Translations under genes and position numbers: made by a program
Part shown: in pieces, positions 1 to 64,000 of the stretch
Position numbering within the stretch: the stretch's first letter is position 1
Layout: each line of letters starts with the position of its first letter
The notes under the pieces: generated by a model
Seen by the model: the letters and a program-made list of their open reading frames with translations, nothing else
Database searches by the model: none
Told to the model about the DNA's origin: nothing
From: Euhalothece natronophila Z-M001
Lineage (GTDB): Bacteria > Cyanobacteriota > Cyanobacteriia > Cyanobacteriales > Rubidibacteraceae
Reading direction: 5' to 3'
Assembly: GCF_007904085.1 (NCBI RefSeq)
Contig: NZ_CP042326.1
Location: 2,418,001-2,482,000, forward strand
DNA: 64,000 bases

Positions 1-117
1 AGCCTTGAAACCTACTTAAAAGAATACTTCTCACGGATTATGAAGAAATTAAAAGAGATTAATTACGAAAAAGAAAAAAGCAAGAAAAAGAAAACTCCCT
101 TTAAATCTCAGTCTTAA
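1..117 (+). CDS. C-terminal end of an unidentified gene
   Basis: An open frame enters from the left edge and ends at TAA (115-117), followed at once by TGA. The 38 visible residues are strongly basic: a helix-like stretch followed by a lysine-rich tail (EKEKSKKKKTPFKSQS). Such tails are common on cytoplasmic or RNA/DNA-contacting proteins, but no family can be named from so little. It reads in the same direction as nadK, about 80 bp upstream of it, so it may share transcription with it. Confidence 0.6.
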   Translation, partial: SLETYLKEYFSRIMKKLKEINYEKEKSKKKKTPFKSQS

Positions 118-195
118 TGAATTCTTTTGCCTTACGATACAATCAGAAGAACATTCTTGTATTCATAATAAAATTCTAAAAACGGATTAGTAGTC

Positions 196-1053
196 GTGCC
201 GAAAATAGGCATTATTTATAACGATAATAAACCAGTTGCTTACCAAACCGCTTGCCAAGTCCAAGAAAAACTCCAACAGGAAGGATGGGAAGTGGTACTC
301 GCCACAGGAGTGGGAGGTCTCTTAGGATATTCCAGTCCTGAAACTCCTGTGTGTCATACGCCCATGGACAAGTTAACCCCTCCAGGCTTTGATGAAACAA
401 TCAAGTTCTGCTTAGTCTTAGGGGGTGATGGTACTGTCTTGTCTGCGTTCCGACAGTTAGCTCCCTATAATATCCCTTTATTAACTGTTAATACAGGACA
501 CATGGGCTTTTTAACAGAAACTTACTTGAATCAACTTTTTCCTGCTTTGGAGGAAGTATTAGCAGGAAATTACCATGTGGAAGAACGCTCAATGATTACT
601 GTAAAAGTAATGCGAGGAGAGCGTTTGCAGTGGGAGGCTTTATGCTTAAATGAAATGGTGCTTCACCGGGAGCCTATGACAAGTATGTGTCATTTTGAGG
701 TAACTGTTGGGCATCATGCCCCTGTAGATATTGCAGCTGATGGGATCATTGTTTCTACTCCCACTGGTTCTACCGCTTATTCTTTGAGTTCTGGTGGTCC
801 GGTGGTAACCCCCAATGTCCCTGTGTTGCAATTAGTTCCGATTTGTCCTCATTCTCTTGCTTCACGGGCTTTAGTTTTTTCCGATCAAGAACTGATTACC
901 ATTCATTCTGCTAGTGAAGAACATCAGTTAGTGATGGTGGTAGATGGTAACGGGGGTTGTTATGTACAACCGAAAGATCTCGTTTATGTTGCAAAAGCAA
1001 ACTACTCGGCGTATTTTATTCGTCTGGAACGTCCAGAATTTTCCGTGTCTTAA
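196..1053 (+). CDS. nadK: NAD kinase
   Basis: Phosphorylates NAD to NADP in the cytoplasm, supplying the electron carrier of photosynthesis. The 285-residue product has the family landmarks: GGDGT at 76-80 (phosphate binding and catalytic Asp), TGHMGFL near 100-106, an Asn-Glu pair at 152-153, and the glycine-rich [20 protein letters not shown] block at 182-201. Length is within the usual range. The start is a GTG; no strong ribosome binding site is visible. It is followed after 91 bp by an NblR-like regulator on the same strand, so co-transcription is possible. Cyanobacteria usually carry two NAD kinases; which paralogue this is cannot be decided here. Confidence 0.95.
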
Positions 1054-1144
1054 GAGAAAAACTCGGCTGGGGATTACCCCATATCGCCAAACCAACTTCT
1101 GTCGAGCTACCTTAAAAGTTAATTGCTCCTGGAGGGCTTCTGCT

Positions 1145-1813
1145 ATGTCGGTTTTACTCATTGAAAATGATCCTTACCTCGCTCAACAGGTGAATTTAGA
1201 TTTAACCCATGCCGGTTATACGGTAACAGTGGTTTCTAACCCTGAACAAGGAGAACCCTATTTTAAAGAGTTACAGCCATCGCTGGTAGTAATCGATCAA
1301 GCACAATTTGGGGAGAAAGGTTTAAAGCTGTGTCGCCAAATTCGAGGAAATAATAACCCAGTATTGATTTTACTGTTTATGAATCAGGATCAATTGCGCG
1401 ATCGCGTAGCTTGTCTCGAAGCGGGTGCAGATGATTATACCTTACTTCCCTATAAAACGGAGCAATTTCTAGAGTTAATAAAACTGTATCTTCAACCCTC
1501 AACAAAAACTCCAGAGCAACTGCATTTTAGCGATTTAGTATTAGATTTATCTCACCGTTGTGTTTATTGTAATGGAAGAAAAATTGAGCTTACAGTTAAA
1601 GAGTTTGATCTGCTTAAGTATTTAATGTCTCATCCTGGAGAAGTTCTCACCCGTGAACAAATTTTAGAAAATGTTTGGGAAGATAATAATGGTGGTGAAT
1701 CTAATGTAATTGAAGTTTATATTCGTTATTTGCGCTTAAAAATTGAACAAGAAGGACATAAACGTTTAATTCAAACTGTTCGTGGCGTGGGTTATGTGCT
1801 AAGAGAAGGATAA
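1145..1813 (+). CDS. nblR: OmpR-family response regulator, NblR-like with an atypical receiver
   Basis: 222 residues: receiver domain (about 1-115) and C-terminal winged-helix DNA-binding domain (about 125-222, ending TVRGVGYVLREG). The receiver keeps the acidic pair (END, 7-9) and the phospho-acceptor Asp51 (LVVID). The usual Ser/Thr switch position reads LLFMN, and the conserved Lys-Pro is replaced by LLPYKTEQF. Such a degenerate receiver is typical of NblR, which drives phycobilisome degradation and stress survival and works without classic phosphorylation. Adjacency to NAD kinase fits that assignment from memory, but orthology needs a tree. The ATG at 1145 is chosen because the longer frame only adds sequence reading through the end of nadK. 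No histidine kinase lies nearby. Confidence 0.75.
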   Translation: MSVLLIENDPYLAQQVNLDLTHAGYTVTVVSNPEQGEPYFKELQPSLVVIDQAQFGEKGLKLCRQIRGNNNPVLILLFMNQDQLRDRVACLEAGADDYTLLPYKTEQFLELIKLYLQPSTKTPEQLHFSDLVLDLSHRCVYCNGRKIELTVKEFDLLKYLMSHPGEVLTREQILENVWEDNNGGESNVIEVYIRYLRLKIEQEGHKRLIQTVRGVGYVLREG

Positions 1814-1860
1814 ATATTTTTCTCCTTCGTTGTTTGTAAACCAATGACCATTTTATTAAA

Positions 1861-1905
1861 GCGCGATCGCGCTTCTCTCACATTATTCTTGCAACACGTG
1901 ATCGC
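1861..1905. repeat. HIP1-based intergenic module, copy 1
   Basis: A GCGCGATCGCGC palindrome, then a pyrimidine-rich stretch beginning TTCTCTCA, then a second GATCGC core about 25-30 bp on. The same layout recurs in other gaps between small genes of this island. Confidence 0.4.
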
Positions 1906-1946
1906 ATTTATTCTATCCTGCTCGCTTCGCCAGCATCAGGATTTTG

Positions 1947-2261
1947 TTACCGAAATTTTAATCGATACTGATTGCAGACCTTTTGCTGTTGAGGAGTCAT
2001 TTCTTGATAACGATGAATAAAGTCAGCCTCAGCCCGTTCGATCATTTCTTGTACCGTGTTAGAAGACGTATAAATCATTGCTTCTAAGACGCTTGTCGTT
2101 AAGGCGTTGATATCATCACTGGGTTTCGCATTTTCAGCAACATTAGCCATAATTTCTTCTAGAGAAAAAAGGTAAGCATCAGGATAATTTTGTTTTGTCG
2201 CCTCCACATATTGAGTGTGTAATGCTTGCAGTGTTGTTGTTCTTTCTGTTGTTAATACCAT
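1947..2261 (-). CDS. Conserved-looking hypothetical protein
   Basis: 104 residues, soluble, mostly helical, acidic in the middle (NVAENAKPSDDINALT), with a basic end (YRLKFR). No family recognised. It begins at an ATG and is isolated, with about 130 bp to the regulator and 230 bp to the next TA pair. Its size, strand and HIP1-rich surroundings match the accessory genes that follow. It could be a stand-alone partner of a lost toxin, but nothing in the sequence shows that. Confidence 0.55.
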   Translation of the reverse strand: MVLTTERTTTLQALHTQYVEATKQNYPDAYLFSLEEIMANVAENAKPSDDINALTTSVLEAMIYTSSNTVQEMIERAEADFIHRYQEMTPQQQKVCNQYRLKFR

Positions 2262-2394
2262 ATAGTCTTTGTTTTAGCTCTCAATACCTTTAGGTTACTG
2301 ATTGTTAAGTTAAGTTACTGTTTACTGTGAACTTTGTGTTTTTACTGGACTTATTATCTACTCTATGATATAGACGAAAATACGGAATCTTCCG

Positions 2395-2434
2395 AAGCGC
2401 GATCGCGCTTCCTTCCCTTTCCAAAACGGCGATC
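2395..2434. repeat. HIP1-based intergenic module, copy 2
   Basis: GCGCGATCGCGC followed by a pyrimidine run (TTCCTTCCCTTTCC), an A-rich spacer (AAAAC) and a second GGCGATC core. Same layout as the other copies in gaps of this TA island. Confidence 0.45.
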
Positions 2435-2493
2435 ATCTCCATTCACTTCGCATTAGTTATTATTTAAGTGCTAGATTTTGACAAACTTCATGC

Positions 2494-2766
2494 TTATAAA
2501 TTTTTCAACAATTTATCATATTCGCTATGTGAGCCAATCCAAAACCAAACGATTGTATCTGATGTTTTTAGCACTCCGACAGCCCGCCAACCGATTCCGA
2601 CTCTGATCGAATACAAAGGTTCTTGAGTATTGAGTTTCTTGAATTCTAAACTAGGATGTGTTGGGTTATCCTTCCAGAGTTTATAATTCTTCCGTGCCGT
2701 CTGTTTAACTCCATCGGGTAATTGAGCAAAACGTTGGACGAAATCATTAGTTAGTTCGGACTTCAT
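2494..2766 (-). CDS. RelE/ParE-superfamily toxin-like protein
   Basis: 90 residues with the compact RelE/HigB-like pattern: an N-terminal helix (FVQRFAQLPDGVKQTARKNYKLW), a short basic linker, then alternating strands (YSIRVGIGWRAVGVLKTSDTIVWFWIGSH). RelE-like toxins cleave mRNA on the ribosome and ParE-like ones poison gyrase; the motifs here do not separate the two. Its start overlaps the end of the upstream 73-aa gene in an ATGA arrangement (2763-2766), which is the normal coupling of an antitoxin-first TA operon. Confidence 0.7.
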   Translation of the reverse strand: MKSELTNDFVQRFAQLPDGVKQTARKNYKLWKDNPTHPSLEFKKLNTQEPLYSIRVGIGWRAVGVLKTSDTIVWFWIGSHSEYDKLLKNL

Positions 2767-2984
2767 AGTTCATCAAAGCCCATTTCATTAGTTTTCCCCT
2801 CCCAAGAATCATTTAAGGCTTGACGGGCTAATTCATCTAGAGAGGAACTTTGAGGTTGAGATAAGATCTTTTGCCATTTAAGCTCGCTTTCAATATCTTC
2901 AATCATTTTTTGAGCGAGTTCATTTTGAAGATGTTCTGGCAAATTTTGGGCTTTATTAAAGGCTTCTATTAATAAATTAGTCAT
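2763..2984 (-). CDS. Antitoxin partner of the RelE/ParE-like toxin
   Basis: 73 residues: an amphipathic helical N-terminus (IEAFNKAQNLPEHLQNELAQ) and a C-terminal half (LDELARQALNDSWEGKTNEMGFDEL) matching the style of cyanobacterial antitoxins that wrap around RelE-type toxins. The first gene of the pair, it overlaps the toxin start by 4 bp. The role is inferred from gene order, overlap and composition rather than from a diagnostic DNA-binding motif. Confidence 0.65.
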   Translation of the reverse strand: MTNLLIEAFNKAQNLPEHLQNELAQKMIEDIESELKWQKILSQPQSSSLDELARQALNDSWEGKTNEMGFDEL

Positions 2985-3026
2985 TTTTGTCTAGCAATTA
3001 AAAGCATCTCTTATCTTTCTTGATCA

Positions 3027-3065
3027 TATCGCGCATTTCTTCCCCTTCCTCAAACAGCGATCGCC
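3027..3065. repeat. HIP1-based intergenic module, copy 3
   Basis: ATCGCGC, then a pyrimidine-rich run (ATTTCTTCCCCTTCC), TCAAAC and GCGATCGCC. It follows the same two-core plan as the copies near 2.4, 3.75 and 5.1 kb. Confidence 0.45.
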
Positions 3066-3111
3066 GTAGGCAAGTAGCTTCCCTACATCGCGCTCTCTAC
3101 TTCACATCAAC

Positions 3112-3498
3112 CTAGCAAGTTTGAACTCCTGAATAGTTAAGAATTTTTTGATCTTGAGTTAATAAAGGACAGTTGTTCACTTTAGCGGTTGCTACTATAA
3201 TTTGATCGGCAGGATCAGCATGAAAGCCAATTAATTGAGTGGAAGCGGTAATAATGGGAAGAGTTAAATGTAATAGGTTAACTTGAGATGATGCTAAAGC
3301 GAGTTCTAACCATTCCTCAACCGAACAATTAAATTTGATTCGATTTTTTTCAACTAATTTCGCAACTTCCCAACAAGAAATTATACTAAGTCCTAACTGA
3401 TTGGGGTTATTTTGTTGAATCAGCTTCAGGTTTTGTTCTTTTAACTTAGGATTCCCATCAAGCCACCAAATCCAAATGTGAGTATCTAGCAGAATCAT
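3112..3498 (-). CDS. PIN-domain toxin, VapC family
   Basis: A 128-residue PIN ribonuclease. VapC toxins cut specific RNAs, often tRNA or rRNA, unless bound by the cognate antitoxin. Acidic active-site residues are all present: Asp5 in MILLDTH, Glu44 in SCWEVAK, Asp95/Asp98 in ADPADQ, and Asp116 in TQDQKI. The start chosen (ATG, 3496-3498) gives an ATGA overlap with the antitoxin stop; a start five codons upstream would overlap it by 19 bp and is less likely. Length is normal for the family, so the toxin is probably intact. Confidence 0.88.
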   Translation of the reverse strand: MILLDTHIWIWWLDGNPKLKEQNLKLIQQNNPNQLGLSIISCWEVAKLVEKNRIKFNCSVEEWLELALASSQVNLLHLTLPIITASTQLIGFHADPADQIIVATAKVNNCPLLTQDQKILNYSGVQTC

Positions 3499-3713
3499 TT
3501 TAAGACTTCCCAATCTTCTTCTGCTACAGGTTCATTAGGCTGGTGGTAATAAATCACTGAACCCTTTAAGGATTGAATCTTATTGGATGACTCGGGAGAG
3601 TTGATGTTTTTAGTTTGTTCTAGTTCTTCTAAAATAATTGTTGCAATCCGATCGCGCTCTGATGGTGGCAGTTGTTTGACTTGTTCAATTAGAGATTCCA
3701 ATAATTCTGTCAT
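3495..3713 (-). CDS. Antitoxin of the VapC pair
   Basis: 72 residues. The N-terminal half is a helix of the DUF2281-like type (LLESLIEQVKQLPPSERDRIATIILEEL broken across positions 4-31), and the C-terminal half (SLKGSVIYYHQPNEPVAEEDWEVLK, positions 48-72) resembles the toxin-binding tails of VapB-type antitoxins. It precedes vapC and overlaps it by 4 bp. The exact antitoxin family is uncertain; the pairing is well supported by the gene order. Confidence 0.75.
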   Translation of the reverse strand: MTELLESLIEQVKQLPPSERDRIATIILEELEQTKNINSPESSNKIQSLKGSVIYYHQPNEPVAEEDWEVLK

Positions 3714-3750
3714 TTGAGTTTTTTAGTCAACGAACTATATCAATTTTATC

Positions 3751-3789
3751 AAAGCGCGATCGCGCATTCCTCTTCTTCCAAAAAGCGCA
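3751..3789. repeat. HIP1-based intergenic module, copy 4
   Basis: GCGCGATCGCGC, then ATTCCTCTTCTTCC, AAAAA and GCGC. Same plan as the modules near 2.4 and 3.0 kb; the second core is reduced. Confidence 0.45.
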
Positions 3790-3821
3790 ATAAATATAAA
3801 CTTAAGTAGCTTTCACCATGC

Positions 3822-4097
3822 GTGAAAATACAATTAGAATTATTAGTGCAAGGAAGGCAAACCGTCGTGAGCAGAAAAGATACTGGAAACAAAAACAAAA
3901 GGAAACTGACTCCTGAATTGGCAAGGCTTGATAGTCAAACGGATTGGGAACGATTAGAGAAGATGAGTGATGAAGAAGCGACTCAAAATGCTTTAGATGA
4001 TCCTGACAATTTGCCTCTAGAAGAAAATACTCAAGGCTGGGAAGTCCCATCAGGTAAAGTGTTAGGATTAAACTTTTTTCCTGAAGAAGAAATGTAA
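3822..4097 (+). CDS. Small acidic protein, antitoxin-like, apparently orphan
   Basis: 91 residues from a GTG start. It opens with two short strands (MKIQLELLVQ), then a basic stretch (RKDTGNKNKRK) and an acidic region containing TDWERLEKMSDEEATQNAL, a motif seen in many small cyanobacterial antitoxin-like proteins that pair with BrnT- or RelE-type toxins. No toxin gene lies next to it on the same strand, so it may be a leftover or a free-standing regulator. It is one of the few plus-strand genes in this island. The frame on the opposite strand over the same bases shows no family signal and was discarded. Confidence 0.45.
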   Translation: MKIQLELLVQGRQTVVSRKDTGNKNKRKLTPELARLDSQTDWERLEKMSDEEATQNALDDPDNLPLEENTQGWEVPSGKVLGLNFFPEEEM

Positions 4098-4144
4098 TGC
4101 TCAACGCGATCGCGCCTTATCTGGACGACTAAAGAAGACTAATG

Positions 4145-4528
4145 TTACATGACGTTGACTGGATACGCACGGACTGCTGTATCTACTGTCGCAATGGTCA
4201 AACCGTTTTGTAATGCTTGGCAGATCAACATCCTGTCAAATGGATCGCGATGTAATGTTGGCAGTTTAGCCAGTTGAAGCACACTACTTTCATTAAGGTC
4301 AAGACTGGCAATTTGATGCAGATCGCGCTGTTTGGGTAAATAAGTTTCAGGATGCTCCGGCAAAGGTAGCTTGCCCAACTGGTACTTGACAATTGCTTCC
4401 CAGACTGAAATTGCACTCAGGTAAACCTCATTGTCTGGATCGCGAATTGCATCCCGAACATCTTTTGACAACCGGGTATCGCCACTGATAAACCATAGAA
4501 AGATGTGTGTATCTAGCAGAATCCTCAT
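4145..4528 (-). CDS. PIN-domain toxin, VapC family (second module)
   Basis: A 127-residue PIN domain with all acidic positions: Asp6 in LLDTHIF, Glu44 in SVWEAIVK, Asp95/Asp98 in HRDPFDRM, Asp116 in ATVDTAV. The HRDPFDRML motif is characteristic of the VapC subgroup that pairs with Phd/YefM-type antitoxins, which is what lies upstream. It overlaps the antitoxin by 4 bp (4525-4528). Length is normal and no disruption is seen. It differs clearly from the PIN protein at 3112-3498, so the two modules are independent arrivals rather than a duplication. Confidence 0.9.
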   Translation of the reverse strand: MRILLDTHIFLWFISGDTRLSKDVRDAIRDPDNEVYLSAISVWEAIVKYQLGKLPLPEHPETYLPKQRDLHQIASLDLNESSVLQLAKLPTLHRDPFDRMLICQALQNGLTIATVDTAVRAYPVNVM

Positions 4529-4761
4529 TTACCCTCGAATGCATCGAGAATATCTTCTGGCAATGGAGAATCAAAATCATCTGGCACAGTAAACTCCCCT
4601 GCACATAATCCAAACGGTCGTAATGACTTATTCGTATTAATTGGTCTCAGTTCAGCGATCGCTTTATCTGCTTGAAGAATCACAATGGTTTCACCTGCCT
4701 CCACTTGGCGCAGATACTTTGAAGGATCGAGCTGAATTTCATCGATTGTCACACTTAGCAT
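4525..4761 (-). CDS. Phd/YefM-type antitoxin of the second VapC module
   Basis: 78 residues. The N-terminal half fits the Phd/YefM DNA-binding fold: MLSVTIDEIQLDPSKYLRQV, then GETIVILQADKAIAELRPI. The C-terminal part (GEFTVPDDFDSPLPEDILDAFEG) is the acidic toxin-neutralising tail usual for partners of VapC. As in related operons it probably binds its own promoter, with the toxin as co-repressor; this is family knowledge, and no operator was identified. Confidence 0.88.
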   Translation of the reverse strand: MLSVTIDEIQLDPSKYLRQVEAGETIVILQADKAIAELRPINTNKSLRPFGLCAGEFTVPDDFDSPLPEDILDAFEGK

Positions 4762-4920
4762 AAAAAAGCCTCAGTATAAGTGCAAGGGATAATCCTCTTC
4801 CTGATTCAATTGTAAATGATGGGTCGTATGTTCCCATTGGGAAGAGACTCGCAATGTTCAAAAAGCCACTGTGGATTGGAATTTTTCTGCGTCTGTTAAT
4901 CAGTCATTGTTGTCTAGCAA

Positions 4921-5100
4921 TTAATTGAAGCTAGAGAAGACATTTCAGAAGTGGCTAAAGAAGCTAATATTTCTCAGGAAGAATTAAAGCGTTTTCTCAG
5001 TAAAGAAGATAATCCTAATTTTATGACGCTTACTTCTATTCTCAAGGCAGTTGGGTTAACAATTGACTTTAAACCCTCAGTATCTGTTAATCAAGACTAG
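4921..5100 (+). pseudogene. 5'-truncated HigA-like antitoxin remnant
   Basis: An open frame of 59 codons ends at TAG (5098-5100) and reads as the C-terminal part of a HigA/XRE-like antitoxin: an EAREDISEVAKEANISQEEL helix-turn-helix region, then a KEDNPNFMTLTSILKAVGL segment. There is a stop in the same frame just upstream (4915-4917) and no start codon in a sensible place. The toxin and the first part of the antitoxin are missing from the preceding 150 bp. It is therefore read as the tail of a decayed module. Restart at an internal codon cannot be excluded. Confidence 0.5.
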
Positions 5101-5111
5101 ATGCGTTTCCT

Positions 5112-5156
5112 AATCGCGCCTCCATCTCCATTTCACACAAACAGCGATCGCGCTTT
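5112..5156. repeat. HIP1-based intergenic module, copy 5
   Basis: ATCGCGC, a pyrimidine-rich run (CTCCATCTCCATTTC), ACACAAAC and GCGATCGCGC. It follows the plan of the other copies between small genes in this island. Confidence 0.4.
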
Positions 5157-5159
5157 CAA

Positions 5160-5363
5160 CTAATTAGTTTTGTCTGAATTTTCTATGAGTTCCTGTAATT
5201 TTTTCTTCTCTTCAGATAGAGTAAGATTAGCATCAAAATAAATCGCATTTGGACGGGGACGACTGGTAAATTCTTTCCAAGCCTCCTGATCATTTCTATT
5301 AGCCAAGACATAAGACCTTAATTCAGAAAGACTCATTTGAGTGAAATTAGGTTTCTGTGACAT
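5160..5363 (-). CDS. DUF6887-like small protein
   Basis: 67 residues beginning MSQKPNFTQMSLSELRSYVLANRND. This opening matches, from memory, a widespread cyanobacterial small-protein family (MT.KPNF..MS..ELR.YVLAHRDD..A) found in TA-like gene pairs of unknown function. GGAGGT directly precedes two consecutive ATG codons; the second is chosen because it leaves 3 bp of spacing, and the first is possible. A usual partner gene of the DUF6888 type is not seen beside it. The function is unknown. Confidence 0.6.
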   Translation of the reverse strand: MSQKPNFTQMSLSELRSYVLANRNDQEAWKEFTSRPRPNAIYFDANLTLSEEKKKLQELIENSDKTN

Positions 5364-5389
5364 CATACCTCCATTGCCCTGTTTCAAAA

Positions 5390-5533
5390 TTAGGGTTCAT
5401 TTTTAGGCCGAAGCGACAATGTTGCTTGGTGCAATGCTTCTATGAATTCACTAAAGCGCGCTCTTGCATTTTGAGCGATTTCCTTTTTTGGAAATACAGG
5501 CTCTTCCCGTGGAACACTCTTTTGGTTGAGCAT
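5390..5533 (-). CDS. Short hypothetical frame next to the IS end
   Basis: 47 residues (MLNQKSVPREEPVFPKKE... to SLRPKNEP). The frame stays open further upstream into the insertion sequence, but those residues are IS-encoded or flank and do not look like protein. The segment has reasonable amino-acid composition, and it lies 3 bp past the TTG alternative start of the DUF6887-like gene, so it might form an operon with it. No family recognised. Confidence 0.3.
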   Translation of the reverse strand: MLNQKSVPREEPVFPKKEIAQNARARFSEFIEALHQATLSLRPKNEP

Positions 5534-5616
5534 CCCGAGCAAAGGAGACACGTGTATTATTCTGTGCCGGTAATGAATGTATGATTTAAGGGATTTGCAA
5601 TAAAAAAGGATACCCA

Positions 5617-6818
5617 TCAGAACGAACCAACAGTAACTGACCATTTGGGCAAAGATTCTGAAGGATGCCAATCAACTCGATAGTCTGCTAAAGACTCAGG
5701 GTCAACTTTGACACCAGTTTGATAAAGCTTAGTGACATGGTGAACCACAGGCTGAGAACCTTTCCAACTCATCTTACTTGCCCATCTCAGAGCCGTGTCA
5801 ATAGAGTCCAGAATCGCTCCGTTCCAGAATTGTTCAAGGGCAGCCCAACAACGCTCAATGGGATTGTATTTACTATGATAGGGAGGATAGTAAATTAAGC
5901 GAATCTGGAGCTGGTAATGACGAGAAAATTCTACAATCCTTTTGATGAACTGAGTGCGATTGGAACGGGTAGCACTGCCGCCATCCAAGTTAATGGCTAA
6001 GGTGTTAACCTCGGGAAAGTTTCCTTGATTGCTTTTCCACCAGTGCTCTAGACAATCAACAATGAAATCTGAGGTTTCAGGGGACTCACTCATGTAAAGA
6101 GCTAAGTTGTCTGTACGGAGGTTAAGAATCCCAAAGGGAAGTAGAGTCGTGTGCCATTGAGTATCATGGTCATCGGCTTGAGGGGGAGCTTGGCGACGGT
6201 CTTTCCCACCCCGTGAGAGGTTTCCTAGTTTGACTTTGGCTTTCGAGTCAATTGAGATGCGTAAGACGGTTGGGTCATCATCGGCCGCTTGATTAGCTGT
6301 TGCCACTTGTTCAAAAATAGCATCAGTTTCAGGGATTTTCTTCAATGGCTTGGTTTTTAAGGTTTTTTTAAACGGTAGCCGAGGCGATTTAACATTGCTC
6401 CAATTGTTTGTCGGGTTGGTAATTGTTCATCGCTGTATCCTTTTTCCCTAATCAGAGCATTTCTCACCGCTTGAGCACTCATGCGGCTATACTGAAATGT
6501 GGTTTGGAATTTTGGGTCGGCTTGAGATTGTTCCTCTACTAGGTCGCGAATCTCCTTTCCTAAATTGGGCAAGTTTTCTTCGCTTTTTTTCCGACCCCGC
6601 TCCTGATACTTGTCCTGATAGGAGATTCCCCTTTCCAGATGGTCAAGACCTCTTTGAACACACACTCTCCCCCAACCCATTTGCCTTTCTGTCCGACGGG
6701 CTGAACCTTGAAAGTAGTCAAGGCACACCTGAGCGACAAACACTCGTTTTTTCTCTCCTGTTAATTTTCTCGCTGCATCTTTAAGAGTTCTTTTGAACTG
6801 TTCGTTTAACTCTTGCAT
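5617..6818 (-). CDS. ISAzo13-family transposase, two frames joined by predicted -1 frameshifting
   Basis: The N-terminal frame (6357-6818, 153 aa) holds a helix-turn-helix region and the sequence leading to NRLGYRLKK. The C-terminal frame (5617-6345 and upstream) holds the DDE nuclease: Asp in RISIDSKAKVK, Asp in LAINLDGGSATRSNRTQF, and Glu in YHSKYNPIERCWAALEQFW. At 6363-6369 an A7 run (A AAA AAA in the N-terminal frame) lets the ribosome slip back one base and read ...KKTLKTKPLKKIPETDAIF, restoring the family consensus. The fused product is about 400 residues, normal for the family. A loss-of-function frameshift is the alternative; the exact heptamer position and two otherwise clean frames favour programmed slippage. 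Confidence 0.75.
6363..6369 (-). other. A7 slippery site for -1 ribosomal frameshifting
   Basis: On the minus strand the transposase reads TTA AAA AAA CCT TAA. The heptamer A AAA AAA sits in the X XXY YYZ register with a stop four bases further on. Slippage by -1 joins the two transposase frames. No strong stimulatory hairpin was noticed downstream. Confidence 0.65.
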
Positions 6819-6843
6819 CCTCTTTTTACCAATATCATCTCTT

Positions 6844-7497
6844 CTAGTTTCTTGGGTAATTCATTTTTTCGCAAGTCCCCAATCGAATGTTCTCCCCTGC
6901 AACTCGAACAAGGTAATCACGAAAAAGTTGTAGAAGCCTATTGACCTCATCTTCCCACATACGTCCACTAGGAAGATAAACACGGAATAGCAACCCCTCA
7001 TCTGTTGCTTCAATAAAAGCTTGAGCTGATATAGTTACTTCGGACACACGCCGATAAGGAAGAGTCAATATATTATAGAAATCAAATAGTTGGTTGGTAA
7101 ACCTTACAGTTTCAGGACTCGCATCAGCTAAAAGTTTTAAATTTGCTTCACGATAATCATCTGTTTCTTTAGGGTTGGGAGTTGTCCCCAGAAGAGACTC
7201 ATAAACAAACAGTTGGTGTGGTTTCTTGGCAATTTCTTTAAGCAGGATGTTGCCAATTTCTTCGTAATCTGGATCTGCGAAGAAATTATATGTTTTAGGA
7301 GTCACCTTGCCCAAAATAGCTTTAACATTTGGGGATTTAACAATACTAACTATTTTCTTCCAATTTTCTGGTTTGGAATGAAGCATCTTCTTGATATATA
7401 CCTTACCTGCTGTTCTCAGAGAAGATATAATTCCTTCGTGATCTATATCGTTAATTAGAAGGATTTCAGCGTTATTTGTATCAAAATCATGTTCCAT
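6844..7497 (-). CDS. Unrecognised 217-aa protein whose 3' end is replaced by the IS
   Basis: The protein looks soluble and globular: an N-terminal segment beginning MEHDFDTNNAEILLINDIDH, a basic helical region (KVYIKKMLHSKPENWKKIV), and a C-terminal region rich in Trp/Leu (YLPSGRMWEDEVNRLLQLF). No family was recognised. The final 11 codons before the stop (after GENIRL) are encoded by the insertion sequence. Without the IS the frame would run GENIRLNHTFITGTE and stop, so the change is limited to the extreme C-terminus and the protein may still work. ATG at 7497 is preferred over a TTG seven codons upstream. The context is an accessory, TA-rich island. Confidence 0.6.
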   Translation of the reverse strand: MEHDFDTNNAEILLINDIDHEGIISSLRTAGKVYIKKMLHSKPENWKKIVSIVKSPNVKAILGKVTPKTYNFFADPDYEEIGNILLKEIAKKPHQLFVYESLLGTTPNPKETDDYREANLKLLADASPETVRFTNQLFDFYNILTLPYRRVSEVTISAQAFIEATDEGLLFRVYLPSGRMWEDEVNRLLQLFRDYLVRVAGENIRLGTCEKMNYPRN

Positions 7498-7819
7498 TAT
7501 GCACTTTTCGGCTAACAACTAAGTTAGATAGTGTGCTCACGCCTCACAATTTTACTCCTAAAAATGTGACTTTGTACCTCCGGCTCTCCCAGTGCCAATT
7601 ATGAGGCATATTATACACAAGACCAATATATAATTCAAACTCAGCCAACTACTAATAACCTAAATCATTACTATTGAAAACATCAGTGATCAATCAAGGA
7701 AGATGTGTTAGTAAGAGTTGTGGTGACTGTCTTTGCAATGCTCCCAATCCTTCTCTGTTAAGCTATAAACTACAATTACAAAGAACGATCGCGCTCCCTT
7801 TATCGTTACAATAACCGTT
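7498..7819. other. Gap upstream of smc
   Basis: About 320 bp without a convincing gene. It holds the start regions of the unknown minus-strand gene and of smc, plus one GATCGCGC site at about 7787. No inverted repeats, RNA genes or clear promoter boxes stood out. Confidence 0.5.
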
Positions 7820-10800
7820 ATGGTTCATGTAAAACGTCTAGAATTATCGCGGTTTAAGTCGTTTGGTCAGACGACACAAATTCCCCTGCTACCAGGTTTT
7901 ACCGTAGTATCGGGTCCCAATGGGTCGGGAAAATCCAACATTCTCGATGCGCTGCTGTTTGCGTTAGGTTTAGCGAGTTCCCGGGGAATGCGGGCGGAAC
8001 GTTTGCCTGACTTAGTTAATAATAGCCGAAATAATGGCAAAGGACGAGCAGAGACAACGGTTAAAGTTACCTTTGAATTGGATGATGAAACAGAATGGTC
8101 AGTGGCGCGACGGTTACGAGTAACGAAAGAAGGAAGTTATGCCTCAACTTTCTATATTAATGATGAAACTTGTACCCAAAGCCAACTCCATGAACAACTG
8201 CGCGAGTTAAGAATTTATCCCGAAGGCTATAACGTGGTGCTACAGGGGGATGTCACTCGTATTATTAGCATGAATGGACGGGAAAGACGGGAAATTATTG
8301 ATGAGTTAGCAGGGGTGGCTGAATTTGACCGTAAAATTGCTAAGGCGAAGGAAACTTTAGAGACGGTTAAGGAAAAAGAGGAACGCTGTGAGATTCTACA
8401 ACAAGAGTTAATTAAAACACGCGATCGCGCTGCCAGTGAACGTAACAAAGCAGAAAAATATCGTCAACTGAAAGCCGAGATTCAAGAAAAACAGCAATGG
8501 GAAACGGTTTTAGAATGGAAAGCCCTTAAACAAGAAATTGATAGCTTACAGGGGGAAATTAGGGGGAATGAGGAAGCCTTAAGTCAACTGAACCAGACGA
8601 TTCAAACCACTGATCAAGAAATTCAAGAAGCCAGTAAACAGCTAGAAACCCTAAACCAACAGGTAAAAGCCTTAGGGGAAGATGAACAGTTAGAAGCTAA
8701 TTCTAAACTTGCTACCCAAAAAGCCCAACAAGAACAATTACAACAAAGGGAAACTGAATTAAATCAAACCTTAGAAGAAACAGAAACCGCAAAAACAGAA
8801 ACCCAACAGCAACTGCAACAACATCAGACTCGCTTAGAAACTCTACAGCAACAATTAGAAGATTTAACTCAGAATAAATTACAAGAATTACAGCAAGCCC
8901 AAGAAACTGCTCAGACTAGATTAACAGAAAGTCGAGAACAGGCAAACGCGATCGCGGCAGCCTCAGAAGAATGGATCCAACAACAAACCCATCTCAACCA
9001 ACAAATTAATCAACTACAAAACAGTCTAAACCCCCAAAGAACAGAACAAGCGCAACTGCAAGAACGAGAAACCCAACTGCAGCAAAAAATTCAAGATCAA
9101 CAAGCCACCCTCTCTTCCCTAACCCCTGAACTAGAAGAAAAACAGGAACACTACCAACAGCTAGAACAAACCGTTAACGAACTACAACAACAAGTTCAAC
9201 AACTCGCCCAACGCCTCAGTGAAACTGAAGAAGAAAAGAAACTGCAACAAACTACCCAAAACCGTCTTTTACAAGAACAACGGGATAAACAACGGCAATT
9301 AGATAAATTAGAAGCCACCCAACAAGCCCAACAGGAAGCCCAAGGCACTTATGCCACTAAAATTATCTTACAGGCAAATCTTGAGGGAGTCTGTGGTTTA
9401 GTCGCCCAACTCGGACAAGTAGAACCCCGTTATCAACTTGCTTTAGAAACTGCAGCTGGGGGAAGACTCGCCCATATTGTCGTTGAAGATGATCAAGTGG
9501 GCGCAAAAGCGATTCAACTGCTAAAAGAAAAACGGGGGGGACGAGCAACTTTTCTTCCCTTAAATAAAATTCAACCTCCTCGCCATAACTTGAGTACAGC
9601 CTTACGCTATGCCAATGGTTTTATTGATTATGCCGTTAACTTAATTGAATGTGAACCCCGCTATCAGGTAATTTTTGCCTTTATCTTTGGCAATACCACC
9701 GTCTTTGAAACCCTAGAAAAAGCCCGTCCTCATTTGGGAAAAACTCGTATTGTCACTCTAGATGGAGAAATTCTCGAAAGTAGTGGGGCGATGAGTGGGG
9801 GAAGTCGCAGTACCCGTTCTAGTCTTCATTTTGGCACAGCAACCGAGACAGAATCAGAAGAAATTCAAGAATTAAAAACCCGTTTAGCCGAAATTGAGGA
9901 AATTTTAGCCGTTTGTGAACCAAAAATTGAACAAGCCAGTGCAGAAAGTCAACGTCTCACAGAACAACTGAATACCACACGCCAACAGCATCAAGAACAG
10001 CAGTGGCATTATAACCAGACAGAACAGGAAATTACTCGTTTAACCCAACAAAAAGAGCAACTCACTGCACAACTGCACCAAAATGAAGGAGAATTAACCC
10101 AATTACAGCAACGGTTAGAAGAACTTGCCAATACGATTCCCCAACAAGAAGCGGAGTTAGAACAGCGACAAGAAGAACTTGCCAACCTCGAAGCGAGTCA
10201 TAGTAATAGCCAATGGCAAGAGATGCAAACATTAATTAAACAGCAAGAAGGGGAGTTAAAGCAAGCCGAAACTGCTTTAGAGGAAGCAAAACAGCAAAAA
10301 CAGGAGTTAGAAACAGAAAAGCTACGGTTACAGGAAAAAATAAGTACCGCCCAACAGCGTTTAACCGAGTATGAGGAAAAAATTCAAACGACTCAAGAAC
10401 AGAAAGAGAGTTTAGACGGGCAAAAAGAAGAAATTGCTGAGAAAATTACAGAAACTGAAGGGATTATTGCTGAATTACAGGAGAAATTAGGTAAAATAAA
10501 ACAGGAGCGCGATCGCGCAGACCAAACCCTCCGTTCCCGTCAGCGTCAACAAGACAAACAAACTTGGAAACAACAAAAACTGCAAGAAACCCTTAACGAA
10601 CAGCGAGAAAAACTCATAACACTACAAAACCAACATCAAGAGAAAGCTAACACCCTTCCCCAACCCCTTCCTGACATTCCCGAGTTAGTAGCAGAAACTG
10701 ACAGCGAAAACATTACCTTTGCCACCTACAGAGAACAACTTAGCCATCTCCAAGAGACCATACGTCAAATGCAACAGCGTCTTCAAGACATGGAACCTGT

Positions 10801-11377
10801 AAATATGTTGGCATTGGAAGAATACGAAAAAACCCAGGCACGTCTTGATGAACTAACAGAAAAACTAAATACCCTCGAAGGGGAACGCAACGAACTCCTC
10901 CTCCGCATTGAAAACTTTACCACCAGTCGCATCCAAGCCTTTAACGAAGCCTTTAACGCCGTTAATGAAAACTTCCAAACCATTTTTGCCACTCTCTCTG
11001 ATGGGGATGGTTACTTAGAATTGGATCAACCCGATGATATTAGTAATGCTAACTTAAATCTTGTTGCCCATCCTAAAGGAAAAGCTGTCCAGAAGCTACA
11101 TTCTATGTCAGGGGGAGAAAAATCATTAACCGCCCTCAGTTTTATTTTTGCCCTCCAACGTTATCGTCCCTCCCCATTTTACGCCTTTGATGAAGTAGAT
11201 ATGTTTCTCGATGGTGCGAACGTCCAAAGACTAGCAAACATGATTCAACAGCAAGCCCAAGAAGCGCAATTTATTGTGGTTAGTTTACGCCGCCCCATGA
11301 TTGAGGGTTCCATGCGAACTATTGGTGTAACACAAGCTAGAGGTGCTTATACACAAGTTTTAGGAATTAAACTGTAA
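7820..11377 (+). CDS. smc: Chromosome segregation protein SMC
   Basis: A 1185-residue ATPase that compacts and helps segregate the chromosome together with ScpA/ScpB (not in this window). Order of parts: Walker A GPNGSGKSN (32-40), a long Gln/Glu-rich coiled coil, a hinge at about 510-690 (from YATKIILQANLEG to FETLEKARPHLG), a second coiled coil, the ABC signature SMSGGEKS (about 1094-1101) and Walker B FYAFDEVDMFLD (about 1120-1131). The length is normal and the frame is intact. HIP1 sites are tolerated inside the gene as Ala-Ile-Ala or Arg-Asp-Arg. It is flanked on both sides by TA islands, and the downstream vapC converges on it with 25 bp between stops. Confidence 0.97.
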   Translation: MVHVKRLELSRFKSFGQTTQIPLLPGFTVVSGPNGSGKSNILDALLFALGLASSRGMRAERLPDLVNNSRNNGKGRAETTVKVTFELDDETEWSVARRLRVTKEGSYASTFYINDETCTQSQLHEQLRELRIYPEGYNVVLQGDVTRIISMNGRERREIIDELAGVAEFDRKIAKAKETLETVKEKEERCEILQQELIKTRDRAASERNKAEKYRQLKAEIQEKQQWETVLEWKALKQEIDSLQGEIRGNEEALSQLNQTIQTTDQEIQEASKQLETLNQQVKALGEDEQLEANSKLATQKAQQEQLQQRETELNQTLEETETAKTETQQQLQQHQTRLETLQQQLEDLTQNKLQELQQAQETAQTRLTESREQANAIAAASEEWIQQQTHLNQQINQLQNSLNPQRTEQAQLQERETQLQQKIQDQQATLSSLTPELEEKQEHYQQLEQTVNELQQQVQQLAQRLSETEEEKKLQQTTQNRLLQEQRDKQRQLDKLEATQQAQQEAQGTYATKIILQANLEGVCGLVAQLGQVEPRYQLALETAAGGRLAHIVVEDDQVGAKAIQLLKEKRGGRATFLPLNKIQPPRHNLSTALRYANGFIDYAVNLIECEPRYQVIFAFIFGNTTVFETLEKARPHLGKTRIVTLDGEILESSGAMSGGSRSTRSSLHFGTATETESEEIQELKTRLAEIEEILAVCEPKIEQASAESQRLTEQLNTTRQQHQEQQWHYNQTEQEITRLTQQKEQLTAQLHQNEGELTQLQQRLEELANTIPQQEAELEQRQEELANLEASHSNSQWQEMQTLIKQQEGELKQAETALEEAKQQKQELETEKLRLQEKISTAQQRLTEYEEKIQTTQEQKESLDGQKEEIAEKITETEGIIAELQEKLGKIKQERDRADQTLRSRQRQQDKQTWKQQKLQETLNEQREKLITLQNQHQEKANTLPQPLPDIPELVAETDSENITFATYREQLSHLQETIRQMQQRLQDMEPVNMLALEEYEKTQARLDELTEKLNTLEGERNELLLRIENFTTSRIQAFNEAFNAVNENFQTIFATLSDGDGYLELDQPDDISNANLNLVAHPKGKAVQKLHSMSGGEKSLTALSFIFALQRYRPSPFYAFDEVDMFLDGANVQRLANMIQQQAQEAQFIVVSLRRPMIEGSMRTIGVTQARGAYTQVLGIKL

Positions 11378-11402
11378 AATACCCTCTTTTTTAATGGGAG
11401 TG

Positions 11403-11903
11403 TCAAAAAGCACATTGAAAGCCAGTTTCTCTAGATGCTTTTTGATCAAAAGTTAGAAGTATCTCATACCCATATTTTTCACCAATTTGCTGAATTAGAT
11501 AATCAGAAAAATCAGCTTCTCCCTTCTCATAGCTTCTCAAAGCCTTCAGACAACAATCCAGTTGCTCAATTTTAAAAACAGGAACAGACAGAATTTTTTG
11601 CAATGTTGCAACTCTTTCACGCTTAGAAATTTTATAAGCTGTTTTATAGTGATTCCAAATAAAAAACAGCAACCTAAAAGTAGTGGGAGCATCTTGCTCC
11701 CTAGTAGCAGCCAAGATGGCTGCACTACGGAACTGAATTGGAACGACTATAAGTACCCAATTCAATTCACATAATACAATACAAGAGATAAACCCTTGTT
11801 TCTCTGTTGTTAGTGGTTCAATTGCTTCTGTTGCCTTTTGTGCCTGTTCGGGATTATCTTCAACAATATACCGAATCAGAACATTAGTATCAATCGCATA
11901 CAT
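11403..11903 (-). CDS. VapC-type PIN toxin carrying an in-frame MITE insertion
   Basis: The 166-residue frame contains a PIN domain with Asp5 (YAIDTNVL), the Glu of LCELNW, Asp in ADFSDYL and Asp in LTFDQKA. Residues following NWVL are interrupted by 35 residues (IVVPIQFRSAAI... to FFIWNHY) encoded by a 105-bp insertion that also occurs almost identically at 48.0 kb. Removing the insertion with one TA copy gives ELNWVLKTAYKISKRERV, the expected PIN helix, and a 131-residue protein of normal length. The frame has survived. Whether the toxin still folds is unknown, since the loop falls just after the catalytic Glu helix. The start overlaps the stop of the upstream AbrB-like gene (TAATG). Confidence 0.85.
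   Translation of the reverse strand: MYAIDTNVLIRYIVEDNPEQAQKATEAIEPLTTEKQGFISCIVLCELNWVLIVVPIQFRSAAILAATREQDAPTTFRLLFFIWNHYKTAYKISKRERVATLQKILSVPVFKIEQLDCCLKALRSYEKGEADFSDYLIQQIGEKYGYEILLTFDQKASRETGFQCAF
11645..11751. mobile_element. MITE, copy 1 (TA target, about 105 bp)
   Basis: The boundary repeats are TAGTGATTCCAA and, inverted, TAGTCGTTCCAA (10 of 12 positions), each flanked by TA. Inside are two perfect hairpins: GGGAGCA/TGCTCCC (11685-11701) and GCAGCC/GGCTGC (11707-11723). A copy at 48010-48116 differs at one base only (T at 11684). There is no coding capacity, so movement would need a transposase in trans; the TA target suggests the IS630/Tc1 group. Confidence 0.85.
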
Positions 11904-12148
11904 TACAACTTGGTTCCTGCTTCTTGTTCAATTGCAGCATTCATCTCTTCTAGAGTTTTTGGCGTTCCCTGATAATTGACACAACCTTTCAGAGATTTTA
12001 CATCTGTTGCTCGTGGCTTAATGACATACGTTCCATCTTCTAGTGGTTCAAACAAAACTTTGTCTCCTGTTTTAAGGTGCATGGCATCCCGTAAGGCTTT
12101 CGGTAAAGTAATTTTAATACAAACATTGGTATCCAAGAGATAACTCAT
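11903..12148 (-). CDS. AbrB/MazE-type antitoxin whose N-terminus is a VapC start (chimera)
   Basis: 81 residues. Positions 12 onward read as a SpoVT/AbrB swapped-hairpin antitoxin (KITLPKALRDAMHLKTGDKV, then VLFEPLEDGTYVIKPR) with an acidic toxin-binding tail. The first 11 residues, MSYLLDTNVCI, are instead the standard opening of a VapC PIN toxin. The normal AbrB opening (..V..KGQ) is missing. The upstream gene is a VapB-type antitoxin that would normally precede exactly such a VapC. The simplest reading is a deletion that joined codon 11 of one vapC to the body of the next module's antitoxin. The first beta-strand needed for AbrB dimerisation may be supplied by the new residues; function is uncertain. 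Confidence 0.75.
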   Translation of the reverse strand: MSYLLDTNVCIKITLPKALRDAMHLKTGDKVLFEPLEDGTYVIKPRATDVKSLKGCVNYQGTPKTLEEMNAAIEQEAGTKL

Positions 12149-12390
12149 AGCAAAGGCTCACGTTCTTGATCTTCTGGTTGAGGTTCTCGCACCAGAGGTT
12201 CACCTTCCCAACCGCCAATCACTTCCTCAAAAAAATTTGGCAGCCATTCTTCCTGTTGAACTTCTATATCTTTTTCTTGCAATAATTTTGCTAAAAGTTC
12301 CGTTGCTTCTGCTTCTAAACTACGATTATTTTCCGTAGCTAATTGTTCTAATCTTGCCCATAAATGAGGAGGAATTTTATCTAAAATCAA
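12145..12390 (-). CDS. VapB-type antitoxin left without its toxin
   Basis: 81 residues. The N-terminal half (LDKIPPHLWARLEQLATENN, then RSLEAEATELLAKLL) is a ribbon-helix-helix/FitA-like antitoxin domain, and the tail (WLPNFFEEVIGGWEGEPLVRE) is the toxin-binding part. Its stop overlaps the next start by 4 bp, as in vapBC operons, but the gene that follows keeps only the first 11 VapC codons. If still produced it is an orphan antitoxin that could repress this operon. Confidence 0.75.
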   Translation of the reverse strand: MILDKIPPHLWARLEQLATENNRSLEAEATELLAKLLQEKDIEVQQEEWLPNFFEEVIGGWEGEPLVREPQPEDQEREPLL

Positions 12391-12599
12391 TTGTGGAATA
12401 TTTTCTCCAAATTTGAATTCTGATTAATTATACCTTTTTCTATTCTACCATTTACTTCCATTTTATTTCATAATTAAGTTTGAGTTTCGCTAACCTCTAG
12501 CTAACCTACATTGAATGATTCATTGGGTGGACATGAGATAACCTATGATGATAGACATAATATACCTAAAACAATGTCTGATTGCTCAAAAGTTAACCA

Positions 12600-13511
12600 A
12601 TGGCTGTCCCGGATTATCAAAGTTTAATGTTTCCCCTTCTCGCCTTCTGTAATGATGCCAATGAACACAATGTACAAGAAGCCATTGATGCTTTAGCCCT
12701 TCAATTTCAACTGACTGCTACTGAAAAAAATGAATTACTTCCCAGTGGAAAACAAACACGCTTCGCCAATCGTTTGGGTTGGGCGAGAACTTACCTTAAA
12801 AAGGCTGGATTAATTGAAAGTACCGCTAGAGGTAAATTTAAAATTACAGAACGAGGAAAGCAGTTTCTAAAGACTAATCATGATCAAAAAATTAGTGCTA
12901 AAGACTTGGAATAATTTGCTGAGTATTTAGACTTTAAAAAGCAATCAAGCTCAAATTCTAATCCTCAATATTCTGCCTCTTCCACTGCCGAAGAAACTCC
13001 TCAAGAACAATTAGAATCAAGTTATCAAACACTTCGCTTAGAATTAGCTCAAGATATTTTACAGCGTTTAAAGGCTTGTTCTCCCCAATTTTTTGAACGA
13101 GTGGTATTAGATTTACTTGTGGCTATTGGTTATGGCGGTTCTCACAAGGATGCAGCGCAAGCAGTTGGACAAAGTGGTGATGGCGGAGTTGATGGGATTA
13201 TTAAAGAAGATAAACTAGGCTTAGATGTTATTTATATTCAAGCAAAACGTTGGGAGGGAACAGTTGGCAGACCAGTTGTGCAAGGTTTTACAGGTAGTTT
13301 AGAAGGCGTTCGGGCAAGACGGGGAATTTTAATGACTACTTCTAAATTCTCTAAAGAAGCATGGGAATATATTGAACAAATTGAAAAGCGAATTGTTTTA
13401 ATTGATGGAGAAGCAATGGCTCAATTAATGGTTGATTATAATGTTGGGGTGACAGAAGTTGATCGTTATACTCTGAAAAAAGCTAACTCAGATTATTTTG
13501 AAGAAAGTTAG
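12600..13511 (+). pseudogene. mrr: Mrr-type restriction endonuclease with an internal stop codon
   Basis: One frame runs from ATG 12600 to TAG 13509-13511 with a single TAA at 12912-12914 (codon 105). The part before the stop is the Mrr N-terminal winged-helix domain (MAVPDYQSLMFPLLAFCND...). The part after it has the Mrr catalytic core: Asp in GDGGVDGIIKED, then YIQAKRW, the D..(E/Q)xK nuclease motif. Together they give about 303 residues, the usual Mrr length. Mrr cuts modified DNA. A nonsense change has probably inactivated it; read-through, or restart to give the catalytic domain alone at about 13101, is possible. No methyltransferase gene is adjacent, as expected for a type IV enzyme. 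Confidence 0.85.
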
Positions 13512-13621
13512 TTAGCTCAAAAATTAACTTTTTAATCAAGTAAATTCTTTATAAATAGCGCGATCGCGCTCTCTGAATCTAGTATTGGATTTATTATGGG
13601 TGGTTGGGAAAAGAATTGGAA

Positions 13622-13900
13622 ATGGAGTTTGAATGGAATGCAGAGAAGGCAAAAGTTAACTTAAAAAAGCATAATGTTTCGTTTCAGGAAGCTGGTACTG
13701 TCTTTAATGACCCACTTTCCGTAACTGTTCCCGATCCCGATCATTCCATTGGAGAAAGTCGTTACATTATTATTGGAATGTCGAGTTTAGGGCAAGTTTT
13801 AGTTGTTGCCCATACCGATCGAGGTACAAACATAAGAATCATCAGCGCACGAAAAGCAACACCAAAGGAGAGGAGGTTTTATGAACAAGGAACTGAATAA
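13622..13900 (+). CDS. brnT: BrnT-family toxin
   Basis: 92 residues starting MEFEWNAEKAKVNLKKHNVSF, the classic BrnT opening, then VFNDPLSVTVPDPDHS, and ending in RIISARKATPKERRFYE. BrnT is a RelE-fold ribonuclease that blocks translation until bound by BrnA. The ATG at 13622 is preferred to a TTG six codons upstream because the family begins at this residue. The 3' end overlaps the brnA start by 20 bp, giving tight coupling. No disruption is seen, so this is one of the intact TA modules in the window. Confidence 0.92.
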   Translation: MEFEWNAEKAKVNLKKHNVSFQEAGTVFNDPLSVTVPDPDHSIGESRYIIIGMSSLGQVLVVAHTDRGTNIRIISARKATPKERRFYEQGTE

Positions 13901-14108
13901 CGAAATGGAAGATGAATTACGCTCTGAATATGACTTTGCTCAAATCGAAGGAGGTGTCAGAGGCAAGTATGTTGATCGATATCGCGCTGGAACTAACTTG
14001 GTGCGGTTAGCGCCTGATGTGGCTGCTGCTTTTCCTGATGAAGAAGCGGTTAATTCTGCTTTGAGAATGTTAATTAATGTTGCTCAACGCTATAACAGCA
14101 ATCACTAA
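13881..14108 (+). CDS. brnA: BrnA-like antitoxin
   Basis: 75 residues. A strong AGGAGG ribosome binding site lies inside the end of brnT. The sequence ends in a ribbon-helix-helix region (NLVRLAPDVAAAFPDEEAVNSALRMLI). Antitoxins in this position neutralise BrnT and repress the operon. The N-terminal half is acidic and probably contacts the toxin, an arrangement seen in cyanobacterial BrnA variants. The pairing is supported by overlap and order. Confidence 0.85.
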   Translation: MNKELNNEMEDELRSEYDFAQIEGGVRGKYVDRYRAGTNLVRLAPDVAAAFPDEEAVNSALRMLINVAQRYNSNH

Positions 14109-14175
14109 ACAGGAAAAGATTACTACTTCTCAACAACGCTTGAGTAAGTATGAAGCAATTTAAGACAGAAAATTT

Positions 14176-15543
14176 CTATTTTCCAATGCAAAAACGACTG
14201 AAAATTCGATCAAGCATGGATTCGGTGACTTCTTCTCCTGTAATTTCTCCTAAGGCTTGAATCGCGCTACGGAGATCAATTGTCCAGAAGTCGAAGGGAA
14301 GTTGTTGGTCAATGGTTTCTAAAACGTGCTGAAGGGCGCTTTTGGCGCGAGTGAGGGCTGCCGCTTGTCGTTGGTTGATGGCAAAGTCACTGTTGGCTGC
14401 GTTGAGGTTTCCTTGTTGAATCAGGCTAAGGATGGCGGCTTCTAGTTCATCAATCCCTTGAGATTGGGTAACGGCGGTGTAAACTTTTTCTGGGATGGCT
14501 TCAGGATATTTAATGTTACTGGGGGAGGCGAGATCGGTTTTATTAATAACGAGAATGAGGGGACGGGATTTAACTTGTTCGTAGATGAGGTCGTCTTCTG
14601 TAGTCCATCCCTGTTCGGCATCAATGGTGTGTAGAATGAGATCAGCTTTTTCAGCGGCTTGGCGCGATCGCGCTACTCCAATTTTTTCCACCTGATCTTC
14701 GGTTTCTCGGATTCCTGCGGTGTCTAATACTTCTACGGGAATCCCACCGACTACCAGTTGTGATTCTACAACATCACGGGTGGTTCCAGGGAGGTCAGTT
14801 ACAATTGCGCGATCGCTGCGACTCCAAGCATTTAATAAGCTAGATTTCCCGACATTTGGTCGTCCCACAATCGCCACTTTAATCCCAGTCCGCAATAATT
14901 CTCCTTTGTCGGCGGTACTGAGAAAATACTCTACTTTTTCCAACACTGATTTCACCTGTTGCTGGATTTCATCTTCATCTAAGGGGGGTAACTCATCCGC
15001 AAAATCCACTCTTGCTTCCACTTCCGCTAAGATGTCAAGGCAGGTACTTCGTAATTCCCGAATCGGCTGGGCTAACTTCCCTTGTAAGCCTGCTAACGCC
15101 ATTTCCCCTGCTTGTGGCGATTTTGCCCCCACTAACTCAGCAATGCTTTCAGCTTGAGTGAGATCAATTCGTCCATTGAGAAAGGCCCTTAAAGTAAATT
15201 CTCCAGCTTGGGCAAGTCTTGCCCCTTGTTCTAAACATAACTGCAACACTTGCTGTACTGGAATCATTCCCCCATGACAATGAAATTCCACCACATCCTC
15301 ACGGGTATAAGATCGGGGAGATTGCATAATGAGGAGTAAGGCTTCATCTACCACCTTTTGGGTTTCAGGATGATGAACATAGCCATAGAGAATGCGGTGT
15401 GATTCCCATGGTTGTTTTCCAGGGGGATGAAATAGGGTTTTGGCAATGGTTAGGGCTTCTTCTCCAGATAAACGAACAATCCCGACACTTCCTTGTTGGG
15501 GAACAACAGGGGTCGCGATCGCGGCAATCGTATCTCCTTGCAT
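14176..15543 (-). CDS. mnmE: tRNA modification GTPase MnmE
   Basis: Acts with MnmG to build the carboxymethylaminomethyl group on U34 of certain tRNAs in the cytoplasm. 455 residues: an N-terminal tetrahydrofolate-binding domain, a helical domain, and an embedded GTPase with GRPNVGKS (227-234), TTRD (254-257), DTAGIRE (274-280) and INKTD (near 340). The C-terminal FCIGK holds the catalytic Cys. All landmarks are intact and the length is usual. The gene is transcribed toward brnA, with about 65 bp between the two stops. Confidence 0.97.
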
Positions 15544-15794
15544 TAGTTTATCCTTTTTTCTACAACAACAAGGGCAAGTAGTATAGTACGTATTATTTAT
15601 TTTATGGGATGTCCTACTTTTTAGAATTGGGAAAACTTGGAAAAGCGCGATCGGGTATAATCGTTTGGTTCTAGGTTTAAATATGGTAACACTGCTACTC
15701 CAACCACTTGATATTACCCTGAGTCAATAGCTACTGCTTTGTCATGTTAACTGGAGAAAACATGAAGCCATTTTTGTATAAATAGGAGGTTAAG

Positions 15795-16904
15795 ATGGAT
15801 GATTTCTTGAAAATATTGGAACAGTCTCTAAATATCGGGATTGATACCAGAACAATTACAATATTCAGCCTAGTTTCAATTTTATTGGTGGGGTTAGCTA
15901 TTTGGGCAGTTCCTAAACTTTTTCGATTGATTAATAATTTTCTAATTCCTAGTGAAATCCGCTCCCTTTATCAAAATATAATTGAACCTTTTCAGGGGTG
16001 GCTTGGTTTAACGACAATTTTAATTTTAATTGATATCATCCTTAATTATTTTTTTGAAGCCAAATGGATCAATATTATTGAAATTCCGATCGCGTTAGGG
16101 ATAGCCGCCTTAGTTTCTTGGTCAGGGTCAAGCATTTTTAGTCGCTACTTTGATCTTTATTTATTAGATGCTGCTATTCAAAGTAAGCGTAAAATCAATA
16201 GTGAACTATTACTATTAGGCAAAATTATTGTTAATGCGAGTATTATTTTAATTGTTATTATTGTCTTTGCCCAAACTCATCAAGTTAACCTAGTGGGGTT
16301 AGTTGCCAGTTTAGGCGTAGGTGGTTTAGCAGTTGCCTTTGCCGCGCAAAAGAGTTTAGAACAGTTATTAGGGGGAATTGTTCTTTATGTGGATCGTCCC
16401 TTTGTTCCTGATGATTATATTGGTTTACCTGATGGTACATTTGGGCGAGTGGAATCTATTGGTTTACGTTCGACACGAATTCGGGTTTCTGGGAAAGGAA
16501 CATTAATGGTTGTTCCTAATAATTTCTTAACCCAAACCAATATTGAGAACTTTACAGGGGCGAAAAAAGTCATTTCCATGATTTATATTAATTTCGATCT
16601 CCTAATTTCTGATACAGAAAGAGCCTTTATTCGTCAAGTTATCACCAATAGTACCAAAGATATTTTTGGGATTGATCCTCGTAATACCGAAATTATGTTT
16701 AAAACAATTCAAAAAGATGGACAAGAAGCAACACAAGCACAAGTCAGTCTTCTTATTTTAGGATCAGGAGAAGTTTCAATGGAGTTACGTCGCCAACTAT
16801 TAGATGCTGCCCGTCAAAATATTACTCGGGAGTTAAGACAGTTTGGCATTGGTTTTGATATTGAGGATCGCAATATTAATGTTGATGCCCCAATTACCAT
16901 TTAA
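15795..16904 (+). CDS. Small-conductance mechanosensitive channel, MscS family
   Basis: 369 residues. There are four or five hydrophobic segments (about 20-45, 70-90, 100-118, 145-165, 170-195). The last has the pore-helix pattern GLVASLGVGGLAVAFAAQKS of MscS TM3, followed by the beta domain (GGIVLYVDRPFVPDDYIGLP, VPNNFLTQTNIENF) and a C-terminal cytoplasmic domain. Such channels release solutes after osmotic downshock. A good ribosome binding site (AGGAGG) lies 8 bp upstream of the ATG. The 250 bp in front of it, shared with mnmE, hold one GCGCGATCG site and no other clear signal. Confidence 0.92.
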   Translation: MDDFLKILEQSLNIGIDTRTITIFSLVSILLVGLAIWAVPKLFRLINNFLIPSEIRSLYQNIIEPFQGWLGLTTILILIDIILNYFFEAKWINIIEIPIALGIAALVSWSGSSIFSRYFDLYLLDAAIQSKRKINSELLLLGKIIVNASIILIVIIVFAQTHQVNLVGLVASLGVGGLAVAFAAQKSLEQLLGGIVLYVDRPFVPDDYIGLPDGTFGRVESIGLRSTRIRVSGKGTLMVVPNNFLTQTNIENFTGAKKVISMIYINFDLLISDTERAFIRQVITNSTKDIFGIDPRNTEIMFKTIQKDGQEATQAQVSLLILGSGEVSMELRRQLLDAARQNITRELRQFGIGFDIEDRNINVDAPITI

Positions 16905-16994
16905 TCTCAGTTTAATAAAGTATTTGTTCTTAATCATATTTAAATCAAACTCTAATCTTCCCTTGACTGTAATGGGGTAAGCTCTTAGGGTGAA

Positions 16995-18191
16995 TTAAGA
17001 ACTTAATTCTTTTGCTGTTTCAACGCAGTGAGTGAAACTTGCATCGGTTTTAATCGCTTGTAAATTGACATGAGTAGCACAGGCGCGATAGCCTTGCTCT
17101 TGTAGCGTTGCAATTAACCGATCGCGCTTCGGTAAATCTATTTTCCCCTTCTTACCAATGTGTTGTAACGTATAAAAGTAGGGAGGAAGATCCGCTTCTG
17201 TTGCCATCAGATTCAGTAAAGACATTGGTTTACTCCAACCCCATTCTTGAGCTAAATTAGCCATCTCTTTAACTGTCGCGCGATCGTGTAAGGAATCTAG
17301 CCACAGGGGGCCACTGAGAACTAATTTTTCCCCATCATAAGGGCAAATTGCCTTTCCTAGTTTACGCCAACCCACTGTCTGATAGTTACCACAGTGATGA
17401 CAATAGCCTAGCCAACCATAATTATTTTCAGTTAGTTGTGGCTTTTCAACAAAGCGCATCATTACGCGATACGTTTCCCCTGTAAAATAAGCAAAAACAG
17501 GATCAACGCCACGTTCTTGGCTGGCAGCTTGTTCTTGAAGTTTTCCCATAATCAGGCGTAACCCTTGTTCATGGGCAGCAGGATGGGAACGGGCATAAGC
17601 CCCATAGAATTTTAAGCTATTGTGAACATTATTCCCCGTAACAGAACGCCCATCTGTACTGGTGAGATAAACCATGCCCCCTAGCTTGGTTCCCCATAAA
17701 ACTGTACCAACATAGGGAACAGGCGCACCAAAACAATCTACATCAATTAAATCATAAAAATCGGAGCGATTATAACAGTCAAAAAAAATGCGATTAACAT
17801 CAGTTTGGGTAAGGTGATATTGGGATGCTGAGAGAGTGGTTCTTAAATTGTCGCTTAAGACAGGATAAACATTAGGATCAGCGTCATTAACCCAGACAAA
17901 CTCCGCCTCTGCTTCTAACAGATAACGTAATCCTCTTACCCCACATCCTGCCATTGCGTCTAAAACTCGCAACTCTCCTGTTTTTTGTTTGTGAATAGCA
18001 GCGGCTAAAATACCTAAGTCTCGAACGATCTGGGTTGTAGGGCGATAAAAGGCATTTCCAACTTTAAACTGTGCTTTTCCTTCTTGGTGAGTTGAGATCA
18101 AATCAATAAGCTGACAAGGTGATACTATCCATTGGTTTACCAAGGACAAATAACTAATAACTAATGACAAACAAAGAAATATCCTCCACAT
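16995..18191 (-). CDS. trm1: tRNA (guanine26-N2)-dimethyltransferase, Trm1 family
   Basis: Makes N2,N2-dimethylguanosine at position 26 of tRNA using S-adenosylmethionine. Trm1 is general in archaea and eukaryotes and rare in bacteria, where a few lineages including cyanobacteria have it. Landmarks: EGKAQFKVGNAFYRP near the start, the SAM motif VLDAMAGCGVRG, VDCFGAPVPY, and a late zinc-like cluster CHHCGNYQ...CPYDG. Length without the leader is about 365. The first 30 or so codons (MWRIFLCLSLVIS...) read through a dispersed intergenic heptamer repeat and give a false signal-peptide look. The true start is probably one of the TTG codons nearer 18090. Confidence 0.85.
   Translation of the reverse strand: MWRIFLCLSLVISYLSLVNQWIVSPCQLIDLISTHQEGKAQFKVGNAFYRPTTQIVRDLGILAAAIHKQKTGELRVLDAMAGCGVRGLRYLLEAEAEFVWVNDADPNVYPVLSDNLRTTLSASQYHLTQTDVNRIFFDCYNRSDFYDLIDVDCFGAPVPYVGTVLWGTKLGGMVYLTSTDGRSVTGNNVHNSLKFYGAYARSHPAAHEQGLRLIMGKLQEQAASQERGVDPVFAYFTGETYRVMMRFVEKPQLTENNYGWLGYCHHCGNYQTVGWRKLGKAICPYDGEKLVLSGPLWLDSLHDRATVKEMANLAQEWGWSKPMSLLNLMATEADLPPYFYTLQHIGKKGKIDLPKRDRLIATLQEQGYRACATHVNLQAIKTDASFTHCVETAKELSS
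18119..18176. repeat. Heptamer-type dispersed repeat at the trm1 5' end
   Basis: The plus strand reads AAGGACAAATAACTAATAAC followed by TAATGACAAACAAAG. These are the same AGGACAA and TTAGTCA-type units that form the long array near 45.5 kb, which suggests this stretch is intergenic in origin and not trm1 coding sequence. Confidence 0.5.
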
Positions 18192-18228
18192 AGGGAGGAA
18201 TTAAAAGCTGAGTGAGGGCTAAGTTAAG

Positions 18229-18663
18229 CTATTTAACTGCCCCTAAAACATCGTCAGCATGGGTACTGGTGTTGACATTCGTATCAACGTAACTGATTTT
18301 GCCATCAGGATCAATGACGTAAGTAATGCGCTTAGAGACTTCCCCACCGTCAGCATCAAAGGCTTTTGTAATTGAGCCATCAACATCGGCTAAAAGGGTA
18401 AAGGGTAAGCCATATTTCTCTTTAAACATTTTATGAGAGGCTTCATCATCTCGACTAACCCCTAAAACCACCATGTCCTGTTGTTGGTACTTTTCATAGT
18501 TATCGCGGAAACTTTGCGCTTCCTTGGTGCAACCTGGGGTGTCGTCTTTGGGGTAAAAGTAGAGAACTACCATTTTCCCCTTAAAGTCAGAGAGGGAAAC
18601 GGTATTCCCGTCACTATCTTTGGTTGTAAAATCTGGTGCTTGGGTACCAATTGCCAGTGCCAT
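18229..18663 (-). CDS. bcp: Thioredoxin-dependent peroxiredoxin, Bcp/PrxQ type
   Basis: 144 residues. Reduces hydrogen peroxide and lipid peroxides, with thioredoxin as likely electron donor. The peroxidatic Cys45 sits in KDDTPGCTKEAQSFRD. The second Cys five residues later, present in many PrxQ proteins, is Gln here, so this copy resembles the 1-Cys subgroup. The thioredoxin fold is complete and the length usual. The gene is followed 38 bp later by trm1 on the same strand, so the two may be co-transcribed. Confidence 0.94.
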   Translation of the reverse strand: MALAIGTQAPDFTTKDSDGNTVSLSDFKGKMVVLYFYPKDDTPGCTKEAQSFRDNYEKYQQQDMVVLGVSRDDEASHKMFKEKYGLPFTLLADVDGSITKAFDADGGEVSKRITYVIDPDGKISYVDTNVNTSTHADDVLGAVK

Positions 18664-18750
18664 AATTTAACGCTTGATTGAAAATGTGCTTTTATCTCTA
18701 TCCTATTCTAGATGGGAACATTTAAGAATGTCTCACGTCGTAATTATCAG

Positions 18751-19065
18751 TTATTGTGATTCTTCCTGTTTGGCAGAGGAGAAAAGTCCAGACTTGGCAA
18801 GACTAGAAAATAACATGGTTGCGCCTGTGGTTAGTAGGAATAAAACGCCTAAACCATTGAGTAAGACATAAATTCCTTTTAACTGATCCCCAAGGTATTC
18901 TCCTTCGTGAATCACCATTAAAAAATGAGCTTGATCTCTGCTCCAACCAAACCAATCTTTTAATAGGCGATAGGAAATTCCTGTAATTGCGGTAATAATC
19001 AGGGGGAGAATCATAATGCCAGCAATCCGTCGATGCCATTCTCGAAACTTTTTACGCCAATTCAT
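18751..19065 (-). CDS. Small PepSY-associated-type membrane protein
   Basis: 104 residues beginning NWRKKFREWHRRIAGIMILP, a basic opening and first membrane helix like that of PepSY-TM proteins. The rest is a soluble stretch (YRLLKDWFGWSRDQAHFLMVIHEGEYLG) and a second helix (IYVLLNGLGVLFLLTTGATMLF). Similar short two-helix proteins occur widely in cyanobacteria with no established role. It lies apart from its neighbours, diverging from the M48 protease. Confidence 0.7.
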   Translation of the reverse strand: MNWRKKFREWHRRIAGIMILPLIITAITGISYRLLKDWFGWSRDQAHFLMVIHEGEYLGDQLKGIYVLLNGLGVLFLLTTGATMLFSSLAKSGLFSSAKQEESQ

Positions 19066-19203
19066 TTTTTATCCCTAAACTCTCTGTAAAATGACCCTAT
19101 TATACTCTTTAGCTTGTGACAATTCCTGTTCATCACTAACTTCTCAGCTAAAAAATTCGTTTAGTTGCTACAACTAGAATAGACTGAGTTAATAATAAAA
19201 ACT

Positions 19204-20055
19204 ATGAATCAAAAATTCTTACGACCCCTAAAAAAATTACTTAAACGCTCGAAATATGGGCTGATTTCTCTACTTGTGATTGTTGGTTTGGTGGTTGGAA
19301 CACCACAAGTTAGCCAAGCCTTTTCTTTCTCTTTCATTGATTTAATTTTCCGAGGAGTGCAAGTTTTCCAACTCTCGAATATGTCGGATAGTCAAGAGGT
19401 GGAGTTAGGGAAGCGAATTAATCAGCAATTAGTTAATCGGGAATTCACCTTATATGAAAATCGCGAAGTGAATCGCTATGTGGATCAAATTGGAGAACGA
19501 TTAGTGGATAACAGTAGTCGCCCTGATTTGCCTTTTACTTTCCAAGTAGTGGATGATGATAGGATTAATGCTTTTGCCACTATGGGAGGCTTTGTTTATT
19601 TACATACAGGCTTAATTAAAGAAGCTGAGAATGAAGCAGAGTTAGCTGGGGTGATTGGTCATGAAATTGGTCATATTACGGCCCGTCATGCGATTCAACA
19701 AATGCGTCAACGCGCGATCGCGCAAGGATTGCTTTCTGCAGCCGGCTTAGATCGTAGTGATGCCGTTCAAATTGGGGTAGAGTTAGCCGTGAGTCGCCCG
19801 AATAGTCGTCAAGATGAGTTTGAAGCGGATGAAAAAGGACTAGAGATGATCACAGCTTCTGGATATGCACCGGGCGGCTTAGTTAGCTTTATGGAGAAAC
19901 TCAAACAACAAGGCGGTTCTCCCCCTACCTTCTTAAGTACCCATCCTGCGGTAGATGATCGCATTGATCGCCTACAAGCCAACATGGATAATCCTGAACA
20001 AGGAGATGGCTTAAATGCCCAAGCTTACCAGCAACGCACCCAAGCCCTAAGATAA
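19204..20055 (+). CDS. M48-family zinc metalloprotease
   Basis: 283 residues. The N-terminal hydrophobic segment (about 19-38, then SQAF) is a signal peptide or anchor, so the enzyme probably works in the periplasm or lumen. The zinc site is HEIGH (153-157) within AGVIGHEIGHITARH, with the third ligand in the DEFEADEKG motif (about 204-212). Related proteins (BepA/YfgC, LoiP) degrade misfolded envelope proteins. The stop lies inside a 10-bp direct repeat that flanks a MITE-like insertion immediately downstream. Confidence 0.92.
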   Translation: MNQKFLRPLKKLLKRSKYGLISLLVIVGLVVGTPQVSQAFSFSFIDLIFRGVQVFQLSNMSDSQEVELGKRINQQLVNREFTLYENREVNRYVDQIGERLVDNSSRPDLPFTFQVVDDDRINAFATMGGFVYLHTGLIKEAENEAELAGVIGHEIGHITARHAIQQMRQRAIAQGLLSAAGLDRSDAVQIGVELAVSRPNSRQDEFEADEKGLEMITASGYAPGGLVSFMEKLKQQGGSPPTFLSTHPAVDDRIDRLQANMDNPEQGDGLNAQAYQQRTQALR

Positions 20056-20056
20056 G

Positions 20057-20234
20057 GCAGGCTCGTTTCATTCTCATGAAATTTCCCTCAGGTGGGGAGA
20101 TGGGGAAATGGGGAGATGGGGCGACAAAACCTTAAAAAGAAGTTAAATCAGAAAAAATAATCGCGGTTGTCCCACTATGTAATGGTTTCAGTGCCATTAC
20201 TTTCAATTTTCACCCCGAGAATGAAACAGCCATG
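20057..20234. mobile_element. MITE-like element with 10-bp direct repeats
   Basis: About 178 bp bounded by inverted repeats GTTTCATTCTC (20065-20075) and GAGAATGAAAC (20217-20227), which extend imperfectly outward (GGCT). On either side is a perfect direct repeat CTAAGATAAG (20047-20056 and 20235-20244), the expected target duplication. The inside has GGGGAGATG-type short tandem repeats and no frame. Transposase family unknown. Confidence 0.6.
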
Positions 20235-20248
20235 CTAAGATAAGACAC

Positions 20249-20278
20249 TTGTCAAATTAAGCCAAAGTTGCTTATAAT
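20249..20278 (+). promoter_or_regulatory. Sigma-70-type promoter of ssrA
   Basis: TTGTCA (-35, 20249-20254) and TATAAT (-10, 20273-20278) are separated by 18 bp, about 14 bp upstream of the mature tmRNA 5' end. This is a near-consensus strong promoter, as expected for an abundant stable RNA. It starts just after the second direct repeat of the MITE-like element. Confidence 0.75.
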
Positions 20279-20292
20279 GATAAGTGACGCAC

Positions 20293-20680
20293 GGGGCCGT
20301 AATGGTTTCGACAGGCTGGTGGAAGCCGACCCGTGATGCAGGCCGAGAGAGAGTCAACTCTCGATAATAAAGACTCACAAAATAGTAATTGCGAACAACA
20401 TCGTTCCTTTCGCTCGTAAAGCAGCCCCTGTAGCTGCCTAAAACACCTCTAAACAGGTTCGAGCACTCATTGTCTGACACCGTTAAGGGCAATGGGTAAA
20501 ACCCAACGGTTGCTCACTTTCTAAGCTATCTGGTCTAGGAAAGTGAAAAGACTTAACCAGAGAACCCTCTCATCTGGGATAAAAGATGAGTCCTGTCCTG
20601 AGGGTTAGAAGGACTAAGCCTGTGAAGGATCGGGAGGTCAATAGCCAGTCTGGACAGCAGTTCGATTCTGCTCGGCTCCA
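20293..20680 (+). ncRNA. ssrA: Transfer-messenger RNA (one-piece)
   Basis: Rescues stalled ribosomes by acting first as tRNA-Ala and then as mRNA. The 5' end GGGGCCGTAATGGTTTCGAC and the 3' end TTCGATTCTGCTCGGCTCCA form the tRNA-like domain, with the CCA encoded. The resume codon GCG (20391-20393) opens a frame giving ANNIVPFARKAAPVAA and stopping at 20439-20441. This ends in the hydrophobic degradation signal and has the usual cyanobacterial form. Pseudoknot-forming segments follow. Immediately after the CCA there is a T5 run. Confidence 0.97.
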
Positions 20681-20683
20681 TTT

Positions 20684-20909
20684 TTAGCAGAATAAGCGAG
20701 AATCCCCCATCCACAATCTTTGATTTGGGTGGGGATGAATCGCTATCAATCGAGGGGGTTCAACATCCTCACGCTTTGCTCCGGCTGAGATTGATAACTT
20801 TCTGATCTGTTCTCTTATTACTTCCTGCGTGGCTTCTACCCTTATGTTTACAGTAAGAGAGAAGTTGCTGATGTTCTTCCTCAGTACATCTTATGGTTAT
20901 TTGTTTCAT
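20684..20909 (-). pseudogene. Frameshifted ribbon-helix-helix protein gene of the tnpB element
   Basis: From ATG at 20907-20909 the frame reads MKQITIRCTEEEHQQLLSYC, then KHKGRS and goes out of frame, stopping at 20769. Shifting by one base at about 20830 continues as TQEVIREQIRKLSISAGAKR, the second helix and tail expected for a CopG/Arc-type small protein. Such a gene lies divergent to tnpB here and also, intact, at the second tnpB element (51271-51405). It has probably decayed by a 1-bp indel. The true role of these partners is unknown; repression of tnpB is a guess. Confidence 0.65.
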
Positions 20910-20974
20910 TAATTAATGTCAATGTGAAAGTTATGTGTTATATTAAAGGTAACACGGGTTAATTCATTAAAGCA

Positions 20975-23900
20975 ATGCGATTTTCCTATGTGCGACCTGA
21001 ACTGGTCGGTTGAATCGGTGTAACCCTTACACCACAGGGATTTCCACCCCTGTCCTTCGTGGAAAGCTCTCCTCATCTGGAGAGTGGCGACGCTGGTAGT
21101 AAGTAATGAATCCAGTGGAATGCACGCCCCTAACGTAACGGTTGCTGGTAGGGATTAACTGGTTTCCGTGCTAGAAGGAGAATTGGAAGGATGAACATAG
21201 CCTAAGCTGATGATTAAACTGCGTAACCTCGCAAACAGCCAAATTATTCCTGACAGGCTGTAACCAAAAGGTAAGAAGGTAGTTTGTATCTTATATGATT
21301 ATACGAACGTGGAAATACATCCCTTCCGCAGGAGAGTCAGCCATCCTAACCAAATCGTATGTTTAGCCGATACAACAGGGTAAGCCCTACAGAGTCTCCT
21401 TGACTGGTCGAGTCAGGAGTAGGGGGGAGGCAACAAACCCACAACTCTCTGGAGGGTAGAAGATGAGGCAAAAAGCGAATGCCAGCCTGTAATAGGTTGG
21501 ATAAAGGTTGAAACATTACCTTTGACCGAAAGGAACAGCAGACTTGCCTTGGGTCTTATACGGAAGTGAAGTTTACAAGGGTGACGAACCCAAGGAGAAG
21601 TTAGATGTCATCTATAACGTTGACAAATGGACTAAGGGGACAGCTTTCAGACTGGGGTCAAATTAACTGGCGTAAAGTCAAGAAGTCTGTCAGAAACTTA
21701 CGTATGCGAATCTTTCGTGCTAAAAGTCTTGGTCAGTGGAAGAAGTTACGCCGACTTCAGAAGCTGTTGTTACGAAGCCGAGCCAATTTGCTTTTATCAG
21801 TGCGACAAATCACTCAAATCAATCAAGGAAAGCGAACCGCAGGGGTAGATAAGGAGGTATTAAACACCCCAAACGAGTGAGTGAAACTTGTGAACAGTTG
21901 GGAGATGCCCAAGGCTAACCCGACACGACGAGTTTACATACCCAAGTCAAATGGGAAGAAACGTCCCCTCGGAATCCCTACCGTACGGGATAGAGTCGCA
22001 CAAGCAATGGTTAAAAATTTACTAGAACCTGAATGGGAAGCCGTATTTGAGCCTAATTCCTACGGATTTAGATGCGGTCGAAGTTGTCAGGATGCTATAG
22101 CACAATGCTTTCAAAGGTTGAGTATCAATCCCTCAAGTTGCACCGACAAATGGGTTCTGGATGCTGATATTTCAGGTTTCTTCGACAACATTGCCCATGA
22201 ATCTATCCTGACAGCAATTGAATCTGTACCACGTGGAGATTTAATTGAAGGATGGTTAAAAGCTGGTTACCTCGACAATGGGATTCTCAATCCAACCGAT
22301 ACGGGGACACCTCAAGGTGGGGTGATAAGCCCTCTGTTAGCAAACATTGGGTTACATGGGTTGGAAGACTACATTAAGTCAATCAACCCGAAGGTCGGAG
22401 TTATTCGTTATGCAGATGATTTCGTCGTCACCTCCAAGGATAAAGAGAGTCTCGAACAAATCTTAGACCAGATAAAGCAATGGATGTCCAAAAGAGGTCT
22501 AGAAATCAGCACGGAGAAGACGAGAATCGTCTCAATGGAAGAAGGTTTTGACTTTCTTGGGTTCAACTTACGTCACTACGGTGGCAAATTACTGATTAAG
22601 CCCCAGAAGAAGAAGGTTCTTGCCTTCTGTAAAAAGATTGGGGAAACTCTAAGAAAAATGAAAGCCTGCACTCAGGAAGAGGTCATTAAAATCCTAAATC
22701 CACTTCTCCGAGGTTTTGCTAACTACTACAGAGGAGTAGTAAGCAAATCAACCTTTAGCTATATTTCACATCGAGTATGGCAATACCTCTGGAAATGGTG
22801 TTGTCGGCGACACCCAAACAAAAGCAAAAAGTGGGTACGAGCTAGATACTTCGGTTCATACAGAGGGAATCATTGGACTTTTATGTGCAAAGGGACTGGT
22901 CGTGGAAATAAAGAGAAACTCTTTGTTCTTTATGACATCAGTAGTACACCCATAGTAAGGCACGTGAAAGTCAAAGGGACAGCAAGCCCTGATGACCCCT
23001 CACTTCGGGACTATTGGCACAAGAGAAACCTCAAGATAGGAAAACAAAAATGGGCGAAAGGCTCTAAGAATGAGCAAGTAGCCAAGATGCAAGAGCATAA
23101 GTGTCCTATTTGTGGTGATAGCCTCTATAACGGAGAAGAAATCGAAACCCACCACATAGTACCTGTGAAAGATGGTGGCTCGGACGACACCGAGAATTTA
23201 ATCCACTTACACAAAGCGTGTCATAAACAGGTACACAGTTCAAAATCCAAGACGAAGGCTGGAAGTAAGGCTTGAGCGGTATGATGGGAAACTGTCACGT
23301 ACCGTTCTTAGGGGAGGGGAGAGAGGCGACTCTCGAACCTTACCCGCTCAATATCGCCTCAAACCTGACAAAGAGCAAGTAGCCAAGATTGAAAAATGGC
23401 TAGAGATGCTTCGCTGTCAATACAACTATTTGTTAGGTCAAAGGTTCGACTGGTGGGAAACTCATCGCACGGCTGTTAACTCATGCTCTTTAATCTGTCA
23501 TCTCCCAGAGTTATCTGACCGTCCCACTTATTTTTCGCAAAAACAAAGGCTAACTCAACTGAAAAAGGATAGACCTTGGTATAAAGAGGTTCAGTCACAA
23601 GTCCTTCAAGATTGTGTAAAAAGAGTTGACTTAGCTTTTCAGCGTTGGCTTAGAGGGGATAAGAATGGGAAGAAATCAGGTAAGCCAAGATTTAAGGGAA
23701 AAGGACGTTATCGAACAATTTTGTTTCCACAAGTCAAACCTGATTGTATTCAAGGTGACTACATCACCTTACCTAAGTTTAAGACAATTCGGTTGATTAA
23801 ACATCGTCCTCTACCCGATGGGTTCAAGATTAAAACCGCTCAGGTAACAAGGAAAGCTGATGGTTACTACTTAACGCTTTCTCTAGAAGATATCTCAGTT

Positions 23901-24578
23901 CCAGAGTCAACCATTAACATTGTTCCCACCTCAGAAAATACGTTGGGAATTGATCTGGGATTGAAGGACTTTTTGGTGACTTCTGAAGGCGAGAAAGTAG
24001 AAATTCCTCAGTTTTATCGAAAAGGACAAGATAGACTCAAAAAGCTACAGCAGAAGGTTTCTCGTCGTCAGAAAGGAAGTAAACGCTATCAAAAAGCAGT
24101 CAAGCAACTAGGAAAACACCATCAGAAGGTTGCTAGACAGAGAAAAGATTTTCACTTTAACACCATTAAATCAATTCTCAGTAAGGGAGATGTAATTGCC
24201 CATGAGAAACTGAATATCAAAGGACTTGCCAGAACCAAACTAGCCAAATCAATCTATGATGCTGGTTGGGGAACATTTTTAAGTAGGTTAGCTGTCAAAG
24301 CTGAAAATGCTGGACAGTTAATAGTAGAAGTTACTCCCAAAAATACATCACAGAATTGCTCAGGTTGTGGCAAGAAAGTTCCGAAGAAGCTATCAGAAAG
24401 AATCCATAATTGTCCTCATTGTGGTCTGTCCATGGATCGGGATCAAAACGCGGCGATAAATATTAAGAATTTGGCGGTTGGGATACCCGTCAGTAGTAAA
24501 GCTCAGTCACGAACCGAAGCGCAAGCTGGTGCTGCTGAGAAGCCCGACTCACATCGCGTAGCGATTGAGTGTGGGTAA
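20975..24578 (+). CDS. tnpB: TnpB RNA-guided nuclease, coding sequence split by a group II intron
   Basis: Exon 1 is 20975-20989 (MRFSY) and exon 2 is 23346-24578. Exact removal of the intron joins them in frame as MRFSY-AQYRLKPDKEQVAK. TnpB proteins are the ancestors of Cas12 and cut DNA guided by an RNA made from the element's right end, which preserves the transposon. RuvC residues are visible: Asp in GIDLGLKDFLV, Glu in AHEKLNIKGL, Asp in MDRDQNAAIN. A zinc ribbon (CSGCGKK ... CPHCG) lies between. Exon 2 alone has no start at the right place (first Met is 20 codons in), so full-length TnpB depends on splicing. C-terminal length is normal. Confidence 0.8.
20990..23345 (+). mobile_element. 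Group II intron
   Basis: The 5' end GTGCGACCTG matches the group II consensus GUGYG. Domain V is at 23274-23310: GAGCGGTATGATGGGAAACT, then the partner strand ending ACCGTTC, with the AGC triad. Domain VI follows to 23345. The last seven exon bases TTCCTAT (20983-20989, IBS1) can pair with GTAGGGA at 21148-21154 (candidate EBS1) using two G-U pairs. The 3' boundary is set by the reading frame of tnpB and could be off by a base or two. The intron encodes a reverse transcriptase/maturase with HNH endonuclease in domain IV. Confidence 0.85.
21605..23275 (+). pseudogene. ltrA: Group II intron reverse transcriptase/maturase with an internal TGA
   Basis: A single frame of 556 codons is cut by TGA at 21878-21880 (codon 92), right after NTPNE and before VKLVNSW. 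The family normally reads E-R-V-K-L here, so CGA to TGA is the likely change. Before the stop lies the N-terminal RT-0 region. After it come the RT palm (RYADDFVVTS with catalytic YADD), the thumb/maturase X domain (about 280-370 of the second part) and an HNH endonuclease with zinc-type cysteines (CPICGD ... THHIVPVKDGGSDDTENL). The protein both helps the intron splice and drives retrohoming. Restart at GTG 21881 would lack the N-terminal part. Read-through of TGA is possible but unproven. Confidence 0.85.
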
Positions 24579-24583
24579 TTCAC
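24546..24583 (+). ncRNA. Right-end hairpin of the tnpB element, expected 3' part of its guide (omega) RNA
   Basis: GACTCACATCGC, GTA, GCGATTGAGTGT form an imperfect hairpin overlapping the tnpB stop codon. In IS200/605 elements the tnpB 3' end and right end yield the guide RNA, whose guide segment lies just beyond the element. That it is made here is family knowledge, not shown. Confidence 0.5.
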
Positions 24584-24584
24584 G

Positions 24585-24773
24585 TTAGTTACCAAACTGT
24601 TTGCGAGCTTCTTCTACCATTTCTGCGGTGACGACTTCCGCATCAGAAGCTCTTGCCATTTCTTCTATGCGTTGCCGAGCTTGGGAGCGCACAAAGAAGG
24701 GAATGTTTTTTAATTTTGCCTTGGCTTCACTTGTCCATTGCAAGGAAGAGGAAAAAGGATTAGTTTCAGTCAT
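24585..24773 (-). CDS. PCP_red domain protein (protochlorophyllide reductase-like tail)
   Basis: 62 residues, almost entirely the PCP_red domain: [45 protein letters not shown]. This domain forms the C-terminus of ChlB in the light-independent protochlorophyllide reductase, and also occurs alone in cyanobacteria as a small protein without proven function. It ends 2 bp from the right end of the tnpB element, so the element inserted at the very edge of this gene, which looks complete. Confidence 0.8.
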
Positions 24774-24866
24774 AGGAACTCTATTATTGCTAAGGGATGT
24801 TGCCTTTAATTTTTGCGTAAAAACGCAACAGAGAATCCTAGTTTTACATTAAATTTAACAATATTG

Positions 24867-25916
24867 TTATTGTTTTTTATGCTGGGGGCTAGTCTGGAAA
24901 AAGTGACCCAAAAAGAAGATCACCATGAAAAGAATTGCCCCACTAACAATTCCTAAACCCAGGCTAGTGGGTTCATGTTCTTGATAGAGATTAGTTACGT
25001 CAGAACTGCTAATATAGGTTCCTGACTCCACTTGCTGGGCGGTGCGAAAATCAAGGGTGTCCTCTAGGTTTAAAGTGATCTTATCAGCAAGAATTTGACT
25101 CTCACTACTGTTAACCATCACATCTATTTTTAAGTTCTGATCATCTACCGTCACTGTTTCAGTGACAGCAGTTTCTAACTTATCGCCAGTAAATTGAACT
25201 TCATATTCTCCAGGGGGGACTTCTACTTGATATCCTCCCGCACTCATTGTAGTAGTGGTAGCTGTAAAGTCATTATCAGGGCTACTAACGTCAACAGTAA
25301 TTTCAGGTAACCCTTCTCCTGGATCATAAAGTTCGTTGTTATTGATATCATCATAGACGACTCCTGTAATAAACAACTCATCCTGATCGAAGTTAGTGCC
25401 ATAGTTATGGTTTGCGATGACAGCATTCCAATCTGTCCCGTTACGGGTAAATTGACCTGTATATAAGCCAACTCCTACTTCTTGATACTCGTCTTTCAGA
25501 AGGTTGGTACGATGATTAGCACTGGTTAATAATCCTTTGTGTAGATCGTCGATTAAACCAATAATCTGATCCATGTTTTGGATTTCTTGATTGCTTCCTT
25601 TCCAAGCTATATTCTCTCCAACAAAGCTAGAAGGATAGCCAGCACTCTCTGCTCTTTCAATAGCGGTACTACCATTAACCCCCTCATGACTAAATTCATT
25701 ATTTTCGAGCATCCATTGGCTATGGCTTCTGGCGGATTCTAATAAGGTTTCGTTAGAAGCAAGGGGTTGCTTAGGTTCAGGGGAGATTTGTTCTTCTCCA
25801 GTTAATCCTTCGTTGAGATCAACATCATATCGGCTAGCTTCTTCTTCTGGGTTCAGTCGAGCGCGATTAACTAGCTCTAAAAAATATTGTTCGTAGGGAG
25901 TAAGTTCAACGCTCAT
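24867..25916 (-). CDS. CAP/SCP-domain protein with a C-terminal membrane anchor
   Basis: 349 residues. The N-terminal CAP domain (about 1-150) shows LTPYEQYFLELVNRARLNP, ARSHSQWMLENNEFSHEG, VGENIAWKG, ANHRTNLL and VGVGLY, the usual cyanobacterial SCP pattern. A second part (ITGVVYDDINNNELYDPGEG) is an SdrD B-like beta domain with calcium-binding style Asp/Asn. Near the C-terminus is one membrane helix (GIVSGAILFMVIFFLGHFF) followed by a short basic end. No signal peptide is visible, which is odd for a CAP protein and suggests non-classical export or tail anchoring. ATG 25914-25916 is chosen where the family begins. Confidence 0.85.
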   Translation of the reverse strand: MSVELTPYEQYFLELVNRARLNPEEEASRYDVDLNEGLTGEEQISPEPKQPLASNETLLESARSHSQWMLENNEFSHEGVNGSTAIERAESAGYPSSFVGENIAWKGSNQEIQNMDQIIGLIDDLHKGLLTSANHRTNLLKDEYQEVGVGLYTGQFTRNGTDWNAVIANHNYGTNFDQDELFITGVVYDDINNNELYDPGEGLPEITVDVSSPDNDFTATTTTMSAGGYQVEVPPGEYEVQFTGDKLETAVTETVTVDDQNLKIDVMVNSSESQILADKITLNLEDTLDFRTAQQVESGTYISSSDVTNLYQEHEPTSLGLGIVSGAILFMVIFFLGHFFQTSPQHKKQ

Positions 25917-26045
25917 GATTTTAGCCCTCACCTTTAACCGCTGTTACCTTTATTATACTCAGTAAAAAGTATAAAAAAGTACATGAAATTACGTAACTTT
26001 AATCAAAGTCTTTCTTAAGGAGGACTAGAATCATTTTTCACTGGC

Positions 26046-26207
26046 TCAGTTTGTAATAGGTTGATTGTTAGATTCTATGGAGTCTTCAATAGGTGCAGGA
26101 GAAACCATATCATCAGGAAGAAAAATACGGGAACTGACAGCTAAAAGAGCTACCCCAAAAATGAGGACAATTAGCAATGGGATAATGTAGGAACGAATAA
26201 TACTCAT
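26046..26207 (-). CDS. Single-pass 53-aa membrane protein
   Basis: Sequence runs MSIIRSYIIPLLIVLIFGVA, then LLAVSSRIFLPDDMVSPAPI and an acidic tail ending PITN. One N-terminal membrane helix and a short polar tail resemble small thylakoid subunits and assembly factors of cyanobacteria, but no name can be given. It is too small for routine gene calls, yet the frame, ATG and typical composition support it. It stands alone between the CAP protein and panD. Confidence 0.6.
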   Translation of the reverse strand: MSIIRSYIIPLLIVLIFGVALLAVSSRIFLPDDMVSPAPIEDSIESNNQPITN

Positions 26208-26266
26208 ATTGTTAAGGGAACTTAAAATTTCTATCTTCCCCTAGTTTAAACAGTTATTGCTATTAT

Positions 26267-26647
26267 CTAAACCCAAGTTCCCGATCGCGCTAAAATTGGG
26301 TCCAAAGGCGAATTATGTTCATCGACAAAAATGACACGAGGCTCATGGGTTTTCACTTCCTCAGGGGTAAGCAAACCGTAGGTGAGGATAATTAACCGAT
26401 CGCCGCTCTCCCCTAATCTGGCTGCAGCGCCATTAAGTTCAATTTTACCCGAGTTGGCTTCTAGCGCGATCGCGTAAGTTATGAACCGTCCCCCTGTTGT
26501 GATATTGAGCACCTGTACCTGTTCATAGGGCATAATCCCCGCTGCCTCTAACAGGGTTTGATCAATGCCGATACTCCCCATATAGTTGAGGTTACTATCA
26601 CTAACTCGGCAATTATGAATTTTTCCCAGAAGAAATGTCCGTTGCAT
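26267..26647 (-). CDS. panD: Aspartate 1-decarboxylase precursor
   Basis: Makes beta-alanine from aspartate for pantothenate and coenzyme A. 126 residues. The chain cuts itself at Gly24-Ser25 (YMGSIGID) to create the pyruvoyl cofactor from Ser25. The catalytic Lys9 in LLGKIHN and the conserved Tyr in RFITYAI are present, as is NGAAARLG. Length is usual. It lies divergent to acs, 150 bp away, so two CoA-related genes share an upstream region. Confidence 0.96.
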
Positions 26648-26795
26648 GGGAGTTTTGACGAATATCCAATAGAGCGACCTATTCTAACATAACTTGATCA
26701 CGACTCAGTTGAACTTTTGCAACTATAACAAGGATTGTGCCCACCTAACTCAGTACAATGAATAAAAGAAGAATATCCTTTAGAGTTAAAAACTG

Positions 26796-28763
26796 ATGGC
26801 AGAATCGACCATTGAATCAATTTTAGAAGAAAAGCGTTTATTTAATCCCTCTCAGGAGTTTGCTCAACAAGCTCATATTAAGAGCAAACAAGAGTATCAA
26901 CAACTTTATGAACAAGCTAAAACCAATCCCGAACAGTTTTGGGCTGATTTAGCAGAAAAAGAATTAGACTGGTTTCAAAAGTGGGATCAGACGTTAGACT
27001 GGCAACCTCCCTTTGCCAAATGGTTTGTTGGTGGTAAACTGAATATCTCTTATAATTGCCTTGATCGCCATCTTCAAACTTGGCGTAAAAATAAAGCCGC
27101 TTTAATTTGGGAAGGAGAACCAGGAGACACGCGCACCTATACTTATGCCCAACTGCACCGAGAAGTGTGCTTGATGGCAAATGTTTTGAAACAGTTAGGA
27201 GTGCAAAAAGGCGATCGCGTTGCCATTTATCTGCCGATGATTCCTGAAGCCGCGATCGCGATGTTAGCCTGTGCCAGAATTGGAGCACCCCATAGTGTGG
27301 TATTTGGGGGATTTAGTGCTGAAGCCCTAAAGACTCGGTTAGTGGATGCGGAAGCCAAATTAGTAATTACTGCTGATGGCGGATTCCGCAAAGATAAAGT
27401 GGTTTCCCTAAAACCAGAAGTAGATAAAGCCTTAGCTAACAATGGCGCACCCAGTGTGGAAAATGTTTTAGTCGTCCAACGCACGGAAGAAAAGGTTCAA
27501 ATGGAACCAGGGCGCGATCATTGGTGGCATGATCTCAAAGCTGGGGTTTCTGCTCATTGTCCCCCAGAAAGCATGGATAGTGAAGACTTACTCTTTATCC
27601 TCTATACTTCGGGAACCACTGGTAAACCAAAAGGGGTTGTTCACACCACAGGCGGTTATAACCTTTATACCCATACTACCCTGAAATGGGCTTTTGATCT
27701 CAAAGAGACAGATGTTTATTGGTGTACTGCTGATGTGGGCTGGATTACAGGACATAGTTATATTGTCTATGGGCCCCTTTCTAACGGCGCAACTACCGTC
27801 ATGTATGAAGGTGCGCCGCGTCCCTCTAACCCCGGTTGTCTGTGGGATATTGTAGAAAAATATGGGGTGACAATTTTCTATACAGCCCCAACTGCAATTC
27901 GTGCGTTGATTAAAATGGGAGAACATCATCCCAACGCCCGAGATTTATCCTCTCTTCGGATTTTAGGAACTGTGGGCGAACCCATTAACCCTGAGGCTTG
28001 GATGTGGTATCACCGCATTATTGGTCAAGAAAAATGCCCCATTGTCGATACCTGGTGGCAAACCGAAACAGGAGGCTTTATGATTACGCCGTTGCCTGGG
28101 GCAATTCCTACTAAGCCTGGATCAGCAGCATTACCCTTTCCGGGGATTCTCGCGGATGTGGTGGATTTAGATGGGAATCCTGTTAAGCCCAATGAAGGGG
28201 GCTATCTTGTCGTAAAATATCCTTGGCCAGGGATGATGCGAACGGTTTATGGCGATCCTGATCGCTTTCGTCGCACCTATTGGGAACATATTGCCCCGAA
28301 AGATGGACAATATTTCTACTTTGCGGGTGATGGAGCGCGAAAAGATGATGATGGCTACTTCTGGATCATGGGTCGCGTTGATGATGTGATCAATGTTTCG
28401 GGACACCGTTTAGGCACAATGGAAGTAGAATCAGCCCTAGTCTCTCATCCTGCAGTTGCTGAAGCTGCGGTTGTCGGGCGTAAAGATGAAATGAAAGGGG
28501 AAGAAGTGTTTGCCTTTGTCACCCTTGAAGGAGACTATCAAGGGAGTGATGACTTAAAACAAGAGTTAAAACAGCACGTGGCAAATGAAATTGGCGCGAT
28601 CGCGCGACCGGGGGATATTCGCTTTACTGATGCGCTTCCCAAAACGCGATCGGGTAAAATCATGCGTCGTCTCCTGCGGAATTTAGCCTCAGGAGAAGAA
28701 GTCGCGGGTGATACCTCCACTTTAGAAGATCGTAGCGTCTTAGATAAGTTACGTGGCGGCTAG
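26796..28763 (+). CDS. acs: Acetyl-coenzyme A synthetase (AMP-forming)
   Basis: Activates acetate to acetyl-CoA through acetyl-AMP in the cytoplasm. 655 residues. Landmarks: the P-loop-like [14 protein letters not shown] (about 269-282), the WWQTETGG motif, [20 protein letters not shown], and the acetylatable catalytic Lys in [12 protein letters not shown] near residue 625. It is full length with no disruption. A clear Rho-independent terminator follows at 28772-28810. The start at 26796 fits the length of the family. Confidence 0.97.
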
Positions 28764-28771
28764 AAAGCGTT

Positions 28772-28810
28772 AAGCCCCATCTCTAGGATAGGGCTTGATT
28801 AACTTTTTTT
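28772..28810 (+). terminator. Terminator after acs
   Basis: AAGCCC (28772-28777) pairs with GGGCTT (28791-28796), followed by GATTAAC and a T7 run. It serves acs and is close enough to the convergent small gene to be shared. Confidence 0.65.
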
Positions 28811-28873
28811 CCCTCCCCCTCTCCTCTTTTCATGGGGTTAAAGGAGGGGGAAAATCGGCAAAATGAGGGAGTG

Positions 28874-29101
28874 TTAGCTAGGAAGATTATTGCTTGCGTA
28901 AGTGTCGATGCCATAAGCGGGGGTACGGTCATTGTAATCAAGTTGCTCACCCGTAAAGGATTCTGCAAGTTTCTCAAAAGACTCAGAACGCCAGTTCCGT
29001 TCATGGATAGGCTTACGTTGCTCGCCGCGAAAGTAGGCTTGAGTACCAATTAAAGATACAGCTACCCAACCAGCAACAAATAATGCAATTAACCAAAACA
29101 T
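28874..29101 (-). CDS. Small thylakoid-type membrane protein, possibly a Psb35-like photosystem II assembly factor
   Basis: 75 residues. It has one N-terminal membrane helix (MFWLIALFVAGWVAVSLIGT), then the conserved motif AYFRGEQRKPIHERNWRSES and a tail ending YASNNLPS. The motif is familiar from a small cyanobacterial family. From memory it matches proteins described as Psb35, which binds the CP47 module together with high-light-inducible proteins, but this link is not certain. It is a free-standing gene. Confidence 0.55.
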   Translation of the reverse strand: MFWLIALFVAGWVAVSLIGTQAYFRGEQRKPIHERNWRSESFEKLAESFTGEQLDYNDRTPAYGIDTYASNNLPS

Positions 29102-29190
29102 AATTTTTTTCTCTTTATTAACTTCTGTTTACATTATGTAAACTTTTATTACACATTGCTTCCTCTTTTAGATAGATATGTTAATTCCAC

Positions 29191-30105
29191 CTAAGGTTGG
29201 AGACAAGCCTCTGCTGTTGCCATTACTGATTGAGATAAGGCATCTAAATCATAGCCTCCCTCCAAGCCAAACACGATTTTGGAAGTTAGCCCTAGACAAA
29301 GCTTTGTAAAATTAAAGTAATTGTCAGGAGTTAAGGAGATTTCTGCTAAGGGATCGGCATGATTACCATCATAGCCAGCACTGACTAATAATAAATCAGG
29401 CTGAAACTGACTTAAAAATGGCATGACTTGTTCTTCCACTAGAGGCTGGTAGTCATTCCATGTACTACCCGGAGGCATCGGAATATTGAGAACATTATTA
29501 TAATGCCCTTTTTCTTCGGCTTTTCCTGTTCCAGGATAACAAGGGGATTGATGTAGGGAACAGTAAATAATATCAGGAGAGGATTCCACAATTTGTTGCG
29601 TTCCATTGCCATGATGAACATCCCAGTCTAAGATGGCAACGCGATTAACCGATGGTAAACTTAATGCATAATGAGCCGCGATCGCGCAGTTAGAAAATAA
29701 ACAAAATCCCATCCCTCGATCACTTTCTGCATGATGTCCGGGAGGACGAGCTAAAATTAAACTTGGTTGCTGATTGTTTAAGACTTCTTCCACCCCGTCT
29801 AACCAAGCATTGACTGAGAGTAAGGCAATCTCATAACTATCAGCAGACACAGGAGTATCCATATCAATTCTTCCTCCCCCCTCTCTAGCTAACTGGGCAA
29901 CTTTTTCCACATATTGAGGATGGTGAAGTTTATTTAGCCAAGAGAGAACATCACGTTCGGTACTCGGTTCTCGCCACTCTAGCTGGTTGCTAAACTCAGA
30001 AGTTTTCAAGGCTTTAACAATTGCAGATAAACGTTCTGGTCGTTCAGGGTGAAGGCGTCCGGTACGGTGTTTTAAAAACTGCTCTGAATAGAAAATCGGC
30101 AACAT
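29191..30105 (-). CDS. Histone deacetylase-family (acetoin utilisation-type) hydrolase
   Basis: 304 residues of the zinc-dependent deacetylase fold. Landmarks: HPERPERL near the start, the catalytic pair in RPPGHHAE, zinc ligands in LDWDVHHGNGTQ and SAGYDGNHADPL, and GLEGGYDLDAL near the end. Bacterial members remove acetyl or acyl groups from polyamines or proteins; the substrate here is unknown. Proximity to acs (1 kb away, opposite strand) is suggestive only, since acetyl-CoA synthetases are regulated by deacetylation. Length and frame are intact. Confidence 0.93.
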   Translation of the reverse strand: MLPIFYSEQFLKHRTGRLHPERPERLSAIVKALKTSEFSNQLEWREPSTERDVLSWLNKLHHPQYVEKVAQLAREGGGRIDMDTPVSADSYEIALLSVNAWLDGVEEVLNNQQPSLILARPPGHHAESDRGMGFCLFSNCAIAAHYALSLPSVNRVAILDWDVHHGNGTQQIVESSPDIIYCSLHQSPCYPGTGKAEEKGHYNNVLNIPMPPGSTWNDYQPLVEEQVMPFLSQFQPDLLLVSAGYDGNHADPLAEISLTPDNYFNFTKLCLGLTSKIVFGLEGGYDLDALSQSVMATAEACLQP

Positions 30106-30193
30106 ATCTTGGTGATTTATTATTTATTATCTGTTTAAGTAGTTTCGTTTGCTACCGTTAGATATATAAAGAGGAATTAAGTGTTGAGGGAAA

Positions 30194-31528
30194 ATGCTAG
30201 AGCCTGCTCGTATTTCTAAAATTTTACCAGACTCCATCGGAGAAGAACTGGGGTTTGAAGTAGGAGACGCGATCGTTGCTATTAATGGAGAACGTCCTCG
30301 GGATTTAATTGACTATCAATATTTTTGTGCCGAAGAAGAACTGACACTAGAGGTTCTCGATAAATATGGTGAAACTCACCACATTGAGCTGGAAAAAGAC
30401 TATGACGATAATTTAGGATTAGAATTTGAAACTGCTCTATTTGATGGCTTAATTCAGTGTAATAATCGCTGTCCTTTCTGTTTTATTGATCAGCAACCTC
30501 CCGGAAAACGAGAAACCCTTTACCTTAAAGATGATGACTATCGCCTCAGTTTTCTTTATGGTAGTTATCTGACCCTAACTAATCTTACCCCAAAAGAATG
30601 GGATCGCATCGCGCAAATGCGATTGTCTCCCCTTTATGTCTCAGTTCATGCCACAGAACCTGAGCTGCGATCGCGCTTACTTAAAAATCCTCGCGCTGGT
30701 AAAATTTTAGAGCAACTTGCTTGGTTTCAAGAGCATCGTCTGCAAATTCATGCTCAAGTTGTAGTTTGTCCTGAAATCAATGATGGAGCGCATCTCGAAC
30801 AAACTCTCCGTGACTTAGCGCAATTCCATCAAGGAGACATTCCCACAGTTATTTCCGCAGCAGTTGTTCCTGTGGGGTTAACGCGATTTCGTCCCCAAGA
30901 GGATGAACTATTCCCTGTTAGTACCGCAAAAGCCCAAGAGATTATTCCACAAGTGCAAAAACTGCAAGAGGAATTTAAGCAAGAATTGGGAACTAACTTT
31001 GCTTGGTTAGCTGATGAATGGTTTTTAATTGGCCGTCAACAACTTCCCCCTGAATCTCATTATGAAGATTATCCTCAATTAGGAAACGGAGTGGGATCAA
31101 TTCGCCAGTTTATTAAAGAGTTTCAAACCGTTGCTACAGAGATGCTTCCCCCAAAAATTGATTCCCCCCGAGAGTTAACTTGGGTAGTGGGAAATGCCGT
31201 TGAAATTGCCTTTCAGCCTTTAGTTGAGCAATTAAATCAAGTATCAGGATTAACAGTGGAACTTGCGCCCTGTCGTAGCAATTATTGGGGACAAGAAATT
31301 ACCGTAACAGGGTTATTAACTGGCTCTGATTTATTAGAACACCTCACAGGGCAATATTTAGGAGAAGGAATTTTACTCCCCTCTTTAATGTTAAAAGATC
31401 ATGACACTCGCTTTTTAGATGATCTCACTCTAGAAACTGTTAGTGAAAAATTAGGCGTTCCTATTTATCCTGTTACAGGGGTTAAAGAGTTAATTGAAAT
31501 TTGTTTATCAGGAGGAATGGAAAATTAA
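30194..31528 (+). CDS. DUF512/TIGR03279-type PDZ and radical-SAM-like protein
   Basis: 444 residues. N-terminal PDZ-like region (about 3-65: ARISKILPDSIGEELGFEVG), then the iron-sulfur motif QCNNRCPFCFIDQQP (Cys-x3-Cys-x2-Cys, about 87-101), a radical-SAM-like barrel (YGSYLTLTNL, SPLYVSVHATEPELR), and the DUF512 domain at the C-terminus (from about 210). The family is conserved in cyanobacteria and some anaerobes and its reaction is not known. It overlaps the end of the convergent VOC gene by 21 bp. Confidence 0.9.
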   Translation: MLEPARISKILPDSIGEELGFEVGDAIVAINGERPRDLIDYQYFCAEEELTLEVLDKYGETHHIELEKDYDDNLGLEFETALFDGLIQCNNRCPFCFIDQQPPGKRETLYLKDDDYRLSFLYGSYLTLTNLTPKEWDRIAQMRLSPLYVSVHATEPELRSRLLKNPRAGKILEQLAWFQEHRLQIHAQVVVCPEINDGAHLEQTLRDLAQFHQGDIPTVISAAVVPVGLTRFRPQEDELFPVSTAKAQEIIPQVQKLQEEFKQELGTNFAWLADEWFLIGRQQLPPESHYEDYPQLGNGVGSIRQFIKEFQTVATEMLPPKIDSPRELTWVVGNAVEIAFQPLVEQLNQVSGLTVELAPCRSNYWGQEITVTGLLTGSDLLEHLTGQYLGEGILLPSLMLKDHDTRFLDDLTLETVSEKLGVPIYPVTGVKELIEICLSGGMEN

Positions 31529-31873
31529 GCGATTTCCATCAGGATCATAAGCATAAATTTCTCTCCCATGAGAGGCTATCATAATATCAGTTGTGGGAGG
31601 ATAGCCAAGAGCGTTTAATTGCGCGATCGCGCTCTCTAAATTTTCAACTTCTACACATAAACTCATCGCACTTTTTTGAGGTTGACTAAACTCTAGTTCC
31701 TGATCAACTCTAGGCTTAAAAATTCCTAACTTTAATCCTCCCTTTATTTCAAACTCAGCATATTTATTAGGAATGTAAGGGTTAGGCTTTTGCTGAAAAA
31801 GAGCTTTATAAAATTGGATTAATTGTTCAATTTGTGGCGAAGCAATAGTGAGAAAAGTTGTGTAGTATTCCAT
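31508..31873 (-). CDS. VOC (glyoxalase/bleomycin resistance)-superfamily protein
   Basis: 121 residues with the paired beta-alpha-beta-beta-beta layout: YTTFLTIASPQIEQLIQFYK, then LGIFKP, a middle ELEFSQPQKSAMSLCVEVEN, and an end GREIYAYDPDGNRLIF. Members bind a metal and act on small electrophiles or extradiol substrates; the present one cannot be assigned. Its last 21 bases lie opposite the end of the DUF512 gene, a convergent overlap. Confidence 0.85.
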   Translation of the reverse strand: MEYYTTFLTIASPQIEQLIQFYKALFQQKPNPYIPNKYAEFEIKGGLKLGIFKPRVDQELEFSQPQKSAMSLCVEVENLESAIAQLNALGYPPTTDIMIASHGREIYAYDPDGNRLIFHSS

Positions 31874-32072
31874 TTTAATTCTTAACCTCTAATCTATATG
31901 AAAGCTAACTGACACGCTGACTCCTTACAGTCAACTATTTGAATTCTAATTTTTAAGAAAAATTAAGTAAAAACATATCAAGGGATAGATTACCTCTCAA
32001 AAAATAAATTTTAAGATCAAATAGAAAGGATTGATTAGAGTCGATAAAAGCCACAAAGGGAGGAATCGACCT

Positions 32073-33341
32073 ATGGGACAAGCAACATTACCGATCGCGC
32101 TTCGTAACTGGTTAATAACTACCTTACAAGACTTCCCTAATTCCGTTGAAATAAATTTTTGGAAAGACCAAACCCTGAAGTTAGGGGAAAAAACAGAAGA
32201 ACCCAGTGTCAAGTTGTTTTTTTGTCATCCGGGAGTTTTACGATCGCTGGTATTCCAGCGTGATCCCTTAGTCTTGACAGAAGCTTATTTTAATGGCTGG
32301 TTTGATTTTCAAGGGGATATTGAAACCGCCGTTCAACTGGGAAAACATCTCGCCTATCGAGGATTAAAACAGTCTCAAGGAATCAAAACTTGGTTACAAT
32401 CCCTGAAACTTCCCCGTCTTCCTTTAAAACCCAATGTAGAACAGGAAGGAGAGGTTCATAGCAAAGAGCGCGATCGCGCTGCCATTCAACATCATTATGA
32501 CCTCGGAGATGAATTTTATCAACTGTGGCTAGACCCAGAGATGGTCTATTCTTGCGCCCATTTTGAACATCCCTATGTTCCCCTCAACGAAGCCCAAGCC
32601 CACAAATTAGACCTTGCCTGTCGTAAACTGAAATTAGAAGCAGGAGAAACCCTCCTCGATATCGGCTGTGGTTGGGGGGGAATGTTACGTTGGGCTGCCA
32701 AAAATTATGGCATCAAAGGTTGCGGAATTACCCTCAGTGAAAAACAAGTGGAATACAATCAAAAACGTATCCACCAAGAGGGCTTAGAAGATCAAATAGA
32801 AGTAAAATTATTAGATTATCGCGATCTTCCTACGACTCCCACTTTTGATAAAGTCGTCTCCATTGGCATGGTAGAACACGTAGGATTAAAACAATACCCT
32901 GCTTACTTTGATCACGCCCTAAAATGTCTAAAACCCGGTGGTTTATTCCTTAATCATGGCATTACTTCCACTGATGCTTGGAATGGATCGAGTCTCGGAG
33001 AACGTTTCATTAATCACTATATCTTTCCTGATGGGGAACTCGTGCCACTAACACCTATGTTACGTGAAGCCGAAGAAGTCGGCTGGGAAATTGTGGATGT
33101 GGATAACTGGCGACCTCATTATGCCTTAACTTTACGAAGTTGGGCGGATAATTTAGCCTCGAAAAAAGCAGAAGCTGTTAAATTAATTGGGGAAAAACTC
33201 TATAAAATTTGGCAATTGTATTTAATCGGTTGCGCGATTGGATTTGAAGAGAATCAAATGGCAATTTATCAAACCCTAATGCGTCGCCAATCAGACCAAA
33301 AATGGAACTTACCGTTAATTCGTAAAGGATGGTTAGTTTAA
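32073..33341 (+). CDS. Cyclopropane-fatty-acyl-phospholipid synthase-like methyltransferase
   Basis: 422 residues. The first 130 residues form the lipid-binding N-terminal region of CFA synthases (VLTEAYFNGWFDFQGDIETA). The SAM-dependent domain has QHHYDLGDEFYQLWLD, LLDIGCGWGGMLRWAA and FDKVVSIGMVEHVG, then NHYIFPDGELVPLT. Members transfer a methyl(ene) group to unsaturated lipid chains. GGGAGG sits 8 bp before the ATG at 32073, so an earlier TTG (32031) is rejected. Full length. Confidence 0.93.
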   Translation: MGQATLPIALRNWLITTLQDFPNSVEINFWKDQTLKLGEKTEEPSVKLFFCHPGVLRSLVFQRDPLVLTEAYFNGWFDFQGDIETAVQLGKHLAYRGLKQSQGIKTWLQSLKLPRLPLKPNVEQEGEVHSKERDRAAIQHHYDLGDEFYQLWLDPEMVYSCAHFEHPYVPLNEAQAHKLDLACRKLKLEAGETLLDIGCGWGGMLRWAAKNYGIKGCGITLSEKQVEYNQKRIHQEGLEDQIEVKLLDYRDLPTTPTFDKVVSIGMVEHVGLKQYPAYFDHALKCLKPGGLFLNHGITSTDAWNGSSLGERFINHYIFPDGELVPLTPMLREAEEVGWEIVDVDNWRPHYALTLRSWADNLASKKAEAVKLIGEKLYKIWQLYLIGCAIGFEENQMAIYQTLMRRQSDQKWNLPLIRKGWLV

Positions 33342-33516
33342 AGCGAGGTAGTGCCTTGAGTTTTTCTACAAAAGTTACTTGAATTACAGATAACAAGGGG
33401 ATTAGCTCTAGCAAAAATTTTCCAATCAAGAAATGATTACTTCAATTTGGGAACTAAGCCACCTGAAAAATCGACAGAGTAATCTAGAACTGTTTATTAT
33501 TTAGGAGCAATAAACT

Positions 33517-34314
33517 ATGTTACGCTCTTTCACAATTGGTTTATCGGCTTGTGCGCTGGGAGTGAGTAGTTTTCCTGTCGCTGCCACAGCCAATTCAGTT
33601 TCTCCGTTACAACGTTGGTCTCAGCAATTATCCCAAGCAGAGAGGATTCCAGAGGTAATTGTTGATACAGTTCCCGACAATGATCCAGTTTCTTCTGAAC
33701 CAATAGCGCAAGAAGATGTGATTATTGATACTGAACCAGACCAGACTAATCCCACTCCAAGCAATGAGAACAGCGATCGCCGCTTTACTTGTGAAAGAAA
33801 TAATGGAGAATACACGGTGGTATATCGCCCACAAAGTGACCCCAATACTCCTTACGCTTGGGCGATTCCTGAAGAAATGGGAAGTGATTGGTCGCCCCAG
33901 AGACGCTGTCAGACGATTAGCGACCGCTTAGAACGCTATCGCCCAGATGGGTTAATGGAATTACAAACAACGAGCATGAATGGAGAAGATGTGGTCTGTG
34001 TGACCACGGAAGCTGACAATAGTTGTCGGATTGTTTTTACGGTTCCTCGGGGACAAGATCCACTCACAACGCGCGATCGCGTTTTTGAAAATCTTGCTGA
34101 TGCCCATGAAGGACGACGAACCCAAGGTGTGCGAACCTTTACTGATAACTCTAGCTTGGGTGATCTGCTACGAGGGGGATCGTCTCAGTCTCGTCAAACC
34201 AGCGAGAATATTAACCTACGTCCTTTCTTGGATGAAGCAGATGGGGGAACGGGTCAAGAATTACGCTCAAATGATTCTTCTCCTTCTAATCTCGATCCCG
34301 ATCTCTTTCGTTAA
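33517..34314 (+). CDS. COP23-domain secreted or lumenal protein
   Basis: 265 residues. A signal peptide (about 1-25, cleaving near PVAATANS) is followed by an acidic, Pro/Asp-rich linker (about 45-85) and the COP23 domain (about 87-205): RRFTCERNNGEYTVVYRPQ, TPYAWAIP, RRCQTISDRLERYRPDGL, DVVCVT, CRIVFTVPRGQDP. The four cysteines could form disulfides outside the cytoplasm. COP23 was named from a circadian-oscillating protein in Cyanothece, and its activity is unknown. A disordered acidic tail follows. Confidence 0.85.
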   Translation: MLRSFTIGLSACALGVSSFPVAATANSVSPLQRWSQQLSQAERIPEVIVDTVPDNDPVSSEPIAQEDVIIDTEPDQTNPTPSNENSDRRFTCERNNGEYTVVYRPQSDPNTPYAWAIPEEMGSDWSPQRRCQTISDRLERYRPDGLMELQTTSMNGEDVVCVTTEADNSCRIVFTVPRGQDPLTTRDRVFENLADAHEGRRTQGVRTFTDNSSLGDLLRGGSSQSRQTSENINLRPFLDEADGGTGQELRSNDSSPSNLDPDLFR

Positions 34315-34364
34315 GCCAATTTGAGAAAACTCTGGAGGATTATTTCCCATTTCCTTCAGGGGAT

Positions 34365-34413
34365 GTTATTAGTCATTAGTCATTAGTCATTGGTTACTGT
34401 TTGACAAAGGACA
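34365..34413. repeat. Heptamer-type repeat
   Basis: TTATTAGTCATTAGTCATTA, then GTCATTGGTTACTG and ACAAAGGACAAGA. It is built of the TTAGTCA and AGGACAA units found in the 45.5-kb array; it separates the COP23 and cysQ genes. Confidence 0.6.
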
Positions 34414-34467
34414 AGATGGTGTTATTGTGTGGTATTTTGATTGGAACGTTTTGAATAGATATAACAA

Positions 34468-35439
34468 ATGGCTTACGAAAAGGAATTAGAAGTGGGAATT
34501 GAGGCAGTTTTAAGTGCTGCTAAATTATGTCAAGCGGTGCGAAAAGATATTCCTGATCACATAGAAAAACAAGATCGCTCCCCTGTGACAGTTGCTGATT
34601 TTGGGTCGCAAGCCATTATTTGTCGTGCCTTAGCGCAAGCCTTTCCCAAGGATCCCGTCGTAGGGGAAGAAGATGCAAGCGCTTTCAATTCTCCAGAAAT
34701 GTCGGAGCAAGTAGCACAAGTTACGGAATATGTCAAGCAAGAAATTGCTAATGTTAGCACAGATGATGTTACCGAGTGGATTAATCATGGTAATGGAGAA
34801 CCCAGTGAGCGATTTTGGACATTAGACCCCATTGATGGGACAAAAGGCTTTTTACGGGGCGATCAATACGCGATCGCGCTTGCTTTAATTGAAGAGGGAG
34901 AAATTAAAGTGGGGATCTTAGGTTGTCCTGCTCTTTCCTTAGATTTACCCTTTGATCATCAAGGACTGTTATTTGTGGCGGTGCGTGGAGAAGGAACAAA
35001 AGTTCGTCCCTTGGATAAAGATGAGTTTACTACCGTGGGAGTTACCTCCCCTAATGATGAAGAACATCTCCGCTTTGTAGAGAGTGTGGAAGCCGCCCAT
35101 GGGGATCAAAGTTTACAAAGCGCGATCGCGCAAAAAGCAGGAATCACCAGTTCCTCTCTCCGCATGGATAGTCAAGCCAAATATGGGGCAGTCGCCTCAG
35201 GATCCGCCGCCCTTTATTTAAGACTCCCCTCCCCTAAACAGCCCGATTATCGAGAAAATATTTGGGATCATGCAGCCGGAGTAATTGTTGTAGAAGAAGC
35301 AGGAGGACGCACCAGTGATATGTATGGGAAGCCCCTCGATTTTTCTGCGGGAACAAAACTTTTTCAAAATCGAGGGGTTGTGGTGAGTAACGGATCAATC
35401 CATGAACCCGTTTTAGCTGCCTTGGGAGATGCGACTTAA
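34468..35439 (+). CDS. cysQ: 3'(2'),5'-bisphosphate nucleotidase (CysQ/Hal2 type)
   Basis: Removes phosphate from PAP, a by-product of sulfate assimilation that inhibits RNases. The enzyme is salt-sensitive in yeast and plants (HAL2), which makes it a salt-tolerance determinant. 323 residues of the inositol-monophosphatase fold: metal ligands in VGEEDASAF, the DPIDGTKGF motif (core of the active site), and IWDHAAGVIVVEEAGG near the C-terminus. Length and frame are intact; the start is an ATG without a strong ribosome binding site. Confidence 0.92.
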   Translation: MAYEKELEVGIEAVLSAAKLCQAVRKDIPDHIEKQDRSPVTVADFGSQAIICRALAQAFPKDPVVGEEDASAFNSPEMSEQVAQVTEYVKQEIANVSTDDVTEWINHGNGEPSERFWTLDPIDGTKGFLRGDQYAIALALIEEGEIKVGILGCPALSLDLPFDHQGLLFVAVRGEGTKVRPLDKDEFTTVGVTSPNDEEHLRFVESVEAAHGDQSLQSAIAQKAGITSSSLRMDSQAKYGAVASGSAALYLRLPSPKQPDYRENIWDHAAGVIVVEEAGGRTSDMYGKPLDFSAGTKLFQNRGVVVSNGSIHEPVLAALGDAT

Positions 35440-35500
35440 CATTTGTCTTTTGTCCTTAGTTGTTTGTCCTTTGTTGACCAATAATCAATGACTAATGACT
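35440..35500. repeat. Heptamer-type repeat in the cysQ-cobW gap
   Basis: TTTGTCCTTAGTTGTTTGTC, then CTTTGTTGACCAATAATCAATG and ACTAATGACTG: the AGGACAA and TTAGTCA units in inverse order. It spans the junction of two convergent genes and runs slightly into the cobW 3' end. Confidence 0.55.
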
Positions 35501-36568
35501 GTTTGCAGAAACAGCTTTAGGAGAAGGACTTACTTGCATCAATTTTTCCTTGATATTTCCCTCGTCTAGGTCTTGTCCAATTAAAACTAAACGAGTTTGA
35601 CGGGGTTCATCAGTTTCCCAAGCGCGATCGTAAAACGATTCTAAATGTTTTCCGACCCCTTGTACCACTAACCGCATTGGCTTATTGGGAACATTCACAA
35701 ATCCCTTAACCCGATAAATTTCTGCTTCTTGAAACAATTGTTGTAAGCGTTTCATTAGAGGTCGCGGCTCAAACGCTTCATCTAAAACCAGCTGCACTGA
35801 ATTAATATCCTCATCATGTTCGTGATCTTCTTCGTGATCATGATGACTGTGACGACTGTCTAAATTTTCCTCCACTGAGGCATTAAACCCTAATAAAACA
35901 TCAGGATGAATTTGTCCATCATAACAAGGAAGAATACTGACTCCAGCAGGTAATTCTTGCTGTAACCAATTTTCTACCTTCTCTCGGGTTGCACTATCTA
36001 CTTGATCCGCTTTTGTTAATAAGACTAAATCAGCACAAGCTAATTGATCCTCAAACAATTCCTCAATGGGAGTCTCATGTTCTAAATTGGGATCAGCTTG
36101 ACGTTGGGCTTGTAATGCGTCTAAATCTCCCACTAACGCCCCACTAGCTAAAGCCTCACAATCAACAACCGTAACCACTCCATCAACCGTCGCACCATTC
36201 CGAATTTGGGGCCAACGGAAGGCTTGCACAAGGGGTTTCGGTAAGGCTAATCCTGAAGTTTCCACCACAATGCAGTCAATCTCATCACGACGTTGTAAGA
36301 GTTCTTGCATTGTCGGGAAAAATTCCTCTTGTACGGTGCAGCATAAACAGCCGTTGGTTAATTCAACAATATTATTGCTACTGTTTTCTTCTTCATCACA
36401 AACTTGACAGCTACGGAGTAAGTCACCATCAATGCCTACTTCTCCAAATTCATTAACGAGGACAGCAATTTTCCGTCCTTGATTATTTTGTAAGAGATGT
36501 CGAATCAGTGTCGTTTTACCAGCACCAAGAAAACCAGTAACAACGGTAACAGGAATTTTCGCTCCCAT
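35492..36568 (-). CDS. cobW: CobW-family GTP-dependent metallochaperone
   Basis: 358 residues of the G3E GTPase family. P-loop GFLGAGKTTL (about 12-21), the metal-binding CLCC motif (about 74-77, TNGCLCCTVQ), GTPase motifs near TKADQ, and an internal His/Asp/Glu-rich stretch (SRHSHHDHEEDHEHDED) that can bind zinc, cobalt or nickel. The CobW C-terminal domain follows (ADLVLLTKAD... RVKGFVNVP). Members deliver Zn, Co or Fe to target enzymes. As the last gene after HupE and DUF2808 behind a cobalamin riboswitch, a cobalt role is likely, with the usual caution that many are zinc-linked. Confidence 0.93.
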   Translation of the reverse strand: MGAKIPVTVVTGFLGAGKTTLIRHLLQNNQGRKIAVLVNEFGEVGIDGDLLRSCQVCDEEENSSNNIVELTNGCLCCTVQEEFFPTMQELLQRRDEIDCIVVETSGLALPKPLVQAFRWPQIRNGATVDGVVTVVDCEALASGALVGDLDALQAQRQADPNLEHETPIEELFEDQLACADLVLLTKADQVDSATREKVENWLQQELPAGVSILPCYDGQIHPDVLLGFNASVEENLDSRHSHHDHEEDHEHDEDINSVQLVLDEAFEPRPLMKRLQQLFQEAEIYRVKGFVNVPNKPMRLVVQGVGKHLESFYDRAWETDEPRQTRLVLIGQDLDEGNIKEKLMQVSPSPKAVSANSH

Positions 36569-36585
36569 ATTAGCTCCTTAAATTA

Positions 36586-37143
36586 TTAACGAAATGTTCT
36601 GAAAGGGCGACGACGTTGTCGCTCGTAAAATTGCAATCGTCCCACTCCCATGTAGAAGTCATGGTCAGAATTGGCGGTGGGACTAGCCGTGACCCCAAAT
36701 AAGTAAACGCCACCTGTTCGGGGATTTCTTCTGGGTTTCAGTCCTAAAGTGACGGTGGTTCCAGGTTCAACTGGTTCTTCAAATTGAGCCGTAATTTCAC
36801 GCTTATCTTCACTTTGAGAAACATTAGCCAGAGGAATCTTGTCTTGTCTATCTCGGGAAGTCCCGATAAAGGCAGTGGTTTCATCCAGTAAGAAAGGGAT
36901 ATCACTAAATCCCCCTCGTTGTTCAATAATCAGTTCATTCAGAGATTCAACTGCATCTTCAGGAATGGTCACAGTAAAGTAGTAAGTTGCTCCACGCACT
37001 TGCGTATCATTAAAGGTGGTGCGGACGTTTTCTAAACGGGGAGCCGCTTCAAAAAATCCTCTCCCTGCTGCTAAGGCTTCAGGTATGATTATTCCGGAAG
37101 TGCCAGCAGTAACTGTGAGCGCAATAATCCATGAAAAACGCAT
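36586..37143 (-). CDS. DUF2808 secreted protein
   Basis: 185 residues. An N-terminal signal peptide (MRFSWIIALTVTAGTSGIII, then PEALAA) is followed by the DUF2808 domain (VRTTFNDTQVRGATYYFTVT, IPEDAVESLNELIIEQRGG, FVGTS/SRDRQDK-like middle, EEPVEPGTTVTLGLKPRRNP). DUF2808 is a cyanobacterial family of extracytoplasmic proteins with unknown function, found near metal genes in several genomes. The gene sits 18 bp before cobW and 18 bp after hupE, so it belongs to the same operon. Confidence 0.85.
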   Translation of the reverse strand: MRFSWIIALTVTAGTSGIIIPEALAAGRGFFEAAPRLENVRTTFNDTQVRGATYYFTVTIPEDAVESLNELIIEQRGGFSDIPFLLDETTAFIGTSRDRQDKIPLANVSQSEDKREITAQFEEPVEPGTTVTLGLKPRRNPRTGGVYLFGVTASPTANSDHDFYMGVGRLQFYERQRRRPFRTFR

Positions 37144-37161
37144 GACTTCTCCTGATGATGA

Positions 37162-37818
37162 TTAAAATGTAGAGGTAATAAAGATGATTCCCATCCCTAC
37201 AATTCCGCAACCAAGTAGTTGATTCACGGGAAGTGTGGGAGAACTAATTTTAGGCGTTACAGTTTGGGCAAGTTTATAGCTACCAAGGGCAATTAGTAAC
37301 TGGATCAGGGTAAAACCAGCTAAGTAAGCAAGAATGGGAGTCATTTCTGCTCCAATGACAGCTTCCCCATAAGCATAGCCGTGAAAAATTCCCGCGATCG
37401 CGCTTCCAACGGCAATCACAAGACTATAAACTAAAGGCTGAGACTCTTCATTAGTCCGACGGTTGATTAATAAAATGCCCATGGCTAGAACCGAGATCCC
37501 AATTAAGGCTTCAACAAAGGGAATATCAATCTCTTGTAAATGAATCCCAGTTCCAATGGGGGTAGCCAGAATAAATCCTGTGGGAATTAACCAGCCTCGC
37601 TGACTGCCAACAGCAATTAGACCACTGGCAATTACAAATACTAAATGATCAATTCCGATAACCGGATGACCTAATCCTGATAAAAAGCCTTCGAGCCAGC
37701 TATTGGGTAATTCTCCCCCTGTTGGGTGGTGGGCGAAAGCAGGTTCAGTAAAGCTAAAAAAGGCTAAAATTGCAAATAGGACAACAGTTAATCCTAGTCG
37801 GGATTGATTCTTGTTCAT
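37162..37818 (-). CDS. hupE: HupE/UreJ-family metal transporter (probable cobalt or nickel)
   Basis: 218 residues. A signal-like first helix is followed by a His-rich exposed start (AFAHHPTGGELP), then about six membrane helices. The family motif HPVIGIDHLVFV (about 51-62) and a further FHGYAYGEA supply metal-binding His residues. HupE/UreJ proteins import nickel or cobalt. Control by a cobalamin riboswitch about 220 bp upstream points to cobalt for B12 synthesis. It is the first gene of the operon. Confidence 0.92.
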   Translation of the reverse strand: MNKNQSRLGLTVVLFAILAFFSFTEPAFAHHPTGGELPNSWLEGFLSGLGHPVIGIDHLVFVIASGLIAVGSQRGWLIPTGFILATPIGTGIHLQEIDIPFVEALIGISVLAMGILLINRRTNEESQPLVYSLVIAVGSAIAGIFHGYAYGEAVIGAEMTPILAYLAGFTLIQLLIALGSYKLAQTVTPKISSPTLPVNQLLGCGIVGMGIIFITSTF

Positions 37819-38041
37819 AGTTATTATCTTGTTTTGGTGTGTAATAATGATGAAGTTTTAGAGACACGTCGCCTCTGTGCTTGAAGTTAAGTTCTTTCTT
37901 TGGGTTAGTAACTTTCCGAAGAGCAGTGATCGCTTATTTCAGGTGAGATCACCGTTGTAGTGATGGATAATGTAATATTGATAAAAAATACTGACATGGG
38001 CATCTGTACCTCGCAGATTGCTTCAAAGGTTGACAATGATT

Positions 38042-38170
38042 ACTTAGGCGGGTCTTCTGACTGAGAAATCGTTTTCACCACAGATTTCATCACAGCTGCG
38101 GGACAGTGTCGGTTTTTCACCGATCTTTCCCCATTGCTTTTGATCGCTGCTCCCGATCAAAACCTAAGCA
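38042..38170 (-). promoter_or_regulatory. Cobalamin (B12) riboswitch
   Basis: Read on the minus strand: closing stem TTAGG/CCTAA, then the core AATGGGGAAAGATCGGTGAA, GACACTGTCCCGCAGCTGTG, and the 3' part CAGTCAGAAGACCCGCC. This is the layout of the cobalamin riboswitch (B12-box region, then the GTCAGAAGACCCGCC end). It leads hupE-DUF2808-cobW. In this family binding of adenosylcobalamin reduces expression, so the operon would be made when B12 is low. A transcription-start or terminator element was not found in the remaining 220 bp. Confidence 0.9.
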
Positions 38171-38292
38171 TTTTGTTTACTATATCATAGTTTGCACTAT
38201 GATATACATTTATTAATCTTCTCAAAAGGTAGAAAACGTTGGAAGGCTAAGTTACCCTAAACTAGAGAAGGAATTCAAGGAGAGTTTGAGCT

Positions 38293-39397
38293 ATGGAAAT
38301 TACGGACTTAAAACGAGAAATACAAACGGTGTCGCAGCGCCTGGGCAAAGCCCAGGAGTATCTTTGACCCACCTTTAATCGAAGCGAAAATTGAAGATTT
38401 AGAACAACTTGCTGCCCAGCCTGAGTTTTGGGATGATCCAGAAACAGCGCAACAAACCTTGCAGAGACTGAATGATCTCAAGGCAAGTTTAGAACAATAT
38501 CAACAGTGGCGCGATCGCGCTGAAGATACCAAAGCCATCATTGAGTTACTTGAAGCCGAAGAAGATGAATCCCTCTGGCAAGAAGCTACAGACAACCTAA
38601 AACAACTCCAAGCCTCCCTTGATCAATGGGAATTAGAACAGCTTCTCTGTGATCCCTATGATGAAAGAGGGGCAGTAATTACGATTAATACGGGAGCCGG
38701 GGGAACCGATGCTCAAGACTGGGCGCAAATGCTATTGCGGATGTATTCTCGGTGGGCCCAAAGACGCGGTTATAAATCCCATCTGACAGAAATTTCCGAA
38801 GGAGATGAAGCGGGCATTAAATCAGCAACCCTCGAAATTGAAGGACGCTATGGTTATGGCTATCTCAAAGGGGAAAAAGGCACTCATCGCCTAGTTCGCA
38901 TTTCTCCTTTCAATGCCAATGGCAAACGGCAAACCAGTTTTGCAGGGGTAGAAGTTATGCCCATTTTGGATCAAACGACGATCCAAGATATTAAACTTCC
39001 CGAAAGTGATCTCGAAATTACCACCTCTCGTTCTGGCGGTGCAGGAGGGCAAAATGTCAACAAAGTTGAAACGGCGGTGCGAATTGTTCATATTCCCACT
39101 GGGGTAACAGTGCGCTGTACCCAAGAACGTTCCCAACTGCAAAACCGTGAAAAAGCCATGGCGCTTCTGAAATCAAAACTAATTGTTATTGCCCAAGAAC
39201 AACGAGCGCAAAAAATTGCCGAAATTCGAGGCGATGCAGTAGAAGCCGCTTGGGGAAATCAAATTCGGAACTATGTTTTCCATCCCTATCAAATGGTAAA
39301 AGACTTACGGACTAATGTTGAAACCAGCGCAGTTGAGGATGTTCTCGATGGGGAAATTGATTCCTTTATTGAGGCTTATCTTCGCAATAAGCAATGA
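38293..39397 (+). CDS. prfB: Peptide chain release factor 2, with programmed +1 frameshift
   Basis: Recognises UGA and UAA stop codons. The first 24 codons ([13 protein letters not shown]... to QEYL) end at an in-frame TGA (38365-38367). A +1 shift at CTT-TGA-C continues as [20 protein letters not shown] and on through the class-I factor to 39397. The SPF-like tripeptide region is in the anticodon-like domain, and the catalytic motif [15 protein letters not shown] contains the GGQ. Total about 367 residues, the normal length. A purine-rich CAGGAG lies 3 nt before the TAT-CTT-TGA site, as in other prfB genes. The TGA is autoregulatory. Confidence 0.95.
38355..38368 (+). promoter_or_regulatory. 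prfB +1 frameshift site
   Basis: CAGGAG TAT CTT TGA C: an internal Shine-Dalgarno-like sequence, the slippery CTT codon and the TGA stop. Shortage of RF2 leads to more frameshifting and thus more RF2; this is well established for prfB. Confidence 0.9.
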
Positions 39398-39421
39398 ATC
39401 TATTAATTTTTGGACTTACAA

Positions 39422-40045
39422 ATGAGTTTAATAACTCCTACTCAATTACAGCATTTCCAAGGATTTATTGATTTAGCGAAATCTAAAGAAAGCAATTCTG
39501 AATCAATCTTTATTATTAATAATGTAATCTGGCAAGATTATGAAAAATTATTAGAAATTACCAGTGACGAGTCTGGCATTTTATTAAAATATTCGCAAGG
39601 TCACTTACAAGTAATGTCGCCCAGTAGTCGCCATGAAATCTACAAAGAAAATATTGGGATTTTATTAGAGTGTTATTTTTTGGCAAAGAAGATTCGATTT
39701 TATTCTCTCGGATCAACCACTTTTCATTCTCAGTCACTTTCTTGCGGAATTGAGCCTGATAAAAGTTATTGCATTAACAGTCGTAAAGATATCCCTGATT
39801 TAGCAATTGAGGTTATCATTACTCATGGGGGAATTAATTCTTTAGAAATCTACAAAGCATTAGAAGTAACCGAGGTTTGGTTTTGGGAAGAAGAAAAACT
39901 AACGGTTTATGTTTTACAAAATCAAGAATATATTCAAGCCAACCAAAGCTCTTTATTTCCTGACTTACCGCTAGAGTTATTCGCAACCTATATTCCCAGT
40001 GATGAACCGTTTGATGCCGTTTTAGAGTTTAGCAATCAAATATAG
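39422..40045 (+). CDS. Uma2-family (DUF820) putative endonuclease
   Basis: 207 residues of the Uma2/DUF820 family, which is greatly expanded in cyanobacteria and has the PD-(D/E)xK fold. Seen here: SPSSRHEIYKENIGILLECY, GIEPDKSYCI, DIPDLAIEVIITHGG (catalytic region), LEIYKALEVTEVWFWEEEKL. The nuclease triad appears preserved (Glu-Pro-Asp, then the E-V strand). The biological role of these proteins is not known. ATG 39422 is preferred to a TTG four codons upstream. It follows prfB by 24 bp. Confidence 0.92.
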   Translation: MSLITPTQLQHFQGFIDLAKSKESNSESIFIINNVIWQDYEKLLEITSDESGILLKYSQGHLQVMSPSSRHEIYKENIGILLECYFLAKKIRFYSLGSTTFHSQSLSCGIEPDKSYCINSRKDIPDLAIEVIITHGGINSLEIYKALEVTEVWFWEEEKLTVYVLQNQEYIQANQSSLFPDLPLELFATYIPSDEPFDAVLEFSNQI

Positions 40046-40177
40046 CGTTTCAGAGTCTTTTGAGGAACAAAAAAGCAGTAACTGTTGCGATTAATCAAGG
40101 GGGCATACTGGTAGCAACGGTCAATCTATTGAAATTTGGGTTAACCTATCAAGAAAGACAACAATAATTCATGAGCA

Positions 40178-40345
40178 ATGACAAATAACCAAGAACAAAC
40201 TACCCACCAAGAAGCCCAGCCCAGTTATATTAAACTTGCTATGCGGAACATGGTTCGTAAGTCTGGGAAATCCTTAAGACACTTTTTCCTAAGCGCGATC
40301 GCGCTACTTGCTTTGTTTATTGGCTTATCTTACTTAACCCACTAA
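40178..40345 (+). CDS. DUF3285 small membrane protein
   Basis: 55 residues: an acidic/polar start (MTNNQEQTTHQEAQPS), then YIKLAMRNMVRKSGKSLRHF and one membrane helix (ALLALFIGLSYL). This matches, from memory, DUF3285, a conserved cyanobacterial family of unknown function usually placed in front of ybeY. Its stop overlaps the ybeY start in TAATG (40343-40347), so translation is coupled. Confidence 0.8.
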   Translation: MTNNQEQTTHQEAQPSYIKLAMRNMVRKSGKSLRHFFLSAIALLALFIGLSYLTH

Positions 40346-40845
40346 TGTCTGTTCCTCTCTCCGTTTATATTCAAAGCCATATTCAGGAAGCAACTCTCCC
40401 GAAGGAATCTATTTGGGAACAATGGTTTCAAAAATGGGTTGACGCTTTAAAAGCTGAGTTACCACCAGCAACAGAATATGAATTGACACTATGTTTGGCT
40501 AATAACACTAAAATTAAAACTCTCAATGCCCAGTATCGGCAAAAAGACCAACCAACAGATGTTCTTGCTTTTGCCACCCTAGAAAATTCTTTATCAGAAG
40601 CAGAAAAGTTGCTTTTTCAGGAAGAACCGTTGTATCTTGGAGATATTATTATTTCCGTAGAAACTGCTAGAGAACAAGCCAAAACCTATGAGCATTCTTT
40701 GGAACAGGAACTAGCTTGGCTAGCAACCCATGGGTTACTTCATCTTCTTGGATGGGATCATCCTGATGATGAGAGCTTAGAAAAAATGCTTGCTCATCAA
40801 GAAACTTTATTGCTATTGTCAGGTCATAAAGTGATGAAAAATTAA
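40345..40845 (+). CDS. ybeY: Endoribonuclease YbeY
   Basis: 166 residues. Needed for 16S rRNA 3' maturation and quality control. The zinc motif HGLLHLLGWDH (about 132-142) is complete, with the DEESL/DDESL-type end that follows. The middle has QPTDVLAFATLE and LGDIIISVETA, which are family landmarks. The gene lies in a run DUF3285-ybeY-dgkA, an arrangement common in bacteria, with 17 bp to dgkA. Confidence 0.95.
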   Translation: MSVPLSVYIQSHIQEATLPKESIWEQWFQKWVDALKAELPPATEYELTLCLANNTKIKTLNAQYRQKDQPTDVLAFATLENSLSEAEKLLFQEEPLYLGDIIISVETAREQAKTYEHSLEQELAWLATHGLLHLLGWDHPDDESLEKMLAHQETLLLLSGHKVMKN

Positions 40846-40861
40846 TATCAAGTAATGAATA

Positions 40862-41386
40862 ATGAACCATCAACAATTAATCATCCCTAGCAATCAAGCT
40901 ACTAAGAAACAAGGGGGAAATCATTTGACTGTTGTTCCCAACTCTTCTCAAACTCAACAAATTTCTTCCTCTCCTACTGAAGCCTCCTCTGTGAAACGTC
41001 GTTTTGCCTTTAAAGTTGCTCCTGATCTCATTAGCAGTTTTCGCTATGCCTTTAAAGGTGTGCATTATGCTTTCACCACCCAGAGAAATTTTCGCATTCA
41101 TACCCTAATTGGTACAATCGCCCTAACTCTAGGGATTTTTTTACAGGTAAGTGCCGTAAAAATGGCAGTTATTGGCGTAACTGTTGCCTTTGTTCTAGTC
41201 TTAGAACTCATTAATACTGCTTTAGAATCAGTAGTTGACCTAACAGTTAAGCAAACTTATCATGATCTGGCTAAAATTGCTAAAGATTGCGCGGCTGGGG
41301 CAGTGCTAATTGGGGCTTTAGCTGCTTTATTTGTGGCTGGGGTGATTTTATTACCGCCACTGTTAACCCTTATTTTTAATTCCTAG
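40862..41386 (+). CDS. dgkA: Diacylglycerol/undecaprenol kinase
   Basis: 174 residues. The N-terminal 55 residues are polar and probably disordered. The membrane kinase part follows: SFRYAFKGVHYAFTTQRNFRIH, three helices, and the active-site helix VLVLELINTALESVVDLTVK with the catalytic Glu. DgkA recycles diacylglycerol or, in many non-enteric bacteria, phosphorylates undecaprenol. Either activity is possible here. Its position after ybeY is the usual one. Confidence 0.93.
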   Translation: MNHQQLIIPSNQATKKQGGNHLTVVPNSSQTQQISSSPTEASSVKRRFAFKVAPDLISSFRYAFKGVHYAFTTQRNFRIHTLIGTIALTLGIFLQVSAVKMAVIGVTVAFVLVLELINTALESVVDLTVKQTYHDLAKIAKDCAAGAVLIGALAALFVAGVILLPPLLTLIFNS

Positions 41387-41427
41387 AACGTTAAAATTTG
41401 ATAACGAGCCTTATATCGGAGTCGGCC

Positions 41428-42036
41428 ATGATTCTCGTTATCGACAATTACGATAGTTTTACTTACAATTTAGTCCAATATTTAGGAGAACTAGGGCACA
41501 GTATTGCTGTTGCCGAGGAAATTCAGGTTTATCGCAATGATGAAATCGATTTAAGCGCGATCGCGCATTTAAGCCCCAGTGGCATCGTTATTTCCCCTGG
41601 CCCAGGACGACCCGATGATGCTGGCATTTCCCTTGATTTAATCCGTGAGTTTGCCCCAACAATTCCCATCTTAGGCGTTTGTTTAGGACATCAATGTATT
41701 GGACAAGTCTATGGCGGCACCATTACCAATGCTGGCGTGTTAATGCACGGGAAAACTTCGGCAGTGCAACATACTAATGAGGGGGTTTTTCAAGGCTTAG
41801 AGAATCCTTTTACTGCCACTCGCTATCATAGTTTAGTGATCGCCCGAGATTCTATTCCTAATGTCTTAGACATTACCGCTTGGGTCGAAGATGGCACCAT
41901 TATGGGTGTGCGTCACCGCGAGTATCCTCATTTACAAGGGGTGCAATTTCATCCTGAAAGTATTTTGACCAAAGCAGGAAAGCAATTATTGCAAAATTTC
42001 TTGGTATCCTTAACAGAGCCAATTAAAGTAGCATAA
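41428..42036 (+). CDS. trpG: Glutamine amidotransferase, anthranilate/aminodeoxychorismate synthase component II
   Basis: 202 residues of the class-I amidotransferase family. It begins MILVIDNYDSFTYNLVQYLG (family start), has the nucleophile Cys in ILGVCLGHQCIG and the catalytic His-Glu in QFHPESILT. It supplies ammonia to the synthase component for tryptophan or folate; in cyanobacteria one subunit may serve both. ATG 41428 is used; a TTG ten codons upstream is not supported. No component I gene is adjacent. Confidence 0.94.
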   Translation: MILVIDNYDSFTYNLVQYLGELGHSIAVAEEIQVYRNDEIDLSAIAHLSPSGIVISPGPGRPDDAGISLDLIREFAPTIPILGVCLGHQCIGQVYGGTITNAGVLMHGKTSAVQHTNEGVFQGLENPFTATRYHSLVIARDSIPNVLDITAWVEDGTIMGVRHREYPHLQGVQFHPESILTKAGKQLLQNFLVSLTEPIKVA

Positions 42037-42053
42037 ATATTATTAATTTTTCT

Positions 42054-42845
42054 ATGAAGCGACGACAGTTATTACGTTATGTGGGTATAGGAACATTAGC
42101 GGCGGTAGGAGGAACACTCCTTTCTCCCCAAAGCTATCAAGCCCAAAATTCTCCTCAATTAGAAATTGAATGGCTTGGACACACTGCTTTTTTATTTAAA
42201 AGTGACGAGCATCGCGTTTTAGTGAATCCCTTTCGACCAATGGGTTGCACTGCTGGTTATCCCGCCCCAGAAGTGAATGCTGATTTAGTGATGATTAGTA
42301 GTCAACTTTTTGATGAAGGAGGAGGTGTTGCCAATTTACCCAATGATCCGCGAGTATTATTTGAATCGGGGTCTTATCAATTTCAAGGGATGAGTATTGA
42401 AGGAATTAGTATGCCCCATGATCGCGAAGGGGGACGACGGTTTGGCACTAATGTAGCCTGGAAGTGGGAACAAGCAGGCTTAAACATTCTCCATCTTGGC
42501 GGGGCAGCTGCGCCTTTTGAGACAGAGGAGCGCATTTTAATGGGACGACCTGATATATTAATTTTACCTGTGGGAGGAAGCCCCAAAGCCTTTACACCTG
42601 AGTTAGCTAAACGAGCTATGGAACGATTGCGCCCTCGTTTAGTCATTCCAAGCCATTATCTTACTGAAGCTGCTGATGAAGATAATTGCGATTTAGTCGG
42701 GGTAGAGGAGTTTACTGATCTTTTAGACGGGACTCCCTATCAACAAGTCAATGGCAATCAAATTAGCTTAACGGCAAATGATTTACCTGAACAAACAGAG
42801 ATTAGGGTGATGAATAGCGAAGAATTATTAGTCAGCAATAATTAA
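42054..42845 (+). CDS. MBL-fold metallohydrolase with a Tat-type signal
   Basis: 263 residues. The N-terminus MKRRQLLRYVGIGTLAAVGG carries a twin-arginine-like motif and hydrophobic stretch. The body is a UlaG-like metallo-beta-lactamase fold: LEIEWLGHTAFLFKSDEHRV, VNPFRPMGC, SMPHDREGGRR, ILHLGGAAAPF, IPSHYLTEA. Some zinc ligands are not the standard HxHxDH; UlaG-like proteins vary here. Export by Tat is an inference. It lies 17 bp after trpG and 3 bp before pepP, so a common transcript is likely. Confidence 0.85.
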   Translation: MKRRQLLRYVGIGTLAAVGGTLLSPQSYQAQNSPQLEIEWLGHTAFLFKSDEHRVLVNPFRPMGCTAGYPAPEVNADLVMISSQLFDEGGGVANLPNDPRVLFESGSYQFQGMSIEGISMPHDREGGRRFGTNVAWKWEQAGLNILHLGGAAAPFETEERILMGRPDILILPVGGSPKAFTPELAKRAMERLRPRLVIPSHYLTEAADEDNCDLVGVEEFTDLLDGTPYQQVNGNQISLTANDLPEQTEIRVMNSEELLVSNN

Positions 42846-42848
42846 CCA

Positions 42849-44171
42849 ATGACAAATAACGAATATCAACAACGGCGACAAGCCTTAATGGACAAAATCG
42901 GTCAAGGGACAGCGATTTTTCGCAGTGCGCCTACAGCGGTAATGCACAATGATGTGGAATACCCCTATCGTCAAGATAGTGATTTTTATTATCTGACGGG
43001 ATTTGATGAAGAAGAGGCCGTTTTAGTGCTTGTGCCTCACCATGAAGAACATCAGTTTGTGTTATTTGTCCAACCCAAGGATGTCAAAAAGGAAACTTGG
43101 ACAGGCTATCGGGTTGGGGTAGAAGCGGCGAAAGAAAAATTTGGGGCGGATGAGGCTTACCCCATCGAAGAGTTAGGAAAACAATTACCGCAATATTTAC
43201 AAAAAGCGGATTGTCTTTACTATCATTTTGGACGGGACGAAGACTTTAATCATCGGATTCTAAAATGGTGGCAAAGGCTAATTGCCCAATATCCGAAAAA
43301 GGGAGTTGCTCCTCGCGCGATCGCGGATACTAATTTTATTTTACATCCGTTGCGCCAAGTAAAAAGTTCTCAAGAATTGGCACTCATTCGCAAGGCAGTT
43401 GATATTGCCACAGAAGCCCATAATTATGCCCAAAAGTTCGCGCAGCCGGGTCGATATGAATACGAAGTGCAAGCGGAAATTGAATATATTTTCACCAAAA
43501 ATGGGGCCATGTCTCCTGCTTATCCCAGTATTGTTGCTTCAGGAGAAAATGCTTGCATTCTTCACTATATTGAGAATAAACGACAACTGCAAGAAAATGA
43601 TTTACTCTTAATTGATGCAGGTTGTTGTTATGAATATTACAATTCTGATATTACTCGCACATTTCCTGTTAGTGGTAAATTTACCCCTGAACAAAAAATC
43701 ATCTATGAACTGGTTTTAGAAGCCCAAATTAAAGCCATTGAACAAGTCAAAGCTGGGAATACTTATAATCAATTCCATGACACAGCAGTGCGAGTTTTAG
43801 TGGAAGGATTAATGGATTTAGGGATTTTACAGGGAGATATCGAAGAAATTATCAAAGAAGAAAAATATAAGCCTTATTATATGCACAAAACTGGGCATTG
43901 GTTAGGGTTAGATGTCCATGATGTGGGGGGTTATAAAATGGGGGAAGACCATTGGCAAACTCTACAACCTGGCAATGTCTTAACCGTAGAACCGGGGCTT
44001 TATCTGTCGCCTCATGCTAAACCTGTGGAAGGACAACCAGAACTGCCAGAACGTTGGCATGGCATTGGTGTGAGAATTGAAGATGATGTGTTGGTGACTG
44101 CGGATGGGAATGAAGTTCTCAGTGCGGCGGTTCCGAAATCAGTAGAAGTGATGGAAAGCCTTAAAGAATGA
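42849..44171 (+). CDS. pepP: Xaa-Pro aminopeptidase
   Basis: 440 residues. Removes the first residue from peptides with proline in position two. Metal ligands of the pita-bread fold are seen: Asp in LLIDAGCCYEYYNSDITRTF (both aspartates), His in YMHKTGHWLGLDVHD, Glu in LTVEPGLYLSP, and Glu in GVRIEDDVLVT. The N-terminal domain contains the usual DSDFYYLTGFDEEEAVLVL. The 3' end overlaps the convergent HAD gene by 11 bp. Confidence 0.95.
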   Translation: MTNNEYQQRRQALMDKIGQGTAIFRSAPTAVMHNDVEYPYRQDSDFYYLTGFDEEEAVLVLVPHHEEHQFVLFVQPKDVKKETWTGYRVGVEAAKEKFGADEAYPIEELGKQLPQYLQKADCLYYHFGRDEDFNHRILKWWQRLIAQYPKKGVAPRAIADTNFILHPLRQVKSSQELALIRKAVDIATEAHNYAQKFAQPGRYEYEVQAEIEYIFTKNGAMSPAYPSIVASGENACILHYIENKRQLQENDLLLIDAGCCYEYYNSDITRTFPVSGKFTPEQKIIYELVLEAQIKAIEQVKAGNTYNQFHDTAVRVLVEGLMDLGILQGDIEEIIKEEKYKPYYMHKTGHWLGLDVHDVGGYKMGEDHWQTLQPGNVLTVEPGLYLSPHAKPVEGQPELPERWHGIGVRIEDDVLVTADGNEVLSAAVPKSVEVMESLKE

Positions 44172-45006
44172 ACTTTTCTAACGCTGCTACCACTCCATCT
44201 TCCTCTACACTAGGCGCAACCCAGTCTGCTTGAGCTTTAACTTCTGGTGGTGCGTCTCCCATGGCGATTCCCCAATGGGCATAGTTTAGCATTTCGAGAT
44301 CATTAAAATTATCCCCCATCGCGATCGCGTTTTGGGCTTGTAAGCCTAAAACTTCCTCCACTAGATAGCGCACTGCTTTCCCTTTACTAGCACCGGGGTT
44401 ACAGGCTTCTACAAAATAGGGGTTAGATTGGGTTAAATACAGTTGTTCCTCAGAATAAAGCTGTTTGAGTTTCGCTAATAAGGCTTTAGTTACCTCTGGC
44501 TGAGAACTCATAGCAAGAATTTTGGTGGGGCTTTGGTCTAAAAGGAAACGTAAATCACCAACAGGATTTGCTTTAATGCGACTGCGTTCAATATATAGTT
44601 CAGTCTCTTTTGTTACTTCTCGCACATATAATTGATCATCCAGATAAAAATGGACATCTAACGAAGATCGCAACGCAGGTTGTTCGCAAAAATCCAATAA
44701 TTCTTCAGCTAAAGGAATGGGAACAGGTAAATGCCAAAGAGATTCTTGAGTTTTGGGATTTTTAATCCAAGCACCGTTATAGCAAATCACGGGCAAATCA
44801 GTCCCAATCGCTTGAGCAAAGTATAATGCCGAGCAATACATTCTTCCAGTGGCAAGTATCACTTGGATTCCTTGCTTTTGTAGTGCTTTTAAGGCTTGAA
44901 TTACAGCTGAGTTAACTTCATTAGATTCGCCAGCAATTGTTCCATCAATATCAAGAATGATTAAACGGATATCCTCAAAATTTTGACAGCTAAGAGACTT
45001 AGTCAT
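44161..45006 (-). CDS. HAD-superfamily phosphatase, Cof type
   Basis: 281 residues. Motif I is LIILDIDGTIAG with the nucleophile Asp. Motif II lies near ILATGRM, with a Lys in the middle (SKGKAV, about 205). Motif III/IV is AIAMGDNFNDLEML. The cap is of the IIB type, typical of sugar-phosphate and flavin-phosphate phosphatases of the Cof group. Substrate unknown. The start MTKSLSCQNF at 45006 is preferred over the longer frame because it leaves a normal distance to motif I. Confidence 0.92.
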   Translation of the reverse strand: MTKSLSCQNFEDIRLIILDIDGTIAGESNEVNSAVIQALKALQKQGIQVILATGRMYCSALYFAQAIGTDLPVICYNGAWIKNPKTQESLWHLPVPIPLAEELLDFCEQPALRSSLDVHFYLDDQLYVREVTKETELYIERSRIKANPVGDLRFLLDQSPTKILAMSSQPEVTKALLAKLKQLYSEEQLYLTQSNPYFVEACNPGASKGKAVRYLVEEVLGLQAQNAIAMGDNFNDLEMLNYAHWGIAMGDAPPEVKAQADWVAPSVEEDGVVAALEKFIL

Positions 45007-45096
45007 TACTTTCCCTGCATGATTAGACAAAACTATGTTACCTTTTAAAAACATTAAGCTTTTTTAAGCAACGCTTTCAGGATAGAATTAATACTC

Positions 45097-45507
45097 ATGG
45101 TGGGATTTATCAAAAACATTTTTGGCTCTAAATCAAAAAATAACAATAACAACGAAGAAAAACCTAAGCGTCAAAAAGCCTTTTATCTTGATCCAGATGA
45201 GGCGAAAACTTATGGCAACATTGACTATATGCGCCAGTCCACTAAAACCAGAAAGACTTTTCCGAAAACACTCGATAATCCCGAAGGAAGCGAGTTGGTA
45301 GAAGAGGTTTCTGCAATGGAAAAAAAATCTCTTTCTAAATCGAACTCTAATCAGCAAAATGGGAAAACTAATAACCAGCCTTCCCAAGAAGCCCAAGAAG
45401 GAAAGATGTATTCGGCAAAGGATGATCCTTCTCTCCAGCAACGTCGTAAGTCTGATTCTAGCTTAGATACCTTCAGAAATATGGCTCGGGATATTAAAAA
45501 AGATTAG
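45097..45507 (+). CDS. Conserved cyanobacterial hypothetical protein with a basic, disordered body
   Basis: 136 residues. The N-terminus (MVGFIKNIFGSKSKNNNNNE) is a short amphipathic helix followed by an Asn run. A conserved-looking block AFYLDPDEAKTYGNIDYMRQ and KTFPKT is reminiscent of many cyanobacterial hypothetical proteins. A second half is rich in Ser, Gln, Lys and probably unfolded, ending SLDTFRNMARDIKKD. The gene runs directly into the heptamer repeat array. Function unknown. Confidence 0.7.
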   Translation: MVGFIKNIFGSKSKNNNNNEEKPKRQKAFYLDPDEAKTYGNIDYMRQSTKTRKTFPKTLDNPEGSELVEEVSAMEKKSLSKSNSNQQNGKTNNQPSQEAQEGKMYSAKDDPSLQQRRKSDSSLDTFRNMARDIKKD

Positions 45508-45697
45508 TCATTAGTCATTGGTAATTAGTCCTTGGTCATTGGTCATTAGTCATTAGTCATTGGTCATTGGTAATTAGTCATTAGTCATTGGTCATTGGTC
45601 ATTAGTTATTAGTCATTAGTTATTGGGCTACAAACAACAAAGGACGAAGGACAAAGGACAAAGGACAAACCACAAAGGACAAACAACAAAGGACAAA
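45506..45697. repeat. Heptamer repeat array (STRR-like)
   Basis: About 190 bp in two blocks. The first is built of ATTAGTC/ATTGGTC units repeated about 15 times (45508-45625) with single-base changes. The second is GGACAAA units (45640-45697) with spacers. Period is 7 bp. The same units occur singly or in short runs at 18.1, 34.4, 35.4 and 40.2 kb. This matches the known class of short tandemly repeated heptamers of cyanobacteria. Confidence 0.85.
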
Positions 45698-45703
45698 ATT
45701 GTT

Positions 45704-46621
45704 ATGCTTGCTCAGGAAGAAAGCCAAACCCAATTTTATACTTGGAATGGTTATCAATGTGCTTATGAAGTACGAGAGCCTAATTTAACCAGCCAAGAAT
45801 CTCCTGTCGCGTTACTCTTAATTCATCCCATTGGGGTGGGGTTGTCGCGACTATTTTGGGATCGCTTTTCTCAGCAGTGGCAAGGGGGGAACGGTGCAGA
45901 GACGATTTATAACCCAGACTTATTAGGCTGTGGCGAAACCGCTTCCCCGAGAGTGGCTTATTATCCAGAAGATTTTGCCGCTCCCTTAAAACATTTAATT
46001 GAGAATATCATTAAAAAGCCAGTGGTGATTATTTCTCAGGGGGCTTCTTTTCCCATTACCTTGGAGTTACTGGGGATGACGGCTTCGGAAAATATTGCAG
46101 GATTGATTTTAGCTGGGCCCCCTGCTTGGTCGATTATTACGCAGCCGAAACCAGAGCGCCAACAACGTTGGCTGTGGAACTTGTTTAACTCTCCTTTGGG
46201 AGGATTATTTTATCGGTATGCCCGTCGTCGTCAGTTTTTAGAGTCTTTTTCTGTGCGCCAGTTATTTGGGAAAGCAGAGGATGTGGATCAGCCGTGGTTA
46301 GATATGCTGAAAGCTGGGTCCGCTGATATGGCAAGTCGTCATGCTGTATTTTCTTTTTTAGCAGGATTTTGGCGGAAAAATTACGAAAGCGCGATCGCGC
46401 AAATCAAGCAACCAACGCTAGTTTTAATGGGAGAAACGGCTTCTAGCATCAGTAAAGATAGTCAACCAGAAGCACCTCAAAAACGGATTGATCAGTATTG
46501 TCAAACCCTTCCTAATGGACAGGGAAAAATTCTTCCAGGACGCAATGTTCTCCCTTATGAATCAACTACAGCTTTCACCGAAGCCTGTAAAGAGTTTTTG
46601 CAACAATTACGAAATTTTTAA
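45704..46621 (+). CDS. Alpha/beta-fold hydrolase
   Basis: 305 residues. The start at 45704 (MLAQEESQTQFYTWNG) is used because the in-frame sequence upstream is only heptamer repeat. An alpha/beta-hydrolase layout is seen: LLIHPIGVGLSRLFWDRFSQQW (oxyanion region), NPDLLGCGETASP, and the nucleophile elbow ISQGASFPITLEL, where the usual G-x-S-x-G is altered to S-Q-G-A-S. A late acid and His are not obvious. It may be a catalytically changed member or a perhydrolase-like one; the substrate is unknown. Confidence 0.8.
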   Translation: MLAQEESQTQFYTWNGYQCAYEVREPNLTSQESPVALLLIHPIGVGLSRLFWDRFSQQWQGGNGAETIYNPDLLGCGETASPRVAYYPEDFAAPLKHLIENIIKKPVVIISQGASFPITLELLGMTASENIAGLILAGPPAWSIITQPKPERQQRWLWNLFNSPLGGLFYRYARRRQFLESFSVRQLFGKAEDVDQPWLDMLKAGSADMASRHAVFSFLAGFWRKNYESAIAQIKQPTLVLMGETASSISKDSQPEAPQKRIDQYCQTLPNGQGKILPGRNVLPYESTTAFTEACKEFLQQLRNF

Positions 46622-46709
46622 AGAAGCAACACTCAATGAGCTAGAGAAATAATTACCGAAGTGACAAAAAGCAATAATAATGGGAAAAGCTTATTGACAA
46701 ATTAAAACA

Positions 46710-47873
46710 ATGGCAGAAAATCGAGCTTATGATTGGATAGATAAGTCTCTAGCTACTATTGAAAAAGCAGGTTGGCATCGTCAAGTTAAACAGATTAATG
46801 ATCGTCCAGGGGCAGTTATTGAACTAGAAGGTCAATCGCTTATTAATTTTGCCAGTAATGACTATTTAGGATTAGCAGGTGATGAACGATTAATTAGAGC
46901 TGCCACCGAAGCCATTCAACAGTATGGAACAGGAACTACTGGTTCTCGCCTACTTAGTGGTCATCGCCAACTACACCAAAATTTAGAAAGCGCGATCGCG
47001 CAATTAAAACAAACCGAAGATGCCCTTGTTTTTAGTTCAGGTTATTTAGCCAACATCGGAACCATTACTGCTTTAGTGGGAACAAGAGACTTAATTTTAG
47101 CCGATCAATATAATCATTCTAGCCTGAAAAATGGAGCAACCATTGCCGGGGCAACAATTATTAACTATAACCATTGTGACTTAGAGCATTTAGAAGAAAA
47201 CCTACAAGCCTATCGTTCCTCCTACCGCCGTTGTTTAATTGTCACTGACACAGTATTTAGTATGGATGGCGATATTTGTCCGCTTCCCAAAATTTTAGAC
47301 CTAGCTGAGAGTTACGAAGCCATGGTGTTAGTAGATGAAGCCCATGGCACAGGCGTAATGGGAAAACGGGGAGCAGGTTGTGTTGAGTATTATGGATGCA
47401 GCGATCGCGCTCTGATTCAAATGGGAACCCTAAGCAAAGCCTTAGGCAGTTTAGGGGGATATATTGCTGGATCAGCAAAACTCATTGATTTTCTCCGCAA
47501 CCGCGCCCCCAGTTGGATTTATACCACCGGACTTTCTCCAGCTGACACTGCTGCTGCCTTAGAAGCCATTCACATTATCCATAAGGAACCTGAACGCCGT
47601 CAGCAACTTTGGGAATCGATTATCAACCTAAAGCAAAACCTTGCCCACTTGCCCTTACTTCCCTCCGAATCTCCCATTCTCTGCCTTAAATTAAACAATC
47701 CCCAGCAAGCAGTTCAACTTTCAGCAGATCTACAAAACAATGGGATATATGTTCCCGCCATTCGCCCACCGACAGTCCCCTTTAGTCGTCTTCGCATTTC
47801 CCTAATGGCAACCCATCAACCTCAACATCTACAAAAATTGTTGGAGGTGATCAATAGTGAGTTTTTCTCTTAG
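46710..47873 (+). CDS. bioF: 8-amino-7-oxononanoate synthase (biotin synthesis)
   Basis: 387 residues of the PLP-dependent alpha-oxoamine synthase family. It joins pimeloyl-ACP/CoA and alanine in the second biotin step. Seen here: [44 protein letters not shown] (PLP contacts), and the lysine in [18 protein letters not shown]. The C-terminus ends with [18 protein letters not shown]. Length is usual. No other biotin genes are near. Some family members have other substrates, but the motifs fit BioF best. Confidence 0.93.
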
Positions 47874-48009
47874 AAAACTTGATATCATCGCTCCTTTTCC
47901 CTCAAACATTAGAGTTTTTAAGGAGTTTTAGGTTTTACTGCTACACTTTTTAAAGTGGTAACGTTTTTATATTGGGCTTAGGAGTGTCAAGACATACGAC
48001 AAAATGTTC

Positions 48010-48116
48010 TATAGTGATTCCAAATAAAAAACAGCAACCTAAAAGTAGGGGGAGCATCTTGCTCCCTAGTAGCAGCCAAGATGGCTGCACTACGGAACTG
48101 AATTGGAACGACTATA
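48010..48116. mobile_element. MITE, copy 2 (TA target, about 105 bp)
   Basis: Identical in length to the copy at 11645-11751 and different at only one position (G instead of T in GTAGGGGGAGC). It shares the terminal repeats TAGTGATTCC.../...GGAACGACTA, TA flanks and both hairpins. It lies in the gap between bioF and a hypothetical gene and disrupts nothing visible. The rest of this 350-bp gap shows no further genes. Confidence 0.85.
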
Positions 48117-48226
48117 ACTCCTTAACCGACCAAATCACACATTTATGATGGAATGGAACGGAGCGAAGTAAGGATCTTCTCAGAACATCAGATAAACATA
48201 AAAATAAATATAAAATTACGCTATCT

Positions 48227-48646
48227 ATGGACAAAGCAGAGAAATTAATCTGGACCGCAGAAAACGAGCTTACAGAATACAGTACCGAAGCCCGTAAAAT
48301 CGAAAAATTACGAAGAAGTTTTAGTTTGGTTGTCCCCTATCCTGAACAAAAAGAAATTCGGAGACAAATTGAAACTGAGATGCCTAAAAACTTCCTTGCC
48401 AAACTCGTGGAAGAAAACCGACAAACTGTTGCCCTCCCATTTTGGGGAATTGGAGGATTAGGCTTATTATTTGGAATTTCCTCCCAACAACCTCTAGATT
48501 TTATTGCTACCGTTATTGGCTTTTATCTGGCTTATCAAATCCAAAGAATGGGCTGGAAGCTGCAAGCAAAGCGTCTTGTCTTAAAAACCCTAGATGCTAT
48601 TGAAGTTAATGTACAAGCAGAAAAAGTCAAAACAGTGACAGATTGA
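48227..48646 (+). CDS. Hypothetical membrane protein with a helical N-terminal half
   Basis: 139 residues. The first 75 are charged and helical (MDKAEKLIWTAENELTEYST, EARKIEKLRRSFSLVV), then two hydrophobic stretches (LPFWGIGGLGLLFGI and LDFIATVIGFYLAYQIQ) separated by a few residues, then a basic end. It may be a two-helix hairpin membrane protein. No family recognised. It lies upstream of pipX with a 153-bp gap. Confidence 0.6.
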   Translation: MDKAEKLIWTAENELTEYSTEARKIEKLRRSFSLVVPYPEQKEIRRQIETEMPKNFLAKLVEENRQTVALPFWGIGGLGLLFGISSQQPLDFIATVIGFYLAYQIQRMGWKLQAKRLVLKTLDAIEVNVQAEKVKTVTD

Positions 48647-48799
48647 CTCATTATCCAATGTTTTTTATGATCGCACCTGAATCAAGATATCATCAGCATA
48701 TTGTCTCGATACTAGATCATATCAATACAATTCCTTGAAAGTGGAGTTACAATAACCTCCCTTTACTTTGGGGATGGGCAACAACTACCGTACAATTGG

Positions 48800-49072
48800 A
48801 TGAATAATAACGAAACCTATCTCAATCACCCCACTTTTGGATTACTGTATCGGGTTTGTGTCGTTGAGCAAAACCGAGAAATTTATACTACCCTTTATGC
48901 TCAGCGCTTGTTTTTCCTAGTGATAACCACAGACACAGGCTTATCTTTTGAACCAAAAAGTCGTTCTGAAGCACGGTTAATCATTGAAAACCAACTACGA
49001 AAGCTCCGTCGTTCGGGTTCACAAGAAGAATATTCCGCTTTGAGTAAGACTTATAGAAATCTTTTTCAATGA
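48800..49072 (+). CDS. pipX: PipX, co-activator of NtcA and partner of PII
   Basis: 90 residues. The Tudor-like N-terminal part: YLNHPTFGLLYRVCVVEQNR, IYTTLYAQRLFFLVI, TDTGLSFEPKSRSEAR, and then two C-terminal helices. PipX binds PII (GlnB) when nitrogen is abundant, and NtcA with 2-oxoglutarate when it is scarce, linking nitrogen status to transcription. It overlaps pipY by 4 bp (ATGA), the usual cyanobacterial pair. Complete and normal in length. Confidence 0.95.
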   Translation: MNNNETYLNHPTFGLLYRVCVVEQNREIYTTLYAQRLFFLVITTDTGLSFEPKSRSEARLIIENQLRKLRRSGSQEEYSALSKTYRNLFQ

Positions 49073-49743
49073 CTGGTAACATCACAAAACGTATTCAAGA
49101 AATTCAAGAGACAATTCCCTCAACGGTAAGACTGATTGCGGTGACAAAAACGGTTTCCACTGAAGCCATCCGAGAAGCCTATGAGGCTGGAATTCGAGAC
49201 TTTGGGGAAAATAAAATTCAAGAGGCACTTGCTAAGCAGGAGAAGTTACAAGACCTAAATGATATCACTTGGCATTTTTTGGGACATTTACAAAGCAACA
49301 AGGTAAAACAAGCTCTCCTCCATTTCCATTGGATTCACACCTGCGATCGCGTTAAAATTGCTCAACGGCTAAACCGTCTCCTCGGAGAATTAGAAATTAC
49401 GCCTCCGAACCTTCTTCTACAAGTTAAACCTCTCAAAGATCCAAACAAGTACGGTTGGGAAATTCCAGAATTATTAGAAGCTCTTCCTACTCTCAATGAG
49501 TATCAACACTTAAAAATCAAAGGATTGATGACAATTTTGCCTCTCAATCAATCTACCGAAGAAACTCAAGCTGCATTTACTAAAGTTCGTGATTTAGGGC
49601 AAAAAATCAACATACAAAAAGATCTAAGCTTTACCATAGAAGAACTTTCTATGGGAATGTCTGCAGATTATCCGATCGCGATCGAAGCTGGAGCAACCAT
49701 GATCCGCCTTGGGCGAACCATTTTTGGCGAACGTCCACATTGA
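49069..49743 (+). CDS. pipY: PipY, PLP homeostasis protein (YggS/COG0325 family)
   Basis: 224 residues of the YggS family. It carries the PLP-binding Lys in RLIAVTKTVS (about 22-31), FGENKIQEALAKQ, WHFLGHLQSNKVK, and at the end ELSMGMSADYPIAIEAGATM and RLGRTIFGERPH. PipY manages pyridoxal phosphate and is co-transcribed with pipX. The stop TGA lies at the very edge of the tnpB element that follows on the other strand; the terminal residues fit the family, so the gene is likely intact, though the insertion may have supplied the stop codon. Confidence 0.95.
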   Translation: MTGNITKRIQEIQETIPSTVRLIAVTKTVSTEAIREAYEAGIRDFGENKIQEALAKQEKLQDLNDITWHFLGHLQSNKVKQALLHFHWIHTCDRVKIAQRLNRLLGELEITPPNLLLQVKPLKDPNKYGWEIPELLEALPTLNEYQHLKIKGLMTILPLNQSTEETQAAFTKVRDLGQKINIQKDLSFTIEELSMGMSADYPIAIEAGATMIRLGRTIFGERPH

Positions 49744-51223
49744 CCTCCTCCCCCGCCCGCGCTTCTTGCGTCGCTATAACGGGGGATTCGGGAGAACCAG
49801 TTACCTGCTCCTCCATCCACTCAAACAATACCAGTTGTTTAGGGTTGCTAGGCTCAGTCTCCAACGAAACTGATGTCTCCTCACTGTTTCCAGTGTCCTC
49901 TGTTACTTCAGAGTTAGCCGTAACTTCCTGAGTGACCCCCAGTAGCTTAGACAGACTAACATTTAATTGTTCGAGCCCTCTGTTTGCGATGTTAATCGCA
50001 GCCTGATTGTCTGCGTCCTGAACATGACCACATTCAATACAAGCAAACTTTTCGCCTTTCCGATTTTCTCTGTCAATCTGTCCACAAGCCGAACATTGTT
50101 GAGATGTATGTTTAGGGTTAACTTCAACCACAAGACAGCCAAACTTCGCAGCTACCGACTGTATTTTTAGCTTGAGTTCTCCCCAAGAACAATCTCGGAT
50201 TAACCGATTTAATGCTCTCTTAGCAGACTGACCATTTTTAAGATAGTTTCCATTTTCATCTTGCTTTGGTTGACATCGCTTAATCATCCCCTTGATATTC
50301 AAATCTTCTAAAACAATGACATCAGCCAATCTGACTAACTGGTTAGCTACCTTCCATTGATAATCCGTTCTTTGATTAACAATCTTTTGGTCTAGTCGAG
50401 CTAATTCTTGGTAGGCTTTCTTCTGGTTTTTAGAACCTCTCTTTTTTCTACTGGCTCGTCTTTGTCTGATGATTTTAGTGCGTTCTAATCGTTTCTCAAA
50501 TTGAGGATTCGCTATTTGCTCTCCGTTACTTAAAGCTAATAGTTTATTTGAACCTAAATCTCCTCCCACCACTGAACTTATCTCCTCAATGTTTTTTGGA
50601 GAAGACTGAGGTACATCTTGATTCTCTAATCCAATGGAAACATACCAACCATCTGCTTTTCTCCTTACGGTCACACTTCTTAGAGCGAAGCCTTCAGGAA
50701 AAGGACGAGACTGAAAAAATCTCATCCACCCAATTTTAGGTAAATAGATTTTGTTCCCCGTGACTTGGACTTGGTTGGGAGGATAGTTAAAACTCTTAAA
50801 CCGTTGTCTGGTCTTAAACTTAGGATACCCTCTCCCTTCAAAGAAGTTCTTGAAAGCTACCTCTAATCTTTTCAAGTTTTGCTGTAGAACTGTGGAATGG
50901 ATTTCACGATACCAAGGACGAGCCTTTTTCAGGGTACTTAATTCTGAAGATTGATGCTCGTAAGCGTTTCGCTTCTTACCATTAGATTTATAGGGAGATC
51001 CTAAGTTGGAATTTTTAGAAACCGAGCAAGTTAAAGGACAACATTCGGATTCCGTATCTAGATCACAATAGTTACCTAACTTAGGCGATTTAACTTGTTC
51101 GTAACTTTCAATTCTATCTCGCAAACAGTAGTTGTAATGAGCGCGAAGCATATTTAGCCACTGCTCCATTACATTAACTTGAGAGAGTTTTGGTTTTAGT
51201 TTGAACTGATACGAGACAAGCAT
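49649..51223 (-). CDS. tnpB: TnpB RNA-guided nuclease (second element)
   Basis: 524 residues as read. RuvC residues: Asp in VVGGDLGSNKLLAL, Glu in VLEDLNIKGM, Asp in VQDADNQAAINI; a zinc ribbon (CSACGQ ... CIECGH) lies between. The N-terminus starts MLVSYQFKLKPKLSQVNVME, with an ATG. The C-terminal 70 or so residues (from about 455) are acidic, then pass through the right-end hairpin. The last 31 codons lie antisense to pipY, so the natural protein may be shorter, or read-through into flank may be normal at this insertion. It differs in sequence from the tnpB at 21-24.6 kb. Confidence 0.9.
   Translation of the reverse strand: MLVSYQFKLKPKLSQVNVMEQWLNMLRAHYNYCLRDRIESYEQVKSPKLGNYCDLDTESECCPLTCSVSKNSNLGSPYKSNGKKRNAYEHQSSELSTLKKARPWYREIHSTVLQQNLKRLEVAFKNFFEGRGYPKFKTRQRFKSFNYPPNQVQVTGNKIYLPKIGWMRFFQSRPFPEGFALRSVTVRRKADGWYVSIGLENQDVPQSSPKNIEEISSVVGGDLGSNKLLALSNGEQIANPQFEKRLERTKIIRQRRASRKKRGSKNQKKAYQELARLDQKIVNQRTDYQWKVANQLVRLADVIVLEDLNIKGMIKRCQPKQDENGNYLKNGQSAKRALNRLIRDCSWGELKLKIQSVAAKFGCLVVEVNPKHTSQQCSACGQIDRENRKGEKFACIECGHVQDADNQAAINIANRGLEQLNVSLSKLLGVTQEVTANSEVTEDTGNSEETSVSLETEPSNPKQLVLFEWMEEQVTGSPESPVIATQEARAGEEVNVDVRQKWFAQGGSWLLQLRSRSDNLQTFP
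49744..49790 (-). ncRNA. Right-end hairpin of the second tnpB element (expected guide RNA 3' end)
   Basis: On the minus strand CCCCCG (49783-49788 region) pairs with CGGGGG near the end, with GACGC/GCG pairing inside. In TnpB systems this transcript becomes the omega RNA, with the guide taken from adjacent DNA, here pipY antisense. Not demonstrated; family inference. Confidence 0.5.
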
Positions 51224-51270
51224 AGTTATTTAGGTTATAGTCATTAGAGTATAGCACATTTATTTACAAT

Positions 51271-51405
51271 ATGGCTAAGACTCAACTCAATCTTAGAATC
51301 GAAGAATCGGAAATGAGAATTTTACAAAAGTATGCTCAAAAGACAGGTAGAACCAAGACGGACATTCTTAGAGAGTTTATCCGTTCTTTGAAGTTTTCTG
51401 TCTAA
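51271..51405 (+). CDS. Ribbon-helix-helix small protein divergent to tnpB
   Basis: 44 residues: MAKTQLNLRIEESEMRILQK, YAQKTGRTKTDILREFIRSL. The beta strand (TQLNLRI) and two helices match CopG/Arc-type repressors. It is intact here, whereas the equivalent gene at the first element is frameshifted. A role in controlling tnpB is plausible from position (47 bp between starts) but not shown. Confidence 0.75.
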   Translation: MAKTQLNLRIEESEMRILQKYAQKTGRTKTDILREFIRSLKFSV

Positions 51406-51448
51406 GGATGTCCGATCAGACTTCTATTTGTTTGGTGACGATTCATCC

Positions 51449-51473
51449 CCCATTAACCTAACGGTATAATGGG
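51449..51473. repeat. Left-end hairpin of the second tnpB element
   Basis: CCCATTA and TAATGGG separated by 11 bases. IS200/605 elements carry subterminal hairpins of this kind, read by TnpA. It could also act as a weak terminator for the RHH gene. The remaining 230 bp to sepF hold one inverted repeat, TTAACTTCCT/AGGAGTTAA (about 51545-51566), and otherwise nothing seen. Confidence 0.5.
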
Positions 51474-51703
51474 TCTCTTCTCGTCACATCCAGATAAAAC
51501 ATTTTTCAATTTCAAAAATTCAGAGTAGAATTAGCCTTAACGTTAACTTCCTTATAGGAGTTAATGTTTGCTTGATGTGAGGAGTAAGTGATCTTGATTA
51601 GATTAATTTAAGTTTAAATTAAGAGAACATTCTTCTAAAATGGCTAGCATAGTTCAACATTTAGATTAATTCGCTGTATTGTTTTTGAAGGGAGAAGAAA
51701 ATA

Positions 51704-52300
51704 GTGAGTAACGTATTTAACAAATTAAAGGATTTTGTTGGCTTTAATGAGCCAGTGGATCTTGAAGACGACGATCTTGGGTATGATGAGGATGATGCCT
51801 ATCCTGCTGAAGAACCAACAGTTCCCGTGGCAACAGAACGTCCAAACCGACGTGCCGTAAGCCAGTCATCCAATCGCTTTGCTGCCTCTTCTAGAGAAAC
51901 CACTAGCTCTACTTCTAAAAGTAATGTGATTGGTATGCCAGGAACGAACAATAATGGACTCAATGAAATTGTCGTCATTGAGCCACAATCTTTCGAGAAA
52001 ATGCCAGAGGTGATTCAAGCTCTCCGCGAACGAAAAACGGTTCTCCTTAACTTAAATATGATGGAGCCGGATGAAGCGCAACGAGCCGTAGATTTTGTTG
52101 CCGGTGGAACCTATGCCATTGATGGCAATCAAGAGCGCGTCGGAGAAAGTATTTTTCTCTTTACGCCCAACTGTGTCAATGTTACCAGTCGCTCTCATAG
52201 TACCCCCTCTGCTACCCAAACGGCAGCTTCAGGGCAAGTACAACAGATGGCAACTGCTACAGCAAACTGGCATAAACCAGAGGATTCGATCGCGCAGTAA
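51704..52300 (+). CDS. sepF: Cell division protein SepF
   Basis: 198 residues. The N-terminal amphipathic helix ([20 protein letters not shown]) is the membrane-binding part; an acidic, disordered linker follows (about 22-85); then the SepF core ([70 protein letters not shown]). SepF links FtsZ to the membrane. A GTG start is preceded by AGGGAGAAG, a fair ribosome binding site. It sits with proC, 49 bp away. Confidence 0.95.
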
Positions 52301-52349
52301 CCTCGATAAGTTAGGGTGAGGGGGGAAAATAACGAATCACGAAATAACA

Positions 52350-53165
52350 GTGTCTATACGATTTGGAATGATTGGTGGCGGGGTAATGGGTGAAGCAATC
52401 CTTTCTCGCCTCCTTGCACAAGAATTTTACGCTCCAGAAGCGGTTTTAGTGAGTGACCCTTCACAGGAAAGACGGGAAGCCCTAGAACAACGCTATCAGG
52501 TACAGGTTACCGATAGTAACCGCAAGGTGATGCAGTCGGCTTCAGAAGTGCTATTACTAGCGGTGAAGCCTCAAGTATTACCGAAAATTGAGTCAGATTG
52601 GGATGGGGCGCAGGAAAATTTAGAGCATCGTCCTTTGTTAATCTCTATTTTGGCTGGCATCCCAATTTTACGGTTAAAAGCAGGGTTAGACCCATTGCCA
52701 GTGGTGCGGGTAATGCCGAATACGAATGCAACAGTCGGGCAAGGTATGAGCGCGATCGCGTCAGGATCAGGATTACGCCCAGAGCAACTGACTCTTGCTA
52801 AAGATATCCTCAGTACTGTGGGCAAAGTGGTAGAAGTGCCAGAAAGTGCCATGGATGCCGTAACAGGGGTTTCAGGGTCAGGGCCAGCCTATGTTGCCAT
52901 GTTAGTAGAGTCTTTAGCTGATGGTGGAGTTGCTGCTGGCTTATCTCGCCAAGTGGCCTTAGAACTAGCTATGCAGACGGTATTAGGAACGGCGACGCTG
53001 TTGCAAGAAGAACAACTACATCCCGCCCAACTGAAAGATCGCGTCACGAGCCCCGGTGGAACAACGATTGCTGGCGTTGCCGAGTTAGAAGCTGCTGGGT
53101 TTCGTTCGGCGATTATGAAGGCAGTACAGGCGGCAAAAGCGCGATCGGAAGAACTTGGGAAATAA
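52350..53165 (+). CDS. proC: Pyrroline-5-carboxylate reductase
   Basis: Last step of proline synthesis, NADPH-dependent. 271 residues. The nucleotide-binding GMIGGGVMGEAIL (6-18), the middle MPNTNATVGQGMSAI, and the C-terminal active region VTGVSGSGPAYVAMLVESLA, then KDRVTSPGGTTIAG are all present. The start is a GTG with no obvious strong ribosome binding site. Its association with sepF is usual in many bacteria. In a salt-adapted species proline supply would matter, but nothing here shows regulation. Confidence 0.96.
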   Translation: MSIRFGMIGGGVMGEAILSRLLAQEFYAPEAVLVSDPSQERREALEQRYQVQVTDSNRKVMQSASEVLLLAVKPQVLPKIESDWDGAQENLEHRPLLISILAGIPILRLKAGLDPLPVVRVMPNTNATVGQGMSAIASGSGLRPEQLTLAKDILSTVGKVVEVPESAMDAVTGVSGSGPAYVAMLVESLADGGVAAGLSRQVALELAMQTVLGTATLLQEEQLHPAQLKDRVTSPGGTTIAGVAELEAAGFRSAIMKAVQAAKARSEELGK

Positions 53166-53251
53166 CTGCTTCTTGTTTCACTACTCAAAATCGTTATGAG
53201 TATGATATAGTGTTTACAGATTGTAAACCTCAAAGTTAAGGAGTATTGCTC

Positions 53252-53851
53252 ATGACCGAAGGATGCCTTAGAGTTGGACAACAAGCCCCAGACTTCACTG
53301 CCACCGCAGTAGAAGACCAAGAATTTAAAACCGTTAAACTCTCTGATTATCGTGGGCAGTACGTGGTTTTATTCTTCTATCCTTTAGACTTTACCTTCGT
53401 TTGTCCCACTGAAATTACCTCCTTCAGCGATCGCGCTCAAGAATTTAAAGACCTCAACACCCAAGTAATGGGCGTTTCCGTTGATAGTGAGTTTTCTCAC
53501 CTCGCTTGGATTCAAACCGAGCGCAAAAACGGTGGCGTTGGCGACTTAAATATTCCTCTAGTTTCTGATATTAAAAAAGAAATTAGCAGTGCTTATAATG
53601 TGCTTGATCCTGATGGCGGCGTTGCCCTCAGAGGATTATTTATCATTGATAAGGAAGGAACAATTCAACACGCTACAATTAATAACTTAGCGTTTGGTCG
53701 GAATGTGGATGAGGTATTACGCACCCTGCAAGCGATTCAGCACGTACAGGCAAATCCCGACGAAGTTTGCCCTGAAGGCTGGAAACCCGGCGAGAAAACT
53801 ATGAATCCTGATCCTGTTAAATCCAAAGTTTACTTTGCTTCTGTTTCATAA
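53252..53851 (+). CDS. 2-Cys peroxiredoxin
   Basis: 199 residues of the AhpC/TSA family. The peroxidatic Cys lies in [13 protein letters not shown] (about residue 52), the resolving Cys in [17 protein letters not shown], and the end is typical of the thioredoxin-dependent typical 2-Cys group. It protects against hydrogen peroxide in photosynthetic cells. AAGGAG sits 9 bp before ATG 53252, which decides the start. A HIP1-containing terminator follows. Confidence 0.96.
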
Positions 53852-53875
53852 ATAGCTGTTTTTATCAACTTAATT

Positions 53876-53927
53876 AAGGCGATCGCCTCTGGTATTAGAA
53901 CAGATGCGCGATCGTCTTGTTTTTTTA
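53876..53927 (+). terminator. HIP1-built terminator after the peroxiredoxin gene
   Basis: AAGGCGATCGCCTCTG and CAGATGCGCGATCGTCTT form a stem in which each arm carries a GCGATCG or CGATCG core, followed by GTTTTTTT. This is a Rho-independent shape with HIP1 sequences as the arms. Confidence 0.65.
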
Positions 53928-53941
53928 TTAGAAGGGGTAAA

Positions 53942-54838
53942 CTACTCTCCTGAATTTACTCGGGACTCAGCTTTTGCCATTACTTCTGCTTTATCTTCTA
54001 GCATTTGACCCGGATAATGTTCTAATTCCTTAGTAGAAAGGGCAATGCGTCCTTGATGTTCATCCACATCCACAATCATTACCTTAAGGGTTTCTCCTAC
54101 CGCAAAAAGAGATTCTAGAGACTCTACCCTTTTTTGACTCACTTGTTTAATATGAAGTAATGCCGTTACCCCTGGGGCAACTTCTACAAAAGCACCATAG
54201 GGTTTTAGGTTTACAATTTTGCCTTCAACCAAGCGACCGGCAATAATATCTCCCATAGCATCGGCCTTGGCTGCTTCCCGCTGGGATAAAACTAAGCGGT
54301 TCTCTTCAGGATTAACCTCAATCAATAAACCAGTCACTTTTTGACCAATTAAATCATCTAAATTATCTGAAGCAAGAAGATGCGATCGCGGCATAAAGCC
54401 ATGCATCCCCATAATGTCGCCTTTAATTCCACCGCGATTAGTTCCGGTAATTTCCATTTCTAAAGGTTTGCGTTCACTTTCATATTCTTGCAAAGTTTCC
54501 CATACTTGTTGTCGCTGTAATTCTCGGCGCGAGAGAGTCACTTGCCCATCGGCATCTTGTTCCCGAATCACTAAAAATTCCAGTTCCTCATCGAAAGGAA
54601 TTACTTCTTCAAAACTATGAACAGAACCTAAAGCTGCTTCCTTAAGAGGGAGAAGTCCTGGGGATTTACCCCCAATATCAATATAGGCAACATTATTATC
54701 ATAATTAACAGCTTGTCCTCGTACAATTTGCCCTTTTTGGAACTGGTAATCGTAATCAGAAAGAGCTTTTTCAAAATCGTCTTGAGAAAAAGGAACGTTC
54801 GCTTTAGATTCAGGAGATGGATTATAATCGGAGGTCAT
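53942..54838 (-). CDS. S1-domain RNA-binding protein (ribosomal S1 paralogue)
   Basis: 298 residues with three S1 repeats (about 35-105, 120-185, 200-270): QIVRGQAVNYDNNVAYIDIG, GIKGDIMGMHGFMPRSHL, RLVEGKIVNLKPYGAFVEVA. Cyanobacteria carry a full-length S1 and one or two shorter paralogues (Rps1b, Nbp1 in older naming); the length here fits the shorter type or a standard cyanobacterial S1. ATG at 54838 is chosen, since the frame upstream adds only four residues. Confidence 0.9.
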   Translation of the reverse strand: MTSDYNPSPESKANVPFSQDDFEKALSDYDYQFQKGQIVRGQAVNYDNNVAYIDIGGKSPGLLPLKEAALGSVHSFEEVIPFDEELEFLVIREQDADGQVTLSRRELQRQQVWETLQEYESERKPLEMEITGTNRGGIKGDIMGMHGFMPRSHLLASDNLDDLIGQKVTGLLIEVNPEENRLVLSQREAAKADAMGDIIAGRLVEGKIVNLKPYGAFVEVAPGVTALLHIKQVSQKRVESLESLFAVGETLKVMIVDVDEHQGRIALSTKELEHYPGQMLEDKAEVMAKAESRVNSGE

Positions 54839-54917
54839 TGTAAATATCAAAAGTAGTCGTAAAGAAAGTTGGGAAAACCAGAAAAATGACTCAAGGCTTT
54901 CCCGAAGGCTTTGGAAG

Positions 54918-55661
54918 TTATTTCAAAATTTCTTGAAATAATCCTTTTACTCGTTCCCAGGCATCTTGAGCTGCACTAGGTTGGTAGCTAGCCCGTTGGT
55001 CACAGAAAAAGCCGTGATCGGCTCCATCATAACGAAATATGCGATGGGGAATATTCTGTTTTTTCAGTTCTGCTTCAATTTGATCCACTTGTTCTAAGGG
55101 AATTAAGGGGTCTTCGGTGCCAAAGAAGGCGTAAATTGTCCCTTGAATGTCTTTAGTGCGGGTAATAGTGGGTTCACCACCCCCAGGAGTTTGAGTGGCG
55201 ATACCAGCCCCATAAAAGGAGGCTGTCGCTTGAATATCAGGGAGAGTCGCTGCTAAATAGGCAACATGACCCCCAAAACAGAAGCCAATACAGCCAAACC
55301 CCTTACCTTGGCATTGAGGAAGAGATTTGAGGTAGTTAATGGCGGTTTGAATATCATTGAGGAGTTCACTGGCTTTGGTTTGTTCTTTATATTTTCTGCC
55401 TTCCTCTAACTCTTCAGCAGAATAACCCACGGAAAAACCGGGAGCTTGTCGTTGATAGATTGCTGGCGCGATCGCGATGTATCCTTCTTGTGCTATGCGA
55501 TTAGTAACATCTTTAATGTGATCATTTACGCCAAACACTTCCTGAATTACAACTACCCCTGGATAAGTTCCGCCGATGCTAGGTTGAGCGAGATAAGCAT
55601 CAACTTGGACATCTCCCGCATCAAGTTTGATATTTTCCGTTTTTAAATTAGAAGCAGTCAT
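54918..55661 (-). CDS. Dienelactone hydrolase-family protein
   Basis: 247 residues of the alpha/beta-hydrolase group, with Cys as nucleophile: FGCIGFCFGGHVAYLAA (Cys in GFCFGG). The Asp lies in the late LIPLEQVDQIEAEL region and the His in DGADHGFFCDQ. A leading ENIKLDAGDVQVDAYLAQ and GGTYPGVVVIQEVFGVNDHI fits well. The natural substrate of cyanobacterial members is not known. Separate from neighbours by 44 to 80 bp. Confidence 0.93.
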   Translation of the reverse strand: MTASNLKTENIKLDAGDVQVDAYLAQPSIGGTYPGVVVIQEVFGVNDHIKDVTNRIAQEGYIAIAPAIYQRQAPGFSVGYSAEELEEGRKYKEQTKASELLNDIQTAINYLKSLPQCQGKGFGCIGFCFGGHVAYLAATLPDIQATASFYGAGIATQTPGGGEPTITRTKDIQGTIYAFFGTEDPLIPLEQVDQIEAELKKQNIPHRIFRYDGADHGFFCDQRASYQPSAAQDAWERVKGLFQEILK

Positions 55662-55704
55662 TTTTATCGTAATTTAGTAGCCATCTTCCCTCTTGAATTT
55701 TAGT

Positions 55705-56439
55705 TTAATTTTTGTCTTTGAGGAGTCCATCTTCTAAATAAGTAATGTCATCAGCCATATCTCTAATTCTAGGATCATGGGTAACAATTAAAACCGTACA
55801 ATTATTTTCTTTTGCTAAACGACGCAGTAACTCCGTTACCCGATGTCCACTGGTAGAATCTAGGGCAGCAGTAGGTTCATCAGCCATAATTAAAGGAGGA
55901 TTTCCAGCTAAGGCTCTTGCAATCGCTACCCGTTGCTTTTGTCCCCCTGATAAATCTCTTGGCTTATGATTGGCATATAACTCTAATCCTACTTCTTCTA
56001 ATAATCGTTGTGCTTCATAGCGCGCTTTTTCCCCTTGTATTCCTTTAATATTCAGGATAATTTCGATATTTTCGGCAGCAGTTAGGGCGGGGAACAAATT
56101 AAAATTTTGGAAGATAAATCCAATGTATTGGCGACGAAAAGCAGTTCTCTTTTTTCGCGACAGTCGTGTGATTTCTTTCCCCAATAAGTAAACTTGCCCT
56201 TGGGTGGGAGTCAGTAAGCCAGCAAGAATAGACAGAAATGTAGTTTTTCCAGAGCCAGAGGGGCCCATTAGAAGCTGAATACTGCCTTGATTTGCTTCCC
56301 AGTCAATTCCCTTGAGAATCGGAACTTCTTGCTTTCCTGCGTGAAAAAACATTGTAATCTGTTCCGCACAAATAGAGGGATTGTATCCTGGGGCGAGGTT
56401 GCGAGGGGACTTAGATGGTCGCAAGCTTTTAAATAACAC
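55705..56439 (-). CDS. ABC transporter ATP-binding protein, DevA/MacB type
   Basis: 244 residues. Walker A GPSGSGKTT, Q-loop FIFQNFNLFPAL, signature LSGGQKQRVAIARAL, Walker B PLIMADEPTAALD, H-loop VIVTHDPRI. This is the LolD/MacB/DevA group, which works with an FtsX-like permease. The permease gene (56453-57706) lies upstream, while the usual membrane-fusion partner (DevB) is missing here. A GTG start 13 bp behind the permease stop is chosen; a TTG at 56481 would overlap by 29 bp. Confidence 0.9.
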   Translation of the reverse strand: MLFKSLRPSKSPRNLAPGYNPSICAEQITMFFHAGKQEVPILKGIDWEANQGSIQLLMGPSGSGKTTFLSILAGLLTPTQGQVYLLGKEITRLSRKKRTAFRRQYIGFIFQNFNLFPALTAAENIEIILNIKGIQGEKARYEAQRLLEEVGLELYANHKPRDLSGGQKQRVAIARALAGNPPLIMADEPTAALDSTSGHRVTELLRRLAKENNCTVLIVTHDPRIRDMADDITYLEDGLLKDKN

Positions 56440-56452
56440 AATACTTGAGAAA

Positions 56453-57706
56453 TTACGCCTTGAATACCACTGCTGGATCAACTCGATTTACTTTTTGAAT
56501 GGCAAAAATTGCAGATCCTATACACATGATAAGGGTAAGAATAAAAATCGCGATCGCGCTTGTGGGGGTAATCAATAATAAAGTTCCCTGATTAATATTA
56601 ATGCCATAAGCAATCCCTAAAGAGAGAATCATTCCGGGGAGATAGCCTAAAATTGCCATCCACACTGCTTGTTCAATGATCACCTGATAAATCATTTGTG
56701 AGGAAGCCCCCATCGCTTTCAGAGTGCCAAATTCTTTAAGATGGTCAGAGACGGATGAATATAAAATTTGACTGACCACAACAATGCCGACAATAATCCC
56801 CACCACTGTCCCTAAGCCTAAAATAAAACCAATCCCTGTGCGCTGTTGCCAGTAATCTTGAGTAACTTGGATTAATTCGTCTGGCGTATAAGTAGTGACA
56901 TTGTTTAATTGGGTTTCTAATTCCTGTCGAACCGTTGTAATCTCTTCTCCAGGGGCAACTTCTACTAAAATAAAAGTAATCACATCAGAAGCGGCTAAAT
57001 TGCGCGGGGGTTCTTCTGGATCAGTTTCCGTAGGTTGTTGATCAGGATGAAAGACATTGACACATTCGAGTCGCGAACCTTCTTGGGGTAGCTGACAATT
57101 GACTCGTGAAGTTTGCCCGGCTCTTAAATAAGCATTGGCATTGCGAAGAGAGGTAAGAACAAAGGCATTAGAAATCATCGAAGTATTACTCTCAGTAATC
57201 CCAACAATTTCAGCAGGGAGAGAATTCATTTGCACTTGGTCTCCCACTCCTGACACTTGCAAAGTTTCTTGATCTGTGGTGTCTATAATGACGCTGTAAG
57301 GCTGATTTAAGTTTTCGATCTCTCCTTCTAACATTCTTTCAGGTTGATACAGCCAACTATTAGGGTTAAAGCCAATGACTCTAGCGCGTTCAATTTCTCC
57401 TTCTCTGGGAAACCATTGCGCGCCAGAAAAAATTAATCCTTCTGCTCGTTGCACCCCTGAAATATCACGAGCCTTAAGTAAGTCAGAAACTGGGATCGGG
57501 AGAGTCAATTCTAATTGGACTAAGGTGTCGGAGGTAACCCAAAGATCAGCATGGGAATTGTTGATTAACTTGACCGTGGATAAACTAAAACCACTGAATA
57601 TACCAGTTTGAATTGTAACTAGAGTCACCGCGAATAAAATGCCTGCTTGGGCAACTAAAAATCTCGGAATATCCTCTAATAAGTTTTTACGAGCAAGAGA
57701 GACCAT
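56453..57706 (-). CDS. ABC transporter permease, DevC/FtsX type
   Basis: 417 residues. Topology of the MacB/DevC family: helix 1 (VAQAGILFAVTLVTIQTG), a large extracytoplasmic domain (about 45-275) with acidic loops, then three helices near the end (FILGLGTVVGIIVGIVVVSQ, AVWMAILGYLPGMILSLG, AIAIFILTLIMCIG). The domain contains two Cys (about positions 195 and 205), possibly a disulfide. DevBCA-like exporters move lipids or peptides across the envelope; without DevB the substrate path is unclear. Confidence 0.9.
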   Translation of the reverse strand: MVSLARKNLLEDIPRFLVAQAGILFAVTLVTIQTGIFSGFSLSTVKLINNSHADLWVTSDTLVQLELTLPIPVSDLLKARDISGVQRAEGLIFSGAQWFPREGEIERARVIGFNPNSWLYQPERMLEGEIENLNQPYSVIIDTTDQETLQVSGVGDQVQMNSLPAEIVGITESNTSMISNAFVLTSLRNANAYLRAGQTSRVNCQLPQEGSRLECVNVFHPDQQPTETDPEEPPRNLAASDVITFILVEVAPGEEITTVRQELETQLNNVTTYTPDELIQVTQDYWQQRTGIGFILGLGTVVGIIVGIVVVSQILYSSVSDHLKEFGTLKAMGASSQMIYQVIIEQAVWMAILGYLPGMILSLGIAYGININQGTLLLITPTSAIAIFILTLIMCIGSAIFAIQKVNRVDPAVVFKA

Positions 57707-57865
57707 CAGAAGCAAAAAATAAATAACAGTGAAAAGCAGATCCCATTTCTAACAAGAAAGAGGGTCAGTCATCACAAATGAGCAACAGAGAAGAAATGAC
57801 TAACCCACCTATTTCTTAACCGTAAGCAAAGTCTCTAGAAATGAGAGCATACTCTACTTCCGATG

Positions 57866-60301
57866 TTAAACGCGCTGTTCCACCTCCGCAATATTCAAAA
57901 TGGTTTGCAACACCGAATCAGGATTTAAACTCATGGAATCAATTCCAGCTTCTACGAGAAACTCAGCAAATTCAGGATAATCACTGGGCGCTTGTCCACA
58001 AATGCCAATTTTTCGTCCTTTTTTCTTCGCCGTTTCGATGGCAAGTTTAACCATTCGTTTCACTGCTTCATCCCGTTCATCAAATAAATGAGCGACTAAT
58101 CCTGAATCCCGATCTAATCCTAAGGTTAATTGGGTTAAATCATTAGAACCAATGGAGAAGCCATCAAAGACATCACTGAATTGATCAGCCAAGATGACAT
58201 TACTGGGTAACTCGCACATGACATAGACTTCTAAGCCATTAACCCCTTGTTCTAAGCCATTTTTTGCCATTTCTGCAATTACGTCTCGCCCTTCTTGGGG
58301 AGTACGACAGAAAGGAATCATGGGAACGAGATTGGTTAAGCCCATTTCATCCCGAACTTTTTTCAGTGCCTTACATTCTAAAGCAAAGGCTTCTCGATAA
58401 TTGGGATCGCAGTAACGAGATGCACCACGCCAGCCTAACATGGGGTTTTCTTCTTTGGGTTCAAATTGATTGCCACCAAGAAGGTTGGCATATTCATTGG
58501 TTTTAAAGTCCGACATCCGCACAATGACGGGTTTGGGATAAAAGGCTGCGGCAATCATTCCCACGCCTCGTGCTAATTGATCCACGAAGAAGTCTGGTTT
58601 GTAATCATAGCCACGGGTGAGTTCGCTGATTTTATCTTGCACTCGTTCATCTTCGAGTTGATCAAAGTAGAGCAGGGCAAGCGGATGGGCTTTGATATGA
58701 TTGGTAATGATAAACTCTAGACGGGCTAATCCCACCCCATCAGCAGGAATGCCAGCTAAGGAGAAGGCTTGATCAGGATTACCAATGTTCATTAAAATTT
58801 GGGTGTGTGTTTGCGGTAAGTCCTCTAAGGAGTTTTCTTGCACTTGGAAGGGTAATAAGCCCTCATAAACTTTCCCTTCTTCTCCCTCGCTACAGCAGAC
58901 TGTTACTTCTTGTCCTGATTGAATGAGTTTTGTTGCATCACCACAGCCGACAATGGCAGGGATTCCCATTTCACGGGCAATAATAGCAGCGTGACAGGTT
59001 CTTCCTCCTTGATCGGTAACGATCGCGCTGGCTTGCTTCATAATCGGTTCCCAGTCGGGATCGGTGCGTTTCGTCACCAGAACTTCTCCCGGTTGAAAGC
59101 GGTCAATATTTTTTGCATCAATAATGACTCGGGCTTTTCCTTGTCCAATGGTAGAACCAACACTGCGCCCAGTGGCTAGGACGGTACTATGGTCTTGTAA
59201 CTGGTAAGTTTGCAGGATGTTCCCGACTTTCTGGGATTGGACAGTTTCGGGACGGGCTTGGACAATAAAGATTTCTCCAGTAAGGCCATCTTTTGCCCAT
59301 TCAATATCCATGGGGGTATGATGTCCCCGTAAACTGGAATAATGGTCTTCAATGGTAATTGCCCAGCGAGCTAATTGCAGGATTTCGTCGTCTTGGAGGC
59401 AAAATTGAGCGCGATCGCGCGGAGAAACCGCAACATTATGAGTTTGTTTCGATCCTCCCGTATCATAAATCATTTTCATCCCCTTCGTGCCAAGGCGTTT
59501 ATCTAAAATCGGCTGATAGCCTTCGCTGAGAGTGGGCTTAAACACGAGATACTCATCAGGATTAACTGCCCCTTGCACCACATTTTCTCCTAATCCATAG
59601 GCGGCGGTAATCAAAGCAGCATTTTTAAAGCCGGTTTCTGTATCAATGGAGAACATAACCCCGGCACTGGCTAAATCCGACCGCACCATTTTTTGAACTC
59701 CCACAGAAAGGGCAATGGCAAGGTGATCAAAGCCTTTATTTTCTCGATAGGAAATGGCACGATTGGTAAATAAAGAGGCAAAACATTTATGGCAGGCTTC
59801 TAATACCCCCTGTACGCTATGAATATTGAGATAAGTTTCCTGTTGCCCAGCAAAACTGGCTTCGGGTAAATCTTCGGCGGTAGCGCTGGAACGCACTGCT
59901 ACATCCGTTTCATCCCCGTAGCGTTGACAAAGTTCTTCGTAAGCCTCAGTAATTGCTGTTTTTAGGGAGTCTGGGAAAGGCGTATTTAAAATCAGCGATC
60001 GCGCTTTTTTTCCTGTTTTCTGTAAACTATTCACATCATTAATATCCATCTGGGCAAAGAGTTCTCGCAGTTTTTCTTCTAACCGAGCTTCAGCAATAAA
60101 ATGTCGAAACGCATAAGCAGTGGTGGCAAACCCATCTGGAACATTCACCCCTTGCTGTTTCAACTGCTGAATCATCTCCCCTAAAGAGGCATTTTTCCCG
60201 CCAACCAATCCTACATCTTGGTTATTTACCTGGTTGTACCAGAGGATGAGAGCGGTATCTTTATTTGCTAGTGATTGAGATTTTTGTAAGGTATTAATCA
60301 T
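57866..60301 (-). CDS. ppsA: Phosphoenolpyruvate synthase
   Basis: 811 residues. Converts pyruvate and ATP to phosphoenolpyruvate. It shows the N-terminal ATP-binding part (VGGKNASLGEMIQQL; AVRSSATAEDLPEASFAGQQ), the phospho-His domain with the catalytic His in GGRTCHAAIIAREMGIPAIVG (about 448-468), and the C-terminal TIM barrel (GFSIGSNDLTQLTLGLDRDS; the Cys in KIGICGQAPSDYPEFAEFL). Length is normal for PEP synthase and too short for PPDK. It is divergent from pyk, its metabolic opposite, with a 214-bp AT-rich gap. Confidence 0.96.
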   Translation of the reverse strand: MINTLQKSQSLANKDTALILWYNQVNNQDVGLVGGKNASLGEMIQQLKQQGVNVPDGFATTAYAFRHFIAEARLEEKLRELFAQMDINDVNSLQKTGKKARSLILNTPFPDSLKTAITEAYEELCQRYGDETDVAVRSSATAEDLPEASFAGQQETYLNIHSVQGVLEACHKCFASLFTNRAISYRENKGFDHLAIALSVGVQKMVRSDLASAGVMFSIDTETGFKNAALITAAYGLGENVVQGAVNPDEYLVFKPTLSEGYQPILDKRLGTKGMKMIYDTGGSKQTHNVAVSPRDRAQFCLQDDEILQLARWAITIEDHYSSLRGHHTPMDIEWAKDGLTGEIFIVQARPETVQSQKVGNILQTYQLQDHSTVLATGRSVGSTIGQGKARVIIDAKNIDRFQPGEVLVTKRTDPDWEPIMKQASAIVTDQGGRTCHAAIIAREMGIPAIVGCGDATKLIQSGQEVTVCCSEGEEGKVYEGLLPFQVQENSLEDLPQTHTQILMNIGNPDQAFSLAGIPADGVGLARLEFIITNHIKAHPLALLYFDQLEDERVQDKISELTRGYDYKPDFFVDQLARGVGMIAAAFYPKPVIVRMSDFKTNEYANLLGGNQFEPKEENPMLGWRGASRYCDPNYREAFALECKALKKVRDEMGLTNLVPMIPFCRTPQEGRDVIAEMAKNGLEQGVNGLEVYVMCELPSNVILADQFSDVFDGFSIGSNDLTQLTLGLDRDSGLVAHLFDERDEAVKRMVKLAIETAKKKGRKIGICGQAPSDYPEFAEFLVEAGIDSMSLNPDSVLQTILNIAEVEQRV

Positions 60302-60515
60302 GATTTTTTGCCCTTATTTCTCATACCTTAATTATATTAAATATCCCAATAATTTTGGTTTTTTCTTATCACTTTTTGATAATTTTATTTTTATTCTTAA
60401 AAACTATTATAAATTTCGCATAAAATATTAAAAATATGATAAAATTTGGGATTAGTTAATTAATTGAAAAATGGATGCAGTAACCTTGTAAGTAACGATC
60501 AACAAAAGAGGAATT

Positions 60516-61940
60516 ATGTCAACGAACCCCTTTCCCCATCGCACTAAAATTGTCGCCACTATCGGTCCAGCTAGCCAATCTGAAGATGTTATTCGGCAAT
60601 TAGTCAAAGCGGGGATGAATGTTGCCCGTCTTAATTTTTCTCATGGTAGCTATGATGATCAAGCAGCGGTCATTGCCAGACTGCGGAAAGTTTCTCAAGA
60701 ATTAGATACCCCCATTACCCTATTACAAGACTTACAAGGCCCCAAAATTCGCGTGGGGTGGTTGCCTCATGGGGAAGTAATGCTAACTAAAGGAGAGACG
60801 GTGATCCTCACTCCTAATTTAGAAAGTAGTGACAGCAGGGATCTCATTCCCATTGACTACCCCTATTTAGCAGAAGAAGCTGAACCTGGCGCTCAAGTCT
60901 TACTCGATGATGGACTCTTAGAATTAGAAGTGGAAGCCATCAAAAATGCTCAACTTCATTGTCGCGTTATCAGCGGGGGGCTTCTTAAAAATCGGAAAGG
61001 GGTTAATTTTCCGAACTTGACCTTAAGTTTGCCTTCTTTAACCGAAAAAGATCAACAAGATTTAGAATTTGGGATTGAACAAGGCATCCACTGGGTTTGT
61101 TTAAGCTTTGTGCGACAAGTCGAAGACATTCGTCACCTGAAGCAGTTTTTACACCATCGAGGGGCAAATATTCCAGTGATTGCTAAAATTGAAAAGCCCC
61201 AAGCAATCGAACATCTTCAGGAATTAGTTGCCGAATGTGATGGGTTAATGGTGGCAAGAGGGGATCTAGGAGTAGAAATGCGCCCAGAACAAGTCCCTTT
61301 ATTACAAAAGCGAATTATCACCACTTGTAACCAAACAGGGATTCCTGTCATTACCGCAACGCAAATGCTAGAGAGTATGATTCACTCTCCGCGCCCCACT
61401 CGTGCCGAGGCTTCTGATGTGGCAAATGCGATTATTGATGGTACTGATGCAGTGATGCTTTCGGGAGAGTCAGCAGTGGGAAAATATCCCGTACAAGCAG
61501 TGGAAATGATGGCGCGGATTGCACAACAAGTAGAACCAGACATTGAATTTGTTAATCATCCCCCAGCAGAAAATACCGAAACTCATGCTCTCAGTGAGTC
61601 TCTACGTTGTATTGATCAGATGATGGAATTGCGATGTATTGCCTCTTTTACCACGACTGGATTTACTGCCCGTATTGCCTCCGATGAGCGTCCGAAAGCG
61701 CCCATTGTCGCCTTTACTCCCAATATAGACGTTTATCATCGCTTAAATTTAGTTTGGGGGGTAAAACCATTATTATTAAATCCCAAAGAGCAAGGGTTAG
61801 AACCTTTGATTGCAGAAATGGAATCTTGTTTATTAGAACGGGAATTAGTACACTCAGGAGATAAAGTATTAATTTTAGGTGGTTCACCAGTACAACGAGC
61901 AAAAGGAACTAATTTTTTGAAAATTCATTCAATTACTTAA
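60516..61940 (+). CDS. pyk: Pyruvate kinase
   Basis: 474 residues. Glycolytic conversion of PEP and ADP to pyruvate and ATP. It shows [35 protein letters not shown], the active-site [30 protein letters not shown], and [20 protein letters not shown]. The C-terminal domain is compact, without the extra PEP-utiliser domain seen in some cyanobacterial isozymes. ATG is preceded by AGAGGA. The gap to ppsA is rich in A/T, and HIP1-free. Confidence 0.97.
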
Positions 61941-61943
61941 ATT

Positions 61944-62180
61944 ATGAAGGAAAAATTTTTACTGTGGCTCGATCGCGCTTTAATGGCTGATTTATTTTTG
62001 GTATTAGCCAGTTTTTTCTGGTTTGCCATTGCTTTAGTGGGGCGTTCGGCAGATATTCCCCTAGGCTTAGATTTATGGTACAGGCTCTGGGAACCGGTAT
62101 TTACCCCCGCCATTGGCATTTTAATGTTAGGGGCAATTGGTAATGGCATTATTCGCCAGATTACCAAACGATTGGGTTAA
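61944..62180 (+). CDS. Conserved-looking small membrane protein
   Basis: 78 residues with two hydrophobic stretches (LFLVLASFFWFAIALVG and FTPAIGILMLGAIGNGII). The N-terminal part MKEKFLLWLDRALMADLFLV is basic and amphipathic. No family name known to me, but such two-helix proteins next to pyk are plausible conserved cyanobacterial proteins. It starts 3 bp after the pyk stop and is likely co-transcribed. Confidence 0.65.
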   Translation: MKEKFLLWLDRALMADLFLVLASFFWFAIALVGRSADIPLGLDLWYRLWEPVFTPAIGILMLGAIGNGIIRQITKRLG

Positions 62181-62307
62181 TTAAATTTTGAATATCAGTA
62201 AGGCTGTTGTGGCGAAAAGCCTTAACCCCAATGGTATAACAACTGATCACTTAGATAAGGATAATCGCTATATCCCTCACAAACCAATTGGGCTTTCTCC
62301 TAGGAAC

Positions 62308-62393
62308 GGAGAGGGAGGGATTCGAACCCTCGATAGAGTTGCCCCTATACAGCATTTCCAATGCTGCGCCTTAAACCACTCGGCCACCTCTCC
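62308..62393 (-). tRNA. tRNA-Ser(GGA)
   Basis: 86 nt, a class II tRNA with a long variable arm. Read on the minus strand: acceptor GGAGAGG with CCTCTCC, D-arm with GCCGAGTGGTTTAAGGC, anticodon arm CAGCA-TTGGAAA-TGCTG with anticodon GGA, a variable arm, and the T-arm GAGGGTTCGAATCCCTC. CCA is not encoded. Confidence 0.97.
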
Positions 62394-62477
62394 AACTTTC
62401 GATCACGGTTTAAAATTGTACAATATAAGTTCCGTTTTTTGTTCACTTTTGCTGAAATTTCTGGAAATTTTTGTCTG

Positions 62478-62846
62478 ATGACACGCCATTACAAAATTCA
62501 CGTTTACAATCGCCAAACAGGAACCCAACATACAGCAACGATTCCTGATGATCAATATATTCTGCAAAGTTTAGAGGAGAAAGGGATTAAGTTGCCATTT
62601 TCTTGTCGCAATGGGGCTTGTACCACTTGTGCGGTGCGACGGATTGAAGGGGAAATTTATCACCCCGAAGCAATGGGATTGTCTCCACAGTTAGAAGAAA
62701 AGGGCTATAATTTGCTTTGTGTCGGCTATCCTCGCTCTGATTTGGTAGTGGAAACCCAAGATGAGGATGAGGTGTATGAACAGCAGTTTGGTCGCTATTT
62801 TGGCAAGGGGAAAATCCTGTTTGGCATCCCCTTAGATGATGATTAA
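62478..62846 (+). CDS. 2Fe-2S ferredoxin, plant type
   Basis: 122 residues. The cluster ligands are CRNGACTTC (Cys-x4-Cys-x2-Cys) with the last Cys in LLCVGYP. The core fold is as in PetF (YILQSLEEKGIKLPFSC). The C-terminal extension (QQFGRYFGKGKILFGIPLDDD) of about 20 residues is longer than PetF and typical of a second group of cyanobacterial ferredoxins. Function beyond electron transfer is unknown. ATG 62478 is chosen; the longer frame passes through the tRNA. Confidence 0.93.
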   Translation: MTRHYKIHVYNRQTGTQHTATIPDDQYILQSLEEKGIKLPFSCRNGACTTCAVRRIEGEIYHPEAMGLSPQLEEKGYNLLCVGYPRSDLVVETQDEDEVYEQQFGRYFGKGKILFGIPLDDD

Positions 62847-62851
62847 ATCAA

Positions 62852-64000
62852 CTAGGTTATTCCAAATAAAGTTTGCAGCGCGATCGCGCTACTTTTCTCC
62901 ATTTGCCCATAGCTGAATAGCCAAGGCACATTACTGGGAAGCGTTTTCTCTAACCAATCCCCCACATAAGGGCTGCCATAAACAATGACTGCTTGGAGGG
63001 AGTTTTGATGAGATAAGGATTCTAATAGGGCTTTTGTTGAGTCATTTAGCCCTGATTCACCACGAAAAGGGTTGCCTCTGGTAAAAATTTGCACAAGTGT
63101 GAGGGGGAATTTTTCAGGGGATTGGGGAAACATTTGAGTTTGTCCCAGTAATTGCAACTCATAACCGAGTTTTTCTGGAAGCGCGATCGCGCTACTATTT
63201 TCATGAATGTGATCACAGTGGAGAAGATCATCAACAATCACTAAATTTCGGCCCCCTGTCTGAGAAATGGGCAATTGGCCATGAGTCTGTAAAGAAGCCT
63301 TTAAAATCTCTGTGGTTGTTTTTTCCGCAAGGGGCGTAGATAATTCTTTGATAAAATTTTCCGTAGGTGGGGTAATGCGTGCTTTTTTCTTCGCTTCCCA
63401 AATGCGACTTAAAGAGGCTGTAATCCGTTGCCTCGAAAGGCGACCCGTATTCACTGCATCAGCAATCGCCGCGATCGCGCTTTCAGGATTTTCTGGCATT
63501 AAAATAATATCAGCCCCCGCTTCAATGGCAAAAATGGGTAACTCTTCAGGAGAAGCTACTTCCTTTAAAGCCCCCATCACTAAGGCATCAGTGACAATTA
63601 ATCCCTGAAAGTTCAAATTAAACCGTAATTGTTGCGTCAGCGCTGTAGAAGAAAGGGTTGCTGGGAAAACATCATCCCAAGCTGGCACCAAAATATGGGC
63701 ACTCATTACTGCATCTACCCCTTGCGCGATCGCGCTTTTAAAAGGAGGTAATTCCACCTCATTTAACCGATCTGCCCCCACTGTTAACACAGGCAAGGAG
63801 AGATGAGAATCTGTTGCCGTATCCCCATGCCCCGGAAAATGTTTAGCAGTAGTTAAAACAGGATAGCGGTGTGCCCCGTCAATAAAAGCAGTCGTTAACT
63901 CACTAACCGTCTGGGTATCTTCGCCAAACGCTCGCACATTAATCACCGGATTATCAGGATTATTATTCACATCCACCACAGGAGCAAATAACCAATTAAT
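62852..64000 (-). CDS. GH3 family beta-N-acetylhexosaminidase-like enzyme (5' part outside the window)
   Basis: The frame is open to the right edge, so the N-terminal part is missing. Visible: INWLFAPVVDVNNNPDNPVI (family), the AKHFPGHGDTATDSHLS catalytic His/Asp motif of NagZ-like GH3 enzymes, VTDALVMGAL with the nucleophile Asp, and a C-terminal extension (residues after about 230) carrying a second alpha/beta domain. NagZ recycles cell-wall muropeptides; the extended form occurs in cyanobacteria. The GTG codons near the right edge are internal and not starts. Confidence 0.9.
   Translation of the reverse strand: MNWLFAPVVDVNNNPDNPVINVRAFGEDTQTVSELTTAFIDGAHRYPVLTTAKHFPGHGDTATDSHLSLPVLTVGADRLNEVELPPFKSAIAQGVDAVMSAHILVPAWDDVFPATLSSTALTQQLRFNLNFQGLIVTDALVMGALKEVASPEELPIFAIEAGADIILMPENPESAIAAIADAVNTGRLSRQRITASLSRIWEAKKKARITPPTENFIKELSTPLAEKTTTEILKASLQTHGQLPISQTGGRNLVIVDDLLHCDHIHENSSAIALPEKLGYELQLLGQTQMFPQSPEKFPLTLVQIFTRGNPFRGESGLNDSTKALLESLSHQNSLQAVIVYGSPYVGDWLEKTLPSNVPWLFSYGQMEKSSAIALQTLFGIT

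Follow-up and report, generated by a model that had tools for sequence, protein, structure and literature searches.

The Riboswitch and the Three Genes Behind It

The minus strand of the DNA analysed here, a stretch of 64,000 nucleotides from Euhalothece natronophila Z-M001 (contig NZ_CP042326.1, positions 2,418,001 to 2,482,000; hereafter, the window), carries a cobalamin riboswitch followed by three genes, which encode a HupE/UreJ metal importer, a protein of the DUF2808 family, and the GTPase CobW (Table 1). The aptamer matches RF00174 over the full length of the model (positions 1-189 of 189) and scores well over its gathering score of 31.5 bits, which confirms the riboswitch core recognised in an earlier, sequence-only reading of this DNA. 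With the cyanobacterial model R1, which has this very riboswitch among its 26 training sequences, the score is 130.4 bits. A genome scan of Euhalothece gave this cobalamin riboswitch as the only one. The scores of the three proteins also exceed the cut-offs of their families (23 bits for PF04955, 25.3 for PF10989, and 332.1 for TIGR02475), and the order of the genes is as that reading had proposed, so its HupE/DUF2808/CobW operon behind a cobalamin riboswitch stands.

Table 1. Features of the riboswitch operon, in order of transcription (positions are those of the window).
Feature	Position	Strand	Evidence
Cobalamin riboswitch aptamer (RF00174)	38030..38182	-	cmscan 70 bits, E 3.2e-15
Leader from aptamer to hupE, 211 bases, presumed expression-platform region	37819..38029	-	fold z -0.99
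hupE, HupE/UreJ metal importer, 218 aa	37162..37818	-	PF04955 128 bits
DUF2808 gene, 185 aa, Sec-like signal peptide by eye	36586..37143	-	PF10989 153.7 bits
cobW, COG0523 GTPase, CobW equivalog, 358 aa	35492..36568	-	TIGR02475 506.2 bits

Two details of that reading need adjustment. Its range, 35492-38170, is correct at the cobW end, but the riboswitch continues 12 bases beyond 38170; and the spacing is tight, as it had stated, but the gaps are not 18 bp each, since the ORF list gives 18 bases between hupE and the DUF2808 gene and 17 between the latter and cobW. Shine-Dalgarno-like sequences are found at the DUF2808 gene (aggag) and at cobW (aaggag). A stable or unusual fold was sought in the leader and none was found (Table 1), nor does the scanned region contain a terminator-like site on the minus strand. 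The three terminator-like sites detected, all on the plus strand, and the five promoter-like sites are at chance level (shuffle means of 3.3 and 5.5, respectively). Judging from the aptamer at its head, the operon would respond to B12.

Divergently to the riboswitch starts prfB (38293-38367), in which the usual programmed +1 frameshift site, CTT TGA C after AGGAGT, can be read; because of this site, the ORF list puts the start of prfB late, at 38459. The window also contains a gene of the COP23 family (circadian oscillating protein; 33517-34314, 115.3 bits), a tmRNA gene (20293-20683, 138.2 bits), and a group II intron match (23272-23348, 57.6 bits).

HupE, CobW, and the Supply of Cobalt

HupE begins with a signal-peptide-like stretch, recognised by eye, which is followed by AHHPTGG, and further on carries HPVIGIDH, a form of the signature HPXXGXDH that has been described as a HupE motif (PMC7689651). 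The signature is present in 18 of the 20 HupE proteins examined, being absent from those of loci L095 and L200, both of family f1, to which the genome of the window belongs, while an AHH lies close to the N-terminus in all 20. This would make HupE itself, rather than DUF2808, the more probable place of first metal contact on the outer side. In Synechocystis, cobalt or methionine relieves the defect of a hupE mutant (PMC4284471, PMC7689651), and the high-affinity nickel importer is NikKLMQO, for which HupE does not substitute when it is lost (PMC5904137). One of the f1 genomes, G119, encodes a second HupE far from the riboswitch (G119:C1:1631359-1631916).

Against a cut-off of 600 in the ZigA model, CobW of the window reaches 158.7, and it contains the P-loop GFLGAGKT, a CLCC motif, and the His/Asp/Glu stretch HHDHEEDHEHDED. 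No cobN lies beside cobW at this locus, where the neighbours are the DUF2808 gene and a gene of the inositol monophosphatase family; cobW usually adjoins cobN, though the family model does not require it. CobW is reported to provide the Co(II) that corrin synthesis needs (PMC7689651). The functions of HupE as cobalt transporter and of CobW as Co(II) supplier are established in relatives. Control by cobalamin and the fit of both proteins with cobalt uptake and delivery, proposed from the sequence alone, are well supported by family assignment and by the literature on relatives.

The frequency of such arrangements was counted in 80 DUF2808-bearing genomes of the same order, out of 120 scanned for riboswitches, which are hence not a random cyanobacterial sample. 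Of these 80, 75 have cobW, and in 22 of them the gene follows a same-strand cobalamin riboswitch by at most 5 kb; 46 have hupE, which in 17 follows one by at most 3 kb. Both genes stand behind a riboswitch in eight. Riboswitch-cobW pairs are common among them, unlike the statement made in 2009, in the text available of PMC2770081, that cyanobacterial cobW is not riboswitch-regulated. In a metagenome paper from 2007 (PMC2211319), cobW and hupE stand behind B12 elements, the hosts being unnamed in the accessible text.

Conservation of the Operon in the Family and Beyond

Nine f1 genomes, which are those giving a match in two surveys (the second with 42 no-match genomes), were compared. The whole riboswitch-hupE-DUF2808-cobW order is found in six of them: the genome of the window (G000), G119 (L094), G157 (L095), G324 (L142), G375 (L141), and G350 (L200). 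In G157, the operon is otherwise whole, with the DUF2808 gene (L095:2091-2662) broken into two overlapping frames, either by a sequencing error or by decay. In G386 (L201), riboswitch, hupE, and DUF2808 follow one another up to the contig end, which falls inside DUF2808. G363 (L155) has the order riboswitch-DUF1636-DUF2808-cobW, and G337 (L140) keeps DUF2808-cobW with no riboswitch within the 12-kb locus; searches of both genomes found no HupE. The sole riboswitch found in G337 precedes a CbiM gene (L202:8413-9168), and this genome has two CbiM copies, compared with one in each of nine other genomes searched. A second CbiM behind a riboswitch, in a genome where no HupE was found, looks like an exchange of cobalt importer.

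Since DUF2808 stands beside cobW in G337 and G363, it is not tied to HupE; the gene orders within f1 indicate that it keeps to cobW even in the absence of HupE or the riboswitch. Outside f1, the whole operon is present in G170 (L093), from family f15 of the same order. The DUF2808 protein of the window is 41-59% identical to the six other cobW-linked rows of the alignment. As the conserved cases come nearly all from one family, they represent few independent events.

The origin of this linkage was approached with trees. That of DUF2808 comprised 39 proteins, nine of them cobW-linked, with L003, L027, L032, and L033, which are long, and extra background rows excluded. In it, five rows form the genus group of the window (100/99), and the other cobW-linked rows have no firm placement; the tree requires three changes. 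The nine appear as one group in 0 of 200 bootstrap trees; holding them together costs 0.67 log units and is not rejected (p-AU 0.47). The CobW tree requires two changes, with the nine again grouped in 0 of 200 bootstrap trees, and when they were held together the tree scored 1.13 higher (p-AU 0.63). These tests neither show nor reject a single origin.

Specificity of the Link Between DUF2808 and the Riboswitch

Among the 291 genomes of the phylum that were surveyed, 137 encode a DUF2808 protein. Riboswitches were scanned in 119 of these 137, the 18 omitted being all of family f25, and in G095, which has no DUF2808 match; the scans of more than 40 genomes used stricter filters, under which weak matches are lost. 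Among 150 listed DUF2808 places, which cover the stronger matches and belong to 93 genomes, all of them riboswitch-scanned, four follow a same-strand riboswitch scoring over the cut-off at a distance of no more than 5 kb, against a chance expectation of about 0.12 (a rough figure, based on one mean genome size and ignoring kinship). The four are those of G000, G119, G157, and G170, three of them from one family. A fifth case is found in G008, where DUF2808 lies 8.4 kb from the riboswitch, with other genes between. In the same genome, a DUF2808 gene is preceded by what by eye looks like a pyruvate kinase gene and followed by another gene (L096:12684-13487) that by eye looks similar to the LmeA-like gene found by Pfam after hupE in G141 (L104:6113-6949).

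The same four genomes account for half of the eight in the order with both hupE and cobW behind the riboswitch, DUF2808 being placed between the two genes in all four and absent in the other half (G068, G227, G253, and G261). Riboswitch-HupE-CobW loci without DUF2808 are L163, L164, L206, L207, and L208, the first of them from G033, a genome outside the order. DUF1636 takes part in the cassette at L155 and L096, according to Pfam, and at L164, L210, and L211, as read from the sequence. In a search of 60 riboswitch loci with flanks of 1.5 kb, 41 yielded neither HupE, DUF2808, nor CobW.

Away from these cassettes, DUF2808 keeps other company. Next to the second DUF2808 gene of the Euhalothece genome (L097), neither HupE nor CobW was matched. 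The neighbours at 23 further DUF2808 loci are varied, and of the 188 Pfam families matched there, the 25 most frequent include none connected with cobalt or B12 (83 of 88 neighbouring proteins were used, the five longest being left out); three neighbours matched GDT1, a divalent cation antiporter family. In a scan of named genomes with narrow patterns, four DUF2808 loci, two from Coleofasciculus and two from other cyanobacteria, showed neither HupE, CobW, nor riboswitch in the DNA covered; the contig of L106 stops just after its DUF2808 gene. In G375 and G337 (L215:1865-3322 and L216:2724-4586), a DUF2808 domain follows a caspase domain (Peptidase_C14) within one fused protein, and orthocaspases with DUF2808 have been reported (PMC7475262).

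The DUF2808 proteins known here from papers alone are Sll0470, whose homologues are often near pntA (PMC6560206), and All7597, which is among the 'U-proteins' in an exoproteome comparison of an Anabaena zur mutant (PMC10957091). This last paper is the only one among the DUF2808 papers found whose available text contains the word cobalt, and the family also turns up in PMC8283722. No link between DUF2808 and B12 appears in the accessible text of the DUF2808 literature searched, which lies mostly outside subscription journals.

Therefore, the link between DUF2808 and the cobalamin riboswitch is real and, as far as searched, lineage-restricted. The sequence-only reading was to be abandoned if DUF2808 genes showed no B12 link elsewhere; such links exist in other genomes, but they are confined to one family and one genome of another, and most of the listed DUF2808 genes lack them.

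These data can be read in more than one way. The explanation we favour, with modest confidence, is that the DUF2808 protein is an exported accessory in a B12-controlled cobalt supply operon, a role deduced from its genomic context. The main rival, which we regard as possible but distinctly less probable, is that DUF2808 is a passenger, that is, a general envelope beta sandwich co-expressed with the operon that it happens to occupy in one lineage, with no part in cobalt handling. The wide distribution of the family, its varied neighbours without cobalt or B12 families among the commonest, its fusion to caspase domains, the concentration of the operon cases in nearly one family, and the lack of any conserved His or Cys (see below) would all be expected of a passenger. 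Against a passenger speaks that DUF2808 is kept in every one of the nine f1 genomes compared and also in one genome of f15, at the sequence identities given above, and that it persists where no HupE was found, the first gene has changed, or the riboswitch is absent, adjoining cobW as far as the contigs extend.

The DUF2808 Protein

The N-terminus of the protein resembles, by eye, a Sec-like signal peptide ending in ALAA, and the protein is probably exported. An AlphaFold2 model built from 41 sequences (mean pLDDT 87.9, pTM 0.77) predicts that the residues from about 30 to 176 form a beta sandwich. In a Foldseek search, TTHA1873 from Thermus (E 8.2e-6) ranks first and YcnI from Bacillus (9.4e-5) second, with a pilin (1.3e-4) close behind. 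With VIA-align 2, the model aligns to TTHA1873 with Z 12.2 (rmsd 2.7, 132 residues), to YcnI also with Z 12.2 (rmsd 2.4, 116 residues, 9% identity), and to an uncharacterized Nocardia protein, 3esm, with Z 11.7; the beta sandwiches of adhesins, pilins, and integrins remain below these three, at Z 10.8 or less. The margin in favour of TTHA1873 and YcnI is small, and a common predicted fold is no proof of function.

YcnI, a DUF1775 protein which together with TTHA1873 is among the solved folds nearest to the predicted DUF2808, is an exported copper protein that binds Cu(II) through a Glu and the His at the N-terminus of its mature form, and the importer YcnJ can exchange Cu(II) with it (PMC8424229, PMC12154828). 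This raises the alternative that DUF2808 is itself an extracytoplasmic Co(II)-binding metallochaperone, as YcnI is for copper. The fold similarity, the linkage of its gene to those of a metal importer and a metal chaperone, and the acidic character of position E66 in 38 of 41 aligned rows speak for it. Nevertheless, no His or Cys is conserved across the 41 aligned DUF2808 proteins; the commonest His, at position 171, occurs in 16 rows and in only one of the seven cobW-linked ones, three of which (L113, L114, and L115) are entirely devoid of His. The mature N-terminal His ligand of YcnI is not shared by DUF2808 (13 of the 41 rows begin at the domain, so that their N-terminus is not visible). 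Nor was a sequence relation to DUF1775 found: with a limit of E 1, the 41 members match 21 families, and this one is not among them. A search of the PDB gave seven matches, the best with E 0.058, to designed proteins, which were taken as chance. Direct metal binding by DUF2808 is not supported by the aligned sequences, nor by its position next to cobW in G337 and G363, where searches found no HupE, and such a metallochaperone seems quite unlikely. Of the cobalt handling at the cell surface suggested by the sequence-only reading, what survives is an accessory part, made plausible by the context and the YcnI-like fold, but not the binding of the metal through conserved His or Cys.

A Proposed Role for the Operon

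That the operon serves nickel or zinc, to which some bacterial HupE/UreJ proteins and many COG0523 proteins, respectively, have been linked (PMC2667541, PMC2770081), is very improbable, given the cobalamin riboswitch at its head, the scores of CobW with the CobW equivalog and ZigA models, and the use of NikKLMQO rather than HupE for nickel in Synechocystis (PMC5904137).

The favoured reading, an accessory to B12-controlled cobalt supply, starts from the observed aptamer, gene identities, gene order, and conservation of that order, and from the predicted fold. Cyanobacteria make pseudocobalamin, and when this compound or cobalamin becomes scarce, the riboswitch would permit expression of the operon. 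HupE would then carry Co(II) across the inner membrane, and CobW would pass it to corrin synthesis. The DUF2808 protein would be exported to the periplasm or the envelope and may assist the passage of cobalt to the cell or to HupE; its likeliest function there is that of a structural or docking partner rather than of a metal chaperone with His or Cys ligands. Its role is the weakest step of the mechanism; the same gene order in relatives points to a part of DUF2808 in cobalt supply, without constituting a proof. A more specific version, rather unlikely in its exact form, would make the DUF2808 protein of this lineage an exported YcnI-like beta sandwich, accessory to B12-controlled cobalt import. 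It would either dock at the N-terminal His-His of HupE or hand cobalt on to the cell, and it would be expressed when B12 is scarce.

Similar systems are known. In cyanobacteria, a cobalamin riboswitch precedes a hupE whose product is predicted or reported to transport cobalt (PMC4284471, PMC7689651); in the text available of those papers hupE alone is named, whereas here DUF2808 and cobW follow it in a tight operon. The proteobacterial riboswitch-cobW clusters (COG0523 subgroup CobW) likewise have a true CobW behind a B12 riboswitch, but here cobW lacks an adjoining cobN and is joined to HupE and DUF2808. The copper operon ycnKJI of Bacillus subtilis also expresses an importer and an exported beta-sandwich protein together, although no sequence relation was found, the N-terminal His is missing here, and metal and regulator are others. 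Finally, other DUF2808 proteins share the Pfam family, standing at 23 loci among other genes. In sum, the operon is conserved and of a previously known kind, with DUF2808 added as a new variation.

That a cobalamin riboswitch precedes cobW in many cyanobacteria differs from the published view that the gene is not under B12 control there. The conserved structure of the operon ties the cyanobacterial DUF2808 family to B12 and cobalt, which is a modest but testable clue, and the finding bears on how cyanobacteria secure their cobalt.
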